This document shows positions 1 through 64,000 of a stretch of DNA of 64,000 bases, piece after piece. Numbering within the stretch: position 1 is the stretch's first letter; each line of letters begins with the position of its first letter. Below the pieces are notes generated by a model that ran no database searches, had not been told where the DNA came from, and saw only the letters and a list, made by a program, of their open reading frames with translations. Both the position numbers and the translations under genes were made by a program. Source of the DNA: Agelas oroides (lineage: Eukaryota; Porifera; Demospongiae; Agelasida; Agelasidae); contig OX422184.1 in assembly GCA_949130485.1 (NCBI GenBank), positions 17,298,324 through 17,362,323 of the forward strand, written 5' to 3'.

Positions 1-267
1 GCACTTCAAAAGCTCTAGATTTAATGATGGCATTGGTGAGGAATCTGTTTAAGTTCTGAATTACATAATAGTAACTGTATTTTGATGTAGATTACCATGT
101 ACATTCTTAATGAAATTTAAGTCATTTTCTATGAGCTGTGGTAGCTATAAACTAATGTGTAGACACACTTCTTTAGTTCATGCAAAGAAGTTGTACCAAT
201 CCCCTTTCAAATGATCTCACTTCTGATGGAATTCTGTTTGTGAGCTGGATTTGTGCAGTAGAAATGT

Positions 268-899
268 TAGCCTCGTACCCAGGCCGTTAATTAGGAAAAA
301 CGGCCTGGCAACTTACCCGGGTTCAAACTGTATACGGATGTGACGTGAAGATTACAGCTGCACCCATACAAGCCATGAATATTGGATAATGCATGTGATA
401 TTTAATCGTAGCCACGTGACTGTTCGTAATTGTGCAAGCGCGTTGTTGTTGCCAGTAGACTCGTTACAGGCTTATATTGGATGGTTACTGTCTTACTTGT
501 CATCTGTAGACGAACTGCTTGCAGTAGACTCGCTCTCGCTCACCGATGTCGATGTGTCCGACTGACAGTAAGTACTAAACTAGTACCTGACACTGCTACT
601 CTCGAACTGGTCCTTTTTTATAAAGAATCCGTTTTGTCCGCAGGCACTGTAGTTGTTGCACACAAGTCAACGGAAGGAGTTCGAACAAAAGCGTCATTCC
701 AAGCGCTAGCGGTACCACGGGACGGGTATATTAATACTGTGATGCATTTATGACACAATTAAAATTCTGTAGAACTGTCACGTGAAGCGTTCTGAAATCT
801 GATTGGTACTGACAACTCCAGTGCAGCGGAAGTCAACAGTTTGAACTCGGAGAAGTTGCCAGGCCGTTTTTCCTAATTAACGGCCTGGGTACGAGGCTA
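268..899. mobile_element. MITE with TAGCCTCG...CGAGGCTA ends and 9-bp target duplication
   Basis: The ends are a perfect inverted repeat of about 46 bp (269-314 against 853-898). The element is flanked by exact copies of TAGAAATGT at 259-267 and 900-908. No transposase is encoded; the 107-codon ORF inside lacks recognisable features. It is the first of many elements in this window with TAG...CTA ends and a 9-bp duplication. Confidence 0.9.
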
Positions 900-1158
900 T
901 AGAAATGTGTACCACATCAGTTGGTGAACTTTTGACAGTAGGAAGCTTTACTACTCCTCATTTACCTGGTTTCCCTTTGGTGTTTGAGTGGGTTGAAACC
1001 TGAATAGAGGACTTATCGCTTGTCAAAACTGTGAAAACCGCGTGTTCATAGACCGTATAGTTTCTGAGAAAAATCAGGTTGAACTTGCCACATATTTGGG
1101 TAAGTTGACCGTTCATTGACAGGAAGTGCTACGCGCCAGAAATTAAAATGCTACGCTA
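900..1158. other. Unannotated spacer
   Basis: I see no gene, tandem repeat or inverted repeat here. The stretch 1-258 left of the first MITE is likewise featureless. Confidence 0.5.
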
Positions 1159-2779
1159 GCGGAACTACTGCTTTGTATGGTGGCCCAGTAGTGCACTCGA
1201 CGTCACGTCCGTAGCGGGACCGCCCGTGTTCCGCATTATGTCCGCAATGTTTCCGCAGTCTTTCCGCACTATTTCCGCAGCATCTCCGCAGTGTTACCGC
1301 CTTGAAGCTTAGTCCCCGCACTGTTCCCGCGGTCTTTCCGCAGCCTTTCCGCATTGTTTCCGCAGTTCTAGGATCTTTTTGAATTTCTGCAAGTGCTTGC
1401 CAGTGTCACCAGAGCGGGGTTTCCCGCTCTATTATCTATGGTGTCACGTGATTATATATCTGGCAAAGAACGAAGAGCATAGCTTTAATAGCCAAAAAGA
1501 GTTTGATGGCGAGAGCTGTGATGATGAGGAGTTGTAATTGTGGTGCTGCAACTTGAGATCGCATGCTAATATACGGTTGTTGACAGATTACTTCTATATT
1601 CATGGGGCGTGACGGTCGTATCAGCTGAGGATGTTCATTGGAGTGTTTACAGAGTTCATTGCATTAGAAAAGGTATACAATTAAGTTGTGTGCATGGTCT
1701 TATGTGCCAACTGCATGCAACAGTCATGAGGATGATACCTACCGTATATGGCCCACCAAGGCATAATATGGTACACCAAGTTAACTTCAAATGGATATGA
1801 GGCTATCATTTTCTGTGTACAGTGTTGAAAAGGCATTATGATATTGTCTGGCATTCACATCCACACACTACAGAAGCAGAGCAGTTGTTTTTGTACTATA
1901 ATAGCCTGGGTGTGTCGATACATTTCCATTTAGTTGAACCAAGAGTGCTGGCATGATGACATCATTAATTTTATGCATGCATCTTATGACTGCATGTCTT
2001 CCATGCTATATATGCAGGAGCTGCTGAACATGCTGTGTGGGTACAAGCGGTGAAGAAAGCAACTCCACCTTTGATTCATCCCCATTTCAATGAACATGCA
2101 TCCATTGAAGTCCATGCATGTCCTTATAAATTCACACATTGAAACATGCATGTCTTAAAATTGTGTTCGTGCATGATACTGGTAAATAAACTGATCATGA
2201 AAAGCTTTTATATGAAGCATTCGGGGCAACTAATTGATGTATAACAAACTGGACAGTATAGTGTGTATGATGGACGTAAAGTTGATACATGTGATTATGC
2301 ATGGTATGAAATAACGAAGAATAAAAGTTGATAGTCATGCATGCAGTCATCATGTTGACTGCATGTAATTTCCATCACTTGCTTGAAAGAAATAACCAGT
2401 GAGTATACATAAATACCAAGCAAACACTACAGAATTTATTAGTGAAAGTATACATAGGTTTATATGACACAAGGTATTAATTAACTAACTAGCAACACCA
2501 TAGCTGAATACATCACTCTTTGGTCGCTCAGAGTCTCGGCCACAGTCTTCTCACTCAAATGAACCTGCCTAAACAAGAGAAACGCTCTGCTGTGTAGCTA
2601 TACTGCAGTTCCTGACTAAAAGAAGACTGCGGAAGTGCTGCGGCAACAGTGCGGAGACACCGCGGGAACAATGCGGAAAGACTGCGGAGATGCTGCGGAA
2701 ACGGTGCGGAAAGACTACGGAGTATGAATGAATGTTTCCGCTATGGACGCGACGTCGGAGTGCACTACTGGGCCACCAT
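1159..2779. mobile_element. CCGC-rich foldback element, left part (interrupted at 2,780)
   Basis: The arm 1,159-1,375 and the inverted arm 2,621-2,779 share a terminal GTGGCCCAGTAGTGCACTC-type sequence. Both continue into degenerate TTTCCGCA repeats. The right terminus was split by the TAGTCTGG element: its last bases reappear at 16,507-16,524 after the 13.7-kb insertion. The interior 1,376-2,620 holds no convincing gene; it is A+T-rich with many GCATGC/CATGCAT words. I could not identify target duplications for this outermost element. Confidence 0.7.
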
Positions 2780-2845
2780 AGCTTTGACTAGTCTGGCGAA
2801 GCCAGACCCAAGCGCGCAGCGCGAGGGTCTGGTCTAATGCCTATA

Positions 2846-3292
2846 CCTGACCTGTTCATCCTGGAATGTGTAATAAGTGGTTATTATCAGCTTATGAATG
2901 TCATTATAATGCGGGAATCGATGTACAGCCCTTCTGCCTGCGTCTGAAACGCTATTGATAAACAGTACGATATCTTGGCCGTGTCAGTAGTCAATATACT
3001 GGCGGTGAACTCCCAGGGCTGACCTTATCAAACGGATGGGGAAGGAGCCAAGCAGAGACACTTCCCTTAGCCCTTCGGAAGAACAGCGATGCCATCACGC
3101 TCTTGCAGGAAGGTAGTTTGCTAACTTTAGCTGTTCTTCTTTCAAGCTATGGTAGCCTAAAGTCGCTAGTAAGCAGCCTTTGCGCTTTGATTCAAAGCTA
3201 TGACGTTATCAACCGGATGTTCTTATTACATTCCCGTGACGTTCTGCGATCTGATTGGAGCTGCAATATATTTGCAGTGGGGACAGGTCAGG
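2846..3292. mobile_element. Short-TIR MITE inserted at TA in the left terminus of the TAGTCTGG element
   Basis: The ends CCTGACCTGT / ACAGGTCAGG are flanked by TA at 2,844-2,845 and 3,293-3,294. The uninterrupted version of the same terminus survives at the other end of the host element (around 6,070-6,085), where the two flanks are contiguous. This shows directly that 447 bp were inserted here. No coding capacity. Confidence 0.7.
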
Positions 3293-3424
3293 TACTGTGG
3301 TTTTACGAAATCTTGCAAAAATTGTGTTTGAACGCGTAGTACGAAACTGCGCATGCGCCAGCGAAATTCAAAATGTGTCTATAGTCAGTGTAGCTTACGT
3401 ACTATATTTGTGGTGGTGTCCAGG

Positions 3425-4429
3425 ATGGCTACTCGTTCCTCGTGTGAGCCGATGCGGACCAGCGCTTATAGTGAAGATATAAGATGGAGGATGGTTTGGC
3501 AGCGTGAAGTTCAGGGGCTCACCTTGGAGCGAGTAGCATGTAATCTAAGTGTAGATGTTTCTACTGTGCATAGGATAGTCAAGAAGTTTGAGGAAACCGG
3601 AAGTGTAAGCAAAAAGAAGTATTCTATCGTAAATCGGCAGCAGCTCCAGAAGCTCACTAAACCTGTTCAACTAACTGTACTTCATCTCGTTTTACAACGA
3701 CCTAGTATATACCTTTGGGAGCTGCAGCAAGAGCTCTATAGCATGTTTGGACTAGAAGTTAGTGTTGCAAGCCTTTGTAATTTTTTGAAGAAGAGCAACT
3801 TCAGCAGAAAAAAGATGCAGTTGGTAGCCCTTCAAATGGATCAAGGTCTCAGAACACAGTTTGTCACTGATGTTTCACTGTACAATGCGGACACATTGAT
3901 TTTTATTGATGAGACTGGTTGTGATCGCCGGAATACAATAAGGAAGCATGGATATGGAGTCAGAGGGAAGCCTGTATGATGCCCGAAGTTACTTGTGCGA
4001 GGAGAAAGAATTTCTGTAATTGTAGCTATGACAGTGAATGGGATTTTGGATCTTCAGATTGTCAGAGGATCAGTGAATGGCGACATATTTATGGACTTCA
4101 TTCAAAGGGTATTGCTACCAAATCTAATGCCTTTCAATGGCACAAACCCCAACAGTGTTGTTCTGCTTGACAACTGTTCTGTACACCATGTGGAGGGAGT
4201 TGTAGACACAATACAGGAAATGGGAACTATAGTGCACTTCCTATCCCCTTATTCCCCAGACCTAACTCTCATTGAGTTATTGTTTTCTAAGGTCAAAGGT
4301 CTCATCCAAGCAATGGAAATGGAAATGATTTCCCTCAATGATATAGATACAATTGTATTAGCAGCATTTTCATGCATTACTAGTGACGATTGTAGAAGTT
4401 GGATTAGCAGCATTGGTATATATGATTAA
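3425..4429 (+). pseudogene. Tc1/mariner-IS630-like DDE transposase, one in-frame stop
   Basis: Residues follow the IS630/Tc1 plan. There is an N-terminal helix-turn-helix (LTLERVACNLSVDVSTVHRI) and a linker with R/K-rich segments. The catalytic block reads FIDETG (first Asp), VVLLDN (second Asp) and SPYSPDLTLIE (Glu), with 34 residues between the second Asp and Glu (DD34E). The frame is open from 3,353; the ATG at 3,425 is the likeliest start because the TIR covers sequence up to about 3,364. A TGA at 3,977-3,979 interrupts the frame just after RGKPV. Reading resumes in the same frame without any indel, so one substitution, probably CGA to TGA, inactivated this copy. Alternatively the stop could be read through. 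The gene converges on the accessory gene at 4,594-6,039. Confidence 0.85.
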
Positions 4430-4593
4430 TGGCTATATATTATGTGACATGTATACAGACATTTTCGAGTAGTGTGAATATGGAAAGTGATATAATGCAT
4501 ATTCCAATTCTAGCATGGCATGTACTATGCTGCATGGTATATCAGGTACCTGCATGCACAATCTGAGAAGATAATGATATCTCCAGCATGACT

Positions 4594-6039
4594 TTAAGTA
4601 AGCTTCCGCAAAGAATCCAAAATCATTTGTTTCTGTTCTATAAACTCGGGCTCTGACAATATGTTCTCCTCGTAGAGTTCCTGAACATATCTCAACTGCT
4701 GTAAATTCTTCATCCTAAGTTCAATAGACTTTCCAGGTGACATGCCAACTATTGGTGTACTTGGCATTTGGGAGCTTGAAGTTGCAACTTGAGACGTAGA
4801 TGGCGGACTAAATGCTTTTGCAACAGCAGTTGCAGCTGCAGTCAATGCATCACTTATTGATTCTTTTTTAGGGCGTTTAGGTAAGATTCCAGTTATCATT
4901 GGTACACGGGGTGGATCATCATAATCATCATGAGTCCCACATTGTATCATTCTAGCCCAAAGGCGAAGCTGGGATGTTTCATAAGTATCACCATGTTTTT
5001 CTCTTAGTTCACGAAAAACAGTATCAACCTCATCTTCCCTATCTTGACGCTTTGAGGGGTGAGAGTCTGGATGCTTTCGTTTCCGTTTGTCTTCACCTGC
5101 TTCTTCAGTTTCGTCAGCATCTTGTACGTCACACCAAAGTGCAATCTCACTGCCCACTTTGCATTTTTGATACATTTGCTCCAAATCTTCACCAGAAACC
5201 AGCCAAACCTTTGCTGACTGTCGCCCTACAAAATATCCAACATCGATAGTAGCATGATCAGGCATTTCTACAAGTTCTTCCATTATATGGGACTTCAGTT
5301 GGCGCACAGATTCAAACTTTTTATTGTAATGATGTAACTGCCTTGTGATGGGTTTCTTGTGCTTTATTGGATTGGTAATTTTCACTCTGTAGGTATATTC
5401 AGGTGTCTTGATTTGCTGAGTGGTTGTCTAGAAAAAATACAAATGGATTTACATACTGGTTGTGGTCAACTAAAGAACAGCACCAAAATTCTGAATTAGC
5501 ATTATGAGTGTAAGGCCTAGGGTTGGGAAGGTGAACAGTGTTTCCAGTGTCATCTTGTAACAAAAGAGTGATAGTTATCAGAGTTCTTGCAAAGTTCTGA
5601 TCACAAGAGTAGCAACTTTCATGAGCCTTTCAGAGTAATTGCTCTTGTGACCGGATGTTACGAGAACGCTGAAAACCGCAAATTAGCTAATTTAGTAATT
5701 TACTTAGCTCGTTTTGTTAGTACTTACCCGTAAACTTCCTTGAACAGCTGAAGGTGTCACTTGAGACGCCATAGAGACAGAACCAACAAAAGTTTGAACT
5801 CCCGGGGACCGAGAAATGTTCTGAATAACGCCTGAATCCCCAGGCATAAGCAAACGTACCACAGGGAGCTGCGCGCTTTGACCAGGTGCAGAACCAAGCG
5901 GGGTTGCTGTAACATATCTCTTGTTCATCATCAGTAGTCCAACAATGCCAAGTTCAACAGTCAACACGAGCATAAAACACAACACACACAAGCTCATAAC
6001 ACTGGTTAGCGCATGCGCAGTCTCGTTCAACGCGTTCAA
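4594..6039 (-). CDS. Two-exon accessory protein of the IS630-like element (beta-grasp-like domain plus SHOCT-like C-terminus)
   Basis: Exon 1 is 6,039-5,728 (104 codons, donor GTAAGT). Exon 2 is 5,427-4,594 (acceptor TTTTTCTAG), in phase 0, giving about 381 residues. Residues 13-37 are hydrophobic (LCVLCFMLVLTVELGIVGLL), so the true start may be internal. Residues about 115-190 (YTYRVKITN ... GSEIALWCD) look like a compact beta-rich, ubiquitin/PB1-like fold, which is my inference from pattern only. A basic KRKRKHPD stretch follows, a possible nuclear signal. The C-terminus LYEENILSEPEFIEQK resembles a SHOCT oligomerisation motif. The 5' end lies inside the right TIR, mirroring the transposase at the left TIR, so the two genes belong to one element. 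The frame is intact. The function is unknown; DNA binding or transposase regulation is plausible. Confidence 0.6.
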
Positions 6040-6275
6040 AGCGCAATTTTTGCAAGATTTCGTAAAACCGCAGTATAGGCATTAGACCATGTAGGGTGCC
6101 CGTTAGTGGCCGTGCCCGTTTGTGGAAGACCCTCTACAAATGGATAATAATGGCATTTATGTCCGTATACTACTGGATATTAGTCTCACTAACCAGCATG
6201 GAGAATGCCTGGTAGTGGCGCCCGCCGTAGAAGTCTGATTCTCTAAGAAAGAGCTACAAATAGAGGTTAGCGAAT

Positions 6276-6371
6276 TAGCCTCGATCCCAGGCTTTCCATT
6301 GCGGATTTTGTCTCGCAGCTTTGGAGAAAATTCCAAAGCTGCGAGACAAAATCCGGAACGGTTTGAGGCTA
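6276..6371. mobile_element. 96-bp hairpin MITE, 9-bp duplication
   Basis: TAGCCTCG-type left end and GAGGCTA right end, flanked by exact TTAGCGAAT at 6,267-6,275 and 6,372-6,380. The body is a near-perfect hairpin around TCTCGCAGCTTTGGAGAAAA. A half copy of the same subfamily lies at 20,017-20,075. Confidence 0.9.
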
Positions 6372-6589
6372 TTAGCGAATCATGAATGCCAGTGAGTAGC
6401 TACGGCAGCTAGTACGGCACACACTGCATACGTAGCAGCGAACGAACTGACTTTGACTTGCAGAGTGCATAATTGTATGTTGAAAGCAAGAACTCCTTGC
6501 TCAAGACTCAACCTTTCATCATAAAGTATCTCCGAGGAGCTAGCAGTCATCTAAGAAGTGCTGAGTACTGATTCTGGATTTTGTCCATG

Positions 6590-8220
6590 CCAGTTTCTAA
6601 ACTATGTGAGGAATCCTTGTGAAGGAGCAGTAAGAGATGAAGATGAGTATAATGCATTTGACCTTCATGTACCGGGTATGGCAAGGTCTACCTGCACTAG
6701 TTTTCAGAACCTCTGATTTTGAAGAAGCCGGCATGCAGTGTCTGTGTTTGAGATGGGTATTAAGGTCAGAGTTCACTAACCATGAGACTCAACAGGTGTC
6801 AATTTGGTACTTGTACATCATATGATGTCAGTGGATGTTTCTTGAAGAAATACCTTAAAGTGTGTAAAAACTGTGGTACTAAATTATAACAAACTGAAGC
6901 AAAAGTATATTCAGTAGACGAAACAGGAGAAGACAAACTATGATACCAGAAATCTCATGCAGAAACAGTGACTACTGCTGAGTTTGAGATGGCTAGTAAT
7001 GCTGGTTTGACAAACCTCAGTGCATGCGTACAGTTGCAGTGTTTGAGATGAGTTTTGACCTTCCTCAAGCATGGCAAGTCCTGCCCATGCCAGTTTGTGA
7101 AACTGACAAATCTTGCCATCATTGTGGAGAAATGGTGACTACAGCTGCTTTGAACATGGGTATTGTCCTTCATCACTAATGGGCATGGCTAGTCCTGTCC
7201 ATGCCAGTTTGTGAAACTGACAAATCTTGCCATCATTGTGGAGACTACAGCTGCTTTGAACATGGGTATTGTCCTTCATCACTAATGGGCATGGCTAGTC
7301 CTGTCCATGCCAGTTTGTGAAACTGACAAACCTTGCCACCATTGTGGAGAAATAATGACTACAGCTGCTTTGAACATGGGTATTGTCCTTCATCACTAAT
7401 GGGCATGGCTAGTCCTGTCCATGCCAGTTTGTGAAACTGACAAATCTTGCCATCATTGTGGAGAAATAGTGACTACAGCTGCTTTGAACAATGATATTGT
7501 CCTTCATCACTAATGGGCATGGCTAGTCCTGTCCATGCCAGTTTGTGAAACTGACAAACCTTGCCACCACTGTGGAGAAATAGTGACTACAGCTGCTTTG
7601 AACGTGGATATTGACCTTCATCACTAATGGGCATGGCTAGTCCTGTCCATGCCAGTTTGTGAAACTGACAAACCTTGCCACCATTGTGGAGAAACAGTGA
7701 CTACAGCTGCTTTGAACAATGATATTGTCCTTCATCACTAATGGACATGGCAACTCCTGCCCATGCCAGTTTGTGAAACTGACGAATCTTGCCATCATTG
7801 TGGAGAAATGGTGACTACAGCTGCTTTGAACATGGCTATTGTCCTTCATCACTAATGGGCATGGCTAGTCCTGTCCATGCCAGTTTGTGAAACTGACAAA
7901 CCTTGCCACCATTGTGGAGAAACAGTGACTACAGCTGCTTTGAACGATGGTATTGTCCTTCATCACTAATGGACATGGCTAGTCCTGTCCATGCCAGTTT
8001 GTGAAACTGACAAACCTTGCCATCATTGTGGAGAAATGGTGACTACAGCTGCTTTGAACATGGCTATTGTCCTTCATCACTAATGGGCATGGCTAGTCCT
8101 GTCCATGCCAGTTTGTGAAACTGACAAATCTTGCCATCATTGTAGAGAAATGGTGACTACAGCTGCTTTGAACATGGGTATTGTCCTTCATCACTAATGG
8201 GCATGGCTAGTCCTGCCCAT
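6590..8220. repeat. 114-bp satellite inside the Ginger-like element
   Basis: About ten well-conserved units run from about 7,080 to 8,220. They share CAGTTTGTGAAACTGACAAA, TGCCATCATTGTGGAGAAA and GTCCTTCATCACTAATGGGC. The units are 114 bp (one of 106), preceded by diverged units back to about 6,590. ORFs of 70-73 codons on the minus strand arise only because 114 is a multiple of three; I see no protein signature. Confidence 0.85.
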
Positions 8221-8242
8221 GCCTGTGGGTGTCTCATGCCTG

Positions 8243-8403
8243 CACAGTTAAAAATGGGGTGCTACATTACACCCCTGGGGCACTACACCATACTGGTTAT
8301 TAAAACTTCCCTTTGATGTTTTTAATAACCAGTATGGTGTAGTGCCCCAGGGGTGTAATGTAGTGCCCCAGGGGTGTAATGTAGCACCCCATTTTTAACT
8401 GTG
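8243..8403. repeat. Large hairpin with an extra 21-bp unit in one arm
   Basis: Left arm 8,243-8,304 and right arm 8,319-8,403 are perfect complements (CACAGTTAAAAATGGGGTGC...). The right arm carries one extra copy of the GTGCCCCAGGGGTGTAATGTA unit. It lies just 3' of the satellite. A foldback MITE is likely; target duplications are not evident. Confidence 0.8.
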
Positions 8404-8977
8404 TGTTAGTTTTCTAGCACCGAATTATCAAGCCTGAACATGTACTTTCTTCATCAAAAGAATGTCTGCTCATGCCCAGTAAACAGCAGATACTCCAGAT
8501 GATGAGAGCATTGCCTGTTATCTTTATGGCTCAATAGGCACTAACATAATGCACCCTGTGTACATGACCATGTGGAAGGTTGCCACCATAGCTGAACATG
8601 CTAAAACTTCAGTGATTATATACGTGCAGTTCATGCATGCTTGTTAGTGCATAATGCATCTCAAGTTAACTGCAAACTGGTGACAATCATTGCTTCTTCT
8701 GATGTGAGATTACATTTAGCTAGTAGCAATACAAATTCCAATTTGGCACAGAAATCATAAGGGTTAGACATATTGGGAGACTGGAGTCACTCTTTTGATG
8801 AAAGTACCACAGCTAGTTTCCCACAAAACTATAGCTATACTTGCATGCATGCTTAACGTTACAAAGTGCAGCATAATTATACTGTTATTCATTGCAGAGA
8901 CTATTGGTATTCATAGGATGGGAAATGTATGTGTGTCATAAGATCTTTGAGCTGTATCCCAAGGTATCAAGAATGCT
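8404..8977. other. 3' flank of the Ginger-like gene
   Basis: No open frame or repeat of note. It lies downstream of the TGA at 8,978-8,980 of the minus-strand gene and probably holds its 3' UTR. Confidence 0.4.
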
Positions 8978-10200
8978 TCACTGAGTATAGCCACCATTGC
9001 CTGTGTTAGAGAAACATACAGCTATAGTACACATTTCCTGCATTTCATTTGTTGCAACAACAGCATTTACTTCTGGCCACAGCACTTGTCGGGTAAGCCA
9101 TGATGAGGAGTAGCTTTTCTGTTGGAAAGCAATCTCACGAAGATAGTATAAAACTTCAGTAATCTGTGCAAGAACACAAATAGTTACACACTGTGGATGC
9201 AATGCACTACATCAAGAAACTTACAATAATCGAGTCTTGTAGTGGCCATGTGACAGTCGGAATTGTCCTTTCCTTCGGTGATCTGGCATCCAGCAGGTGT
9301 TTTCCGTATGGGCTTGACATAGGTTTGTCAGCCACTCTTTCAAGATGTCTCTGCCAATGTTAATGGTTCATGTATGTATACTGAACTGTATATTAATGCA
9401 TGTTAGTACTTGATGTTCATACCTCAGCCTTTTTTAGAGCAGTATGAATCACTTTTCTTGGGATGTTGCCATCTCTATTAGGAGAAAAAAATTTAAGTCC
9501 AGTTTTGTGGAAGCCTATGGTATAATGTTAACCTCAATGGGGGGCCAAGTGCTGTTGTCAACAATGTCTGTGCTGCATGTATGTAGTTTTTCTTTCTTGT
9601 TGCAAAGGTAAAGATTGGTTCATCACACACCAGACTTTCTGGCTTGTCTAGAGAGTCTGGAATAATCAGCTCAATGTTGTCTTTCTGCTGGTCTACATAT
9701 ATTGGAAAGTAAACATAACTCCAGGCAATGCAACGTTAGCAGAAATTTATGCATTTTCCAGCTAAACTGTGCATTTGCCAGCTACACTGTGCATTTTCCA
9801 GCTAAACTGTGCATTTGCTAGCTAAACTGCGCATTTGCCAGCTACACTGTGCATTTGCCAGCTACACTGTGCATTTGCCAGCTACACTGTGCATTTGCTA
9901 GCTACACTTGCATTTGCTAGCTAAACTGCGCATTTGCTAGCTACACTGTGCATTTGCTAGCTAAACTGCGCATTTGCTAGCTAAACTGCGCATTTGCTAG
10001 CTAAACTGTGCAATAATCAGTGAGATAAAGGTACCTTTCATAGTGATGTCAGTGACATCTTCATCCATGCTACTTGAATCTTCATCACTGTCTATGTCAC
10101 TATGTGCTGAGAGTATAAGGACAGCAGGTACATAATATTGGTGCTTGCAAATGGCCACTGTACAAGTCTTACATTTTGTGTGCTCTTCTCTTGTGGACCC
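8978..10200 (-). other. C-terminal block of the polyprotein, unrecognised
   Basis: It begins with a 28-bp exon and an acidic exon (SDIDSDEDSSSMDEDVTDI). Four further exons follow: FTFATRKKNYIHAAQTLL, GNIPRKVIHTALKKAE, HLERVADKPMSSPYGKHLL, and ITEVLYYLREIAFQQKS with a final GNGGYTQ. Coding character and splice phases are good; I recognise no family. The last 62 codons, encoded by 9,163-8,978, end at a TGA. Confidence 0.65.
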
Positions 10201-13200
10201 CTATATTGCGGTGAGATGTTAGAGGATGAAGTGATCATTACAGGTGTTTTTACGCATTCAATTCTGTGTATTCACCTGGAAATTGATACACAGCTTCTTT
10301 CTCAACTGCTCCTTGACTGCACTGTATCCTTCCTTGGTTTCAACTGCATCTATCATACTTGAGCTGCAAAGTATAATACAGCTGTATGTCATATAATCAT
10401 GTAGTCGAGCACATTAAGGCAAACATATCCTGCTGCAATCACCATACCTCATCATTATCTCACATAGCAGCCACTTCCTTATTACTGTTGGTGTTGTCTG
10501 TATGAGATAATAAGGTCAACTAAGTGTGAATTTCAAACATACAGTTCTGAGTTCAATATTCAGTTACTTCCAGAGTACTTCTCATACCTCAAAATTGATC
10601 TTCTGACTCCTCACCAAGCAGGCTGCAAACTGTTTGCATGTAACTAGATTACTAATACAGCACCTTGTTCACACAGCTAGTTGCAAACTAACCTTGCACA
10701 CAAAGACTCCACAATCAGATGAATTTTCCTGTTGTGGAATATTCTGTAATATAAAGGAAAATCATGCCGTGTAAGACCAAAAGTATTTGTAGTCAAAACA
10801 GATTTTACACTTACAGTTTTGTTTAGCATTCTCCATTTACAGACCGGTTGACTGTACCCACTTTTCTGGCAGAACAGTGTGAGGATTTCCCTGCAAGGAC
10901 CATTTAGTGTGAATTGGCTATCTTTTATTATACAGAAATATCACAGATGTACCCTATATTCATCATGATTGCAGTGTACTGTGGTTGCGGACATTGCCTT
11001 TCAACTTCACCCTGTTCTCCCACTAATGAGTCATATGAAACTACTTTTCGCTGCACAAAGTCAAACACCTACATGGTGTAATCAGCATTGCATATTTGTA
11101 AACACTCACACATGTAGTGTACAATGAGCAGACGTACCACTATGATCCAATGCACTCCTAGGTTCACTGGAACTACAATCTTTCGGATGCTCTTAATATC
11201 CTCCTAAGCACAGAGATAATTGTAAGTCAAATTCTAAATTAAATTTGAATACACTCCTACCTTTAAGTAGCTGAACAATCTTTGTTCAGAATACTCCTTG
11301 GCACCTCGTTTCCACCGCATCACAGCTTCATAGAAGAAGGATGAGACACACAGAACCTTGGTTGCAAAGGCCTGCTTAACCAGCGACAGCTGTAATGGTT
11401 GTATAGGCAGATCTTGTTTGTGACACAAAAATAACGTAGGTTATCTAACCTGTGAAATCTTCTGGTTTTGCTCCTCATTAAGATTATGCATAAAGAAATT
11501 TATCACCTATGATCATTAAGAACAGATTGCTACAGTTAGTATGGCACAAATACCACAACAGTTAATACATTATTAACCTTGTCATTGATCCATAGCACAT
11601 TGGCTATTTTTCGGATGTCTCCCACAGTTAGTAAGTCACCAGTCAGTGCAAGAACTTCCATTGCAGGAGGTATGGCTGTAGAGTTTGGGGTTAGGAATTG
11701 CAATGGTTATGGTTGTAGGGAGTAGTAGTTCGTAGAAGCCACATGCAGTACCTTTGAGGTCAGGGAATCCTCTGTCACCAACTGCAGTGCTGATGGAGTA
11801 TGAAACCATCATCGATTATAATAATTTGCACTGTGCCCATAATCACCTTATTAGGTTTGAGCACTGTTCACCAGTTCTGCCAACACGGTTTTGCACTTTA
11901 AGTGGTGTTATCAACACAGTAGCAGTGCACCTTCCAGGTAGACAGGTAGACACCTTTGAGTAATTACCTGAGGGATGCAACAAGTCGGTTTGAGATGACT
12001 TAGGAACAGTTGCATGACACATGTATACAGTAGATGTAAATACATTGCATTAACCTACAGCACACCTGCATGGTCTTCTACTTCTGTAGCAAGGGTGGTA
12101 GCAGCCACTTTAGAATGATCGGAATGTCCAACAGGATATTTAACTTTAAGAGGAGTGACTGACACAACAGCAGTGCGCTTCCCAGGAAGACGAACTCGAA
12201 TTCCAGCCACAGGCTTCTTGACTGTAGTATCTGTAGATGCAGAACAAAATTACCCCTTCGCTTGTTGACTACTTATTGTGGAAACTGAAAAAATGTTGCA
12301 GACCTGTATGTTTTGCTGCACTTGCAGCTATAGTAGTTGCAGAGTTGTTAGACCAAAGAGCACATTCTACATCAGGAGGTGGTAGTTTGACAGGAGTTAC
12401 CAATACACTAGCAGTGCATGTCCTAGAAGTAGATTGAGCTCCCTCTACATGCTTTCTGGGAAGGGCTGCAAGACCAAATTATCAATCATGACTAGTGACT
12501 TAATAAAAGTTCTAAGCAGTTTTACCTGGATTTTCAGTACTGTCAGCAGATGGCCTGACAAGCACAAATGTATAGCATGATTTGTCTATCATTATATCCT
12601 GTACCATTCTCATTGTCAGTTTTCTGGGCTTTCTTTGCTTGGAATCAAGATGCCACATGTTGGAAGTAGATTCAATACGGATGGAAGTGTAGTGCAGATG
12701 TTCTTGCCAATAAACAATTAGTGTGCAAGGAAAGGAAGTCTTGCCTAAGGCAGCAGATACAAACTTCCCAGGAGAAGAAAAGTCAGATGGGACCAAGGGC
12801 TCTTGTACTAGTTCATTGAGATTAAGAAGTTGGTCACCGAAGCATTCAACTACTTCTCTTAGGACTTCAAAGGAGTAAAACCCATTCACATCTCTTTGAA
12901 TTTGTAGCTCATCAGCGAGATCTAAGGAAAACTGCTCTATCTGCCGAAGCCAAAGATCATCAGCAATGTTGTCAAGCTGATCCACAGTTAGTTTTTCATT
13001 ACTGTATGCATTGTTGATGGCACAAAGTCCACAGTAGTTCGATTGTCCTTGGGATTGCTTCCATGGTTTGTGATGAGAGATGTGTACCTGACTTTGAATG
13101 ATAGAATCTGCATGAACACCAACAACTTGAGCCATGTACCTCACATTGCAATACAGATTTTGCTTGGACTGAATAGTGAGCTGTTTCCACGATGTCAGGT

Positions 13201-16200
13201 ATGGGGTGATTTGGAGTTGCAAACTTGATATTCTCTCCTTGAACAGCGATCCTTTAGCAGATAGAATAGGAAGGAACACTCTGATGTCATTCTGTTTTGG
13301 AGGTTGAGTTAAATCCTTTAACTTTCCTTTTGTGGATGACTGTTTTCCTTTTAGAATCCTTTTTTTGGAAGCCTTCTTTCGTTTTGCTGGAGGCAATCTA
13401 TTTTCCAATGGTGGAATGGCTCTCTTGCTTTCTTTTTCTTTGTGGGGTGTGTTTTTGAAGTCATCAGTGACTACCATATCAGGATTGTCTTGAAAATAGT
13501 TGCATTTGCTACCAACTTGTTGAAACCACTCTTTGCAGCATGGGTGGAAGCAGGGTTGCATCCGACGGGCACACTGGAAACATTCATGTGTAGCTTCAAT
13601 GAAACAAGGCAGGGAATGCTGAGAAAAAGGGAGATGAAGAAGTACTGGTGACTGGGATCGGGATGTTTCCCATAGGCATAAACCAGCAAAGTAGAAACGA
13701 TATTCTGCCTCTTTCAAGAAATTCATGATGGACACAAAAAGTCTGTTAAGCTGAGCTAATAGTTCAGTATCCTCTGCCACAGTTGCAAGAAAGCTGCAGT
13801 CACATGCATAACAGAACAGGTCAACTTGTATATTTAAATCATTTGCTTTTTCTGTCAGACCTAGTTCATCTAGGAAGGAATATTCTGCAGAGTTTTCCTT
13901 GACAAGTTGACGAATGAAGTCATGTATACTTTCCCACATCTTTACAGCATGTGACAACACTTTCTCTGTAACATTTTGCAAAGTCAGGGATTGAACTGGT
14001 GATAAATCATCAGTACATTGTTCATTTTCTGTTAGAGGTCGGCCCAGAACCATCGTTGAAGCGTACAGTGTAGCTGTACATTCTGTTCCTTCAAGTGTGT
14101 TATATGAAACACGATAGTAATTGCAAGGCAGTACTTCTGTTACTCTGCCTTGTATATTGGGCACTACAACCATGCCATACTTTTCAGGGTGATGAAACCA
14201 TACTTCATCTCCACACTTAAAGTCTTGGTTCTTGATCTTCTTGGCATGCAGCAAATAGTTCTCATAATACTTCTTTTCAGTACCTTCAATTGCTGTCAAT
14301 TCAATAATTCTTCGTTCTGTATGCAGTTCTAACAAACTTCTCTGGATTTCTCCAATGTTCTCTGACTGAATTAGGTGGCAGTTTACTGTCTTCTGAAGTG
14401 CTTCTTTCCCCATGTCACCATCAGTTTCACTATCAGTTTCACTATCACTATTGCCAGAGCCCCAGAAATCAGTGGGGTATGTGCTCTTCTCAAATTTTTC
14501 TGTTCTAGACTCACATTTGTTACGTGAGTCCTTCATAAAAGCCATAAATTCATCTGAAGGCCATACTGCAACATCACCTCTGTCTGCAATGCTGCAATGG
14601 CGGGATGACCTTCCAAAGAAAACTTCAAAAGGAGTAGCACAAAGTGCACTGTGCCAGCTGTTGTTCAAAATGAAGGGAATCTCTGGCAAAATAAATGGCC
14701 AAACTGTAGATTGTTCCTCTGGGGAAAAATCAAGCAAACGATAGCGAAGAATTCTTCGGATCTTCTTGTTTAATCGCTCAACTTGCCCTGACTTTGGGGA
14801 TGAAATGGCCTTCCATGAAATATTCTGATCTTTAGGGATGAACATAACTCTTCAAGAACATGGCTTACAAATTCACCACCATTATCAGATTGCAGTTTTT
14901 CTGGGCAGCCATACTGGGTGAATATACTTAGCAGGGCCTTTGATACCATTGCTGAGGTCTTGGACGCAAGTGGAACAAGCCAACAATATTTTGAAAAGCA
15001 ATCCATAACTGACAAGATCAGTCGGAAGCTGTGTGCTGATTGTTCAACAAATGGACTCTGTGAGCCATACATCTCCAGTAAATCAATCTGAATGTGTTCC
15101 ATGACTCGAAAGCTGCGGATCAGCTTAGGTGGTGGTTTACGTGTTTTTAGAGCTGCCATTCTTTTACAAGTACCATCACAATTCGCTTTGACATCCTGAA
15201 CAATTTTTCTCACACCTTTACAATCATATTGCTGGGAGAAACACTTTACAATTGCATTTATCCCATCTTTCCTACATGCTCTGCCTTGTGGACGGTGAAT
15301 GTTATTAATAATCTCCCGAGCTCTGTTGGCATGTACAACTTCCCTCCTCCCTTCACTGGTAAGCCAATATAAGGTTCCACTCCCTTCATCATAGCAAAAG
15401 TTAGGTTTGCTTTTGCAGCTACCAGAGTACATATAGCTCGTATTTTGCTTTATAAAATCATCTACCTCAGGAATCTTGTCTGGATTGCCCCGAATTGCTG
15501 CCACCAATACATCATACCTCTCTTCAGAGAGTGGGCCTCTGTTGGCAGTGGAACGTTTCTTGCGGCAAGATTCTGCACAAATTACAACATTGTTGTACAT
15601 TGTATTTACATGCATTGTACCTAGTGTTGTCAAAGTTCTCAGGAGTATTCCCAGGTCTTTTGGTAACCCCACTTCAGAAATAATGCTGGGGAGTAGCACT
15701 GCAAGTGGTGATGGCCTGGGAACAAGTCCAAGCCATTGAGCTTGCAGCAGTCAACAGACATGAGCTCGGTTGCCCTATGGCTACACAAACACCATTCTGT
15801 ATGGTAGTACTACCCTCATTCCCATGTTCCTCCCAGACATAGATACAGATGGGAAGTGAGGCTATGACAGTACTGTAACTAACAATGGCACATCCTTGTT
15901 GAGTACGTAATTACAAATTACCAGTAGTAGGATTTCAACCACAGTAAAAGAATGACATTAGCAGCCACTAACCATCCTGTCCACGAACTGGCAGAGCAGC
16001 CATCAGGCACCTTGCTCTTTCCCTATATAATATACATATGAAGAGTAACCATGCAGTGCAAGTGGTTTGGACGACAAACTATGATTACAATGCCAAGAAT
16101 TACTAGGGAGTTAAACGATGTGGGTTATCGCTACCTGCTTGCAAAGTCACTTCTGCAGGTAGTTCTGAGAACCGTGGATCCCCGGGCCCAGTACCGTCAA

Positions 16201-16294
16201 TGTCCTCGAGAAGGCAGACTAGACTAGACCGACGTTGGTTAGCAATACCAATCAGAAAGACTAATGGAAAAATGGAAACAAGCTTTCCATTCAT
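8978..16294 (-). CDS. Ginger-like transposase polyprotein: integrase, Josephin-like protease, Ulp1 (C48) protease; 22 exons, one frameshift
   Basis: I assembled it by hand from GT-AG junctions. Exons in order (high to low): 16,294-16,135; 15,740-12,526; 12,465-12,304; 12,230-12,066; 11,967-11,847; 11,789-11,752; 11,675-11,578; 11,506-11,450; 11,389-11,261; 11,203-11,138; 11,068-10,953; 10,890-10,815; 10,743-10,693; 10,629-10,588; 10,497-10,448; 10,363-10,276; 10,200-10,173; 10,106-10,035; 9,692-9,533; 9,474-9,423; 9,350-9,225; 9,163-8,978. All phases agree. The sum is 5,258 nt, one short of 1,753 codons; the missing base is a single deletion near 14,783, just before the catalytic Glu of the integrase. 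The protein should cut and join DNA in the nucleus; its proteases may remove ubiquitin or SUMO-like modifiers or process the polyprotein. An alternative 3' end would use the TGA at 10,258-10,260 by not splicing at 10,276. The first exon and its hydrophobic start (MNGKLVSIFPLVFLIG) are the least certain. Confidence 0.82.
9751..10012. repeat. 20-bp tandem repeat in an intron of the Ginger-like gene
   Basis: About 13 units of GCATTTGCCAGCTACACTGT with CCAGCTA/CTAGCTA variants. They fill most of the intron between exons 10,106-10,035 and 9,692-9,533, outside both splice sites. Confidence 0.9.
10276..11675 (-). other. Ulp1/SENP-type (C48) protease domain over ten exons
   Basis: The order of motifs is complete. 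VGDIRKIANVLWINDKVINF and FMHNL come first (substrate-binding start), then SSFFYEAV, KIVVPVNLGVHWIIVV (catalytic His), VVSYDSLV (catalytic Asp), IPQQENSSDCGVFVCK (oxyanion Gln and nucleophile Cys), FAACLVRSQKINFE and VIRKWLLCEIMM. These are the canonical H-D-Q-C residues of SUMO/NEDD8 deconjugases. Each motif sits on its own short exon with matched phases, which is the strongest evidence that the gene model is right. Confidence 0.92.
11752..12465 (-). other. Linker with three homologous exons
   Basis: Exons 12,465-12,304, 12,230-12,066 and 11,967-11,847 each contain a variant of one module: RTCTASVLVTPVKLP, LPGKRTAVVSVTPLKVKYPVG and LPGRCTATVLITPLKVQNRVG. All three start in phase 1; the first two also end in phase 1 and the third in phase 2. 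The module thus looks duplicated together with its introns. I know no domain of this form. A short exon (11,789-11,752) joins it to the Ulp1 block. Confidence 0.75.
12526..13075 (-). other. Josephin-like cysteine protease domain
   Basis: QSNYCGLCAINNAY gives a Gln and a nucleophile Cys. It is followed by TVDQLDNIADDL, GFYSFEVLREVVECFG, a His in LHYTSIRI and an Asp in MWHLDSKQ, and it ends with YTFVLVRP. Order, spacing and flanking hydrophobics fit the ataxin-3/Josephin fold (Cys-His-Asn/Asp, ubiquitin-specific). It is encoded in the same exon as the integrase. Alternatives are another papain-fold family such as OTU, but the GFYS and HLHYTSIR motifs favour Josephin. Confidence 0.62.
13900..14769 (-). 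other. Integrase C-terminal region with SH3-like segment and Cys-rich stretch
   Basis: After the core come an acidic patch (GSGNSDSETDSETDGD), then DEVWFHHPEKYGMVVVPNIQ and TEVLPCNYYRVSYNTLEG. The last two read like the SH3/chromo-like C-terminal domain of Ty3-type integrases. Further on (about 13,800-13,480) lie clustered cysteines (CYACDC, CFQCARRMQPCFHPCCKEW) that could bind zinc. A basic run KRKKASKKRILKGK near 13,380 is a likely nuclear signal. Confidence 0.6.
14770..15740 (-). other. H2C2-DDE integrase region of the polyprotein
   Basis: An upstream zinc-binding-like segment has the His residues of VVHANRAREIINNIHR and Cys of KCFSQQYDCKG and NCDGTCKRM. It is followed by the integrase core: IQIDLLEMYG (first Asp), QSDNGGEF (second Asp), HGRPFHPQSQG, then VERLNKKIRR in another frame (Glu). 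The Asp-Glu spacing would be 35 residues, as in retroviral and Ty3/gypsy integrases, if one base is restored at about 14,783. The deletion falls in the codon between QG and VE. It can be told from a real frame end because both frames stay coding on their own sides of it. Confidence 0.9.
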
Positions 16295-16614
16295 GTGTGG
16301 TTAACAGTTCGCAATTACTGTCCGCTGGCTGGCCGGCTGGCGATATGCAGACATGCGCGTGCAAATAGCAAATGCGCATGCGTACGTACCCTGATCTTAA
16401 TTATCCGGGTACACTCATTCACAAACGGGCACGGCCACTAACCGGCACCCTACAGACCAGACCCGGACCCTCGCGCTGCGCGCTCGGGTCTGGCTTCGCC
16501 AGACTAAGCTTTGACTCTACTCCGCACTAGCCTCGTTCCCAGGCCCTGCGCGTTCGTCGCTTGCAGTACGAAATTCGCGCAGAGGGCGTGATGCGTGCCG
16601 CAGGCGTCATTTTA

Positions 16615-16910
16615 CAAGGGGTAGTCACTTATATGTCGCCTGTAGAAGCGTTTGCGACCGCGATCAAAGTTTTTGATCGGCAAAAAGTGTGCTTGATCGC
16701 TTGATCGTCCCCTTCAGAGGCTCTTGATCGCTTGATTTTCAAGGGTCAAAGGTCGGATTGCAGCAGCGCGTTCTTGATTGTTGATTTTTAGCAGTTCGGA
16801 GGCCACCTTGATCCCTTGATTGGCCCCCAAAAAGAGCTTTGATCGCTTGATTCAGTTTTGATCCCGGTCGCAAACGCTTCTACACGGGACATATAAGTGA
16901 CTACCCCTTG
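16615..16910. mobile_element. Nested MITE with CAAGGGGTAGTC ends
   Basis: The inverted ends CAAGGGGTAGTCACTTATAT... extend about 45 bp. The flanks are TTTTA at 16,610-16,614 and 16,911-16,915, consistent with a 5-bp duplication. The interior repeats TTGATCGCTTGAT words. A related end (GGGAGTGACCACCCCTTG) occurs at about 20,306. Confidence 0.75.
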
Positions 16911-17708
16911 TTTTACGTTACACCAGATATAGCAAAATCGCCGTGTTGCACTGGAGATGACCACAAATGGAGTTGGAAGAACCTGGAACAGGTCACGCGC
17001 GTACGATAGACTACAATAGTCAACTCGAGCTGAAGAAGACGAGGAGCCGAAATCCAGGTTCGACCTAGTAACACGATGTGGCCAAGGTATCTGAATATAG
17101 ACGTCTACTATCCAGCTAAGCATGGCAGCTTGTGCTGTTGCGCTGCCGAGACTTTTAACACTTAGGTAAGTTCGCACGCGAACCATTACTGTGATCTCGG
17201 GGCCTCTTTCAAAACAAGGCGCTAGCTCATCTATGACATCATTGATTCTAGTAGAAGCTCAGACTTGCTCATGAGAAAAAAATTACGGGTTTACCCCAAA
17301 TTTAGATTTTAACCCTCTCTTTACGAAATTTAACTTCACCGAATTTCTGCATACAAGCATGCATTCAGAGAGAATACAGCACGTCAAGGGAAACGAGAAC
17401 AAGTAAGCATGGAATCAGTATAGTATTAAAACTAGTCAGTATTGAATATCAGAGAAGGGATGCATTTCTGGCAGCTGTGTAGGGGAAAACAGACTATTAG
17501 AGCAGCCTCACAGCCTATTAATCAAGGTGATCAGTATGGAGGCCTAAATTTTGCGTACTCTGTGCATTTATTTCTATCTATGACTGATCAACACTCATGT
17601 GTTTGGTGCATAATTAGCAAACCTGCTGTGCACTGCTGCAGTCCGCATTTGTGCACTACGTTGCTGTACCGTGACACTGCAATCTAACTATGCACCAAAG
17701 GTAAAACA

Positions 17709-17890
17709 TTGTCTATGATGTGTGTTGAAATCAGGTCTAAAAATGAAGCTATTTTATGTCTGTTGAAATTGTCTACGATGTGTGTTGAAATCAGGTCTAA
17801 AAATGAAGCTATTTTATGCCTGTTGAAATTGTCTACGATGTGTGTTGAAATCAGGTCTAAAAATGAAGCTATTTTATGCCTGTTCAATGC
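17709..17890. repeat. 60-bp tandem triplication
   Basis: Three nearly identical 60-bp units (GTGTGTTGAAATCAGGTCTA...) differ at one or two bases. Because 60 is a multiple of three and stop-free in several frames, it makes repeat ORFs on both strands; I do not treat these as genes. Confidence 0.9.
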
Positions 17891-18816
17891 GTTCATGTTC
17901 CTACGCTAGAGGCAAAAATTTATTCTCGGACTGATATATTTTCGGACCTCAGACTTCAAAGTTCTTAGCATGGTAGCAACTGTGCCAGATCATCAGAGCA
18001 ATAAGACATGCTGGGGCTGGGATAGTTTTCAATACCCGAAACTATTGTAGTACGCGGGGATAGAAAATCACGTCTGAAAATACAGTGCATAACTTCTTTG
18101 CCGCCTCCTCTGAAAAAGAAAGACTAAAATACTTGCCCTTCCATTGGCCTTGCCTATGAGCCCATACCAGTTGCCAAATTTGGCTGGCAATGCGATATAA
18201 TATATGATTATCAGACTTGTCCGCTAGTAGAATCCTAGGACAGGTGCTTGAACAGATGTAGTATTTCTTTTGCTAAATCCCGGGTAGAAGACTGTTTGGA
18301 GTTGAATTTCAAGTATGTTGATTATCAAACATTAGCCCACCTATCCTACAATTCTTATGTCTGGTAGACATCTGCGCGAGCAACAAGAGTGCAACGTTTC
18401 TTAAGTGTCCGAGCATCAATTAGTTCCTCTATCTGTAAATTTGACGAAGTCCTTTATATTTGTGTAATCCATGCATGTGACAAATTTCTAGCAGCAGAAT
18501 TAGCAGAAATTATGAAATTGTGCATGCTTTAGAGCTTCAAATTGAGCCATCACTATGCATGCACATATTCAAATTAGCATACCTTCTGCAATGTCTTAAT
18601 ATGCTTAAAATCCTTACCTAGTTTGATTGCAACCGTTAATGCTGTGTTCATATCAACCAAGATTCTCATTTCTATACTGTCGCACTTGCATACAAAACCA
18701 GTCTCATACTGCAAGCTCAGGGTATGAGGAGCCTGAGAAGGAGACTATGATACACTTCCCCAATTTATTTCCAGTGTAAAGACTACATGTACAAATGTAC
18801 AAATGTACAAGCTGTG

Positions 18817-18864
18817 CATATGAATATAATTATGTGGTAAAGCCTAACCACATAATTATATTCA
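18817..18864. repeat. Perfect A+T-rich hairpin
   Basis: ATGAATATAATTATGTGGT and its complement are separated by a short AAAGCCTA loop. It lies inside the gene-less 3.46-kb element; the rest of 17,900-19,500 shows no gene. Confidence 0.7.
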
Positions 18865-20016
18865 TTTTGATTGGGTATTTGGCAAGGTTAACACAAACAG
18901 CAGTAAATACACACATCTTTCTCAGAGAGTACATATTAGTTCTCCCCTAGCACCCCCCTTTCAGAGCACCAGAGGACTCAGGACACACTGCGCACAGATG
19001 AACCTTCCCCTAGCATCCCTCTCTTTGAGCACTGGAAAGGACTGCGTAATCAAAGAGAGGCCGGGTATACATCTACACCTTTACTTCAAGTGTTAGCCAT
19101 CCATCCATAATCCTGTACTATCATCTCCAAGCTGGATAAAGCTTGCATTTGACTGATACTCACTTGTTCAATTGATGTCATAGACTTAGTACATGTACTT
19201 TACAAAAAATTCAACTTGATGAAGTAACATACGTATGTTTAGCATACAAGTATTGTCAGTAATGATGTTCGATAAATGCATGATCGTATTTTCAGTAACC
19301 GCTTTGGCTTACCTGCCCAGAGCTTGTAGTGTGTGGCTACACTACTCAATGACAGATAAACTATCCCCTATATAGCACTCCCTCAAACTACCTTCATGGC
19401 ACTTATGAGGTAGTGTTCAACTTGCTCCTTTGGATTATTTGTATGTTCTATCATCGAACATGGCAGCTAGCGTGCACGTGTGCAAAACGTCTGCATGTGC
19501 ACATGCTGCCATGTAGAGTCAACTATTATTTTGTCCACTCCATCATGTTCATAAACAATATTATACTTGGACAAATGCACAGGTTTGCTAATTATGCACC
19601 GAACACAAGAATGTTGAAGGATCATAGAAAATATATTTCAAACTTTTTTTGCTGCCCATGAGAACGATGTCAGTCTGTTTGCCCCTAGCTATACAGCTGC
19701 CAGAAATGCATCCCTTCTCTGATATTCAATACTGACTAGTTTTAATACTATACTGATACCATGCTTACTTGTTCTCTTTTCCCTTGACGTGCTGTATTCT
19801 CTCTGAATGCACGCTTGTATGCAGAAATTCGGTGAAGTTAAATCTCGTGGAGAGAGGGTTAAAATCTAAATTTGGGGTAAACCCGTAATTTTTTTCTCAT
19901 GAGCAAGTCTGTACATAACGAGATTCCAGGCCCTCTGCGCGAATTTCGTACTGCAAGCGACGAACGCGCAGGGCCTGGGAACGAGGCTAACTCCGCACAG
20001 CACTGCTCCGTGACCC

Positions 20017-20075
20017 TAGCCTCGAACCCAGGCTTTCCGTTCCGGATTTTGTCTCGCAGCTTTGGAGAAAATTTC
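20017..20075. mobile_element. Half copy of the TAGCCTCG hairpin MITE
   Basis: TAGCCTCGAACCCAGGCTTT and the following TCTCGCAGCTTTGGAGAAAA match the left half of the 6,276-6,371 element, then stop abruptly at the loop. Confidence 0.75.
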
Positions 20076-20283
20076 TCCGTGACCACACCAAAAATCCTTC
20101 GGTGACCCTGGGACCTAGCCCAAAAGTCTTCAGTGACTCCGTGACCACACCAAAAATCCTTCGGTGACCCTGTGACCACACCCAAAAGTCTTCGGTGACC
20201 CCGTGACCACACTGTGACCCCGTGACCACACTGTGACCCCGTGACCACACTGTGACCCCGTGACCACACTGTGACCGCATCCG
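20076..20283. repeat. GTGACC-rich minisatellite
   Basis: Units are built from CCGTGACCACAC followed by CAAAAATCCTTCGGTGACCC or TGTGACCC; the last four are a clean 19-bp repeat. Apparent minus-strand ORFs (GVTVWSRGH repeats) are by-products. Confidence 0.85.
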
Positions 20284-20429
20284 TTAATATGGCGTCATAA
20301 TTATGGGAGTGACCACCCCTTGCCCATGCATCTTTGTTTGTTTTTTGAGGCTAACTGCACCCCCAAAACAGTGACTTGAATACAGGTGGCTTGATTGCAG
20401 GTAAACAAATCAGTTTGCAAGCTAGTTGG

Positions 20430-20650
20430 TTAGTTTAGTGACTTCTTTAGGGCAGGACAATTAGTGACTTCTTTAGGGCAGGACAATTAGTGACTTCTTT
20501 AGGGCAGGACAATTAGTGACTTCTTTATGGCAGGACAATTAGTGACTTCTTTATGGCAGGACAATTAGTGACTTCTTTATGGCAGGACAATTAGTGACTT
20601 CTTCATGGCAGGACAATTAGTGACTTCTTTAGGGCAGGACAATTAGTGAC
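20430..20650. repeat. 26-bp tandem array
   Basis: About eight units of TTAGTGACTTCTTTAGGGCAGGACAA with AGGG/ATGG/CATGG variants. The same units recur at 20,775-20,935 as the spacer of the adjacent palindrome. Confidence 0.9.
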
Positions 20651-21080
20651 TTCACTCTAGATGCAATGGCTATGCTTATTATTAGGAACTGGACTGTGCA
20701 CCTCCCTCCGATCCCCTGCTCCCTGTTCCACTTTTGCCCTAGGCTTCCACACTATGTGTAGCTAGTTGGTTAGTTTAGTGACTTCTTTATGGCAGGACAA
20801 TTAGTGACTTCTTTATGGCAGGACAATTAGTGACTTCTTCATGGCAGGACAATTAGTGACTTCTTTAGGGCAGGACAATTAGTGACTTCTTTAGGGCAGG
20901 ACAATTAGTGACTTCTTTAGGGCAGGACAATTGTCCTGCCATAAAGAAGTCACTAAACTAACCAACTAGCTACACATAGTGTGGAAGCCTAGGGCAAAAG
21001 TGGAACAGGGAGCAGGGGATCGGAGGGAGGTGCACAGTCCAGTTCCTAATAATAAGCATAGCCATTGCATCTAGAGTGAA
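20651..21080. repeat. 150-bp-arm palindrome
   Basis: Arm 20,651-20,800 and arm 20,931-21,080 are complementary with at most a few differences. They are separated by 130 bp of the 26-bp units. The junction GACAATTGTCC marks where the orientation turns. Confidence 0.88.
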
Positions 21081-21343
21081 GTGAAGCGTACTTTGACTTG
21101 CTGACGTTGTATATCCAAGTATTCTGCTGACCTATGGTTGGTGCTAATTGGTGGTAGTTGAAGCCATGTAGAGGCGAGATGATAAAAAGAGCAAGCCAAC
21201 TTCTAGCACAGGCCCATTTAGTGTAGTCTCATGGCCAGCTCATGCGAGGAGAAGGGAGCAAAATTTCTTACAATACACAGCTGTAGCCAACACCAGTGGT
21301 GCCAGTTGTTCATTCTATCCATGATCACTGCAACACTATAACC

Positions 21344-21720
21344 CAGGCCCGTAGGCAGGGGGGGTTCGAGGGGGTTCGCTCGAACCCCCCTTTTGGCCTC
21401 CTTATACGCACCGTTTAACTGTACATTTTAAGTGCTCTACCGTTTGAAATTGGTCCACTAGCCTCGATGCCATTGGGAATCACCGCGGTCAAAACATGTC
21501 TGTTTGCAGCTATGCGATTTTGTTCATGGAGGACCAGCGCGGAACGCGCGCGTAAGCTGTCTTACGCCGCTGCGATGAAAGGACGCGCGTAAATACGTGC
21601 GTAAATAAATCGCTATTTCAGGCGCTTGAGAGTTCACCAGTTGTCTTCCTAGTGATGTCACCCCACCTGCTGTTCTGCCAACCTTAGTAGCTCCTCTCTT
21701 AAATCCTGGCTACGGGCCTG
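21344..21720. mobile_element. MITE with CAGGCCCGTAG ends
   Basis: Left CAGGCCCGTAGGCAGG and right CCTGGCTACGGGCCTG, flanked by TAACC at 21,339-21,343 and 21,721-21,725. The interior includes a small GGGTTCGCTCGAACCC palindrome and no ORF. Confidence 0.75.
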
Positions 21721-21725
21721 TAACC

Positions 21726-22933
21726 CGACCCTTTCTTGTCTGGTTGGAAGGGTCTGAGGTAGAGACCATTACCCATTTGCTGTTTATACTTCAGACTCTA
21801 TGACATTAATTGTGTGTCAACAAAATAGAGAACAAATTAAGCTGTGGCTGCACTGGAAATACTGTTCACCTCACCAGCTCAAACCTTTAACCTATACCTA
21901 TGCTAATCCGAATATTAAGTGCTGTTCTTTCAGCTGATTTCATACCTGAATGGGAAGCAACCAAGGCAATGCTGAAGTTGCACATCTAAATCTGTCTACA
22001 AACTTAATAACTGCATGAGGGTTTTCTGTGTATATCCCGAAAGAACAGGTACCAAGTCACTTTGCCACAGTAAGAGCCTGGGCTCCATTCCCTTATGTTC
22101 ATCATAAAAACTTCCACTGTCTCTTGCCTACAAAAGAGGGCTTATGGCACGCCTCTCATTGTCTAGCAGGTTACCTCCTAGCAGCCTTCGCTTTCTGGTA
22201 CAGGGTACATCAAAGTTGGCTTGCCACCCATTTTCACCTGTCAGGATACGCATAGCTGTGCACATGCACATAGTCTCACCTTCTTGCATCCATGAGTTTC
22301 TGGAGCTCAGGAGCAATTGCTTTGTAAATGATTGGTGAATGTTTTTATGGAGGGTCTCTGCTAATATCCTAGCTACCCCCCGTTATGGAAATATAAGTGT
22401 AGCCAGCAATCACATTGTAGAGGTCATGCATTACCATTTCCAGGGAAGATGTACTACAAATACAAGCATTCCAACTATTTACTAAACACATTAAGTTTAT
22501 TCTTTTCAGAATAATAATTCTAAACTAATTCATGCAGTTCAAGCTGTTTCGATCCTTAGTAGTAAACCATGTAACATGGTATTCAGGTAATAATTGAAGA
22601 GGTGAATGGAAAAACACCCTAAGTAACAATTTCTAAGTTTTGAGAAAGAGCTTGTTAAGTTTCAGAAGAGTACGTACAGCACAGCAATACGTTGCTGTAA
22701 AGCAACTACAATGCAGTCAATGGATACCATTGGTATTCTAGTCAGAGTCCTCATGCTCGTTGCCATAGTCATCAGTGTTTCCAGTGTCAGGTGCAGTCGT
22801 TTTAAGGTTCATGTAGAAGGATATTGTACTGAGAGGAAGAAATTTGTTGGTAATCTTTAACAAATCCTTCACTTTAGCTGGCTTAGCGGTACTTCAGCAA
22901 CATAAGCTGGTACTAGGTTACTCTCAGTGGTTG
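21726..22933. other. Unannotated spacer
   Basis: No gene is supported. The stretch 21,845-21,950 (CACTGGAAATACTGTTCACCT...) resembles 62,085-62,205, so at least this part is a dispersed repeat. Confidence 0.4.
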
Positions 22934-23367
22934 TTATTGAATTACAGAGTTTTGTGGAGATAGGCCATGCAGAGAGCTGAAGTACTGCTTACATACTTGC
23001 ACATGCTTTCCTCCAATCTTGATAAAGTACTTCAACACGTGCCGAGTTAGGGCGGTACGTTTAGTGACAGAGCCAGCACGACCTCCAGCTCCTCAGGCTA
23101 CTCGCTTGGGGTCAGAAATCTGAATAACTGACGACAGATACCATCGCTGAGCGTCATAGGTATCCATCTTGATATAATGGGAGAGGAGTTTGCCTCTGTC
23201 ATCGTCAGAGAACTTAGTACGACAGTTACACGCAGGTCGTGTAGGCTTCTCCGGCGATTCGCTTGCGTTTGCGCGCGTTGTCCTTCCACTGATCCGGCTT
23301 CGCCTTCGCCTTCCTCTTTCGAGGCTTTACAGGCGTTGGATTGATCGAGGATGAGGCAGACTGATCC
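22934..23367 (-). pseudogene. Decayed N-terminal fragment of a transposon-type protein
   Basis: The minus strand reads KPDQWKDNARKRKRIAGEAY. After a one-base frame change come CRTKFSDDDRGKLLSHYIKM, YDAQRWYLSSVIQ and DPKRVA, a stop, then KRTALTRHVLKYFIKIGGKH and VQVCKQYFSSL before a TAA at 22,934-22,936. This order (basic RKR start, Cys region, a run where KVQVCK-FF is typical) recalls the N-terminal part of DDE proteins widespread in invertebrate genomes. No catalytic part follows. The family assignment is from memory and tentative; decay is evident from the frameshift and internal stop. Confidence 0.45.
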
Positions 23368-23459
23368 TAGTCTCGCGTTGCGAGAGTCTGGCTACGCGCA
23401 GGGGCGGAGATATGGGGGGACACTTCTTGGTAGCTGTCTCCGCCACTGACGCGAGACTA
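23368..23459. mobile_element. Hairpin MITE with TAGTCTCGCG ends
   Basis: TAGTCTCGCGTTGCG at the left and TGACGCGAGACTA at the right, with inner GGGGCGGAGATA / TAGCTGTCTCCGCC. Flanks (GACTGATCC / GAACGATCT) match only partly, so the duplication is eroded. Confidence 0.65.
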
Positions 23460-23833
23460 GAACGATCTACGAAATTTATGCGGTGTCAGCGTTCTCTCAA
23501 CAAACGTGACGTCATTACGTCACGTTTGGTTTAAATAATCGCGTACTATGCTGCCGTTAGGCCACTCCAAATGAGACTTTAGTTTCCCGTCCGGACTTCT
23601 GTCATTTTCGATGCGGGCGGGCGGTCTATTACCATTAACCATTACTATGAATCTCATTATAAATTTGCGCGAAAACCTAACTGCGTCGGAATGTTCTCAT
23701 CCTGGAGCTGTCGAATGCATTCACGCTATTAGCGTTCCACTGAATGGGGCAACGTTGGCGCAATGCCTGCTTTTACACGAGTCTACGTTTGCTACTGTAC
23801 TGCATACTAGTGCGCGTTGGATGTTGCAGATAA

Positions 23834-24331
23834 TTTTGTAACTTGATTGGCAAACCCATCATTTTAAAAAGGGAACGGAAAGGGTGGAGGCCGTACAGGA
23901 CCACGAGTGGATGGCCTGAGAAGACTGGTAGGAAGTCAATAAATGGGGTTGCTAAAGGACCAAATAAAAACATGCAGGGGCAAGGCGGAAGGAAGGCACA
24001 GGGGAGTCCAAAAAACGGGGGAGCGCAAGAGAAGACATCAGTGGTAAAGTCACAGATTCAAGATGCACAGGTGGAGACTCCAAAAAACGGACAAGCAAAA
24101 ACAAGTGCGCAAAAGCCAGTGGAGAGGCAGCCAGGAGTACAAGCAACAGAAGTGAGAGGTCAAGCAGTGGAGTCACCTGGAATCGAAGGAGGGGTTCCCA
24201 GTTATGGACGGGGGCAAGTTTACTGCAATCCAGCTCAGCAGATGATGTTACAGCAAGTCCTCTGGAACTGCATATTGATGATGGCTCAGAGGGAACCACT
24301 CCCCCTACTGAGCCAGCAAGAATCCCTGTAA
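23834..24331 (+). CDS. ORF1 of the non-LTR retrotransposon
   Basis: The frame opens at 23,834 after a TAA and ends with TAA at 24,329-24,331. The first ATG in frame is 23,972 (M in NKNMQGQGG), which would give 119 residues. The product is basic, Gln/Gly/Lys-rich and low in hydrophobics (KNGGAQEKTSVVKSQ, KTSAQKPVERQPGVQ), as expected for a nucleic-acid-binding ORF1 protein. No zinc knuckle is visible. ORF2 overlaps it in the -1 frame from 23,965. Two A AAA AAC heptamers in this frame offer a route to a fusion. Only the length of the frame and its neighbour support coding. Confidence 0.6.
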   Translation, partial: FCNLIGKPIILKRERKGWRPYRTTSGWPEKTGRKSINGVAKGPNKNMQGQGGRKAQGSPKNGGAQEKTSVVKSQIQDAQVETPKNGQAKTSAQKPVERQPGVQATEVRGQAVESPGIEGGVPSYGRGQVYCNPAQQMMLQQVLWNCILMMAQREPLPLLSQQESL

Positions 24332-27300
24332 GTCATGGGAGGGGGGGAGGGGAGGGTCGCGCCGGGGGAAGGGGAAAGGGGGGGGAAGAGCTAGAGGTAG
24401 GTGTAATTCGGTTGGGATTCCTGAATTGTAGAGGGTGGTGGTCAAGAGAAGTTGATGTCAACTTGGTGTTGCAGCAGCTAGATCTTGACATATTTGGCTT
24501 GGCAGAAACATTTCTACGGAAGGGAGAGGAGCCTCAGGTGGGTGGATATAAGTGGTATGGAAACAACAGGAAGGCATGTAAGAGGGCAAGTGGAGGTGTG
24601 GGGTTATTAGTTCGTGATGGTTTGCAAGCTAGAACCTTAAAGGATGAGACTGAAGGGGTTCTTTGGGTAGAAGTAAAACTGGAAGATGAGGGGAAGGTAG
24701 CTGTTGGAGTGGTCTATGCAAATCCTGAGGGTGTGAGGAGTGAAGAAACTGAAGTACAATTTGAAAAGGTAGGAGCTGATTTGCTGGAATGGCGTAGATT
24801 GGGGTACAAAGTGGTGGTAATGGGGGACTTCAATGCACATATTGGCAGAGGAGAGGAGGAAGTCGCAAACCAGAATGGACGGAGGTTACTAAATTTAGCA
24901 TATGTAGGAAATATGGTGATTGGTAACGAGCTGCCTGTATGTAAGGGAAGGTGGACTTGGGAATGTGGAGACAAGAAATCGGTGATTGACTATATGTTAT
25001 TCCCACAAGAGCATAGGCATGAGTTGGTGGAAATGATAGTAGAAGACAGGGGGGTTATCGATACAGGGTCAGATCACAATGTTGTTTGGGGTGTGTTTAA
25101 GGTGGGAAACCCTAAGGAGATGAGGAGAGAAGAAAGGTTCAAGTGGAGGGTTGATGGGAGAAGCAGCTGGGATGAGTTTCAGGAAGCAATTGAGGAGGAA
25201 TTTCAAGGATGGGAGGCCTGGGTGAGAGATGTGGAAATCAGGGAAGTAGGAGAAGAACTAGTTGAGAGAGTATGGGGAGAATGGAAAACAAAGGTGATGT
25301 CAGCAGCGGAAAGAGGGATTGGTAAGAAAAGGATTTCAGAGCTGTCTAAGGGTTGGTGGTCGAAGGAAGTGGAGGAAGCAATCCAAACAAGAAGGGAAGC
25401 TTGCAAACGGCTAAGACAGGCTAGGAGGAGAGGAGAGGCAGTTAATGAATGCTGGAAAACATACAGAGAGAAGAGGAGACAGGTGAAGAAGGTGATTAGA
25501 AAGGAGAAAAAGAAAAATAGGAAGAACAAGTTGCAGAAAATCAAAGAACAAGGAGGGCCAAGTTGCAAGTTATTCTGGTCAGACTTGCGAGGGAAAAAGA
25601 AAAACCGGAGGATCACAAGGATGAGAGGGAAGGACGGAGCAGTAGTTGAAGAAACAGAACAGATTCTGGAGGTGTTGGCTAAACATTGGGAGGAGCTAGG
25701 GAAGAGTCGTAATAGTTTGGATCCAGAGCAGGAACCAGAGCTAATTCATGAAAGTTCAGACCTGTGCCAAGAGATAGGATGGGAGGAAGTGGTCAGGGTT
25801 TTGAAGACGCTGAAGAGGGGGAAGGCGCCAGGCCCAGATGGAATTCTAAATGAGATGTTAATTTATGGAGGGAGCAGGATGGTGGAAAGTATGAGGTGCA
25901 TGTTCAATGTAACGAGGAGAAGCCAAGTATACCCACAGGATTGGAAGAGTAGTTTTGTCATACCCCTGTTTAAGGATGGCGATCCAGAGAGTGCGAGCAA
26001 CTACAGAGGCATTGCACTGGGAAGCTGTGTTGCCAAAGTTTGGGCAAAGATTTTGACAGTTCGGCTGGGAGAGTATGCAGAAGAAAATATATTGACAGAT
26101 GCCCAGGGAGGTTTCAGGGCAAAACGGAGGTGTGCAGACCAGATTATGATCTTGAGGGGTGCATGTGAGTTGAGGAAGAGAAAGAAGAAAAGTACCTGGC
26201 TGGGTTTTATGGATGTAAGTAAAGCATATGATACAGTGTGGAGGGAAGGGCTGTGGAGGAAAATGCGGGAATACGGTGTGGAAGAATCATTTGTTAGTTT
26301 GTGTGAGGGGCTGTATGAAGGGGTGCAAGCTAGTGTTCAAGTAGATGGGCAACAGTCAAGGTGGTTTAGAGTAGACGAGGGACTCCGGCAAGGCTGCCCC
26401 CTGTCACCACTCTTGTATAGTGTCTATATTATGGGAATGGTGGAAGAGTTGGAGAGAGAAAACTTAGGGGTGAAAGTGTCTGGGGTATGGTGTGGAGCAT
26501 TACTATATGCTGATGACATTGTGCTGATAGCAGAGTCAGGTGAGGAGTTGCAAAAGATGCTGGATATGGTAGGAAGATATGCAGAAATGTGGAAGTTCAG
26601 GTTCAATGCAAGGAAGAGTAAGGTGATGGTGGTAGGTAGAAAGAACAGTGGCGAGAAGTGGAAAATTGGTGATGAAGAGATGGAAGAAGTAGAGTCCTTC
26701 AAATACCTGGGTGTATGGTTTGACCAGAGGATGAGGGGAAATGTGCAGCTGGAGAAGATGGTGGAACAGGCTGAGGAATGGGCAGGCAAAGTTGAATGGA
26801 TGGCAAGGGTGGATGGGGAACTAGAGGCAGAGCGAGGTCGATTGATATGGGACCTAGTAGCAAGGCCTGGCCTGGAACATGCAGCAGAGGTGTGGTGGCC
26901 AGGGGGGAAGACAGTAGGAAAGAGGTTGGAGGCTGTACAGGATAGGTTGGGAAGAAAACTGTTGGGAGCTAGTAGAACAGTGGCAGGGGAGGCAATCCGT
27001 GGGGAAATGGGATGGAGAAAGTTAGAAGAAAGAAGAGAGGAGAAGAAGATGTTGTATGGGCGGAGATTCTGGGAGCTAGGCGAAGAGAGGTTGGTGAAGC
27101 TGATAGTAGAAAAATTGAAAGAGTCAGGTGGAGTAGGCTGGAGGGAAGAATATGAGATGTTGCTAAGAAAGTATGGCTTGGAGGAAGCCGAAGAGGAAGA
27201 GTCAGGGTCAGCAGCAGCCTGGAAGAGGAAAATAGAAAAACAAAACTGGGAAGACTGGCAAGAAGAGGTGGACAGGAAAAGTAGCTTGAAATGGTATAAG

Positions 27301-27735
27301 AAGGTTAAAGAAGAGTATGGGCCGGAGAAATACGTAGGTTCATGGGAGGGACATGTGGCAGTACGGTTGAAGTTCCGGTTGAGGTCAGGGTCTGCAGGGT
27401 TGTTTGAAGATAAAAAGAGATGCGGGATGGTGGAAGAGGACAGATGTGTGCTGTGTAATGGAGGGAAGGTGGAAGATGTTAAGCATTTTGTATTGGAGTG
27501 TGAGGAGTTTGACCAGGATAGATGTCGGCTTCTGGAAAGGATCAAGGGAATTGTGGGAGCAGAGGAGTGGGTGAAGGGATATGAAGAAGGTGATGATGAT
27601 AGTAGAGTGAGTTTACTGCTAGGGAGAAGGGTAGATGTGAATAGGGAGGTGATGGATGACATAGACAGGTGCATAATGAAAGAGATGGTGACGTGGTGGC
27701 AGAGGCGTAAGGTGTTGTTAGGTTGGGTTAACTAG
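23965..27735 (+). CDS. ORF2: endonuclease-reverse transcriptase of a non-LTR retrotransposon
   Basis: The frame is open from 23,965 (just after TAA) to the TAG at 27,733. There is no in-frame ATG until far inside the endonuclease domain, so translation probably comes from ORF1 by a -1 shift or from a non-ATG codon. From about 24,412: an APE-type endonuclease (FLNCRGWW, LDIFGLAET, VVMGDFNAH, GSDHNVVWG). Then a reverse transcriptase with GKAPGPDGILNE, FMDVSKAYDTVW (motif A), EGLRQGCPLSPLLY (B), YADDIVLIA (C) and FKYLGVWFD. The C-terminus has a C-x2-C...H-x4-C knuckle (CVLCNGGKVEDVKHFVLEC). No RNase H is seen. The order fits the CR1/L2/Jockey group of non-LTR elements; the clade is not certain. 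The frame is undamaged, so the copy may be recent. The coding strand is strikingly purine-rich. Confidence 0.92.
24010..24016 (+). promoter_or_regulatory. Candidate -1 frameshift heptamer A AAA AAC (first)
   Basis: In the ORF1 frame the codons are CCA AAA AAC GGG, so the heptamer is exactly in X XXY YYZ register. A -1 slip here enters the ORF2 frame, which is open from 23,965. I could not fold the downstream G-rich sequence to look for a stimulator. Confidence 0.5.
24082..24088 (+). promoter_or_regulatory. Candidate -1 frameshift heptamer A AAA AAC (second)
   Basis: The same heptamer in the same register 72 bp later (CCA AAA AAC GGA). The two sites share surrounding bases, so one may be a copy of the other within a small internal repeat. 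Confidence 0.45.
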
Positions 27736-28486
27736 CTCTTACTCCCCCTGATTACCTGGGTACCGGTGCCCCCTCCTCTTTTTCTCTCTCAGTGAACTGA
27801 CACTAATAAACTACATGTCATGGTAGCTGTATTTATTTGTTTATCATATCACACAGTTGTATAAGTATGTCACTTAAAAATCTGCCATGTACATGTACTG
27901 TGATGGCCCTTACGGGTTCAACTATTCCAATTAAATCATAATGGCCATAATGGTCAAATGGCGCGGTAGACTCCGGAGGGGGCGGGCGGAGGACGGGAAA
28001 CTATAGTCTCATTTGGAGTGGCCTTAGTTGCCGTACGAGCTCCAAAACTGGGGAACAGACGCACAATAGATAAAGTCGTCTATCTACGCAGACGCACAAT
28101 AGATATAAATATAAAAATGAGTAATTTTATGGGAATAATACATAAATTGTCTAGATTGCTTCTCTCCTTGAGCTTCACATGTAAGTTGAAGAACCTCATC
28201 AGGAGTAGTGAATCATAATCTTTTTGATTTGGTACATGCCATCTTTGGCAACTTCAAGTTTGTGCTACACTCATAATTTATTGACATGTGTAACATGTGA
28301 TGATGCACCAATAAAATTAATTAATATTGTGAAATGACAAGAAGATATTATACACTTATTTGAAGCTATGCCTATTTACTGGTTTCTACGGTACTGAAAG
28401 CAAAAAGCATAATAGCATTCAGGCAGATGTTCATTTCACATCGTATATACATGATTGACCTAGCTATGGTTTTGTTCTTCCTGCAG

Positions 28487-28558
28487 ATCATTGGGATAGT
28501 GCTGGTGTGTTTTGTGGCCATCTACAAACACAGGCAAAATAAGTACGAAGTTGCTTAA
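28487..28558 (+). CDS. Terminal exon of a single-pass membrane protein
   Basis: A good acceptor (TTTTGTTCTTCCTGCAG) precedes 23 codons and TAA: IIGIVLVCFVAIYKHRQNKY then EVA. This is a transmembrane segment followed by a basic stop-transfer and a short cytoplasmic tail, typical of the last exon of a type I membrane protein. The upstream exons are not recognised in the window; the retrotransposon unit ends 460 bp upstream. Family unknown. Confidence 0.5.
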   Translation: MIGIVLVCFVAIYKHRQNKYEVA

Positions 28559-29308
28559 CTTTGTGACATCGCCACAGTAGCCAACTTACTCTCTATACAG
28601 AACCTTCAAGCACATGTGTGGCTTTTGCAGTAGATGTTTTTAGTACATTATGTTGTGAGTGCATTTTACAAACTTTGCTGTGCATCATTGTAGATGAATG
28701 TCTATACATAACTTGATTGTCAACTTGTACCTTAGCCTCACATGCAGGCTTTTGTTCCAACATTTTTGGCTGCTAGCTATAGGGCAGAGGCCTGGGTGAG
28801 GATAGCCGCTAAGAATAAAAGAAACTAAGTATGTTTAGCCGTGATGTACCAATGCAAAATGGATGGACTGGTGATTGTCAACCACAACTGCACATATGCA
28901 GCTAAAACCGTTAGTAGCAGGGGAAGGAATTATGCATTATTCAACTATATATAAGCCACAGGAATAAAATCATAAACCATGTGCCTGACAAGCAAATAAT
29001 TTAGGAGCTATCCCAAAGTACTTTTCAAATAAAGCTCTAACCTTATTGGTCAATCTATTATACACAGCTATACGTGCATATGCGCCCTAAATTAACCATA
29101 ATAAACCCTAACCCAACCAATCAGATTAGAGCTTTGAAACGTACTTTAGCACTGTAGCGAATATGCTCATTAAATTTACAAAGTCATGTGATGAACAATC
29201 AACAAACCACATCTCCCCAGAAATCACCCACTGCGCAGGACGCGTTACATACAGGCCATTCCCGGCTCCAGTTTTACGGTCTGTTCCAGTTCTGGTTCGG
29301 GACCCTTG
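28559..29308. other. Spacer with one palindromic MITE
   Basis: At 29,013-29,155 the sequences AAAGCTCTAACCTTATTGGT and its partner ACCAATCAGATTAGAGCTTT form a hairpin-like inverted repeat of about 35-bp arms. The rest has no gene. Confidence 0.55.
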
Positions 29309-30199
29309 TAGCCTCGTACCCAGGCCAACTAGCCTCGTTCCCAGGCCGTTCCCGCCTCCAGTTTTTGATCACTTGCAGTATAGATCTTATCCGCGGGACC
29401 ATTTTGTGATTACGTCATTCACTTCCGGATGGCAAAAGCGCACGAATGTCCATTAGCTGCCGTGTGTAAGGCTGTAAGTGAAGAGGCCTGAAAGGAAGTA
29501 GCGCTCGGTTCTTTTGATTCTCCGAGGCCCCAAACTTGATGAGATTGTAGGAAAAAGCTACTAAACAACAGAAATGGTAGGCGACAGCGTATAGTAGTAC
29601 TTGTGAAAGTCAGTTCATAGTGCTACTACCTAAGGTTGCTACAGCTGGCAAAAGCGTTTAGATGGTTTATCTACTCGATAGTGAGCTAGGATCGCTTCTG
29701 CGTCATGGGAATACTCGCTGTACTCTTCGCCCTTTGCCATAGTTCACAGCAATCCGGCTGTAAAACAGAGCGCCCTTTCCTCCTTTTGCAATTTGCCATC
29801 CGGAAGTTAATGACGTAATCTCAAAATTATCGTTCGTGGATAAGGTCTATAAAAGCGGAGGGGAAGGCCTGGGAGAAAGAGTCACATGCGTGACGTCAGG
29901 TAGACGTGAGGGTAGACGTAAGGGGGGCGGTGCCCAACGAAGAATCTCGAGGTCCTTCTTGTAATATCTTGTCCAAGAACTTGAGACTGTAACATTCGAA
30001 AGACAGCGTCAATACAGCTCGTTGTTCGGGAGACTCGAGGCTGATCAACGCAAAGTTTGTGAGTTACAACGATTGGGCACCGCCCCCCCTCACGTCTACC
30101 TGACGTCACGCACGTGACTCTTTCTCCCAGGCCTTCCCCTCCGTTTTTATACTGCAAGCGATCAAAACTGGAGGCGGGAATGGCCTGGGAACGAGGCTA
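29309..30199. mobile_element. 891-bp compound TAGCCTCG element, 9-bp duplication
   Basis: It is flanked by exact GGACCCTTG at 29,300-29,308 and 30,200-30,208. The left end is doubled (TAGCCTCGTACC then TAGCCTCGTTCC 21 bp later). The TIRs carry CCGCCTCCAGTTTTTGATCA. Inside are two more inverted pairs: GATTACGTCATT / AATGACGTAATC (about 29,408 and 29,810), and a long foldback 29,862-30,150 with about 75-bp arms. No gene. Confidence 0.85.
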
Positions 30200-30845
30200 G
30201 GACCCTTGCGGTTCAGAACGCCCTTTGACCTTTGATCTTTGACTTTCACCGGAAGTTATGGGGAGGGGCCTAGTGCTGCTGTTAATGTTCTGGTTGGCAT
30301 GAATCTGCGCTGCAACGTGTTCTGTCTTCTGAAGTCTGCTCTGTGACATGTCTTCCAACGCTGGAGGTAATACGCAAATCCATGCACATGCGTACACGAG
30401 GGAGGGAGTCGACAGAAAAACCGGTGTCATAGGATTGAGTGACTCCCAGTCACTCCCTCCTGGGAGCCAGTGACTCCGGTCACTCCCTCTCAGGAATAAG
30501 TGGTTTGGTAAAAGTGCAGCTGAAGCTAGTGGCCCTGGGGATTCAGTCATTCATCTGACATCGGTAGAAGTATTAAATACTCTGCTATGTGTGACAAGAG
30601 TAATGTACATGTTGTAGGGTACATAGGTAGTGTCTTACTACTGTACTATCTACATTATGATTCTACTAAAGGGGCCTGATGTTGGCACATTCTCCATGTG
30701 GCGTTCCTTACAATACATCATCGTTACGTCACGTACTGTTGTTGTTCTTACGCCATGAACGCCATGAACGTCACAGCTACCGTTAACGTGCAAGACAAAG
30801 GTTTTGGTCACTTTTAACACAGACCAGAAGGGAAAAATCCCATTC

Positions 30846-30880
30846 CCTAGCCCTAACCCTAACCCTAACCCTAACTGTAA
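30846..30880. repeat. Interstitial telomere-type repeat (CCCTAA)n
   Basis: About five CCCTAA units, the first and last degenerate. The TTAGGG type is the usual metazoan telomere repeat. It is not terminal here. Confidence 0.8.
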
Positions 30881-31097
30881 CACTAAGCCCTAACCATTCG
30901 GCTACGAGGCACTGCTGACGACTGCGGTGCACTGCACTGTCTTTAACGCACCAACCAACATTACAATATAATATTACACGATGTAAAGGACGTAAATTAC
31001 ATGACGTAAAGATGACGTATTCTAAGGAACGGTACATGAAGAATAACCCCTGATGTTTGCCGCAACCAGCTAGGTATAAGGGAAATATGGGCATTAC

Positions 31098-31153
31098 TAG
31101 CCTCGTACCAGTGCGACCACGTGGCCTGGGTACGTGGCCTGGGTACGAGGCTA
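31098..31153. mobile_element. 56-bp hairpin MITE, 9-bp duplication
   Basis: TAGCCTCGTACCA ... GGTACGAGGCTA, flanked by exact GGGCATTAC at 31,089-31,097 and 31,154-31,162. It is one of the smallest copies that still shows a full duplication. Confidence 0.9.
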
Positions 31154-33676
31154 GGGCATTACAGACTCTGAGATTCTAGTAACAGTTTTTGAATCAAGTA
31201 ACAAACAGCACATGAGCTACAACTAGTGAACTAACTTCAAACCAAGTATCATTGATGCAACTCTACAGACTCACTGCATAATAGTTTGCATTTTCATTTT
31301 ACACAACCCTCCTATTTTGGGTAATTTAGAACACCTACTACAAAGTGCAGCTGAAGCTAGTGGCCCTGGGGATATTTCGGAACACCTACTGCTGAAGTAG
31401 AAGAAGGACGCAAGTCGCTATGATTTTCTATCGATACTTTGGTTAGTTATTGTAGAGTAAAGATGAGAATAAATATATATTTTCTGGGTACTAAGGCCAA
31501 AGCAGGAAAATTTCCTGTTTCTCATCCACCGCCCGCATTGATTTCCTGCAACTCACTCTACAGAAAACACGAATTGTTTACGCATTACTTGTGGAATGAA
31601 TTAAGGTAAACTTTGTGCTAGCCTGGTGAGGTTGGCTTTCACACATGGCCTACTGATGTACTAAGAAAACTTACCTCCCTGTTTAGTCTCGAACCCAGAC
31701 CCCCCCCTTCAACCCTCCAAGAGGAAAGGGGGATCTGGTGAATATAGTACAATGTACTTCCGTGGAATTTCCAGCCGGACAATCTGACCTTACCACAAAC
31801 CTCTTAGCTTTACAGAACTACTTAGCACACCTCCAATTTGCTGAAACCCAGCAACTTCGCAGAATCCATAGCAACAGCTAGCCCATGATGTGAGGTATTT
31901 GCAAGACCTTCCTTTCCTCTTTGGAGGAGGGTCTCGGTATGCTTTAAATCTAACGTTATGTGTAAATGTGTGCCTATCATTGCAACAAATTTTTATTATA
32001 TAAGGAATGCAGTATCATGAATGAAACATTCTGATACTATCCTTTATACATTTTTGCGTAATGTTAGATTTATAGGGCATGTCCTCTTGGAGTACCGTAT
32101 TTATTCAAATCAAATGCATGCAAGTGAAACAATTTGAGTGGGCATGCATTAAGTTAAATCCACCCATGAATTGAATTTCTTGCATTAGATTAGATAATGC
32201 ATTGCAATGGATTCAAACAGAAATGCAAAGAGTTCTTGGCCTCCACTTTGCAGTCTTGTCCAGAAGTGATCTTGCAAACAGCTGAAGGAGAACATTTATG
32301 GGATAGCTCTTTCTCCTGGAAATTGTGCCCTTTGTTGTCATAAACTGACTGGTACAACTGAGAGGCTTCATTCCTGGTTTTGCACTAAATTGGATCAACC
32401 CAAAATTAATTTAGTGGCTGCTTGCACAGAGTTGGATCAACCCATAAATTCTCAGAATTGAATTTCTTGTGCTAGATTGGATCATGCGTTTTATTTGAGT
32501 AGATACTGTTTGCCCTGTACTGGCTTTGATGCATGGTCTAGTGAGTGCTGATGTAGCCTCATACCCAGGCCGTTTGTAATTAATGGACGGCCTGGGTACG
32601 AGGCTGACGCTGATGTAGTAAGAAGACTTACCTCTCTTGGAAGTAGCAGAAGGAGTAGGTGTTCCAAAATACCCCCATGTTCCGAGTTACCCACAATTCC
32701 GTTACTATCTGAATACTTTCCTTGCATAATTGGAGTATTAAACTGTGCAAGGGCTGAAGAAGTGGTCACTCACATTTAATAGCAATGTTCTTCGTTATGC
32801 ACCTATTATGCCCACACTACCCACCACTGGGGATATAGTGGGGCAAGGTGGAGATTTGACTAATTACAACATTAATTGCCCTAGTATATGGAGCATCTCC
32901 TATAATCAAATCCCCTTGCAGAAGGGGGGGGGGGGGGGGGGGCGATTACTGGGGATTTGACACACACAGTCTATACAGTATACGAAGAACATTGCTGTAT
33001 TCAAGACATATTCAGAGGTAATCAAGTTCTCAACTATAGGGATAACGTTATCTCTTTCGCTCAATTCCCCTATAGTGTCCCTGTATCAGGGGATGGAGGG
33101 GTAGTGGAGCAAGGTGTAGCCTCATACCCAGGCCGTTTGTAATGAACAGCCAGGATGCAAGGCTAGGCAAAGTGGGGATTTGACAACGTCAATAATTGCT
33201 CCTATATGTACCTGGAGCTGACTGTAATTGCGGAAGGTGGGGGATTTGACACATATAGTCAGTATGTGGAAAATATAGTCGTATTTGAGACGTCCTGAGA
33301 TGTAATCAAATTCCCAACTATAGGGGCTGCCTCTTCAGTCAACACCCAACATACATAATGTTGCGGCAACTGGTTCTGACACTACAAGTATACATGTGTA
33401 GTTTCATACCCAGGTCATTTGTACCTGCACAGTATGACGTGTGCAAATATAGTCACAGATGCTAGAGCATACATGCCTCCCAGGAAGCAAGTGAAACAGT
33501 AAAGGTCTGTGTCTTGGTGAGATATCATCATTGCCCCAAGTCGTCCTTTTGTGATTTGATCATCAGACTTCACTCTCCTGCTTGAACACCAGTCTCCATG
33601 GTTACTCATTTTTCTCTGTTGTTGCAGTCACTTAAGCCCATTTACACACATGAACCCAGATTAGTTTAATCCGGGT
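31154..33676. other. Repeat-rich spacer without a supported gene
   Basis: It holds eroded TAGCCTCA...AGGCT hairpins at about 32,553-32,605 and 33,118-33,162 (flanks GTGCTGATG/ACGCTGATG and AGCAAGGTG/GGCAAAGTG, seven of nine matching). It also holds a G20-type run near 32,925 and several short palindromes. ORFs here are short and unconvincing. Confidence 0.5.
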
Positions 33677-33930
33677 TAGTCTCCCAAAACGCGGAAAGAG
33701 GGTCTGGTGTTCTGAACGACTTTTCTTGTCACATGGGGTGGGGTCGAATGGCATAAAGAATGTAAATGCATTCCCCATGCACTGCATGCATACTAGATCT
33801 CGTGCACATATAATTACATGTTCTGCAATCTGATTCGAGCTCTCAGATCAGGGAGCTGTGACTAGAAAAGTCGCTCAGAACACCAGACCCTCTCTCTCAC
33901 ACGTACGGGGAGGGTCTGGGCAGGAGACTA
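33677..33930. mobile_element. TAGTCTCC MITE, 254 bp, 9-bp duplication
   Basis: TAGTCTCC ... GGAGACTA ends, flanked by exact AATCCGGGT at 33,668-33,676 and 33,931-33,939. Inner arms contain AGAGGGTCTGGTGTTCTGA and its complement. It links the TAGTCTCG and TAGTCTGG end types. Confidence 0.88.
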
Positions 33931-34861
33931 AATCCGGGTTGGGATCTGGGTTGTGAATGGGGCTTTACTCGTTTTTGTTTGCTGTTGCAGTCACTTGTAC
34001 CCTAGTCTTGTATCCAGACCTTCTCAAGAGGAAAAGAGATTGAGTGATTCAAGCAAATCCTTGGGCTCTTTTCAAATTTCAGAGCAACCAATGAAATCAC
34101 AGAGTAGCATTTATTGGCAAAGGTGGAATATTTTGGTAGTGATGAGAAATGGCACATAAATGTACCAACACAAACTAATGCTATCTTCAGCACAAGCCAA
34201 TTTGTATTCCTACATCTACGTACAACTGCAAGGCTTCAGCACTTGTGCAAACCCAAGGATGTTGGCTTGTGTCACTAGACTCTCAACAAATAAGGAAGGG
34301 GATTCTAGTGTGGGGGGATACTCTGTGGAATGCAAAAAATAATTGCTGTAATGCCAGTAGATTATTCTGTTCCAGGACTGCTTCATAATCTTCTAGCCTC
34401 GTTCCCAGGCCTTCCCACCACCCAGTTTTTACAGTATGCAAAAACGGAGGGAGAAGGCCTGGAGATTTAGTCACATGCCTGGTAATGTGACATAGAAAGA
34501 CGTAGTTCGTACATAAACACTAGTCAGACTCTCACACGAAAAGCGGGAGAGAGTCTGGTGACACTGCACATTGAGTTGGTGTTGCACTGTCAGCAAGTCA
34601 GTAGGTAATTAAGTAGGTGCAAGCAAGTGTGCCATTGACAGGGAAGTCATGTAAGTGACATTGAAGCCAGACTTTCAACAACTGCTAATTATCGCCCACG
34701 GAAATTCTGTGGCCTATTAGCACCAACTCAATATGTGAGAGACACCAGACTCTCTCCTGCTTTTTGTGTGAGAGTCTGGCTCCGTGAGACTAAAACGCTA
34801 AGCTGATCACTATTAGTATCACATTTCTACCTGCTACTGTCATTCCACAGTACACACCATA

Positions 34862-35264
34862 CCGTAAAATCGGGATATTTAGCACTGGTGCCTATTTTCG
34901 AAATTAGCAGCCAGAATGGGTGCGTATTTTCAAGGGGTGCTTATTTTCATGGCGTGCGAATAAACGCATGTAATTTTCTGGTAGTCGGCAGTTGTGTGGG
35001 AACGGATTAGCTGTGATATATTTTAGGCCTAGAGCTTTCTCTGCTAATTTCTGGCAATAGCTTGCTTACAATCGGAGATAGACACTGGCGAAAATTAGCC
35101 GCTACGTTCAAATTAGCAAATTAACTTCCGTTTGCACGGTAACGGGTGCCTTTTTATGTGGAGTGCCTATTTTTGTATGGGTGCTTATAAACGCGATGCG
35201 GATGTGGTGCCTATAATCATGGGGTGATTATTTTGTGTGGGTGCTTATTATCCGGATTTTACGG
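34862..35264. mobile_element. TA-flanked MITE with CCGTAAAATC ends
   Basis: CCGTAAAATCGGGATA ... TATCCGGATTTTACGG between TA dinucleotides. The interior repeats GTGCCTATTTT/GTGCTTATT words. A second copy begins at about 63,832 near the window end. This is the Tc1/mariner-like MITE pattern. Confidence 0.75.
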
Positions 35265-35303
35265 TAGTATGTGCAGAACATTCAAGTCCTTTGACCATCA
35301 TAC

Positions 35304-35417
35304 CTCTTGCAGTACACATTGCTTCAGCAATGTTCTTCTTCCCAACAGTGGCCAAAGTCCTAGCCAACTTCTCATAAGTTGCACTAGTGTCCATTCTTAG
35401 CCAGGTGTTCATATTAT
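35304..35417 (-). CDS. Exon with death-domain-like C-terminal sequence
   Basis: The minus strand reads, after a CCAG acceptor, NMNTWLRMDTSATYEKLART then LATVGKKNIAEAMCTAR, ending at a GTATGA donor. The helix pattern W-L...Y-x-x-L-x-x-A-L-x-x-x-G-x-x-x-I-A resembles the last helices of death domains. Only this exon is recognisable; its partners should lie further left on the minus strand or outside. Repeats border it on both sides (MITE ending 35,264; half MITE at 35,432-35,458). Confidence 0.45.
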
Positions 35418-35496
35418 CTGGTGCACGGCTGCGAGCGGTGTGGCCTGGGAACGAGGCTATACAGTATGTATATAAGCTGTGTATCTATTTTCGCAG

Positions 35497-38400
35497 AGTG
35501 GTTGACTGTACCTGGTTCTTTCACTGTCCCTGGGAAAGGTGAGTTGTAGTTACTAGTTTCACTGATTGATTAGATCATAGCAACGTGTGAATGTATACTG
35601 CCAAACCTTCAAAACTGTTCTCACTTCACTCCCTCCCTCCCCTCTACTTCTCTCCCCTCTCCCTTTCACCCTCGCTCGTCTTTCCATCCCTCCTTGACCC
35701 CTCCCTCTCTTCCTCTCTCCATCGCTCCATGTCTCGCTCCATCTCTCCCTCCCTCCCTCCCTCCCTCCCTCCCTCCCTCCCTCCCTCCCTTCCCTTCCTC
35801 TCTCTTCCATCCCTCCTCCCATCTCTCGCTCACTCACTGCAGATGAGAAGAAGCTACTCAGAATTCCGTATGGTGACCTGGATATGACAAAGGTAGTGGG
35901 TGTTGGTGGTTTTGGAGTTGTGTACCGTGCAATGTGGAAGTCTCAGCGGATGATTGTGGCCATAAAGAAAATACAGAACATTGGAACAGAGTCTCAGCGA
36001 CTAGGAGAAAAGGAGGTGGGTGACAGGAATTGGTGCAAACAGTTCGCCAGTGGACATGAAATTTTCACTATATTCGCAGTTGGACTCATACCATTAAAAT
36101 ATTATTTGCAAGATAATCATTGCTACATGGCGTGTGTGCACGCGCTAGCCACGGGGATAGTGTCCACAGAAATTTAATCCCCCAATTGTTTGCTAATACA
36201 TTGCATCGTGCCTCCGGGAATATTTTCGACTGCGGAAATTTTCCGTCCTACAGTTTTATTATTTAATTTGTGCAAACAGTTCTCCAGTGTATTATGCTAC
36301 ACGTTTAGTGGTTATACCACCTCACATGAGAATAAAAATACGTATGTTGGTATCAGCCTATTTAGAAACCGGGTTAGTTTAACAGGATTAGCAGGGTTTC
36401 ATACGGAGGGTGGGGGGACGCACTGGGATTTCCTCCCCCCAGTCAGAGTCCTCCCCCCCCCCCCAGAAATTTGCAAATTATGATGTCATAATTGCCTCAA
36501 CAGCTACAATAGGGAGCACAATTATAGACTCGTTTCTGGTCCTTAAATACGTCCAGAAAATGTAGCGGGTGCACCAACACACGCCCTTTGCACGCATCAA
36601 CATTTCACCTCCCCCCCCCCCCCCCCCGCCCAAGGAAAAAAATCCTGTATGAAACTCTGATTAGGATTCCAATTTAAAGTGTTCACACATGCTGCGTTTG
36701 AATGTGCAATGAGATCCAGGTTTGTATGATAAAATCATTATCACCATCGTACCGAGCAATAGCAAAAAAAACTGCTCAGGGTATATTTATAATTATGTCT
36801 AAAATGTGAAGCATTGTAAAGCTATCCTAGACTATTCATTAGATCTCTAAGCTTAATTCCTTATTCAAGCCAAAACTGGAACAGATTGCCAAGATGTAAT
36901 GGCCCATATAGCTACCATGCCATGACATCACAAACACACAAAGTCACCACAAGTCAGAGAGCTATGTAAAAATGTAAACTGTGGCTGTTCATCAGGGAAG
37001 AAGCTGGAGACACACTGCTCCTGTGACCCTCTGGGGAAAATTATTTAAGTGGTTTAAGTCACCACTTCCTTATGGTTAAAGTTTCCTTCTGACCTACTTT
37101 GTTCCATTTCCTGTTAGGTTAGAATCTGATTGGTTTCTAGGGACGATGTAATTGATGGTCACTCTTCAAACTGAAGAAAACAATAAAAGGCCTGGAAACG
37201 AAGCTAACTCATTTATTTATTGCAATGTGGACTCATTTACTTGCATCTTGGGGGGGGAGGGGATTGTTTTGGGTAGCAATACATTGCTAAGATGAACATA
37301 CCCCTTGTCCCGCAGGTGAGGCTGCTGAATTCGCTCAACCATCCATACATTGTCCGGTTCTACGGTATTGTCATCGACAAACCGGTCTATGTTGCTGGGG
37401 ACACTTTCGTGGTCACAGGTATGGTGAATTGATGGCTAATCTCGTGCCTTAGACAACCCTCTCACAAGGGGGATCATCTGGTGACTATTGAGCATATTTC
37501 CTGGTTGTGCTGAGTCAGCAGTACCAATTCTAACCCATCGTTCTGTTTACCTCACAGAGTTTGCTGACAATGGTTCACTTGATAAGCATATCCAGCAGCA
37601 CAAGGAGCGACCTAACTTTGAGCAAAGCCTGAAGTGGGCCAAGCAAGTTGCACAAGGTATATACGTTAGTACAGCAATGAGTAATAAAGTGACAGGAAGG
37701 GGGAACAATCCTCACTGACCTTTGTCCTCCAATGATGTAGTGCATGGCTATAAGTATTAGCATTGTTTTGCTCTTGCTTCACTTGACCCCGGATGATGAC
37801 TGGTCAAATCAAAGGTAAAAGTTGTCAATAATAGAAATCTCTTTCCATGGACAAATAATAGACAACTTTATTTCCCAGACTGTGGAATAGACAACATGGC
37901 TACTGACGACACTGAACGAAATGACGTCATAAGATAGTGTGTTCTCTGGATGAGAAATTTTTCTAAATCGGTGTCATTAAGTATCACTTGAGTACAATTA
38001 GGAGTGCAAAAAGTGTCTGTTATATGGAGTAGCTAGCCTTGTTCCCAGGCCCAACCCAGCTTTCCATCACTTGCAGTACGGAAATATGTCATTCACGCGT
38101 GGGGAGAGCCTGGGAACGAGGCTATATCTCGGAGGGTTGTCCAGTGTTGCCTTCAAATGTCACAGAATAACCCAGGATCATCCTAGGATATTATGCTTCC
38201 TACACTTTCATAAGACCCAGGATAACCCAGGATGTCTGACTAATTCTGTGTTTAAGCCTGACATATACACCAAGATGTCTGACTTAAAGGACTGATCCGG
38301 GGATCGTCCACAGTTTGACAAGGATGTCCACGCATGGTGGCTCCACACTCTAACTCCGGAGGATCCCTAGTTGGCTGATCCGGGGATCATCCCTGGATTG

Positions 38401-41400
38401 GCAAGGATGTCCACACATGGTGGCTCCACGTTCTAACTCCGGAGGATCCCTAGTTGGCTGATCTGGGGATCATCCATGGATTGGCAAAGATGTCCACACA
38501 TAGTGGCTCCACACTCTAACTCCGGAGGATCCCTAGTTGGCTGATCCGGGGATCATCCACGGATTGGCAAGGATGTCTACACATGGTGGCTCCACACTCT
38601 AACTCCGGAGGATCCCTAGTTGGCTGATCCGGGGATCATCCCTGGATTGGCAAGTATGTCCACACATGGTGGCTCTACACTGTAACTCCGGAGGATCCCT
38701 AGTTGGCTGATCTGGGGATCATCCCTGGATTGGCAGTGATGTCCACACATAGTGGCTCCACACTCTAACTCCGGAGGATCCCTAGTTGGCTGATCCGGGG
38801 ATCATCCACGGATTGGCAAGGATGTCTACACATGGTGGCTCCACACTCTAACTCCGGAGGATCCCTAGTTGGCTGATCCGGGGATCATCCCTGGATTGGC
38901 AAGTATGTCCACACTAGCCTCGTTCCCAGGCCCCGCCCAGCTTTCCGTCGCTTATTAGTACGGCTTTTCCGTACTGCAAGCGACGGAAAGCTGGGCGGGG
39001 CCTGGGAACGAGGCTATGTCCACACATGGTGGCTCTACACTGTAACTCCGGAGGATCCCTAGTTGGCTGATCCGGGGATCATCCCTGGATTGGCAGTGAT
39101 GTCCACACATGGTGGCTCCACACTCTAACTCCGGAGGATCCCTAGTTGGCTGATCCGGGGATCATCCACGGATTGGCAAGGATGTCCACACATGGTGGCT
39201 CCACTCTCTAACTCCGGAGGATCCCTAGTTGGCTGATCCGGGGATCATCCCTGGATTGGCAAGGATGTCTACACATGGTGGCTCCACACTCTAACTCCGG
39301 AGGATCCCTAGTTGGCTGATCCGGGGATCATCCACGGATTGGCAAGGATGTCCACACATGGTGGCTCCACTCTCTAACTCCGGAGGATCCCTAGTTGGCT
39401 GATGTCCACACATGGTGGCTCCACTCTCTAACTCCGGAGGATCCCTAGTTGGCTGATGTCCACACATGGCGGTTCCACACTATAACTCCTTAGCTGACTG
39501 ATCATGGATCATTGATGTAAATGCCCACAAGTGGGTACATTCCAACTACAAAGGATCCTAACCCGACTTCTAGTATTGTAGATTATTTTGCTATCTACAT
39601 CCATCACTAAGTCGAGAGGATAGTAGTCTATGTAATTTTGCACGAACTCCAATGATAATGATCATACAAGAACAATTGCAGCAGCAGTATCTATAAGAAT
39701 CCAGCATTTCGCAGCTTTGTCTCCTCTCTTTGGTTGTGGAGGTCGCAAATGTACAGTATAAAGAATATAAAATGACTTCTGTTCATTCTCCTGGTCATTT
39801 GACTATATCGTGATAGCCAGGAGAAAGTCTGTTCCCAGACTTCCAAGTCAACCTGCAAACTCAAACTCCATTTCAGGACATTCCCAGGAACTGATGAACT
39901 TGTAACACTTACTTGGTAAGATGATATACAAACAGCCCCATATCGAAGCCATCCCTGTGAAGTGGGGGGAGTCCTGCTACCTCTTTATTCTAATACAACT
40001 GCAGATCCAATCTAGCTGAAGAAATTCAGTTCTTGGAATTTTAGCTAATCCAATGGGAGGGAGTATTAGCCGCTCACAGCAAAGGGGTTGGAAGTTCCTG
40101 CATCTACACACTTCAGGGAAAGCCTAAGATGAAACTTGTTGAACTCATAGACACTACAAACTATAACAAGCTAATCACTATAAAATCTTTCATTCTGTAC
40201 TAGTACACCTGTTGTGCTTTTCTTGTATCCAGATCCAATTTAGTGGAAGTAATTGGATTCTTGGAATTTATATCTAATCATGTGGAAGCAGGCATTGAAA
40301 TTTCTTTTTTCTTCTTGGAATAAAGACGGTATTGCTTTTCATGATGTATGTGGAAATTGAATGGTCAGACCTAGTCTTGTACCCAGTCTCATTTCCTCTT
40401 AACGTATGCATGGGAGGAAATGAGTCTGGTAACATTGGGAGGTTGAAACCACTGACTTATGGCGCCTGAAATCGGGTGCGTCCAATCACCACATGGATGT
40501 GTGACCATCCAAAGGTATGGTGAACAAAATATTCCATCATTGCTTGCAGTACAAAGTGATCAGAGCAGTCACAAGGACATTGCAGGAGACAAGAATGATA
40601 ATAACAGCTGATAAGGCTTGAACTTTCTGTGAATATTGTAAGCTTACTTGCTTTGCATACTATGCTGGTTCTCAAGTCTTGAAGTTCTCGCACTAAAATT
40701 TAACTAAGAGTAACTGATGTTCTCTGCTGCTTTTCCCATGTTATACTTCCCCTATTGTTTTGAAACATGCGGATGTGGCCTTCCAGTGTGGTATACCCAG
40801 TGCAAATCACATGAATAATGATGTAGTTGAAGTAAACAACTTGCCTCCCCCTTCTCCCTCCCCTTCCCTCCCACTCACCCCCCCCCCCCCCCCCACCCCC
40901 CTAGATAGGGAGTGCTGAGGCGTCCCAGGATCATCCTGGCCTGTGAACTTGGACTACTCTGTATTTGAAGTAGCTAGGGGGTGCTGAGGGCATCCCTGGG
41001 GGGTGGTGAGGCATCAGGATCATCCTGGGATATCCTGGCCTGTGAACTTGTATTTGAAGTAGCTAGAGGGTGCTGAGGTATCCCAGGATCATCCTGGGAT
41101 ATCCTGGCCTGTGAACTTGGACTACTCCGTACCTGAAGTAGCTAGGGGTTGCTGAGGCATCCCAGGATCATCCTGGGATATCCTGGACTGTGAACTTGGA
41201 CTACTCCGTATTTGAAGTAGCTAGGGGGTGCTGAGGGCATCCCAGGATCATCCTGGGATATCCTGGCCTGTGAACTTGGACTACTCCATATTTGAAGTAG
41301 CTAGGGGTTGCTGAGGCATCCCAGGATCATCCTGGGATATCCTGGCCTGTGAACTTGGACTACTCCGTACTTGAAGTAGCTAGGGAGTGGTGAGGCATCC

Positions 41401-44400
41401 CAGGATCATCCTGGGATATCCTGGCCTGTGAACTTGGACTACTCCGTACTTGAAGTAGCTAGGGAGTGGTGAGGCATCAGGATCATCCTGGGATATCCTG
41501 GCCTGTGAACTTGTATTTGAAGTAGCTAGAGGGTGCTGAGGTATCCCAGGATCATCCTGGGATATCCAGGCCTGTGAACTTGGACTACTCCGTACCTGAA
41601 GTAGCTAGGGGTTGCTGAGGCATCCCAGGATCATCCTGGGATATCCTGGCCTGTGAACTTGGACTACTCCGTACTTGAAGTAGCTAGAGGGTGCTGAGGT
41701 ATCCCAGGATCATCCTGGGATATCCTGGCCTGTGAACTTGGACTACTCCGTACCTGAAGTAGCTAGGGGTTGCCGAGGCATCCCAGGATCATCCTGGGAT
41801 ATCCTGGCCTGTGAACTTGGACTACTCCGTACTTGAAGTAGCTAGGGGTTGCTGAGGCATCCCAGGATCATCCTGGGATATCCTGGCCTGTGAACTTGGA
41901 CTACTCCGTACTTGAAGTAGCTAGAGGGTGCTGAGGTATCCCAGGATCATCCTGGGATATCCTGGCCTGTGAACTTGGACTACTCCGTACTTGAAGTAGC
42001 TAGGGGGTGCTGAGGGCATCCCAGGATCATCCTGGGATATCCTGGCCTGTGAACTTGGACTACTCCATATTTGAAGTAGCTAGGGGTTGCTGAGGCATCC
42101 CAGGATCATCCTGGGATATCCTGGCCTGTGAACTTGGACTACTCCATATTTGAAGTAGCTAGGGGTTGCTGAGGCATCCCAGGATCATCCTGGGATATCC
42201 TGGCCTGTGAACTTGGACTACTCCGTACTTGAAGTAGCTAGGGGGTGCTGAGGCATCCCAGGATCATCCTGGGATATCTTGGCCTGTGAACTTGGACTAC
42301 TCCGTACTTGAAGTAGCTAGGGGGTGGTGAGGCATCAGGATCATCCTGGGATATCCTGGCCTGTGAACTTGTATTTGAAGTAGCTAGAGGGTGCTGAGGT
42401 ATCCCAGGATCATCCTGGGATATCCAGGCCTGTGAACTTGGACTACTCCGTACCTGAAGTAGCTTGGGGTTGCTGAGGCATCCCAGGATCATCCTGGGAT
42501 ATCCTGGACTGTGAACTTGGACTACTCCGTACTTGAAGTAGCTAGGGGGTGCTGAGGTATCAGGATCATCCTGGGATATCCTGGCCTGTGAACTTGGACT
42601 ACTCCGTACTTGAAGTAGCTAGGGGATGCTGAGGCATCCCAGGATCATCCTGGGATACTATGCTTCCTAGACTTTCCTAAGACCTTCTCTGACAATTGAA
42701 GGCAACACTGGACAAGAGTGGGGTCTCGGCTATTCAGGAGTTGCTTAAGGGGAGTTGACTGTACATCCCTCTAACGTCCCTTGTGATTGCTGTGCTTGTG
42801 TTTAATTTTTCACCCTAGCGATGCAGTACCTTCATGAGAGGAATATCACTCATCGAGATTTGAAATCAAGCAATGGTGAGCTTCTAATCACTCCTCTTAT
42901 CATGTTAATGCTCCATGGTAGATATCTTATTACTGCAACCATTTGAGCATGAGATGCCTGCCTGTGTACTTTTGTACAGTATACTTCCATACTTGCTTGC
43001 TTTAATTGCGAGTATAAAAATTTTGTGATTTTGAGTTCATTCTATTTAGCAAGTACTAGTGTTAGCGATGCCTCCCGGAACTTGAAGTTGGCGGGCAAGG
43101 TTTCGGCAACAATAACTGATTGCCAACTTTATCCCTGGTTCTTTAGAAGCTATGAAGGTAGGACAATGATCGAAAAGCAGAGTGTTTCTATAGGCCTGAA
43201 ACATGTCACAGCTGAGCAGAGAGTATATAGCTATTATAAACATGTATACTGCCAATCTGATAAACGAGTATATCCAGGTTCACAGGCCTCATGCAGTGGA
43301 TTCATACTCATATGTATTCTTTATGCACTGCATCATGCAGTACTTAAGCAATACGTCCCTCTGTGAATGCATATGAGGGGAATGTATGTGGCCTGGAAAT
43401 GAAGCTATATAGTTAATTTGGTACCCACACACAACTAAAATTGACTTTCAGATATGCCCTGTAGCCATGTTCACAGACTCCTATGCCAACCTCCCCCCAC
43501 CTCTCTCTCTCTTTCTCCCTCTCTACTACAGTTCTTCTTACATCAGACTACACAGCAAAGGTAAAGTAGAATGGTCATGTTCCTACGTCCCACCTTTCTG
43601 TCGCTTACAGTATGTTTAACCATACTGTTTCTGACTTATGCATGTAAGACACAAAACCTGGGCTCCTTTCTTCTCCCCTAATATTAACTACAACTGCCAG
43701 TGACACTGGTGGTAGTGAACTTGCTTCATCTGCTGTGTAGATCTGTGACCTTGGTTCGGCAAGAGTCTTGGACCACACAACCCAGCACAAGTCAATTGTT
43801 GGAACTCACAACTGGGCAGCACCAGAGGTGACATTGCTTGTAGTGTAGTCTTGTTAATGATTGCCCATGCAAAGTGCACTGTACAATAAGTGATAATGTT
43901 TGACTCAATGACAGAATATTGAGCTAAAACTTGAGATGGGTGCTCTTTCATGTGATCACTGAGAACCATAGTGGCACAGAATGATAACCAATATTGATGT
44001 TGAACTCAAACTGACACGGCAATTTTTTTGCCTTTGCTGCACAATTAGATATACATGTCCAGGCTTGCCAACAATGCATTGTTAGGGGGTGCAGTTAGGG
44101 TTAACTTAGGCTTGGGATTGGAGACAAAAGAAAGAACAAAAGGCACTACTAAGCCTGGCAATCCTGGACATCTCTCCAATTACAGCATTATGTACTTAAC
44201 GGTATAATCATTGCATGTTATGCTGCACGTTGGTATTGCTTCATTCTCCAAGTAATAAAGCTAGCGTACTCAAAACGTTGCAAAAAGAATAATTTAAAGT
44301 TCTTTGTCAGCAGTTCAACAAGCATTCAATATTGCTTCATGTGTGGGCACTCTTCTATGAGACTACAGTAATCATCACACTATGTACATGTGCCGTATTT

Positions 44401-47400
44401 CTACGATCAGGCCCCGCGACTACTATTTATCTCGCTGCTCGTTTTGTGCGGCTACTATTCGAGTGTTTATTTCTTTCTTCCAACAAGCATTCGATATTGC
44501 TTCATGTGTGGGCACTCTTTTATGAGCTACAGTAATTGTACATGTATACTAGGAATACGCATACGCAGAGTATGCCTCACGCAGAAGAATATCCGGAAAT
44601 ATGCAAGTAGATATCCGTTGTAACCACGTGTAGCGTGTAGGTGCTAGGTGCTGGAGACAAGATAGACTGATGAAGATGGCAAAGCGGTCATCTGAAGAGT
44701 TTCAGGAAGTGAGCGTAGTGTCATGTGAGTATCTGTCAGACTCTTTCTCCTTTGCCTTAGTCTCTTCTGATGCAGTGTCCCTTTGTTTCCGTCTTCGCTC
44801 TCTAGCACGATCACGCTTTGACTGCTTCTGCTCCATTAAGTCCATTTCAGCTCTTGGACGATCTTTTTCACACATGGATCGCCTCTTGCTCCCACCAGTA
44901 CCATGTGGCCCCTGCTCCGTTTCGGCTCTCGCACGCACACGATCTTTCGATCGCCTCCTGGTCGGACCAGTACCACGTGGCTAGTAGTCTGGGGACGAGA
45001 CCACAGAAACCGTGCCCACGCAATTAAAGTGTGACGGATATATATATATATACATACATACATACATACAAACGCGAGCTGACTACACTGCACGATTTAA
45101 TAGTAGCCTTGCGCTAAGGCGCTCGGCAATTAAGTGTATTAACAACATCAACAACAACAACAAAAGCAACAACAATGATAGCAATGATAACAATGATAAC
45201 AATGACAACACATCAACAATAACAGCAGCACTATAACAACAATCTAAAACCTTCACTATCATTGCATGTTACTCTGCCCCTTTTAATCACAGATCTTGGC
45301 CAATGGGAATGTGAACAAATCCTGTGACATCTATTCTTACGGGATCCTCCTCTGGGAGCTGTGCACACACAAGGTTCCTTACGCTGGTGTCAGTCACTAC
45401 ATGGTCCCCACTGAAGTACTCAAAGGAAAGGTATGTACATACTGGGTGTATTCATACAGTCATGCTGCTTGGAGCTGATGGATTACTTCAAGCAACTTTG
45501 GATAAGCCTATGCAAACGTGGATTGTTTTGCATCAGTGTCCACTTCATTTGAGACATGCCAATGAAAAGCTGTCGACGATTTTCATTGCTTTCCAGACCA
45601 TATTACACACCCACTTTTAATGACTGTAATGTTGTGGATATGCTGAGCGTGTATATCATTTGTTAGTAACCACTAACAAACGCAAATCAAGCAAATCAAA
45701 TATTTTACTAGGCCTATTGGAAACTATGTACAGTGTTGAAATTGTTTTGACATGCCACCAACTACCCTAGACTTGCGTGCTTACACATGCATTCGCGCAG
45801 ACATGCATTCACACAGGGATATGTAGCACTGCATGATTTGGCCATGATGAAGTGCATAAAGAATGAATTAAACAATTTAAAACTGTCGATTCCTCTAGCG
45901 ACCACCTCTTCCAGACGTATGTGAGCCATATCTTGCAATGCTGATGAGTTGCTGCTGGAAGGAAAATGCAGAGGTAAGCCATTTTGTTATTTTGTGGGCA
46001 TTAGATGAAACTATGCAGTTTCGTTATCCTTGCATGTAACGTAGATGGTTTTCATGGGCATTGCTTCACTTCCGGAGGCAAGAGTTGGGGTCTGCATTCG
46101 GTGCAGCTGTGTACATGTGCTAAATACTGGCAAAGACGTTGAATCTTTACAATCAGTACTGAAGAATAACTTCTCTCAAGCCAAAAGATCTACTTTACAC
46201 CTGCCTTTATACCATGCGTCTTCCCTCTGGAGGAAGTAGGGCACTTAATTGACATTAATTTTGCAAACCATCTATAGGGAGGAAATAGCATAGGGGTACA
46301 GTACACGGTCTCTTATAGTAATATAGCAAACAAACAGTGCATAGAAGACGGCCGTCTACAATCACTGGACTAGTGGACTGACGCTAAAAATCATTTTTTA
46401 CGCTTTCTAACGAGACTCACTCGCCTATGGAGTTGTGTGGAACCCTGCAGCCTTCTCTGTAGCTATACTGTGGTCCTGGAGCAAATAATGTACTAAGCTT
46501 TCAGTATTAGTGAAGGTGTAGCTACCCAGCATGTAATGGCAGGCCGGAGGCAGCTATTTTAGGGGTGTCTGTAATCACTGGACTGGACTACTGGACTGGA
46601 CTACTGGACTGGACTAGTGCACTAAAAGCATTTTTATGCTCTCTGATAATACTTATCTACCTGTGTAGTTGCATGATACACTCTAACAACCTGCAAGGAT
46701 AGCCATTTTGCTACAAAGAGGTACGTACCTTAGGTACTTATTTATGTACAATTAGTGATGTAGCTAGCTACTGCTACAGTGCAGCAACTTGTCCATGCAA
46801 GTGTGGCGGACAAGGACAAATGTAAACTGAGTAGCCTCGAGCTCACACTTAGGCACTCAGCAATAGCAATACCCAGCACTCCAGGATCTCTCGTTCTTTC
46901 TCAAAGATAGTGAAGCCTAGGTCTACCATGTCTACGATGGTGACTGGCCACACCCACTGTAGAGGGTGTAGCTCCGCACCTAGGCCATTCGTACTAATGG
47001 CCTGGGTACGAGGCTAAGTTTTATGTAGTTTGTGTGTAGCAGAGCTCGCAGCGTGTTTCAAAGTGTGCTTGGATATGCCTACGTTCTAGTCAGTCTATCA
47101 GCATCCTAGGTAGCCAACAGGAGTCGATTATACAAGTCCCAAGCCGCATTTACAATGCCAGTGCTGGAACTTCAATATATTTGCTAGGCTCTAATGGCTT
47201 GTTAATGTGTTCAAGAGTTCAAGACCACTGAATAGGAGGGCCTACTGCAATTTTGTATGCCAAGGTAATGCAGTGTACAACTCTACAGTGAAGTTGATCT
47301 GCTTCTAGTGCATTGAAATTAGAGTCCAGTAGTCCAGTCCAGTAGTCCAGTCCAGTAGTCCAGTCCAGTGATTACAGACACCCCAGTAGTAGGGCATATG

Positions 47401-50400
47401 TAAATGCATGCCAGAGAGCCTCGCGGGAAGCGAGGTAGCTATTCCATATGTGACAGGTTACGTGTGTCTATACGTCGGTCAACATCTCGTCGTTGCTGCC
47501 TAGCGCCTCCAGGAATCATCCTCTGCTCAACGGTGTCGTTGCACTCGTAGATTAACCATATACGAGTGCAGCAAGAGGCTGACTGATGTAGGCACGAATG
47601 AGGTTGTGCCTACGTCGGTCAGCCTCTTGTCGCTGCTGCCTTCGGGAATCATCCTCTGCTTGCTGACCCGTATCCTGGTTAATCTCCTCCTCTCCTCTGC
47701 ATCCAACTAGTTCCATTTCTACCACGTGATCATGCACGGATGAGGAGTAGTCAATGCAACAGACTGGCTGGTTATGGCCTAAAAATCACACACTCACATG
47801 GTAACAGCATTGCTAGGACATTACTTTGTTGCTAGGTTACTGAAGGAATGTACTTCCAAGTGTACAAGGTAGCTACATGTCACTACTAGCTGTCAGTTGC
47901 CATTAAACTTGAAAGAATCTTTTGGTGTAAGGTAAATGCCTTCTTGTAGCTAACAGTGGTGTTTACAGTAAAGCTATGAAGTTGCTTACACGTAGGTTGG
48001 TATTACAAGCTCTAATAGTGTTTGTAGCCTGTATCATAGTGATCAATCTTCCATACTTTAATGTCTTGCTCAAAAGATTAAGTCATCAACTTTTTGATTT
48101 CACTGGAACTGAGTCTACAATTGATATTGATGCAGAAAAATTGAGTTCTTCCATGTATGGATATGTGGTTGCAATGCGGTACTCTGGACAGCAAGGTACG
48201 GGGATACAAGCACTTATGTCACTACAGTGTTGGATAGGATCCTTTAATCTTCCAATGCTTATTCTTGAGCCAATTTTGAACGAGACTGAGTTTATATCCT
48301 TTTCAAACGTATTTGAAACATCTTTACTCCAATTTAGTGACTTGTTTGATATTTCTCAATTTAACTCTGCTTCAGAGAGTATGAAGTTTGCGCAATTGGG
48401 TTCTCAAGATCACTTTTACAAAAATGCACCCAGGAAAGTTATATATGTGAACAGTAGTCGCAGCAGGCGATTCAAAGGTACAAAACCACCTACACTTATA
48501 TGGACTGCAAGTAAAGAAAATGATTGCTACTCTGAAGTTTACATTCCAGATGGTTTTTGTGTGGTTCGTGTCATTGATTTGACTAGCCAGTGGAGCATGC
48601 AAAAAAGCTACCAGATATTTTCTGTTGCTGAAATGCATGAGATAATTTTCGGCCGTTGGTCACCTCAAGAAATTACATTAATATTTAGGCAATGGCATAC
48701 CCCCTGGTATGTTCTCAACCCAACACTGCAACAACCATCTCAGTGTAGAAATATTAGAAACATATCAACAGAATCTCAGTTTTATCCAAGTCGTCGACTT
48801 CTGACCGATGTTCATTACTATGAGAATCACTTCCTTGGTTCGAGAAACAAGTTGGCTGTGATGCTTCGATTAGAACGAATGACCATGCAATTGAATATCA
48901 AAAAACATCGCAGTGATAACAGTTCTGAAACATGTTTAAGTGAAGCAGTAGAGGCAGCAGAACAAATGTGGTCAAAGGATATTGAATACAGCAAACCCAT
49001 TGTTGCTGTGGATGTTGGGAAATATGGAAGCAGATCGTGGCGCAAAAATGTGGATATGATGAAATTAAAACAGCAAGCCAATTCTACTCTATCTTTGTTG
49101 TTTCACAACCAGTGGACATTTGAACAGTGGGAGAATAGCTTCACACAGGCTGCAAGGGGGATTACCAACAGTGGCTATATTGCAGCACTTCAACGCACCC
49201 TTGCTAGCCGAGCAGACTGTCTTGTGTTGCTTGGTGGAGGATATTTTCAGGATTTAGCTTTGAATGATTATCTCAGAAATCACCCTAAAAAAGAGCAACG
49301 GTGTGTCCATTTAGTGTGTACAATGTATTGGAAAAGATTTAAAGGCAAATTAGATGGTTAGTCATTGCCATTCTGTACAGTTTGATTTGCACATGTGCAG
49401 TGATGTTAAATTTATGTGTCTAATTAATCATTATGCTAGGATGGATGTCCCTTCCCTTGAAATAGAAGCTATACTTCTGGCTATGATAGTATCAATCATC
49501 TTTCTGGCATCGCTAGCACTATAATATTGTTGGAAGCTCCTGGTTTCAGATCAACAGAGAATGATTAAGGCCACTTATGACAAGTCTGTTTTGCCAATGT
49601 ATGGGCACTGTCTCCTTGTAGCTTCATTCCCAAAGACAAACCAAAACTCAAAATTATTCTACAGTCAGATACACCAACAGTCTTATATCCACCCTGATCT
49701 GCTCTGATCCTTGCTTCAGAGTTAACGTGGCTTACTATTCTCCAATGTAAGTGACAGTTTACACACAAGACTTGTGTATATGTATATGCTTATGCATTTC
49801 TCCATGTCCAGGTTGCAGTGTCATGACTGGCAGGGACGGATCCGAAATGGGGGGGGGGGGGGGGGCTTATACACAGGGGAGGAGGGAGGAGAGACTCTTC
49901 ATTCAGTGGCTAACTATATTTGGCATATGTAATAGTTTCTGATATTCTGTATCATTACATCCTTCAGGCGAGGCCAACTTTCAGCCACATCTTACAGACT
50001 CTGGAAACCAAAGGTACATGACAATAATGTTATAGGACTACCATAAGCAGGTCAGTGATGATACTGATTGTGCCAATTGCACCAATTATGCAAATAGATG
50101 CAAGCTAACATAATTTTGTACCGAAATGATTATCTCCCTATGCAGTCATCATGCATAAAGTCATTTAACATAAAACTAAACATACGTAGCTGTGGATTAC
50201 TGAAGTTGCAAGACTAGTTACCGGTAGTCGACTTCAATTTTGTTAGAAACCTTACGCACCCATTATGAATATGCCCACCAACTAAATGCTTCATGTTGTA
50301 TGCTCTGAACTACCTTGTATTAATTTGTGGTCCCTTGTTAGTATTGGTCAGTGTTGGTCAGGAATGACCACTCTTTGTATCCTTTCTTGGAAAATGTTAA

Positions 50401-53400
50401 AAGCTATGAAGTTGGCTTTCTTACTCTGGAGCACTGTATATGTAGTGATGCCTGAGTCAAAATTGCTTCTTGCAACTTTACTAATCCATACGTATATCTA
50501 ATTTAATAATTTATCTCTATTTGTAGTGTATGTTGAACCGAGCTATTACCGTGAGCTTTCTACAAATCAATGTAAGTTGTCAGTTTTGTGCGAAGTGTAA
50601 TACACTTTTTTACCATACGTCTAACTCACGCAAACGTATGGGAGTCAATGGGGAAGCCTTGCAGCTGCATGCAGTTTATAAAAAGCCGTATTTTTTACTA
50701 CAAGTCATGCGAGAATCCGTATCAGTACTACAAGTCACATGCGTGCGTCTGAACGTGCAATGTAATCGAAGGTACGTATGATAAAATCATTATCACCATA
50801 ATACCAAGCTATACCGAAAAAAAATATCACTCGTTTGTTGCCATTGGCATTGTTCCTCATGTTGCGCACTCGTAACAATACAGATGGCAACAAACTCGTG
50901 ATATTTTCCCGTATAGCTTCGTACTATGGTGATATTTATATAATAGCAGAAGGTGGTATTGGCATTTAGATGTAGCTGTTACCATTGAAGGTTCAGCTGT
51001 AAATGCATTTATATAAGACAACTGTGGAATCTTTGTATCCACAAGTCCCGGGCCTCATGATCTTACTCCTCTGATGGTGAGTCCTTGTAGACAAAGTACA
51101 GTATGTATAGTGTAGAATTTCTATAGTGCAGATTTAATGCATAGAAAGCCCAGCAGCTTGGCTCTTGTCTGGAATGTCTGCACACTTGCATGTGTTTCTT
51201 GTCAGGAGTCATACGACAGCAAATTCTCAATTGGTCGCAACCAGCCTTTTTACAGTTTGGTTCATTCTCTAGCTTCTCCTTTTAACCTACTATGTAGCTA
51301 CATTGTACCACACATTTGAATCCATAGACCAGCCAGACAATATGTTGGGTTTATAATGTCAGGAGCTTATGAGCGCCACGAAGCGGCGCGAAGGAGCGTC
51401 AAACTACCATACATTAGTTGGTTCCATCCTCTCCCGAATTTGGTGCATCCAAAACGTGCCTTATAAGGTAGCTGCATGTTTGCACCTACTTCGTTAAGGA
51501 GCCAAGCAGGTGGCTATTGTCACAGGGGGTGCACTTTGTTCACAACACTTCAAGTACGGAAGTCATGTGTCGCAACAAATTATGTCATACAAAACGTCAT
51601 AATTTTGATATCAACAAGGAGCTGTTCGTAATCCGTCGCGCTACCCGATTGATTAGACTGTAAAGTGCGTTGGTCGACCGAAGTTGCTTGTTGGCCAAAT
51701 GGGGACAGGGTTAGGGATAGGGCCAGGGAATGCACTACTTCTTTTTTTTTCCTATAAAAAAAAACATCTTTGTCTCTGAGATGTCACACGTCATGTGAGC
51801 GTACTCCAAATTCTGTGAATATATTGTCTCCCAATTACTTCCGCACTTGAAGCGTTGTGAACAAAGTGCACCCCATTGTCACAGCAGGCGGGCTCTTGAG
51901 AACCCATAGTAGTCGCGGTAGTAACCTCAAAGCTCATTAGCACGAGTAGGTTAAAACCATATAAGGCACGTTTTTAAAGTGTGATTCGAGGTATGCTAGT
52001 TTGACGCTCCTTCTCGCGTAACGGTAGCTCCTGATAATGTATAGCACTCCATAGGTATACACCCCTGTACATAAACACATAGCTTCAGGAGAACAAGTAT
52101 ACATTCATATATACATTTCTTTGGCTCAGCTAGGATCAATCACACATACTACATATAACACATGATACCCACTAACTTATGTGATACATTCCCACAGTAG
52201 CACATGTAGGCATGAGTTACATGTTCTCCTTGGTTTTCTTCAGCTGTTGAAATCAGCTACGCTGACTTGGAGTTTGTGGAGCGTCTGGGAGAGGACGAGA
52301 CTGGAACAACTCACTGGAAGGGTCGCTGGAAGTCAAAGCACCTCGTGGTGTCCATTTGTAGAGGGCGCATACTTGGTTTTGAGGAGGTGAGTGGTGGTGG
52401 TTTAAATTAGGAAGTGATCTCTCCTTGCAATTGGTAAGTTCTACTTCCAAAATACTACTGCCTTGTGGTTTTGCTACTTCATACTGTATATGTGAAAATT
52501 ATGATCTATTGTGCACTGAGCCTATTATAATAGTTTCATTGCAATGTTACCTGTTATTTGGTTACTGTAGACAAATTTGTAACTCATATAGGTCGAAACC
52601 CTTGGCACTCTGCACCATCCGAATGTGACCCGGTTCTATGGCACTGCTCAAGATACACTGCAAGATTTGTATGGTGTCACAGGTACAGTATGTGCATAGT
52701 GCATGTGGTAGGTATGAATACTGTTTATATTATTTACTAGGTATATGCATGCGCATAATGTGCCTCACGCAGAGCACGTAGAAAGTTGTCGATCGGACGA
52801 AATGGTAAAGCGCGGTCGAGCTGGTGTTGAGGGCTTTGACGACGTGAGTGGGGTTACTCATCCATCACCAAACACTAAGCTGTGCAGTGAGGTGCAATGC
52901 GTTTCCCCGGTCAGGTGCTGACGCGCAAGTCGTCTCCTTTCACTCTTATCCTGAAAAGTTAATCTCTGGACTCATTCTCTAGCCTGCAGTCATCTTCTGT
53001 TCCCCATGCTAAGGTGTTCAGCAATAACAACATAATTAGTAATGTAGTACCTTAAATCTGCTATTAAGGTACTAGCTGCGTATCCAGGCTCTCGGACATA
53101 TTCTGAAACAAGTGTAAATGCATACATAACAACTAGCCAGATTTGATCTCAATTTGGAAGTGGCCTGGGAATGAGGTCACATGACAACCGTAAAGAATTT
53201 TTATAGAGTACGGCATGATACAACAGTTCCACCAAACTAGCAGCATTATAACTAGAGGTATGCATTTCTTACTCTTCACGATGATAATCAGGCTATACAC
53301 CAACTAACATTTCCAACTCTTGTAAGCTTGATCTGACATTCTGCTACCTGCATGGTAGGTGTGGTTTAGTAAGGTTTCACTGTAATCTTAGTAAGGTTTC

Positions 53401-56400
53401 ACTGTAATCTTAGTAAGGTTTCACTGTAATCTTAGTAAGGTTTCACTGTAATCTTAGTAAGGTTTCACTGTAATCTTAGTAAGGTTTCACTGTAATCTTA
53501 GTAAGGTTTCGCTGCAATCTTAGCTAGCTAGGATAAAATTGTGGTGAAACATGCTCTGCTAGCTTCCACCTCACATAATGTCTGTCCCTCAAGTGCTTTC
53601 TTCACCTCTATTCATTAGCATCGTGTAAGTATGTTAACCTTGTTTCCAGGTACTCCCTTAGCTGGGAGAGCCTGGGAACGGGGCTATAAGTATGTAGAGA
53701 ATGGCAGTGCATATAGCAGTTAATATCTTTTTCTGTGCAGAGTATGGAGAAAATGGCTCACTCTTCAGGTTTCTGCATGAAAGAAAGCGCACTCCAACCC
53801 AAGACCACTGTCTGCAGTGGGCAAAACAAATAGCCGAAGGTAATACATCATGTTCAGCATTCCCTGAATAGTAACTTCAACACCATAATTGCATGTTTGT
53901 TCCTATTCTGACCCTCTAGTTTTCTGTTCCTTGCAGTCATAAAGCATGCCTTCAGAATTGTAATACTCATTATATATGTGTATGTTACATACCATATAGC
54001 GGGAAATTTCCGCTGGTGCAAAATTTCGCGAAACTGTGTCAAGACTCGTCAGAAGAAATTTGTTCAGTTTTTATTTTTGCGGAACGAATGTGTGACGCTC
54101 TGACCACACCCCTACCAGTTGATGGCCACACCCCACATGCAATCTGAAGAAACGACACTGAACGACCAAGCGAAGAATCAAGCTTGTGTAACAACGGCCT
54201 AGTCTTCCTTGTGTGTGGAGGCCTTCGCAATTACGAAAGTATCAGGACTACCGCTGTGGACAATTATTAAGAAACTGGCTTTTTGAACAGAAGGATTCTG
54301 CACTGCTGATCTCGACTTTGACAACGTCTCTTACAAGTTTGTTGGCATTATGTATATTAGTAGGCTAATCTTCTCTACAGCAACTATTTAGAGGGCAGAT
54401 AGAGTGACTGACTGTAGAGAACCATCTCGTTCACACGGGTACTAGTTCGTATCAACGTACGCACATAATGACGTAACCAATTTCCATCTTAGTTCATTTT
54501 TTTGCGGTTTTTATTTTTGCGGAAGCAGGTCTGTCCGCGAAAACCGTGAAAATTTGCACCTAGCAAAAATTTCCCACTATACAGTACTTCCCAACGTATT
54601 GTGAGAGGTTTCCAAAATAATCTACACACTTGCATGCCTTATGTGGCAGTCCCGGGTAGAAATCAAATTTTATTTTGTTGCATGTTTCAATTGTGTTACC
54701 ACGATCGAATTGCTGTAGTGCAGAACTTTCGTTAAGGGTGGGGCTCATATGTGCTACATAGATGTGTCAGGTATTCATGCATCTACGCAGCGCAGTGCAT
54801 ATTAGCCCTGCCCTTAGCAGAAGTTCTGTGCTACAGTGCTTCAAATGCGGTAACACGATCGAAATACACAATGGAATAAGGTTTGATTTCTACCCGGGAC
54901 TGCCACATATAGTATTGTCTTGGGCAAGTAGACTGACATGAATAAATTCCAGAAACAGCCATGGCCAGATATAATCCTGAAGCCTGATTGAAAGTCATGT
55001 ATTTTGTGATACATTTGATGTGCTATCATTTGTTGATACTTTTTGTGTAGGCATGCTGTACCTTCACGACAGAGGTATCATTCACTACGACTTGAAGTCA
55101 AATAGGAGTGAGTTTGCTGGTTTGATGTATAGCTCAGTTCACACTATGCACATTTTGTTTTATTTCTATAACAATTTTTGTGCTAGTCACAAAGGATACA
55201 TGAATAGCTATTAGAGCTAATCGAGCATGCACCCTGTACCTACTAAGTATTTCTTAGTTTTGGTCTAGTTCGTGCAGCAATAGGAGTCCACTGCTGTGTG
55301 CTTCTTGTTTCAATGCTGAGACCAGGCTGCATGTCTTCATCAAAAGAGAATGTAGCAACTGCATGGCTGGGAATCAGATTATCAAGATCCTGGTCAGAGC
55401 CACTGGAGTCACTAGGGTCACTTTGATTTGCATGTCGTAGGCGAGCTTCTGGAGGGAATCTGCGCAGGAACAATTCTGGAAGATGGTAGCGTTTTTTCTA
55501 CGTTACTGTGGCCATGTACGCGTAGTGACATTAGCTCATTCCCACCTCCAGTTTTTGATCACTTGCAGTATGAAAAACTGCAAGCAGTCAAAAAACTGGA
55601 GGCAGGGAAGGCCTAGGAACAAGGCTATAGTGACAACAATGACATTATGTAAAGAGTAAGAGAAACCAGGTTTGAGCTTTTGTTGTAGGCAGTTAGTTTT
55701 TGTCGTCAGAACTCTGTTAGGGTTGATTGCTGAATGTTTTCTTTACTTTACATTTTGGGGGTGAACGTGAGCAAACCCTCACTAGTGGGACATTGCTGCA
55801 CACATGTGTTGCTTGCTTGCTTCATGTTTTGCCTATTAGACCTAGCAGCTGCCCTGGCTGGGATAAAACTGGATAAAACCTTCCTTGACTAAAATTTTAG
55901 TACACAGGCTATGAAATTTCAAGCACTAATTAATATGGAGATAGCCTACTTGCTCAGCTAGCTTTGTGACAATGAAGCATCTCCCTGGTATTTATACATG
56001 TCTGCTGAGATGTCTAGTAACCATAAGGAGATGTCATTGTGTCAGGTCCACCACAAATCTGATTGCTATGTATCAGGGTTATTTTCATTCCCTCCTATAA
56101 CCTAGCTTTTATTTCTTGCAGTATGAACGGAGAAAACCAAGTAATAATGGGTATATATATGTATCACTGCAAAAAAAAAGTTATGTTAGCAAAGTATATA
56201 ATATAATTATTTGGTTACTACAGTTGCGTGACTCCTTACTATGCAAATTTTATGAAAGCAGTGCTGGAAAATAATTCATGCAATAGGAGTCAATGCTTGA
56301 GTAGCCTCTCACAAAATGTTTTACAAGCACTACTTTCTTTCTTGCAGTTTTTCTTGCAGCTGATTTGACAGCAAAGGTACATGTGCATTCATTTAGCTGA

Positions 56401-59400
56401 TGTTTTGAGCATTCATCTGGTGTATAGAGCTCTAGTAACTTCACAATGTACTATACTCAATTGTAGCAAGTGCAACACATACATATGTATATACATCAAC
56501 TATCATATTCTCTTACAGATATTCCCTTGTATTAGCTGTGCTCCTTCTGCATTTACAACCATGACAAAAATGGGTAGCTACATGTGGAGTGCACCTGAGG
56601 TACTTGTGCATGCTGTACTATACCATAATTTTGCCCTCTGCAAGTGCCCATGGGTGCTCATGGCTCAAGATTCTTGAATACTTAAGTTCAATACCTACAT
56701 GCGAGTGCCAACCCAACATTTAGCAGACACTCGTCGACCTTTTCAGCAAGATTGTCCACCATCGCTGCTGTAGTTAACAAACTTGACATTAAATTAGCGC
56801 TCTTGCTCGTAGTACTAGTCTCCGCTTAGCCTTCCCTGCCAGCGTACGGCAAAGTAAAGCTCTGAAAATGCAGCCACGTTGTGCTTAACAGCTCGATTAC
56901 ACATACCACGCCTACCGGAAATATACCGGAAGCCCCTGAGTTAGGGACACCTCGCTATAATGGACAAAATGTTGGTTCCCAATTGTGTCCGGTAAAGAGG
57001 GGTTCCACTGTATACCATAATTTTGCCCTCTACAAGTGCCCATGGGTGCTCATAGCTCAAAATTCTTGTATAGTTAGGTTTAACACCTACATACGAGTGC
57101 CAACCCAACGTTTACTTGAAGCCATGTTTTTTTATGTCAATATAACATTTTTGAAACTTAGGTTAGCAAAAAGCTGAAGCAGGGGCGTAGTAAGACACAT
57201 GGGTAGATTTAATAATCCCCAGATTTTTTAAGCAAGTGAGGATATGGAGAAAGCCATGAAATCGTTAAACTACCTACATGCAAGTTCCACCCCCTATCTT
57301 GCATGAAAACACATTTTAAATCAACGTGAATCATAGGCAAAACTCTGAAGCAGGGACAAAGAAATGTTGCAAGTAGACATATTTGGTAATACCATATCTG
57401 TGGCAGATTTGTACCCACAATTCATGGTACACAATGATGCAAGCCACACCCATCCTATTGGCACACTGTGCTACGAATGACAGTTTTGCTCACAAGTAAT
57501 ATTATACACAAGTTAAACACTAATGTCTGTCATAGCCCACAACAACTGTAGCATATTTTTTATCCTTTGCATTCTGTGTATGTAGGTATTAAAAGGAGAG
57601 GATTGCTCAAAGTCCTCTAATGTCTTTTCCTATGGAATGATTCTCTGGGAGATTGTGGCTCAAGAATTACCATTTTCAAATATACCTGCTATCTCCGTGG
57701 CCAGTGAAATCATCAGTGGGAAGGTATTTTACCCCTGGTAATAGCAGTGGCTGATACTTAGCTAACATAGCAAATTTAGATTGTCCCAGTGGTATACCCA
57801 GGATTCTGAAAGGTACTCGCGCATACCGATCTTGTGAGAGCTTGGGAAGTCTGGAGGCATGCTTTGCCAGTTAAGTTTTAGAGCCTCTCAAGTCAATTCT
57901 GAAGCCAATGTGGGGGGAGTTGCACTATTATAGTCATGTATAATAAACACACATGCAGCAGCACAGTCAACAACTGGATGTTGATGAGGAGCTTTCTGTT
58001 TTGCTTCAAAATATTCAGCAGTATGCCTTATGCATATTTTTGCCTTGAATTTAATTCACTTTTCATGCACATAGCGTCCACCCATTCCTGAGTCAAGTGA
58101 CCCTATTGTTGCCAAACTGATTGGTCAGTGCTGGAAAGGAGAACCCCAGGTATGTCTGTAACCAGGACCTAGGAGATTGTAAGGCCACACGAAAATTAAC
58201 TCCCTGTTTCTGGTCCATGTGGTGGGTCAATTTGGTGCCTAACTTATGCCAGTATTCAGCATGCAACCACAGTGTTTAGGCAACCTGCATTCAGTGGGTT
58301 CACCATCTAGGCTTCTGTACTCTGGCTGTTCCAGATGGACAAGTGTCTGCATTTTGTAGTCTTGTGCCCAGACCTCATTCTCCACAGTGAGTTTTGCTGC
58401 TTGTATATTTGAGTTTGAGACAACAGTTTTCTTTCCACTTGGTTTTTTCAAACGAAAACAACAACAACAAACAAACAAACAAACAAATAAAAAAGCCTGG
58501 TTGCCTATTCCTTCTTTAAGTGACTTGTAGGACCAGAAACGGGAAATAACTTTGCATGGCCTAGTCTGTGGTGGAAAGGATGACCTCAAGTATGTCTGTG
58601 TATACTTCATTCTTTCTTTAGGCTAGGCCAACCTTTGATATGGTGTTGCAAATTCTGAATGGTGAGATGTCCTTCTTGTAACTACAGTACAGTGATTTTT
58701 ATGGCATTTTACAAGATTGCTATTGTTATGGTGTGACTTCCCTCTTGCAACTTCCAAATTGCCATTCCTCCTCATTCAGATGTCACAGATTCCACCAGTC
58801 AGCAAGGTACGTACATGTTCGGAATGTGATAGTCTGTTGTGTCCTAGTAGGAGTATTTAACAACTACTGTATGGCGAGAAATTTTCGTGGGACAAAATTT
58901 TCGCGGATTGGCCGCTGGCAAAGATTTCGCGAAAATATTTTCGCGGTTCGACGATCACAAAGCTCAAAGCATGACGATCACAAAATTTCGCGGTTAAAAT
59001 TTTCGCGGTCTGAGGCAAATCCGCGAAAACCGCAAAAATTTTGTCCCACGAAAATTTCTCGCCATACAGTATAACCAAGGTCTTGTGTGCCTTCACACAA
59101 AAGCAGTACCTAGGAATGAGGCTAAGTAACAACCAGCAGTACCTAGGAAGAAGAAAGAAGGAGTCCAACTCAGTAGTATGCAAGTCACGAAATGTGAGCA
59201 TTGTCCTTCATCAGAAAGACCAAACTTAAATATTGGGCAACATGCCAAGACTATGCCATATAGTTTACCAGGAAACATGTTATAGTGTCCCATACTAGGA
59301 GGCCATGCAACCATTGTGTCAAAGGACTTGGTATAAAGTACACCACCATGTGTTGCTTGTTGTGAATAAATTGTGCATAGCTTGCTCACTGTTGGTCGCA

Positions 59401-60925
59401 GTTGTACTTTGTGGTAAATATATGATTTTAGGTTAGCTCCGTAGCAACAATGGTAGCAATGATACTTAATCTGTGCATCCGTGTGTAGGCTCTGACATTC
59501 CCTTTTGAGATTGTACCATCATTTACTTTTATGGCATGTCACCGTCACTCTGATTCTGTGCCAATTGCTTAGATCACTTCCTATGTTGCTCTTTTCTGTT
59601 CATATCTTATCCTTCTATAATGCTGATCAACTCACTGTTATATCATCCTTCCACCATGCATTGTATTTAAGCAGCCCCTGTACTAGCCTCGTCCTCAGGC
59701 CTTGGGGGGGGGAGGGGCCTGGGGACGAGGCTACCCCTGTACCTAGTTGTCCTAGTACTGGTCAGCATTGCATCACCACACACTCCAGTGATGTCTGTTG
59801 CTGACATCCTATGATATCATTACTCATAAGTACTTTTCTTATGATCTTCCCATCTCCATCACTGTTAGAAACAGCTTTGTTGTCTTCGCTGGGATATCAG
59901 TGCTGTTTGTCTTTTTTCTCAGCTGACCTGCTCCATGCACAGATGAAACAGCTGGAGATCTTGCAGACAGTGAGTAGTTTATTGTTATACCTGTGAATAA
60001 TAACACTGGGCTTATAGTCTTCCGTCCCAACAATTTACTGTACCTTACACCATGGCTACTGAAGTAGCTACAGACTTAGTAAAGAGTCTGCAGCTTTAGA
60101 GAGCCTGGGGACAAGGCTGCAAGAATCGTTTGTACTCTCAGCTCCTGTTATGGGATTGTTACATCTTCATACCGTACTCCTGGAAATGAGATATTATCAT
60201 GTGAACATTTCTGATCTTACAGAGTACTGTGTACTGTACAATCTTGTAACACAGTTATACACAGATTGTAGCTAACCTCAGTCCTATGCAGGCCTCGCGT
60301 AGTGTTCATTGCTCACAATATGACATGCACACATCCGTATGTTGTAGTCTAGCATTGAGGCTAGGGCAACAACCTATGTTGATATGCTTTTTGCACACAA
60401 AGTTCACAAACTACTTAGGGGGCATGCTTCCCTAGGAATATTAGGTCCCTGAGATTACTTTTCAAAGGACAATGTATACTACACATAATGTATGACTGGA
60501 CCCGGTTACCATATTGATAAGAGACTTTGAGAGTCGCTTGACTTGCAAATTTCGTCAGCAAGGGGTACTGGCACATTCCTAAATGTAGCCTCGTTCCCAG
60601 GCTCTCCCCTCGCCCCGACGAAAAATAAAAACGGGGCGAGGGAGAGCCTGGGAACGAGGCTACCTAAATGTGGCCCCACTAAAGTTGATGTTTGTCTTGC
60701 AGGTATTTGAGTGCACATTGTATGACCTTTCATCATTACAACTGGAAGTTGACACCAAGAGACGTCTGCTACACAAGTCCTACTGTAAGTGCAATGATGT
60801 TATATATTAGCCTCATTCCCAGGCCCTCACCCAGCTTCTGTTGCTGGGTAGGGCCTGGGAAGACGACGAGATGTACCAGAAGCATATCAGACTTACAAAT
60901 GTAATGGTCATCCCTTGCAGATTAA
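35497..60925 (+). CDS. Tandem kinase-pseudokinase of the TKL/ZAK type, 23 exons seen
   Basis: Exons: 35,497-35,538; 35,843-36,015; 37,316-37,418; 37,558-37,656; 42,819-42,875; 43,532-43,560; 43,741-43,827; 45,293-45,430; 45,899-45,973; 49,968-50,013; 52,244-52,386; 52,592-52,682; 53,741-53,839; 55,051-55,107; 56,348-56,376; 56,519-56,599; 57,586-57,723; 58,075-58,149; 58,622-58,661; 58,780-58,806; 59,923-59,969; 60,703-60,784; 60,921-60,925 (TAA). All phases agree; about 587 residues. One active-looking kinase domain is followed by a degenerate one and a short coiled-coil-like tail (LLHAQMKQLEILQ, LSSLQLEVDTKRRLLHKS). Sequence style (GSLDKHIQQ, HRDLKSSNV, SYGILLWELCT, ARPTF) is that of MLK/ZAK-type MAP3Ks. 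It is presumably a cytoplasmic signalling protein. The first exon seen starts in mid-codon, so 5' exons are missing or unrecognised. Confidence 0.88.
35741..35805. repeat. CTCC/CCCT microsatellite
   Basis: A pyrimidine-rich tract with a perfect (CCCT)n core, just upstream of the acceptor of exon 35,843. It makes Ser/Pro-Leu ORF artefacts. Confidence 0.85.
36385..36665. mobile_element. Degenerate inverted-repeat MITE with C-runs in kinase intron
   Basis: AGGGTTTCATACGG at about 36,395 and CTGTATGAAACTCTG at about 36,645 form an inverted pair around long C-runs (36,455-36,463 and 36,608-36,628). No coding content. Confidence 0.5.
38300..39480. repeat. 83-bp tandem array
   Basis: About 13 units with GATCCGGGGATCATCC, GATGTCCACACATGGTGGCT and ACTCCGGAGGATCCCTAG. 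The last units are shortened. One unit is interrupted by the 38,915-39,016 MITE. Confidence 0.92.
38915..39016. mobile_element. 102-bp hairpin MITE inside the 83-bp array
   Basis: TAGCCTCG...CGAGGCTA with long arms (GCCCAGCTTTCCGTCGCTT). It is flanked by exact TGTCCACAC at 38,906-38,914 and 39,017-39,025. Neighbouring array units contain the same site once, so they are natural empty sites that prove the 9-bp duplication. Confidence 0.95.
40905..42660. repeat. 79-bp tandem array with a 21-bp palindrome per unit
   Basis: About 22 units. Each carries ATCCCAGGATCATCCTGGGA followed by T (10-bp arms around a single base), then CCTGGCCTGTGAACTTGGAC and TTGAAGTAGCTAGGGG. Several units lack a short block (CCCA or GACTACTCC), giving repeated higher-order patterns. 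Confidence 0.92.
44570..45010. other. Kinase intron segment with a charged minus-strand ORF
   Basis: A 78-codon ORF (44,938-44,702, minus) is rich in Arg, Lys and Glu (KRDRARERRRKQRD). The motif CACGTGG / CATGTGG after ACCAGTACCA is repeated. The start GCCTCACGCAGA also occurs at 52,761, so a repeat is likely. I do not call a gene. Confidence 0.3.
45045..45235. repeat. Simple repeats (TATA/CATA and AACAACA/AATGATA)
   Basis: A CATA-type run near 45,055 and an AAC/ATGATAAC-rich tract at 45,140-45,235, upstream of exon 45,293. Confidence 0.75.
46562..47385. mobile_element. Foldback with GGGTGTCTGTAATCACTGG ends
   Basis: GGGTGTCTGTAATCACTGGA at the left and the complement at about 47,366-47,385. 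Both ends run into CTGGACTGGACTA repeats. An eroded TAGC...AGGCTA hairpin lies inside at about 46,969-47,015. No gene. Confidence 0.6.
47976..49361 (+). CDS. Intronless type II membrane protein nested in a kinase intron
   Basis: 461 residues, ATG at 47,976, TAG at 49,359. The N-terminus has a basic stretch and one transmembrane segment (LVLQALIVFVACIIVINLPY). A long lumenal part follows with several N-glycosylation sequons (NSSR, NISTE, NSSE) and about eight cysteines. Near the C-terminus is CLVLLGGGYFQDLALNDYL. This topology is that of Golgi glycosyltransferases, and the GGGxFQ turn followed by a Cys-rich end recalls fucosyltransferase-like families, but I do not recognise a defined family. 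It lies on the same strand between kinase exons 45,973 and 49,968, without introns, possibly an old retrocopy. The frame is intact and codon use looks normal, so I take it as a working gene. Confidence 0.75.
   Translation: MKLLTRRLVLQALIVFVACIIVINLPYFNVLLKRLSHQLFDFTGTESTIDIDAEKLSSSMYGYVVAMRYSGQQGTGIQALMSLQCWIGSFNLPMLILEPILNETEFISFSNVFETSLLQFSDLFDISQFNSASESMKFAQLGSQDHFYKNAPRKVIYVNSSRSRRFKGTKPPTLIWTASKENDCYSEVYIPDGFCVVRVIDLTSQWSMQKSYQIFSVAEMHEIIFGRWSPQEITLIFRQWHTPWYVLNPTLQQPSQCRNIRNISTESQFYPSRRLLTDVHYYENHFLGSRNKLAVMLRLERMTMQLNIKKHRSDNSSETCLSEAVEAAEQMWSKDIEYSKPIVAVDVGKYGSRSWRKNVDMMKLKQQANSTLSLLFHNQWTFEQWENSFTQAARGITNSGYIAALQRTLASRADCLVLLGGGYFQDLALNDYLRNHPKKEQRCVHLVCTMYWKRFKGKLDG
49370..49967. 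other. Intron remainder
   Basis: No gene; a G17-type run lies at about 49,848-49,865. The acceptor of kinase exon 49,968 ends this stretch. Confidence 0.4.
50790..50945. mobile_element. Foldback with TATCACCATA.TAC ends
   Basis: TCATTATCACCATAATACCA and the partner TACTATGGTGATATTTATA are inverted over about 60 bp. The sequence TATGATAAAATCATTATCAC also occurs at 36,727, showing a dispersed family. Confidence 0.6.
51359..52034. mobile_element. MITE with TCAGGAGCT ends, TAATG duplication
   Basis: TCAGGAGCTTATGAGCGCC and GTAGCTCCTGA ends, with inner GGAGCGTCAAACTA / TAGTTTGACGCTCC. It is flanked by TAATG at 51,354-51,358 and 52,035-52,039. It hosts a second element. Confidence 0.7.
51525..51874. 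mobile_element. MULE-like MITE with GGGGTGCACTTTGTTC ends, 9-bp duplication
   Basis: GGGGGTGCACTTTGTTCACA and the complement ending GTGCACCCC, flanked by exact ATTGTCACA at 51,516-51,524 and 51,875-51,883. G-run termini and 9-bp duplications fit Mutator-like MITEs. It shares only the duplication length with the TAG...CTA elements. Confidence 0.82.
53365..53525. repeat. 22-bp tandem repeat in kinase intron
   Basis: About seven units of TAGTAAGGTTTCACTGTAAT plus CT. The last unit is diverged (TTTCGCTGCAATC). Confidence 0.9.
53635..53686. mobile_element. 52-bp decayed TAGCC-type hairpin, 9-bp duplication
   Basis: TAACCTTGTTTCCAGG ... CCTGGGAACGGGGCTA, flanked by exact TAAGTATGT at 53,626-53,634 and 53,687-53,695. 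Confidence 0.82.
53998..54579. mobile_element. TA-flanked MITE with TAGCGGGAAATTT ends
   Basis: TAGCGGGAAATTTCCGCTGG at the left and CAAAAATTTCCCACTA at the right. Subterminal TTTTTATTTTTGCGGA words are seen at both sides. Ends and TA flanks resemble the 58,867-59,069 element. Confidence 0.65.
55243..55473 (-). other. Uncharacterised minus-strand ORF fragment in kinase intron
   Basis: 76 codons with a coding-like composition: FPPEARLRHANQSDPSDSSG, then SDQDLDNLIPSHAVATFSFD. The acidic Ser/Asp-rich start is like N-termini of transposon proteins. No partner exons or domain are visible. Probably a fragment. Confidence 0.3.
55532..55627. mobile_element. TAGCTC hairpin MITE, 9-bp duplication with one mismatch
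   Basis: The arms contain CCTCCAGTTTTTGATCACTT and the near complement. Flanks are TAGTGACAT / TAGTGACAA. Same subfamily as the 29,309-30,199 ends. Confidence 0.75.
56610..57120. repeat. Direct duplication in kinase intron
   Basis: TATACCATAATTTTGCCCTC and the following AAGTGCCCATGGGTGCTCAT occur at about 56,616 and 57,010 in the same orientation, and the copies extend about 110 bp. Between them lies sequence without a gene. Confidence 0.7.
58440..58490. repeat. AAC/AAAC simple repeat
   Basis: ACAACAACAACAAACAAACA-type tract in the intron before exon 58,622. Confidence 0.8.
58867..59069. mobile_element. TA-flanked hairpin MITE with CTGTATGGCGAG ends
   Basis: CTGTATGGCGAGAAATTTTC and a perfect complement over about 40 bp, between TA at 58,865-58,866 and 59,070-59,071. 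The interior is rich in AAAATTTTCGCGG. Confidence 0.85.
59684..59733. mobile_element. 50-bp hairpin MITE, 9-bp duplication
   Basis: TAGCCTCGTCCTCAGGCC ... GGCCTGGGGACGAGGCTA, flanked by exact CCCCTGTAC at 59,675-59,683 and 59,734-59,742. It is the smallest copy in the window. Confidence 0.92.
60586..60662. mobile_element. 77-bp hairpin MITE, 8-9-bp duplication
   Basis: TAGCCTCGTTCCCAGGCTCT with a perfect complement (arms about 34 bp), flanked by CCTAAATG(T) at 60,578-60,585 and 60,663-60,671. It lies 40 bp upstream of kinase exon 60,703. Confidence 0.88.
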
Positions 60926-61543
60926 CCGTTTGAAGATGGGAACCCATTGTACATTCTATACCAAGACAATTGCTACTAGCTAGTTGTTACTTATGTATGT
61001 GACTGTTCTACTTGGTCAAATTTGTCATAACTACATCCAGTCTTGTTCTACAATCAACTGCAATTTGCAAGTGCTGAGTTTTGTTTTGTCTGTATTCATG
61101 GCTCTCAACACTAATATTGCACAAGTACAAGTACACAATTTTCTAAACTAGTAATTATTGTACGAGTGAAACTGCACACCAATATTTAAGATGCACAACA
61201 TCTATCATCTTAGCCTCGTACCAAGGCCTTGTTACATGCAGTCATCTACTTGAACATACAGCGGAAATTAAGTCACTTATCCAAACTTGAATTAGTATCT
61301 GAATCTTGATTAATCCGAATACCCGGCCCATGGTGCCATGCATGCAAGATATTTTTTACCAATAGACTGCATCAGTACATCACTACTAATACAGCACTTT
61401 TCCAAACATGTTGGGACCCGAGCGTGCGGTTGGGATAACTGTTGATAAGTGAAACAATACTATTTTTGTATACAAAGTAATCTATTTTGTATACAGAATC
61501 TGATATTGTTTCACTCATCAATTATCCAAACGCTCCCTAGCTG

Positions 61544-61597
61544 TAGTCTCGCGGAGCCAGACTTTCGTGTGAGCGAGAGCCTGGCTCCGCGAGACTA
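61544..61597. mobile_element. 54-bp TAGTCTCG hairpin MITE, 9-bp duplication
   Basis: TAGTCTCGCGGAGCCAGACT ... GCCTGGCTCCGCGAGACTA, flanked by exact CCCTAGCTG at 61,535-61,543 and 61,598-61,606. Its ends resemble those of the IS630-like element (TAGTCTGGC). Confidence 0.92.
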
Positions 61598-61775
61598 CCC
61601 TAGCTGGTCCCAATTGCGATGCGTTCGGCTAAGTATCCCTCCTGATATGTAGTCATAATTCCGGAACATGCTAGACTATAGTCCTGCATGGGAATGCGGT
61701 AATCCAGCTGGCCACATCCTGTTCCAGTGTCTAATGGTGCGCTTTAATTGGAGTTTACTGACCACCGAGGAAGGT

Positions 61776-63818
61776 ATGGCTTTGGTCTCTGCTGCCGTTT
61801 TGTTGCTGTTCTTAGTGTCATGTAGTGCACGGGACTTCACCTTCACGTTTAAGCTTGGAGCGGGGAAGTCGGAATGCTTCTATGATTACATCCATGAGGG
61901 TGCTTTCTTGGAAGTGGAGTTCCAGGTGAGCTGCGGTGGTGGGGGGACATAGTCGCGTAGACTGGTTGCTATAGGCCTCGCACTGAGACCGAGCCTAAAT
62001 AGCCTCGTTCCCAAGTCTCCGAGAAAGGGTCCGGTACACACTACATGTGTAGACTCCCCCATTTTTTTTTTTGTGGGGCATGAAATATGGGATCAGTTGG
62101 AACATGTGACACTGGAAATCCTGTTCACCTTGCCCAGCCCTAACCCTTACCCTACCTGTGTGCTAATTAATTCAAATTTCCGGTGCTGTGTATTCCAAGT
62201 GGTCCGAAATATGCTCCATTACGCTATTAATGATGCAGTTTTTCAATTCATTTTTCATCAATTGCTTCAAACAAGACAGACTCCTGCCATCAAAGTGAAA
62301 CCTCCTGAGTATGTTACACATGAGGAATGTCTTTTACGATGTAAACACTGTTTAGCTCCTGGATTGGTAGTGAATGCAGACGCTCCAATTTTCTGTGAAG
62401 AACAGCATCCACTATCCATCAAGTATTTATACACCGGAAGAGAGCAAGTTGTATTTACTGATCACTGTTAGCTGTTGCAAAACAACACAAAAGTCACGAA
62501 TATAAAGATTTTCTTTCATACTAATTCTAATTGAAAACAAATTATGGCTACTGGAGCAAACAACTCATGATCTTATTTTGCAAAGAGTAGCCATTGGTGC
62601 ATCGTTTGATGTGTTCTAGTCACCTGTACAAGCCAGTCCTGAGAACATCTTCTAGAATCACTACCTACGGTCTCTCTTATGCTACTGCATTAGCAAATTT
62701 ATTAGATGACATGGCCTTGCCTGACCTCCCCCATTCCCCCAGGCTTGTAGCACCTGCATGCTCAGTTGATTTCCTACTTCTTAAGCTGTGAGTAGGTGCA
62801 AACTAACATGCACATGATAATTGTGGTCAGAGGCATATCGAATGTAACTCGGTAAATGGCAAATTATATAACTCAGGTTTCAAGTTTTGTGGAGTGCGCT
62901 GGTGCATTTCATTGTAAATCAGTAAATTTCTTATCTAAACTCACTGCTAGTGCTAAACACTGCCAGGTGCACTCTAGATCGACCGCTATAGCTCTTACGC
63001 GCAAATCATTTGAGTGTTTCCTTGGGAATCCCACGGAAAATTCTGCGTACCATAAAATGCCATAGAGGTCGATCTAGAGCTCACCTAGCAGTATCCACTG
63101 AGTGAGTTTCGTCCCAAACAAACGAAAGCTGTTTGTGTAAATCGAGTTGACCTTTCACTATGGGCCTCTATGGCAGTCAGTATGATTATATGTTATTCGC
63201 ATAGCACTAATTACTATCTCGTGCGTATCACTAATTACTAGCTTCCAACCTCCTCTGCCTCTGAGCAATGCCCGAGGCATGTAGGATGAACAGGGCTATT
63301 ACTGCCAGCTATCTATACTTGGATGACGTGCTAATTGTTGGCGAAAAGAGACATTGAGATCCAGCCAGGATTCAAATCTGGGTGTTCTGAATTCCGGTCA
63401 GATGCTCTTACCAACTGAGCCACTGGAGCTCTGGCATTGGAGCAGATGGTAGATTTACTCATGGACACAGCTTGACTCTTAGGCTTTATCTCTCTTAGGC
63501 TTGGTATATTAACTCTGCATGATAAGTACCAAAGTACCTTTTGCTACCACCAGCAAACTGGGTAATAGTAGCAGCCACTTTGTTGCTATGAAATCATCTC
63601 TGGTCCTGCATCTGACATTTATCTCATCCATTTTATGGTTTTTCTTCTCTTGCAGGTGATCGATGGTGGTGATCTTGACATCAACTTCTTTGTGAATGGT
63701 CCAAATCAAGCCTCTCTGGTGATGGATCCTTCCAGTACCGATGGCCTGCATGCCATTGACATTAAGACAACAGGGGAGCATGAAATCTGCCTGGACAACT
63801 CATACAGCAGATTCACAG
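61776..63818 (+). CDS. p24/TMED family cargo receptor, 5' part (two exons)
   Basis: Exon 1 (61,776-61,925) encodes a signal peptide MALVSAAVLLLFLVSCSA and the GOLD-domain start (FTFTFKLGAGKSECFYDYIH). Exon 2 (63,656-63,818; acceptor TTTCTTCTCTTGCAG) continues in phase with VIDGGDLDINFFVNGPNQAS and HEICLDNSYSRFT. The two cysteines (ECFYDY, ICLDNS) form the conserved disulfide of p24 proteins. The remaining coiled coil, transmembrane segment and tail lie beyond the window. The protein should cycle between ER and Golgi in COPI/COPII vesicles. The style is nearest TMED1/5 (p24 gamma), which is a tentative subfamily call. The ATG at 61,776 is chosen because it starts the signal peptide; the frame is open 36 codons further upstream. 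Confidence 0.9.
62073..62471 (+). other. Unrecognised 132-codon ORF in TMED intron 1
   Basis: The C-terminal 80 codons look coding-like (HYAINDAVFQFIFHQLLQTR; HEECLLRCKHCLAPG). The N-terminal part overlaps a dispersed repeat shared with 21,845-21,950. No acceptor or donor context was convincing. Probably a transposon or retrocopy fragment. Confidence 0.25.
62935..63100. repeat. Inverted repeat in TMED intron
   Basis: CTAGATCGACC at about 62,976 and GGTCGATCTAG at about 63,066 form the core of a foldback; GCCAGGTG / CACCTAGC extends it with mismatches. No gene. Confidence 0.5.
63358..63429 (-). other. tRNA-like sequence, probable head of a tRNA-derived SINE
   Basis: The minus strand shows GCTCCAG (acceptor), TGGCTCAGTTGG (A box), a UCUGA/UCAGA anticodon stem, TTTGAATCC (B box, degraded) and CTGGATC (acceptor, one mismatch). 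The loop CCGGAAT lacks U33, so it is unlikely to be a working tRNA. Downstream on the same strand (to about 63,190) a body ends in repeated AATTAGTG words, as in a SINE tail. Confidence 0.6.
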
Positions 63819-63831
63819 GTGTGTTAGACTA

Positions 63832-64000
63832 CCGTAAAATCAGGATAATAAGCACCCACACAAAATAAGCACCCCATGAATATAGGCACCCATTTTGATT
63901 ACAACATCCACATTAGTCTCGTCCCCAGACCAAAGTTTTTGCGCGCGCCCTGCGGACTCGTCGAAAAATAGGGTCTGGACACTTTCACTACGAAAACTGG
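63832..64000. mobile_element. Two partial MITEs at the window end
   Basis: CCGTAAAATCAGGATAATAA (63,832) matches the ends of 34,862-35,264. At 63,915, TAGTCTCGTCCCCAGACC begins a TAGTCTCG-type element that runs off the window. Confidence 0.65.

What the first reader, a model, noticed from the sequence alone, without database searches (positions are those of the whole stretch)
8978..16454. Ginger-like transposon whose one gene fuses integrase, Josephin-like and Ulp1-type proteases over 22 exons
Seen: GT-AG junctions join every block with agreeing phases. The total is divisible by three if one base is restored, and all four Ulp1 catalytic positions are present. Known: Ginger elements use Ty3-like integrases, and some carry an extra cysteine protease. 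Inferred: two different deconjugating proteases in one transposase polyprotein is an architecture I do not know. It could strip ubiquitin and SUMO from host chromatin or silencing factors.
Basis: partly seen in the sequence, partly recalled or inferred. Interest (0 to 1): 0.9.

Follow-up and report, generated by a model that had tools for sequence, protein, structure and literature searches.

The report
Transposon carrying two protein-stripping proteases
A jumping gene in a eukaryotic genome appears to make one long protein that joins a DNA-inserting enzyme to two enzymes of the kinds that remove ubiquitin and SUMO tags, which may help it move or escape silencing by its host.

Summary
Window 6090-16454 (10,365 bp) is a DNA transposon with ~35-bp inverted repeats starting TGTAG and a perfect 5-bp target duplication. 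A minus-strand gene model joins a retrovirus-like integrase, a Josephin domain, an Ulp1/SENP1-type domain and an uncharacterised tail. From ORF2 on, 20 exons and 19 GT-AG introns give 1,425 codons with only the final stop; this copy's integrase is frameshifted. Six of nine other copies keep both the Josephin and the Ulp1 exons in the same mobile unit. A second family repeats the order; all nine comparable Ulp1 exons start in the same phase. At nine of 11 further places that match the transposase, an Ulp1 match lies within 2 kb. Bao 2010 states that Ginger1 proteins carry OTU or Ulp1, not both, but Helitrons with two deubiquitinase classes are known. The target duplication does not fit Ginger1, so I call it Ginger-like. 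The single transcript, activities and anti-silencing role are inferred. Verdict: new variant of a known kind.

The parts
6090..16454 (-). complete transposon, 10,365 bp, gene on the minus strand
   Evidence: TIRs at both ends, TSD, and boundaries shared with other copies
6085..6089 (.). left copy of the 5-bp target site duplication (GACCA on +)
16455..16459 (.). right copy of the 5-bp target site duplication (GACCA on +)
16420..16454 (-). 5' terminal inverted repeat, starts TGTAG
   Evidence: 34 of the first 35 positions equal the other end
6090..6124 (+). 3' terminal inverted repeat
15973..16003 (-). probable first coding exon (MAALPVRGQD-)
   Evidence: in frame with the integrase exon; unchanged in 8 of 9 other copies
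12526..15572 (-). large exon: integrase, Cys-rich region, Josephin; frameshifted in this copy inside the integrase (ORF1 ends 14770, ORF2 opens 14851)
14797..15099 (-). rve integrase core (Pfam span)
   Evidence: Pfam rve 4.2e-13
12590..13042 (-). Josephin domain (Pfam span)
   Evidence: Pfam 6.9e-6, just over cut-off; fold match to ataxin-3 and Josephin-2
11847..12465 (-). three linker exons (12465-12304, 12230-12066, 11967-11847), each with a TA.V.(V/I)TP(V/L)K motif
10448..11789 (-). Ulp1/SENP1-type protease exons: 11789-11752, 11675-11578, 11506-11450, 11389-11261, 11203-11138, 11068-10953, 10890-10815, 10743-10693, 10629-10588, 10497-10448
   Evidence: Pfam C48 9.4e-26, SENP1 1.8e-22, exon table
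8978..10363 (-). C-terminal exons: 10363-10276, 10200-10035, 9692-9533, 9474-9423, 9350-9225, 9163-8978 with stop; uncharacterised tail, partly conserved in family 2
   Evidence: tblastn 1.5e-15 to family 2
7069..8223 (.). 114-bp tandem array inside the element, matched in all nine other copies
9750..10012 (.). 20-bp minisatellite inside an intron of the gene

Best explanation
This is a cut-and-paste DNA transposon related to the Ginger group. Its multi-exon gene most likely encodes one transposase of about 1,700 residues: an N-terminal retrovirus-like DDE integrase that would recognise the TGTAG-ended inverted repeats and insert the element with a 5-6 bp target duplication, followed by a Josephin-type deubiquitinase, a SENP1-type SUMO protease and an uncharacterised tail. 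Shown by sequence: the complete element, the mobile unit shared by several copies, the Josephin, Ulp1 and tail parts in one splice-compatible frame, and their conservation in a second family. Inferred: that one transcript joins them, that both proteases are active, and that they act in trans by removing ubiquitin (stabilising the transposase or repair partners) and SUMO (loosening SUMO-dependent silencing) at the transposition site.
Against: No transcript was available; the joined gene is a splice model. The window copy is frameshifted in its integrase. None of the nine other copies covers the 4,185-nt stretch scanned (ORF2 codon 31 to the stop) without a frameshift, a stop or a missing piece. 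In family 2 no copy read here is open from integrase to Ulp1: C1d is open through the integrase and breaks within the Josephin, C13 lacks the integrase core and is open from the Josephin on. Within family 1 codon positions show no constraint: C3a differs from the window at 4/659, 7/658 and 11/658 of positions 1, 2 and 3 in the integrase-Josephin part. Two of the nine Ulp1 pairings outside family 1 rest on E-values of 0.0036 and 0.008 only. The relative P0003 (589 aa) has no Josephin match; its surroundings could not be seen. The Josephin model has low confidence (mean pLDDT 55.1). Activities and targets are untested.
Confidence: 0.8

Rival explanations
1. Two genes in one transposon: an integrase-Josephin gene ending at the TAG at 12512-12514, and a separate multi-exon SENP-like gene downstream.
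For: Read without splicing, the integrase-Josephin frame stops 25 residues past the Pfam Josephin match; no RNA evidence; no family-2 copy read here is open from integrase to Ulp1.
Against: A GT donor of the same phase (1) lies past the Josephin domain in both families, followed by linker exons that start in phase 1, while the unspliced tails look unrelated by eye; family 2 has no in-frame ATG in the linker or Ulp1 exons before the catalytic His (by eye).
Confidence: 0.13
2. A domesticated host gene, or a host SENP gene into which an integrase transposon happened to insert.
For: The many small introns of the Ulp1 part look like a host gene, and SENP1 is its closest solved relative.
Against: TIR and TSD enclose the whole region; the unit recurs at nine other loci, about 89-99% identical in the long aligned pieces; a divergent family repeats the architecture.
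Confidence: 0.02
3. The Josephin and Ulp1 parts are passively captured host sequence with no role in transposition.
For: No copy-level constraint within family 1; three of nine copies lost all or part of them.
Against: Catalytic positions, exon structure and protein sequence are kept between divergent families with dN below dS; nine of 11 other places keep an Ulp1 match beside the transposase match.
Confidence: 0.08

Closest known systems
Ginger1 DNA transposons (Bao, Kapitonov and Jurka 2010, PMC2836005)
   Same: Gypsy/retrovirus-like integrase; TGTNR termini; TIRs; a Ulp1 domain on the C-terminal side in some families
   Different: Ginger1: about 2.6-7 kb, 0-4 introns in its table, 4-bp CCGG/CCGT TSD, TIR about 40-270 bp, and OTU or Ulp1 'but not both'. 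Here 10.4 kb, about 20 introns, 5-6 bp TSD, about 35-bp TIR, and Josephin plus Ulp1
Ginger2/TDD transposons
   Same: Integrase transposase, TGTNR termini; [quoted passage not shown]
   Different: The section on this group names no protease domain; outside TDD the TSDs are 4 bp and TIRs about 50-180 bp. No tree could be made here
Helitrons with VTD and OTU domains (PMC9741609)
   Same: Two cysteine deubiquitinase classes in one transposon (121 Helitrons; passages)
   Different: Rolling-circle Rep-helicase element; both are deubiquitinase classes rather than one Josephin plus one SUMO-protease type
Mutator-like elements with Ulp1 domains
   Same: Transposons with a Ulp1 protease domain (cited in PMC2836005)
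   Different: Different transposase (recalled); no Josephin is mentioned in the passages seen

Membership tests
Ginger1 | Gypsy-like integrase transposase with DDE core | tested here: met
   Pfam rve 4.2e-13 and 1.8e-13 in family 2; the best solved matches are foamy-virus integrase, Ty3 also among the 60 of 113 shown
Ginger1 | termini TGTNR | tested here: met
   TGTAG at both ends
Ginger1 | TIR about 40-270 bp | tested here: inconclusive
   34 of the first 35 positions match, then decay
Ginger1 | 4-bp TSD, CCGG or CCGT | tested here: not met
   Window 5 bp; C5a 6 bp; C11b 5 bp with one mismatch; C3a 4 or 6 in a TG repeat (both ends found in these 4 of 10 copies)
Ginger1 | GPY/F and YPYY motifs | tested here: inconclusive
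   Not recognised by eye; no profile for them was used
Ginger1 | C-terminal OTU or Ulp1, not both | tested here: inconclusive
   Ulp1 present with a Josephin in addition; no OTU hit in the stretches scanned
Ginger2/TDD | integrase without GPY/F, 4-5 bp TSD, TGTNR termini, clustering in a tree | tested here: inconclusive
   Termini and the window's 5-bp TSD fit TDD; no Ginger2 sequences were on hand for a tree
Josephin (Pfam PF02099) | profile score over the curated cut-off | tested here: met
   26.4 bits against 26; family 2 copy C13 44.6 bits; copy C1d, cut short, 18.5 and family 3, cut short, 23.0, both under the cut-off
Josephin (Pfam PF02099) | Josephin fold | tested here: met
Josephin (Pfam PF02099) | catalytic Cys, His and Asn/Asp, plus Gln | tested here: met
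   Cys and His invariant in the three families aligned; Gln and Asp kept in families 1 and 2; which residues are catalytic is recalled
Ulp1/SENP, Peptidase C48 | profile score and His, Asp, Gln, Cys | tested here: met
   91.4 bits against 20.7; alignment to SENP1; family 2 82.7 bits
Ulp1/SENP, Peptidase C48 | SUMO cleavage | not testable with these tools
   needs an enzyme assay

The most novel reading that the evidence does not exclude
A long-lived lineage of Ginger-like transposons maintains, by selection, a single transposase that both deubiquitinates and deSUMOylates, so that the enzyme that cuts and inserts DNA also strips both marks at its target, protecting itself from degradation and undoing SUMO-dependent silencing.
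Probability: 0.33. Interest if true: 0.82.

Novelty: new variant of a known kind. Interest (0 to 1): 0.64.

Why it matters
It departs from the published 'OTU or Ulp1, but not both' pattern of Ginger1 transposases and puts a Josephin domain into an integrase-type transposon. Together with Helitrons that carry two deubiquitinase classes, it suggests that transposons recruit deconjugating proteases repeatedly, and of more than one class at once. That makes the question of why transposases need such enzymes testable, since the two domains can be expressed and assayed separately. A transposase gene with about 20 introns, against 0-4 in the Ginger1 table, is also unusual.

Tried and rejected
Host-gene or domesticated-gene reading: rejected by TIR, TSD and copies. 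Retroelement reading: besides the 326- and 779-codon frames the longest stop-free stretch in the element is 115 codons, so no open reverse transcriptase of normal size is there. TIR search between 7000-9000 and 15700-18500: nothing better than a 20-bp, 17-of-20 match to the tandem array; the true left end lay further out. Copy-level selection test within family 1: no constraint seen. Relatives in viral contigs: 4 pattern matches, none confirmed; records of the own genome may be left out there. Protein database search with ORF2: 3 hits, one of them the window's own. The host species was not identified; the genome is held without a name.

Novelty limits: two paper searches answered: 'Ginger, transposon, integrase, Ulp1', 3 papers listed, and 'Josephin, transposon', 20 of 153 papers listed. 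So I cannot say that the architecture is not in print. Papers seen: PMC2836005 outline with abstract, passages, and sections 5 and 6; PMC9741609 passages; PMC10175614 passages.

Family-2 5' end: not found in the fetched stretches, so its TIR pair and TSD are untested; its 3' end reads ...ACACTACA in both copies. TIR-like motif in the tandem arrays: family 1, 0 of 300 shuffles reach the match; family 2, 9 of 300; left as a side note.

Mended on re-check: the linkage counts (six, not seven, of nine copies carry both; at seven of nine further places the match reaches the Josephin region), the number of identical exon lengths (five of nine) and of failed paper searches (ten). Confidence lowered from 0.82 to 0.80 because of the linkage counts and because no family-2 copy read is open throughout.

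Full report
What is there. The window lies in a 259-Mb, 141-contig genome held without a name. On its minus strand, ORF1 (15750-14770) holds a retrovirus-like integrase core (Pfam rve 4.2e-13) and ORF2 (14851-12512) a Josephin domain (6.9e-6, just over the curated cut-off). Downstream, ten short exons between 11789 and 10448 encode a Ulp1/SENP-type protease (C48 9.4e-26; human SENP1 1.8e-22).

Gene model. From ORF2 to the stop at 8978, 20 exons joined by 19 GT-AG introns give 4,275 nt, 1,425 codons and only the final stop. An ATG exon at 16003-15973 joins the integrase exon at 15572 in frame and is unchanged in 8 of 9 other copies. The window copy has a frameshift within the integrase, before the third catalytic residue; P0003 and P0005 read straight through there.

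The element. Comparing nine other loci with the window shows that the shared unit runs from about 16454 to about 6090. Both ends carry an inverted repeat starting TGTAG (34 of the first 35 positions equal), and the window copy is flanked by GACCA on both sides. Both ends were found in three of the nine other copies: C5a has a 6-bp duplication, C11b a 5-bp one with one mismatch, and C3a lies in a TG repeat where 4 and 6 both fit. A search with the 5'-terminal 300 bases gave 18 matches, 8 of them over the full 300 bases, the window included. Besides the two frames named, the longest stop-free stretch in the element is 115 codons.

Linkage. Six of the nine copies (C3a, C1a, C5a, C11b, C3b, C3c) keep the Josephin region and the Ulp1 exons in the same unit. 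C2b keeps the Ulp1 exons from 11506 on but lost the Josephin; C11a lost the end of the Josephin and the Ulp1 exons, and C5b lost both. In five of nine copies all 38 splice dinucleotides scanned are kept; in the others 26 of 27, 27 of 32, 3 of 3 and none could be scored. Most family-1 copies differ from the window by a few per cent (C3c by about 11% in its long pieces) and show no codon-position constraint, so they look recent and decaying; each has a frameshift, stop or missing stretch in the 4,185 nt scanned.

Second family. Copy C1d (L054) has an open frame of 1,026 codons through the integrase into the Josephin, where it breaks; copy C13 (L053) lacks the integrase core and is open over 843 codons with the whole Josephin. 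In C13 the Josephin (1.8e-11) is followed by the same chain of Ulp1 exons: 12 exons in frame with no stop. All nine comparable Ulp1 exons begin in the same phase as in the window, and five of nine have identical lengths. No family-2 copy read here is open from integrase to Ulp1. Ulp1 is 52.9% identical over 208 residues and Josephin 30.7% over 176, with dN below a nearly saturated dS. The tail after Ulp1 is also related. The linker differs: family 1 has three exons with a repeated VTPLK-like motif, family 2 two short exons without it; a third family (L027) has such a motif once (by eye).

Elsewhere in the genome. Outside family 1, (57 matches to ORF2) shows 11 places; at nine of them (E up to 1) shows a Ulp1 match within 2 kb on the same strand. 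At seven of the nine the ORF2 match reaches into the Josephin region; at the other two (C2:7019 kb, C1:15409 kb) it covers only the integrase end and the stretch after it. Two of the nine Ulp1 matches are weak (0.0036 and 0.008). The Josephin profile gives 7 matches in the genome: 5 in these elements and 2 at C23:5886434-5889338, perhaps one intron-split host gene (the last is inference).

Comparison with the known. Bao and colleagues (PMC2836005, sections 5 and 6) describe Ginger1 as about 2.6-7 kb, with 0-4 introns in their table, TIRs of about 40-270 bp and 4-bp CCGG/CCGT duplications, and write that OTU or Ulp1 is present 'but not both'. This element shares the integrase, TGTNR ends and Ulp1, and differs in length, introns, duplication and the additional Josephin. 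Since the duplication was tested and not met, I do not file it as Ginger1; the 5-bp duplication fits TDD of the Ginger2 group, but no tree could be made. Helitrons with VTD and OTU (PMC9741609, passages) are the precedent for two deubiquitinase classes in one transposon.

How it may work. The integrase part would bind the TIRs and carry out excision and insertion. The Josephin part could protect the transposase or its partners from degradation, and the SENP part could remove SUMO from chromatin or silencing factors. These steps are inference from the domain families; Bao and colleagues suggested instead that such proteases may activate DNA repair factors, which remains equally open.

Noticed in passing
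window 8243-8403: Near-perfect palindrome (45-bp perfect arms) inside the element; the alignments of the nine copies do not run through 8243-8403, and several show about 157 bp of other sequence instead.
   Followed up: partly
window 7069-8223; L053: The 114-bp tandem unit contains a TIR-like stretch (0 of 300 shuffles reach the match); the family-2 array does so more weakly (9 of 300). Possible transposase-binding array.
   Followed up: partly
window 11847-12465; L027 2840-3073: Repeated TA.V.VTPLK-like motifs in the linker exons; they resemble CDK sites or SUMO-interacting motifs (recalled patterns, untested).
   Followed up: no
window 16614-16911: Short stretch with 55-bp inverted arms, 95% complementary, beside the transposon.
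   Followed up: no
window 3332-4429: Two adjoining ORFs that look like a Tc1/mariner-type transposase split by a stop (by eye).
   Followed up: no
window 23968-27735: 1,255-codon open frame resembling a LINE endonuclease and reverse transcriptase, in a strongly G-skewed stretch (by eye).
   Followed up: no
window 63356-63429: tRNA-Ser (GGA) on the minus strand.
   Followed up: no
window 13085-14149 (within ORF2): Cys-rich stretch of the form C..C....C.H.CC..W conserved between families 1 and 2 (by eye); this part of ORF2 has no Pfam match up to E 1.
   Followed up: no
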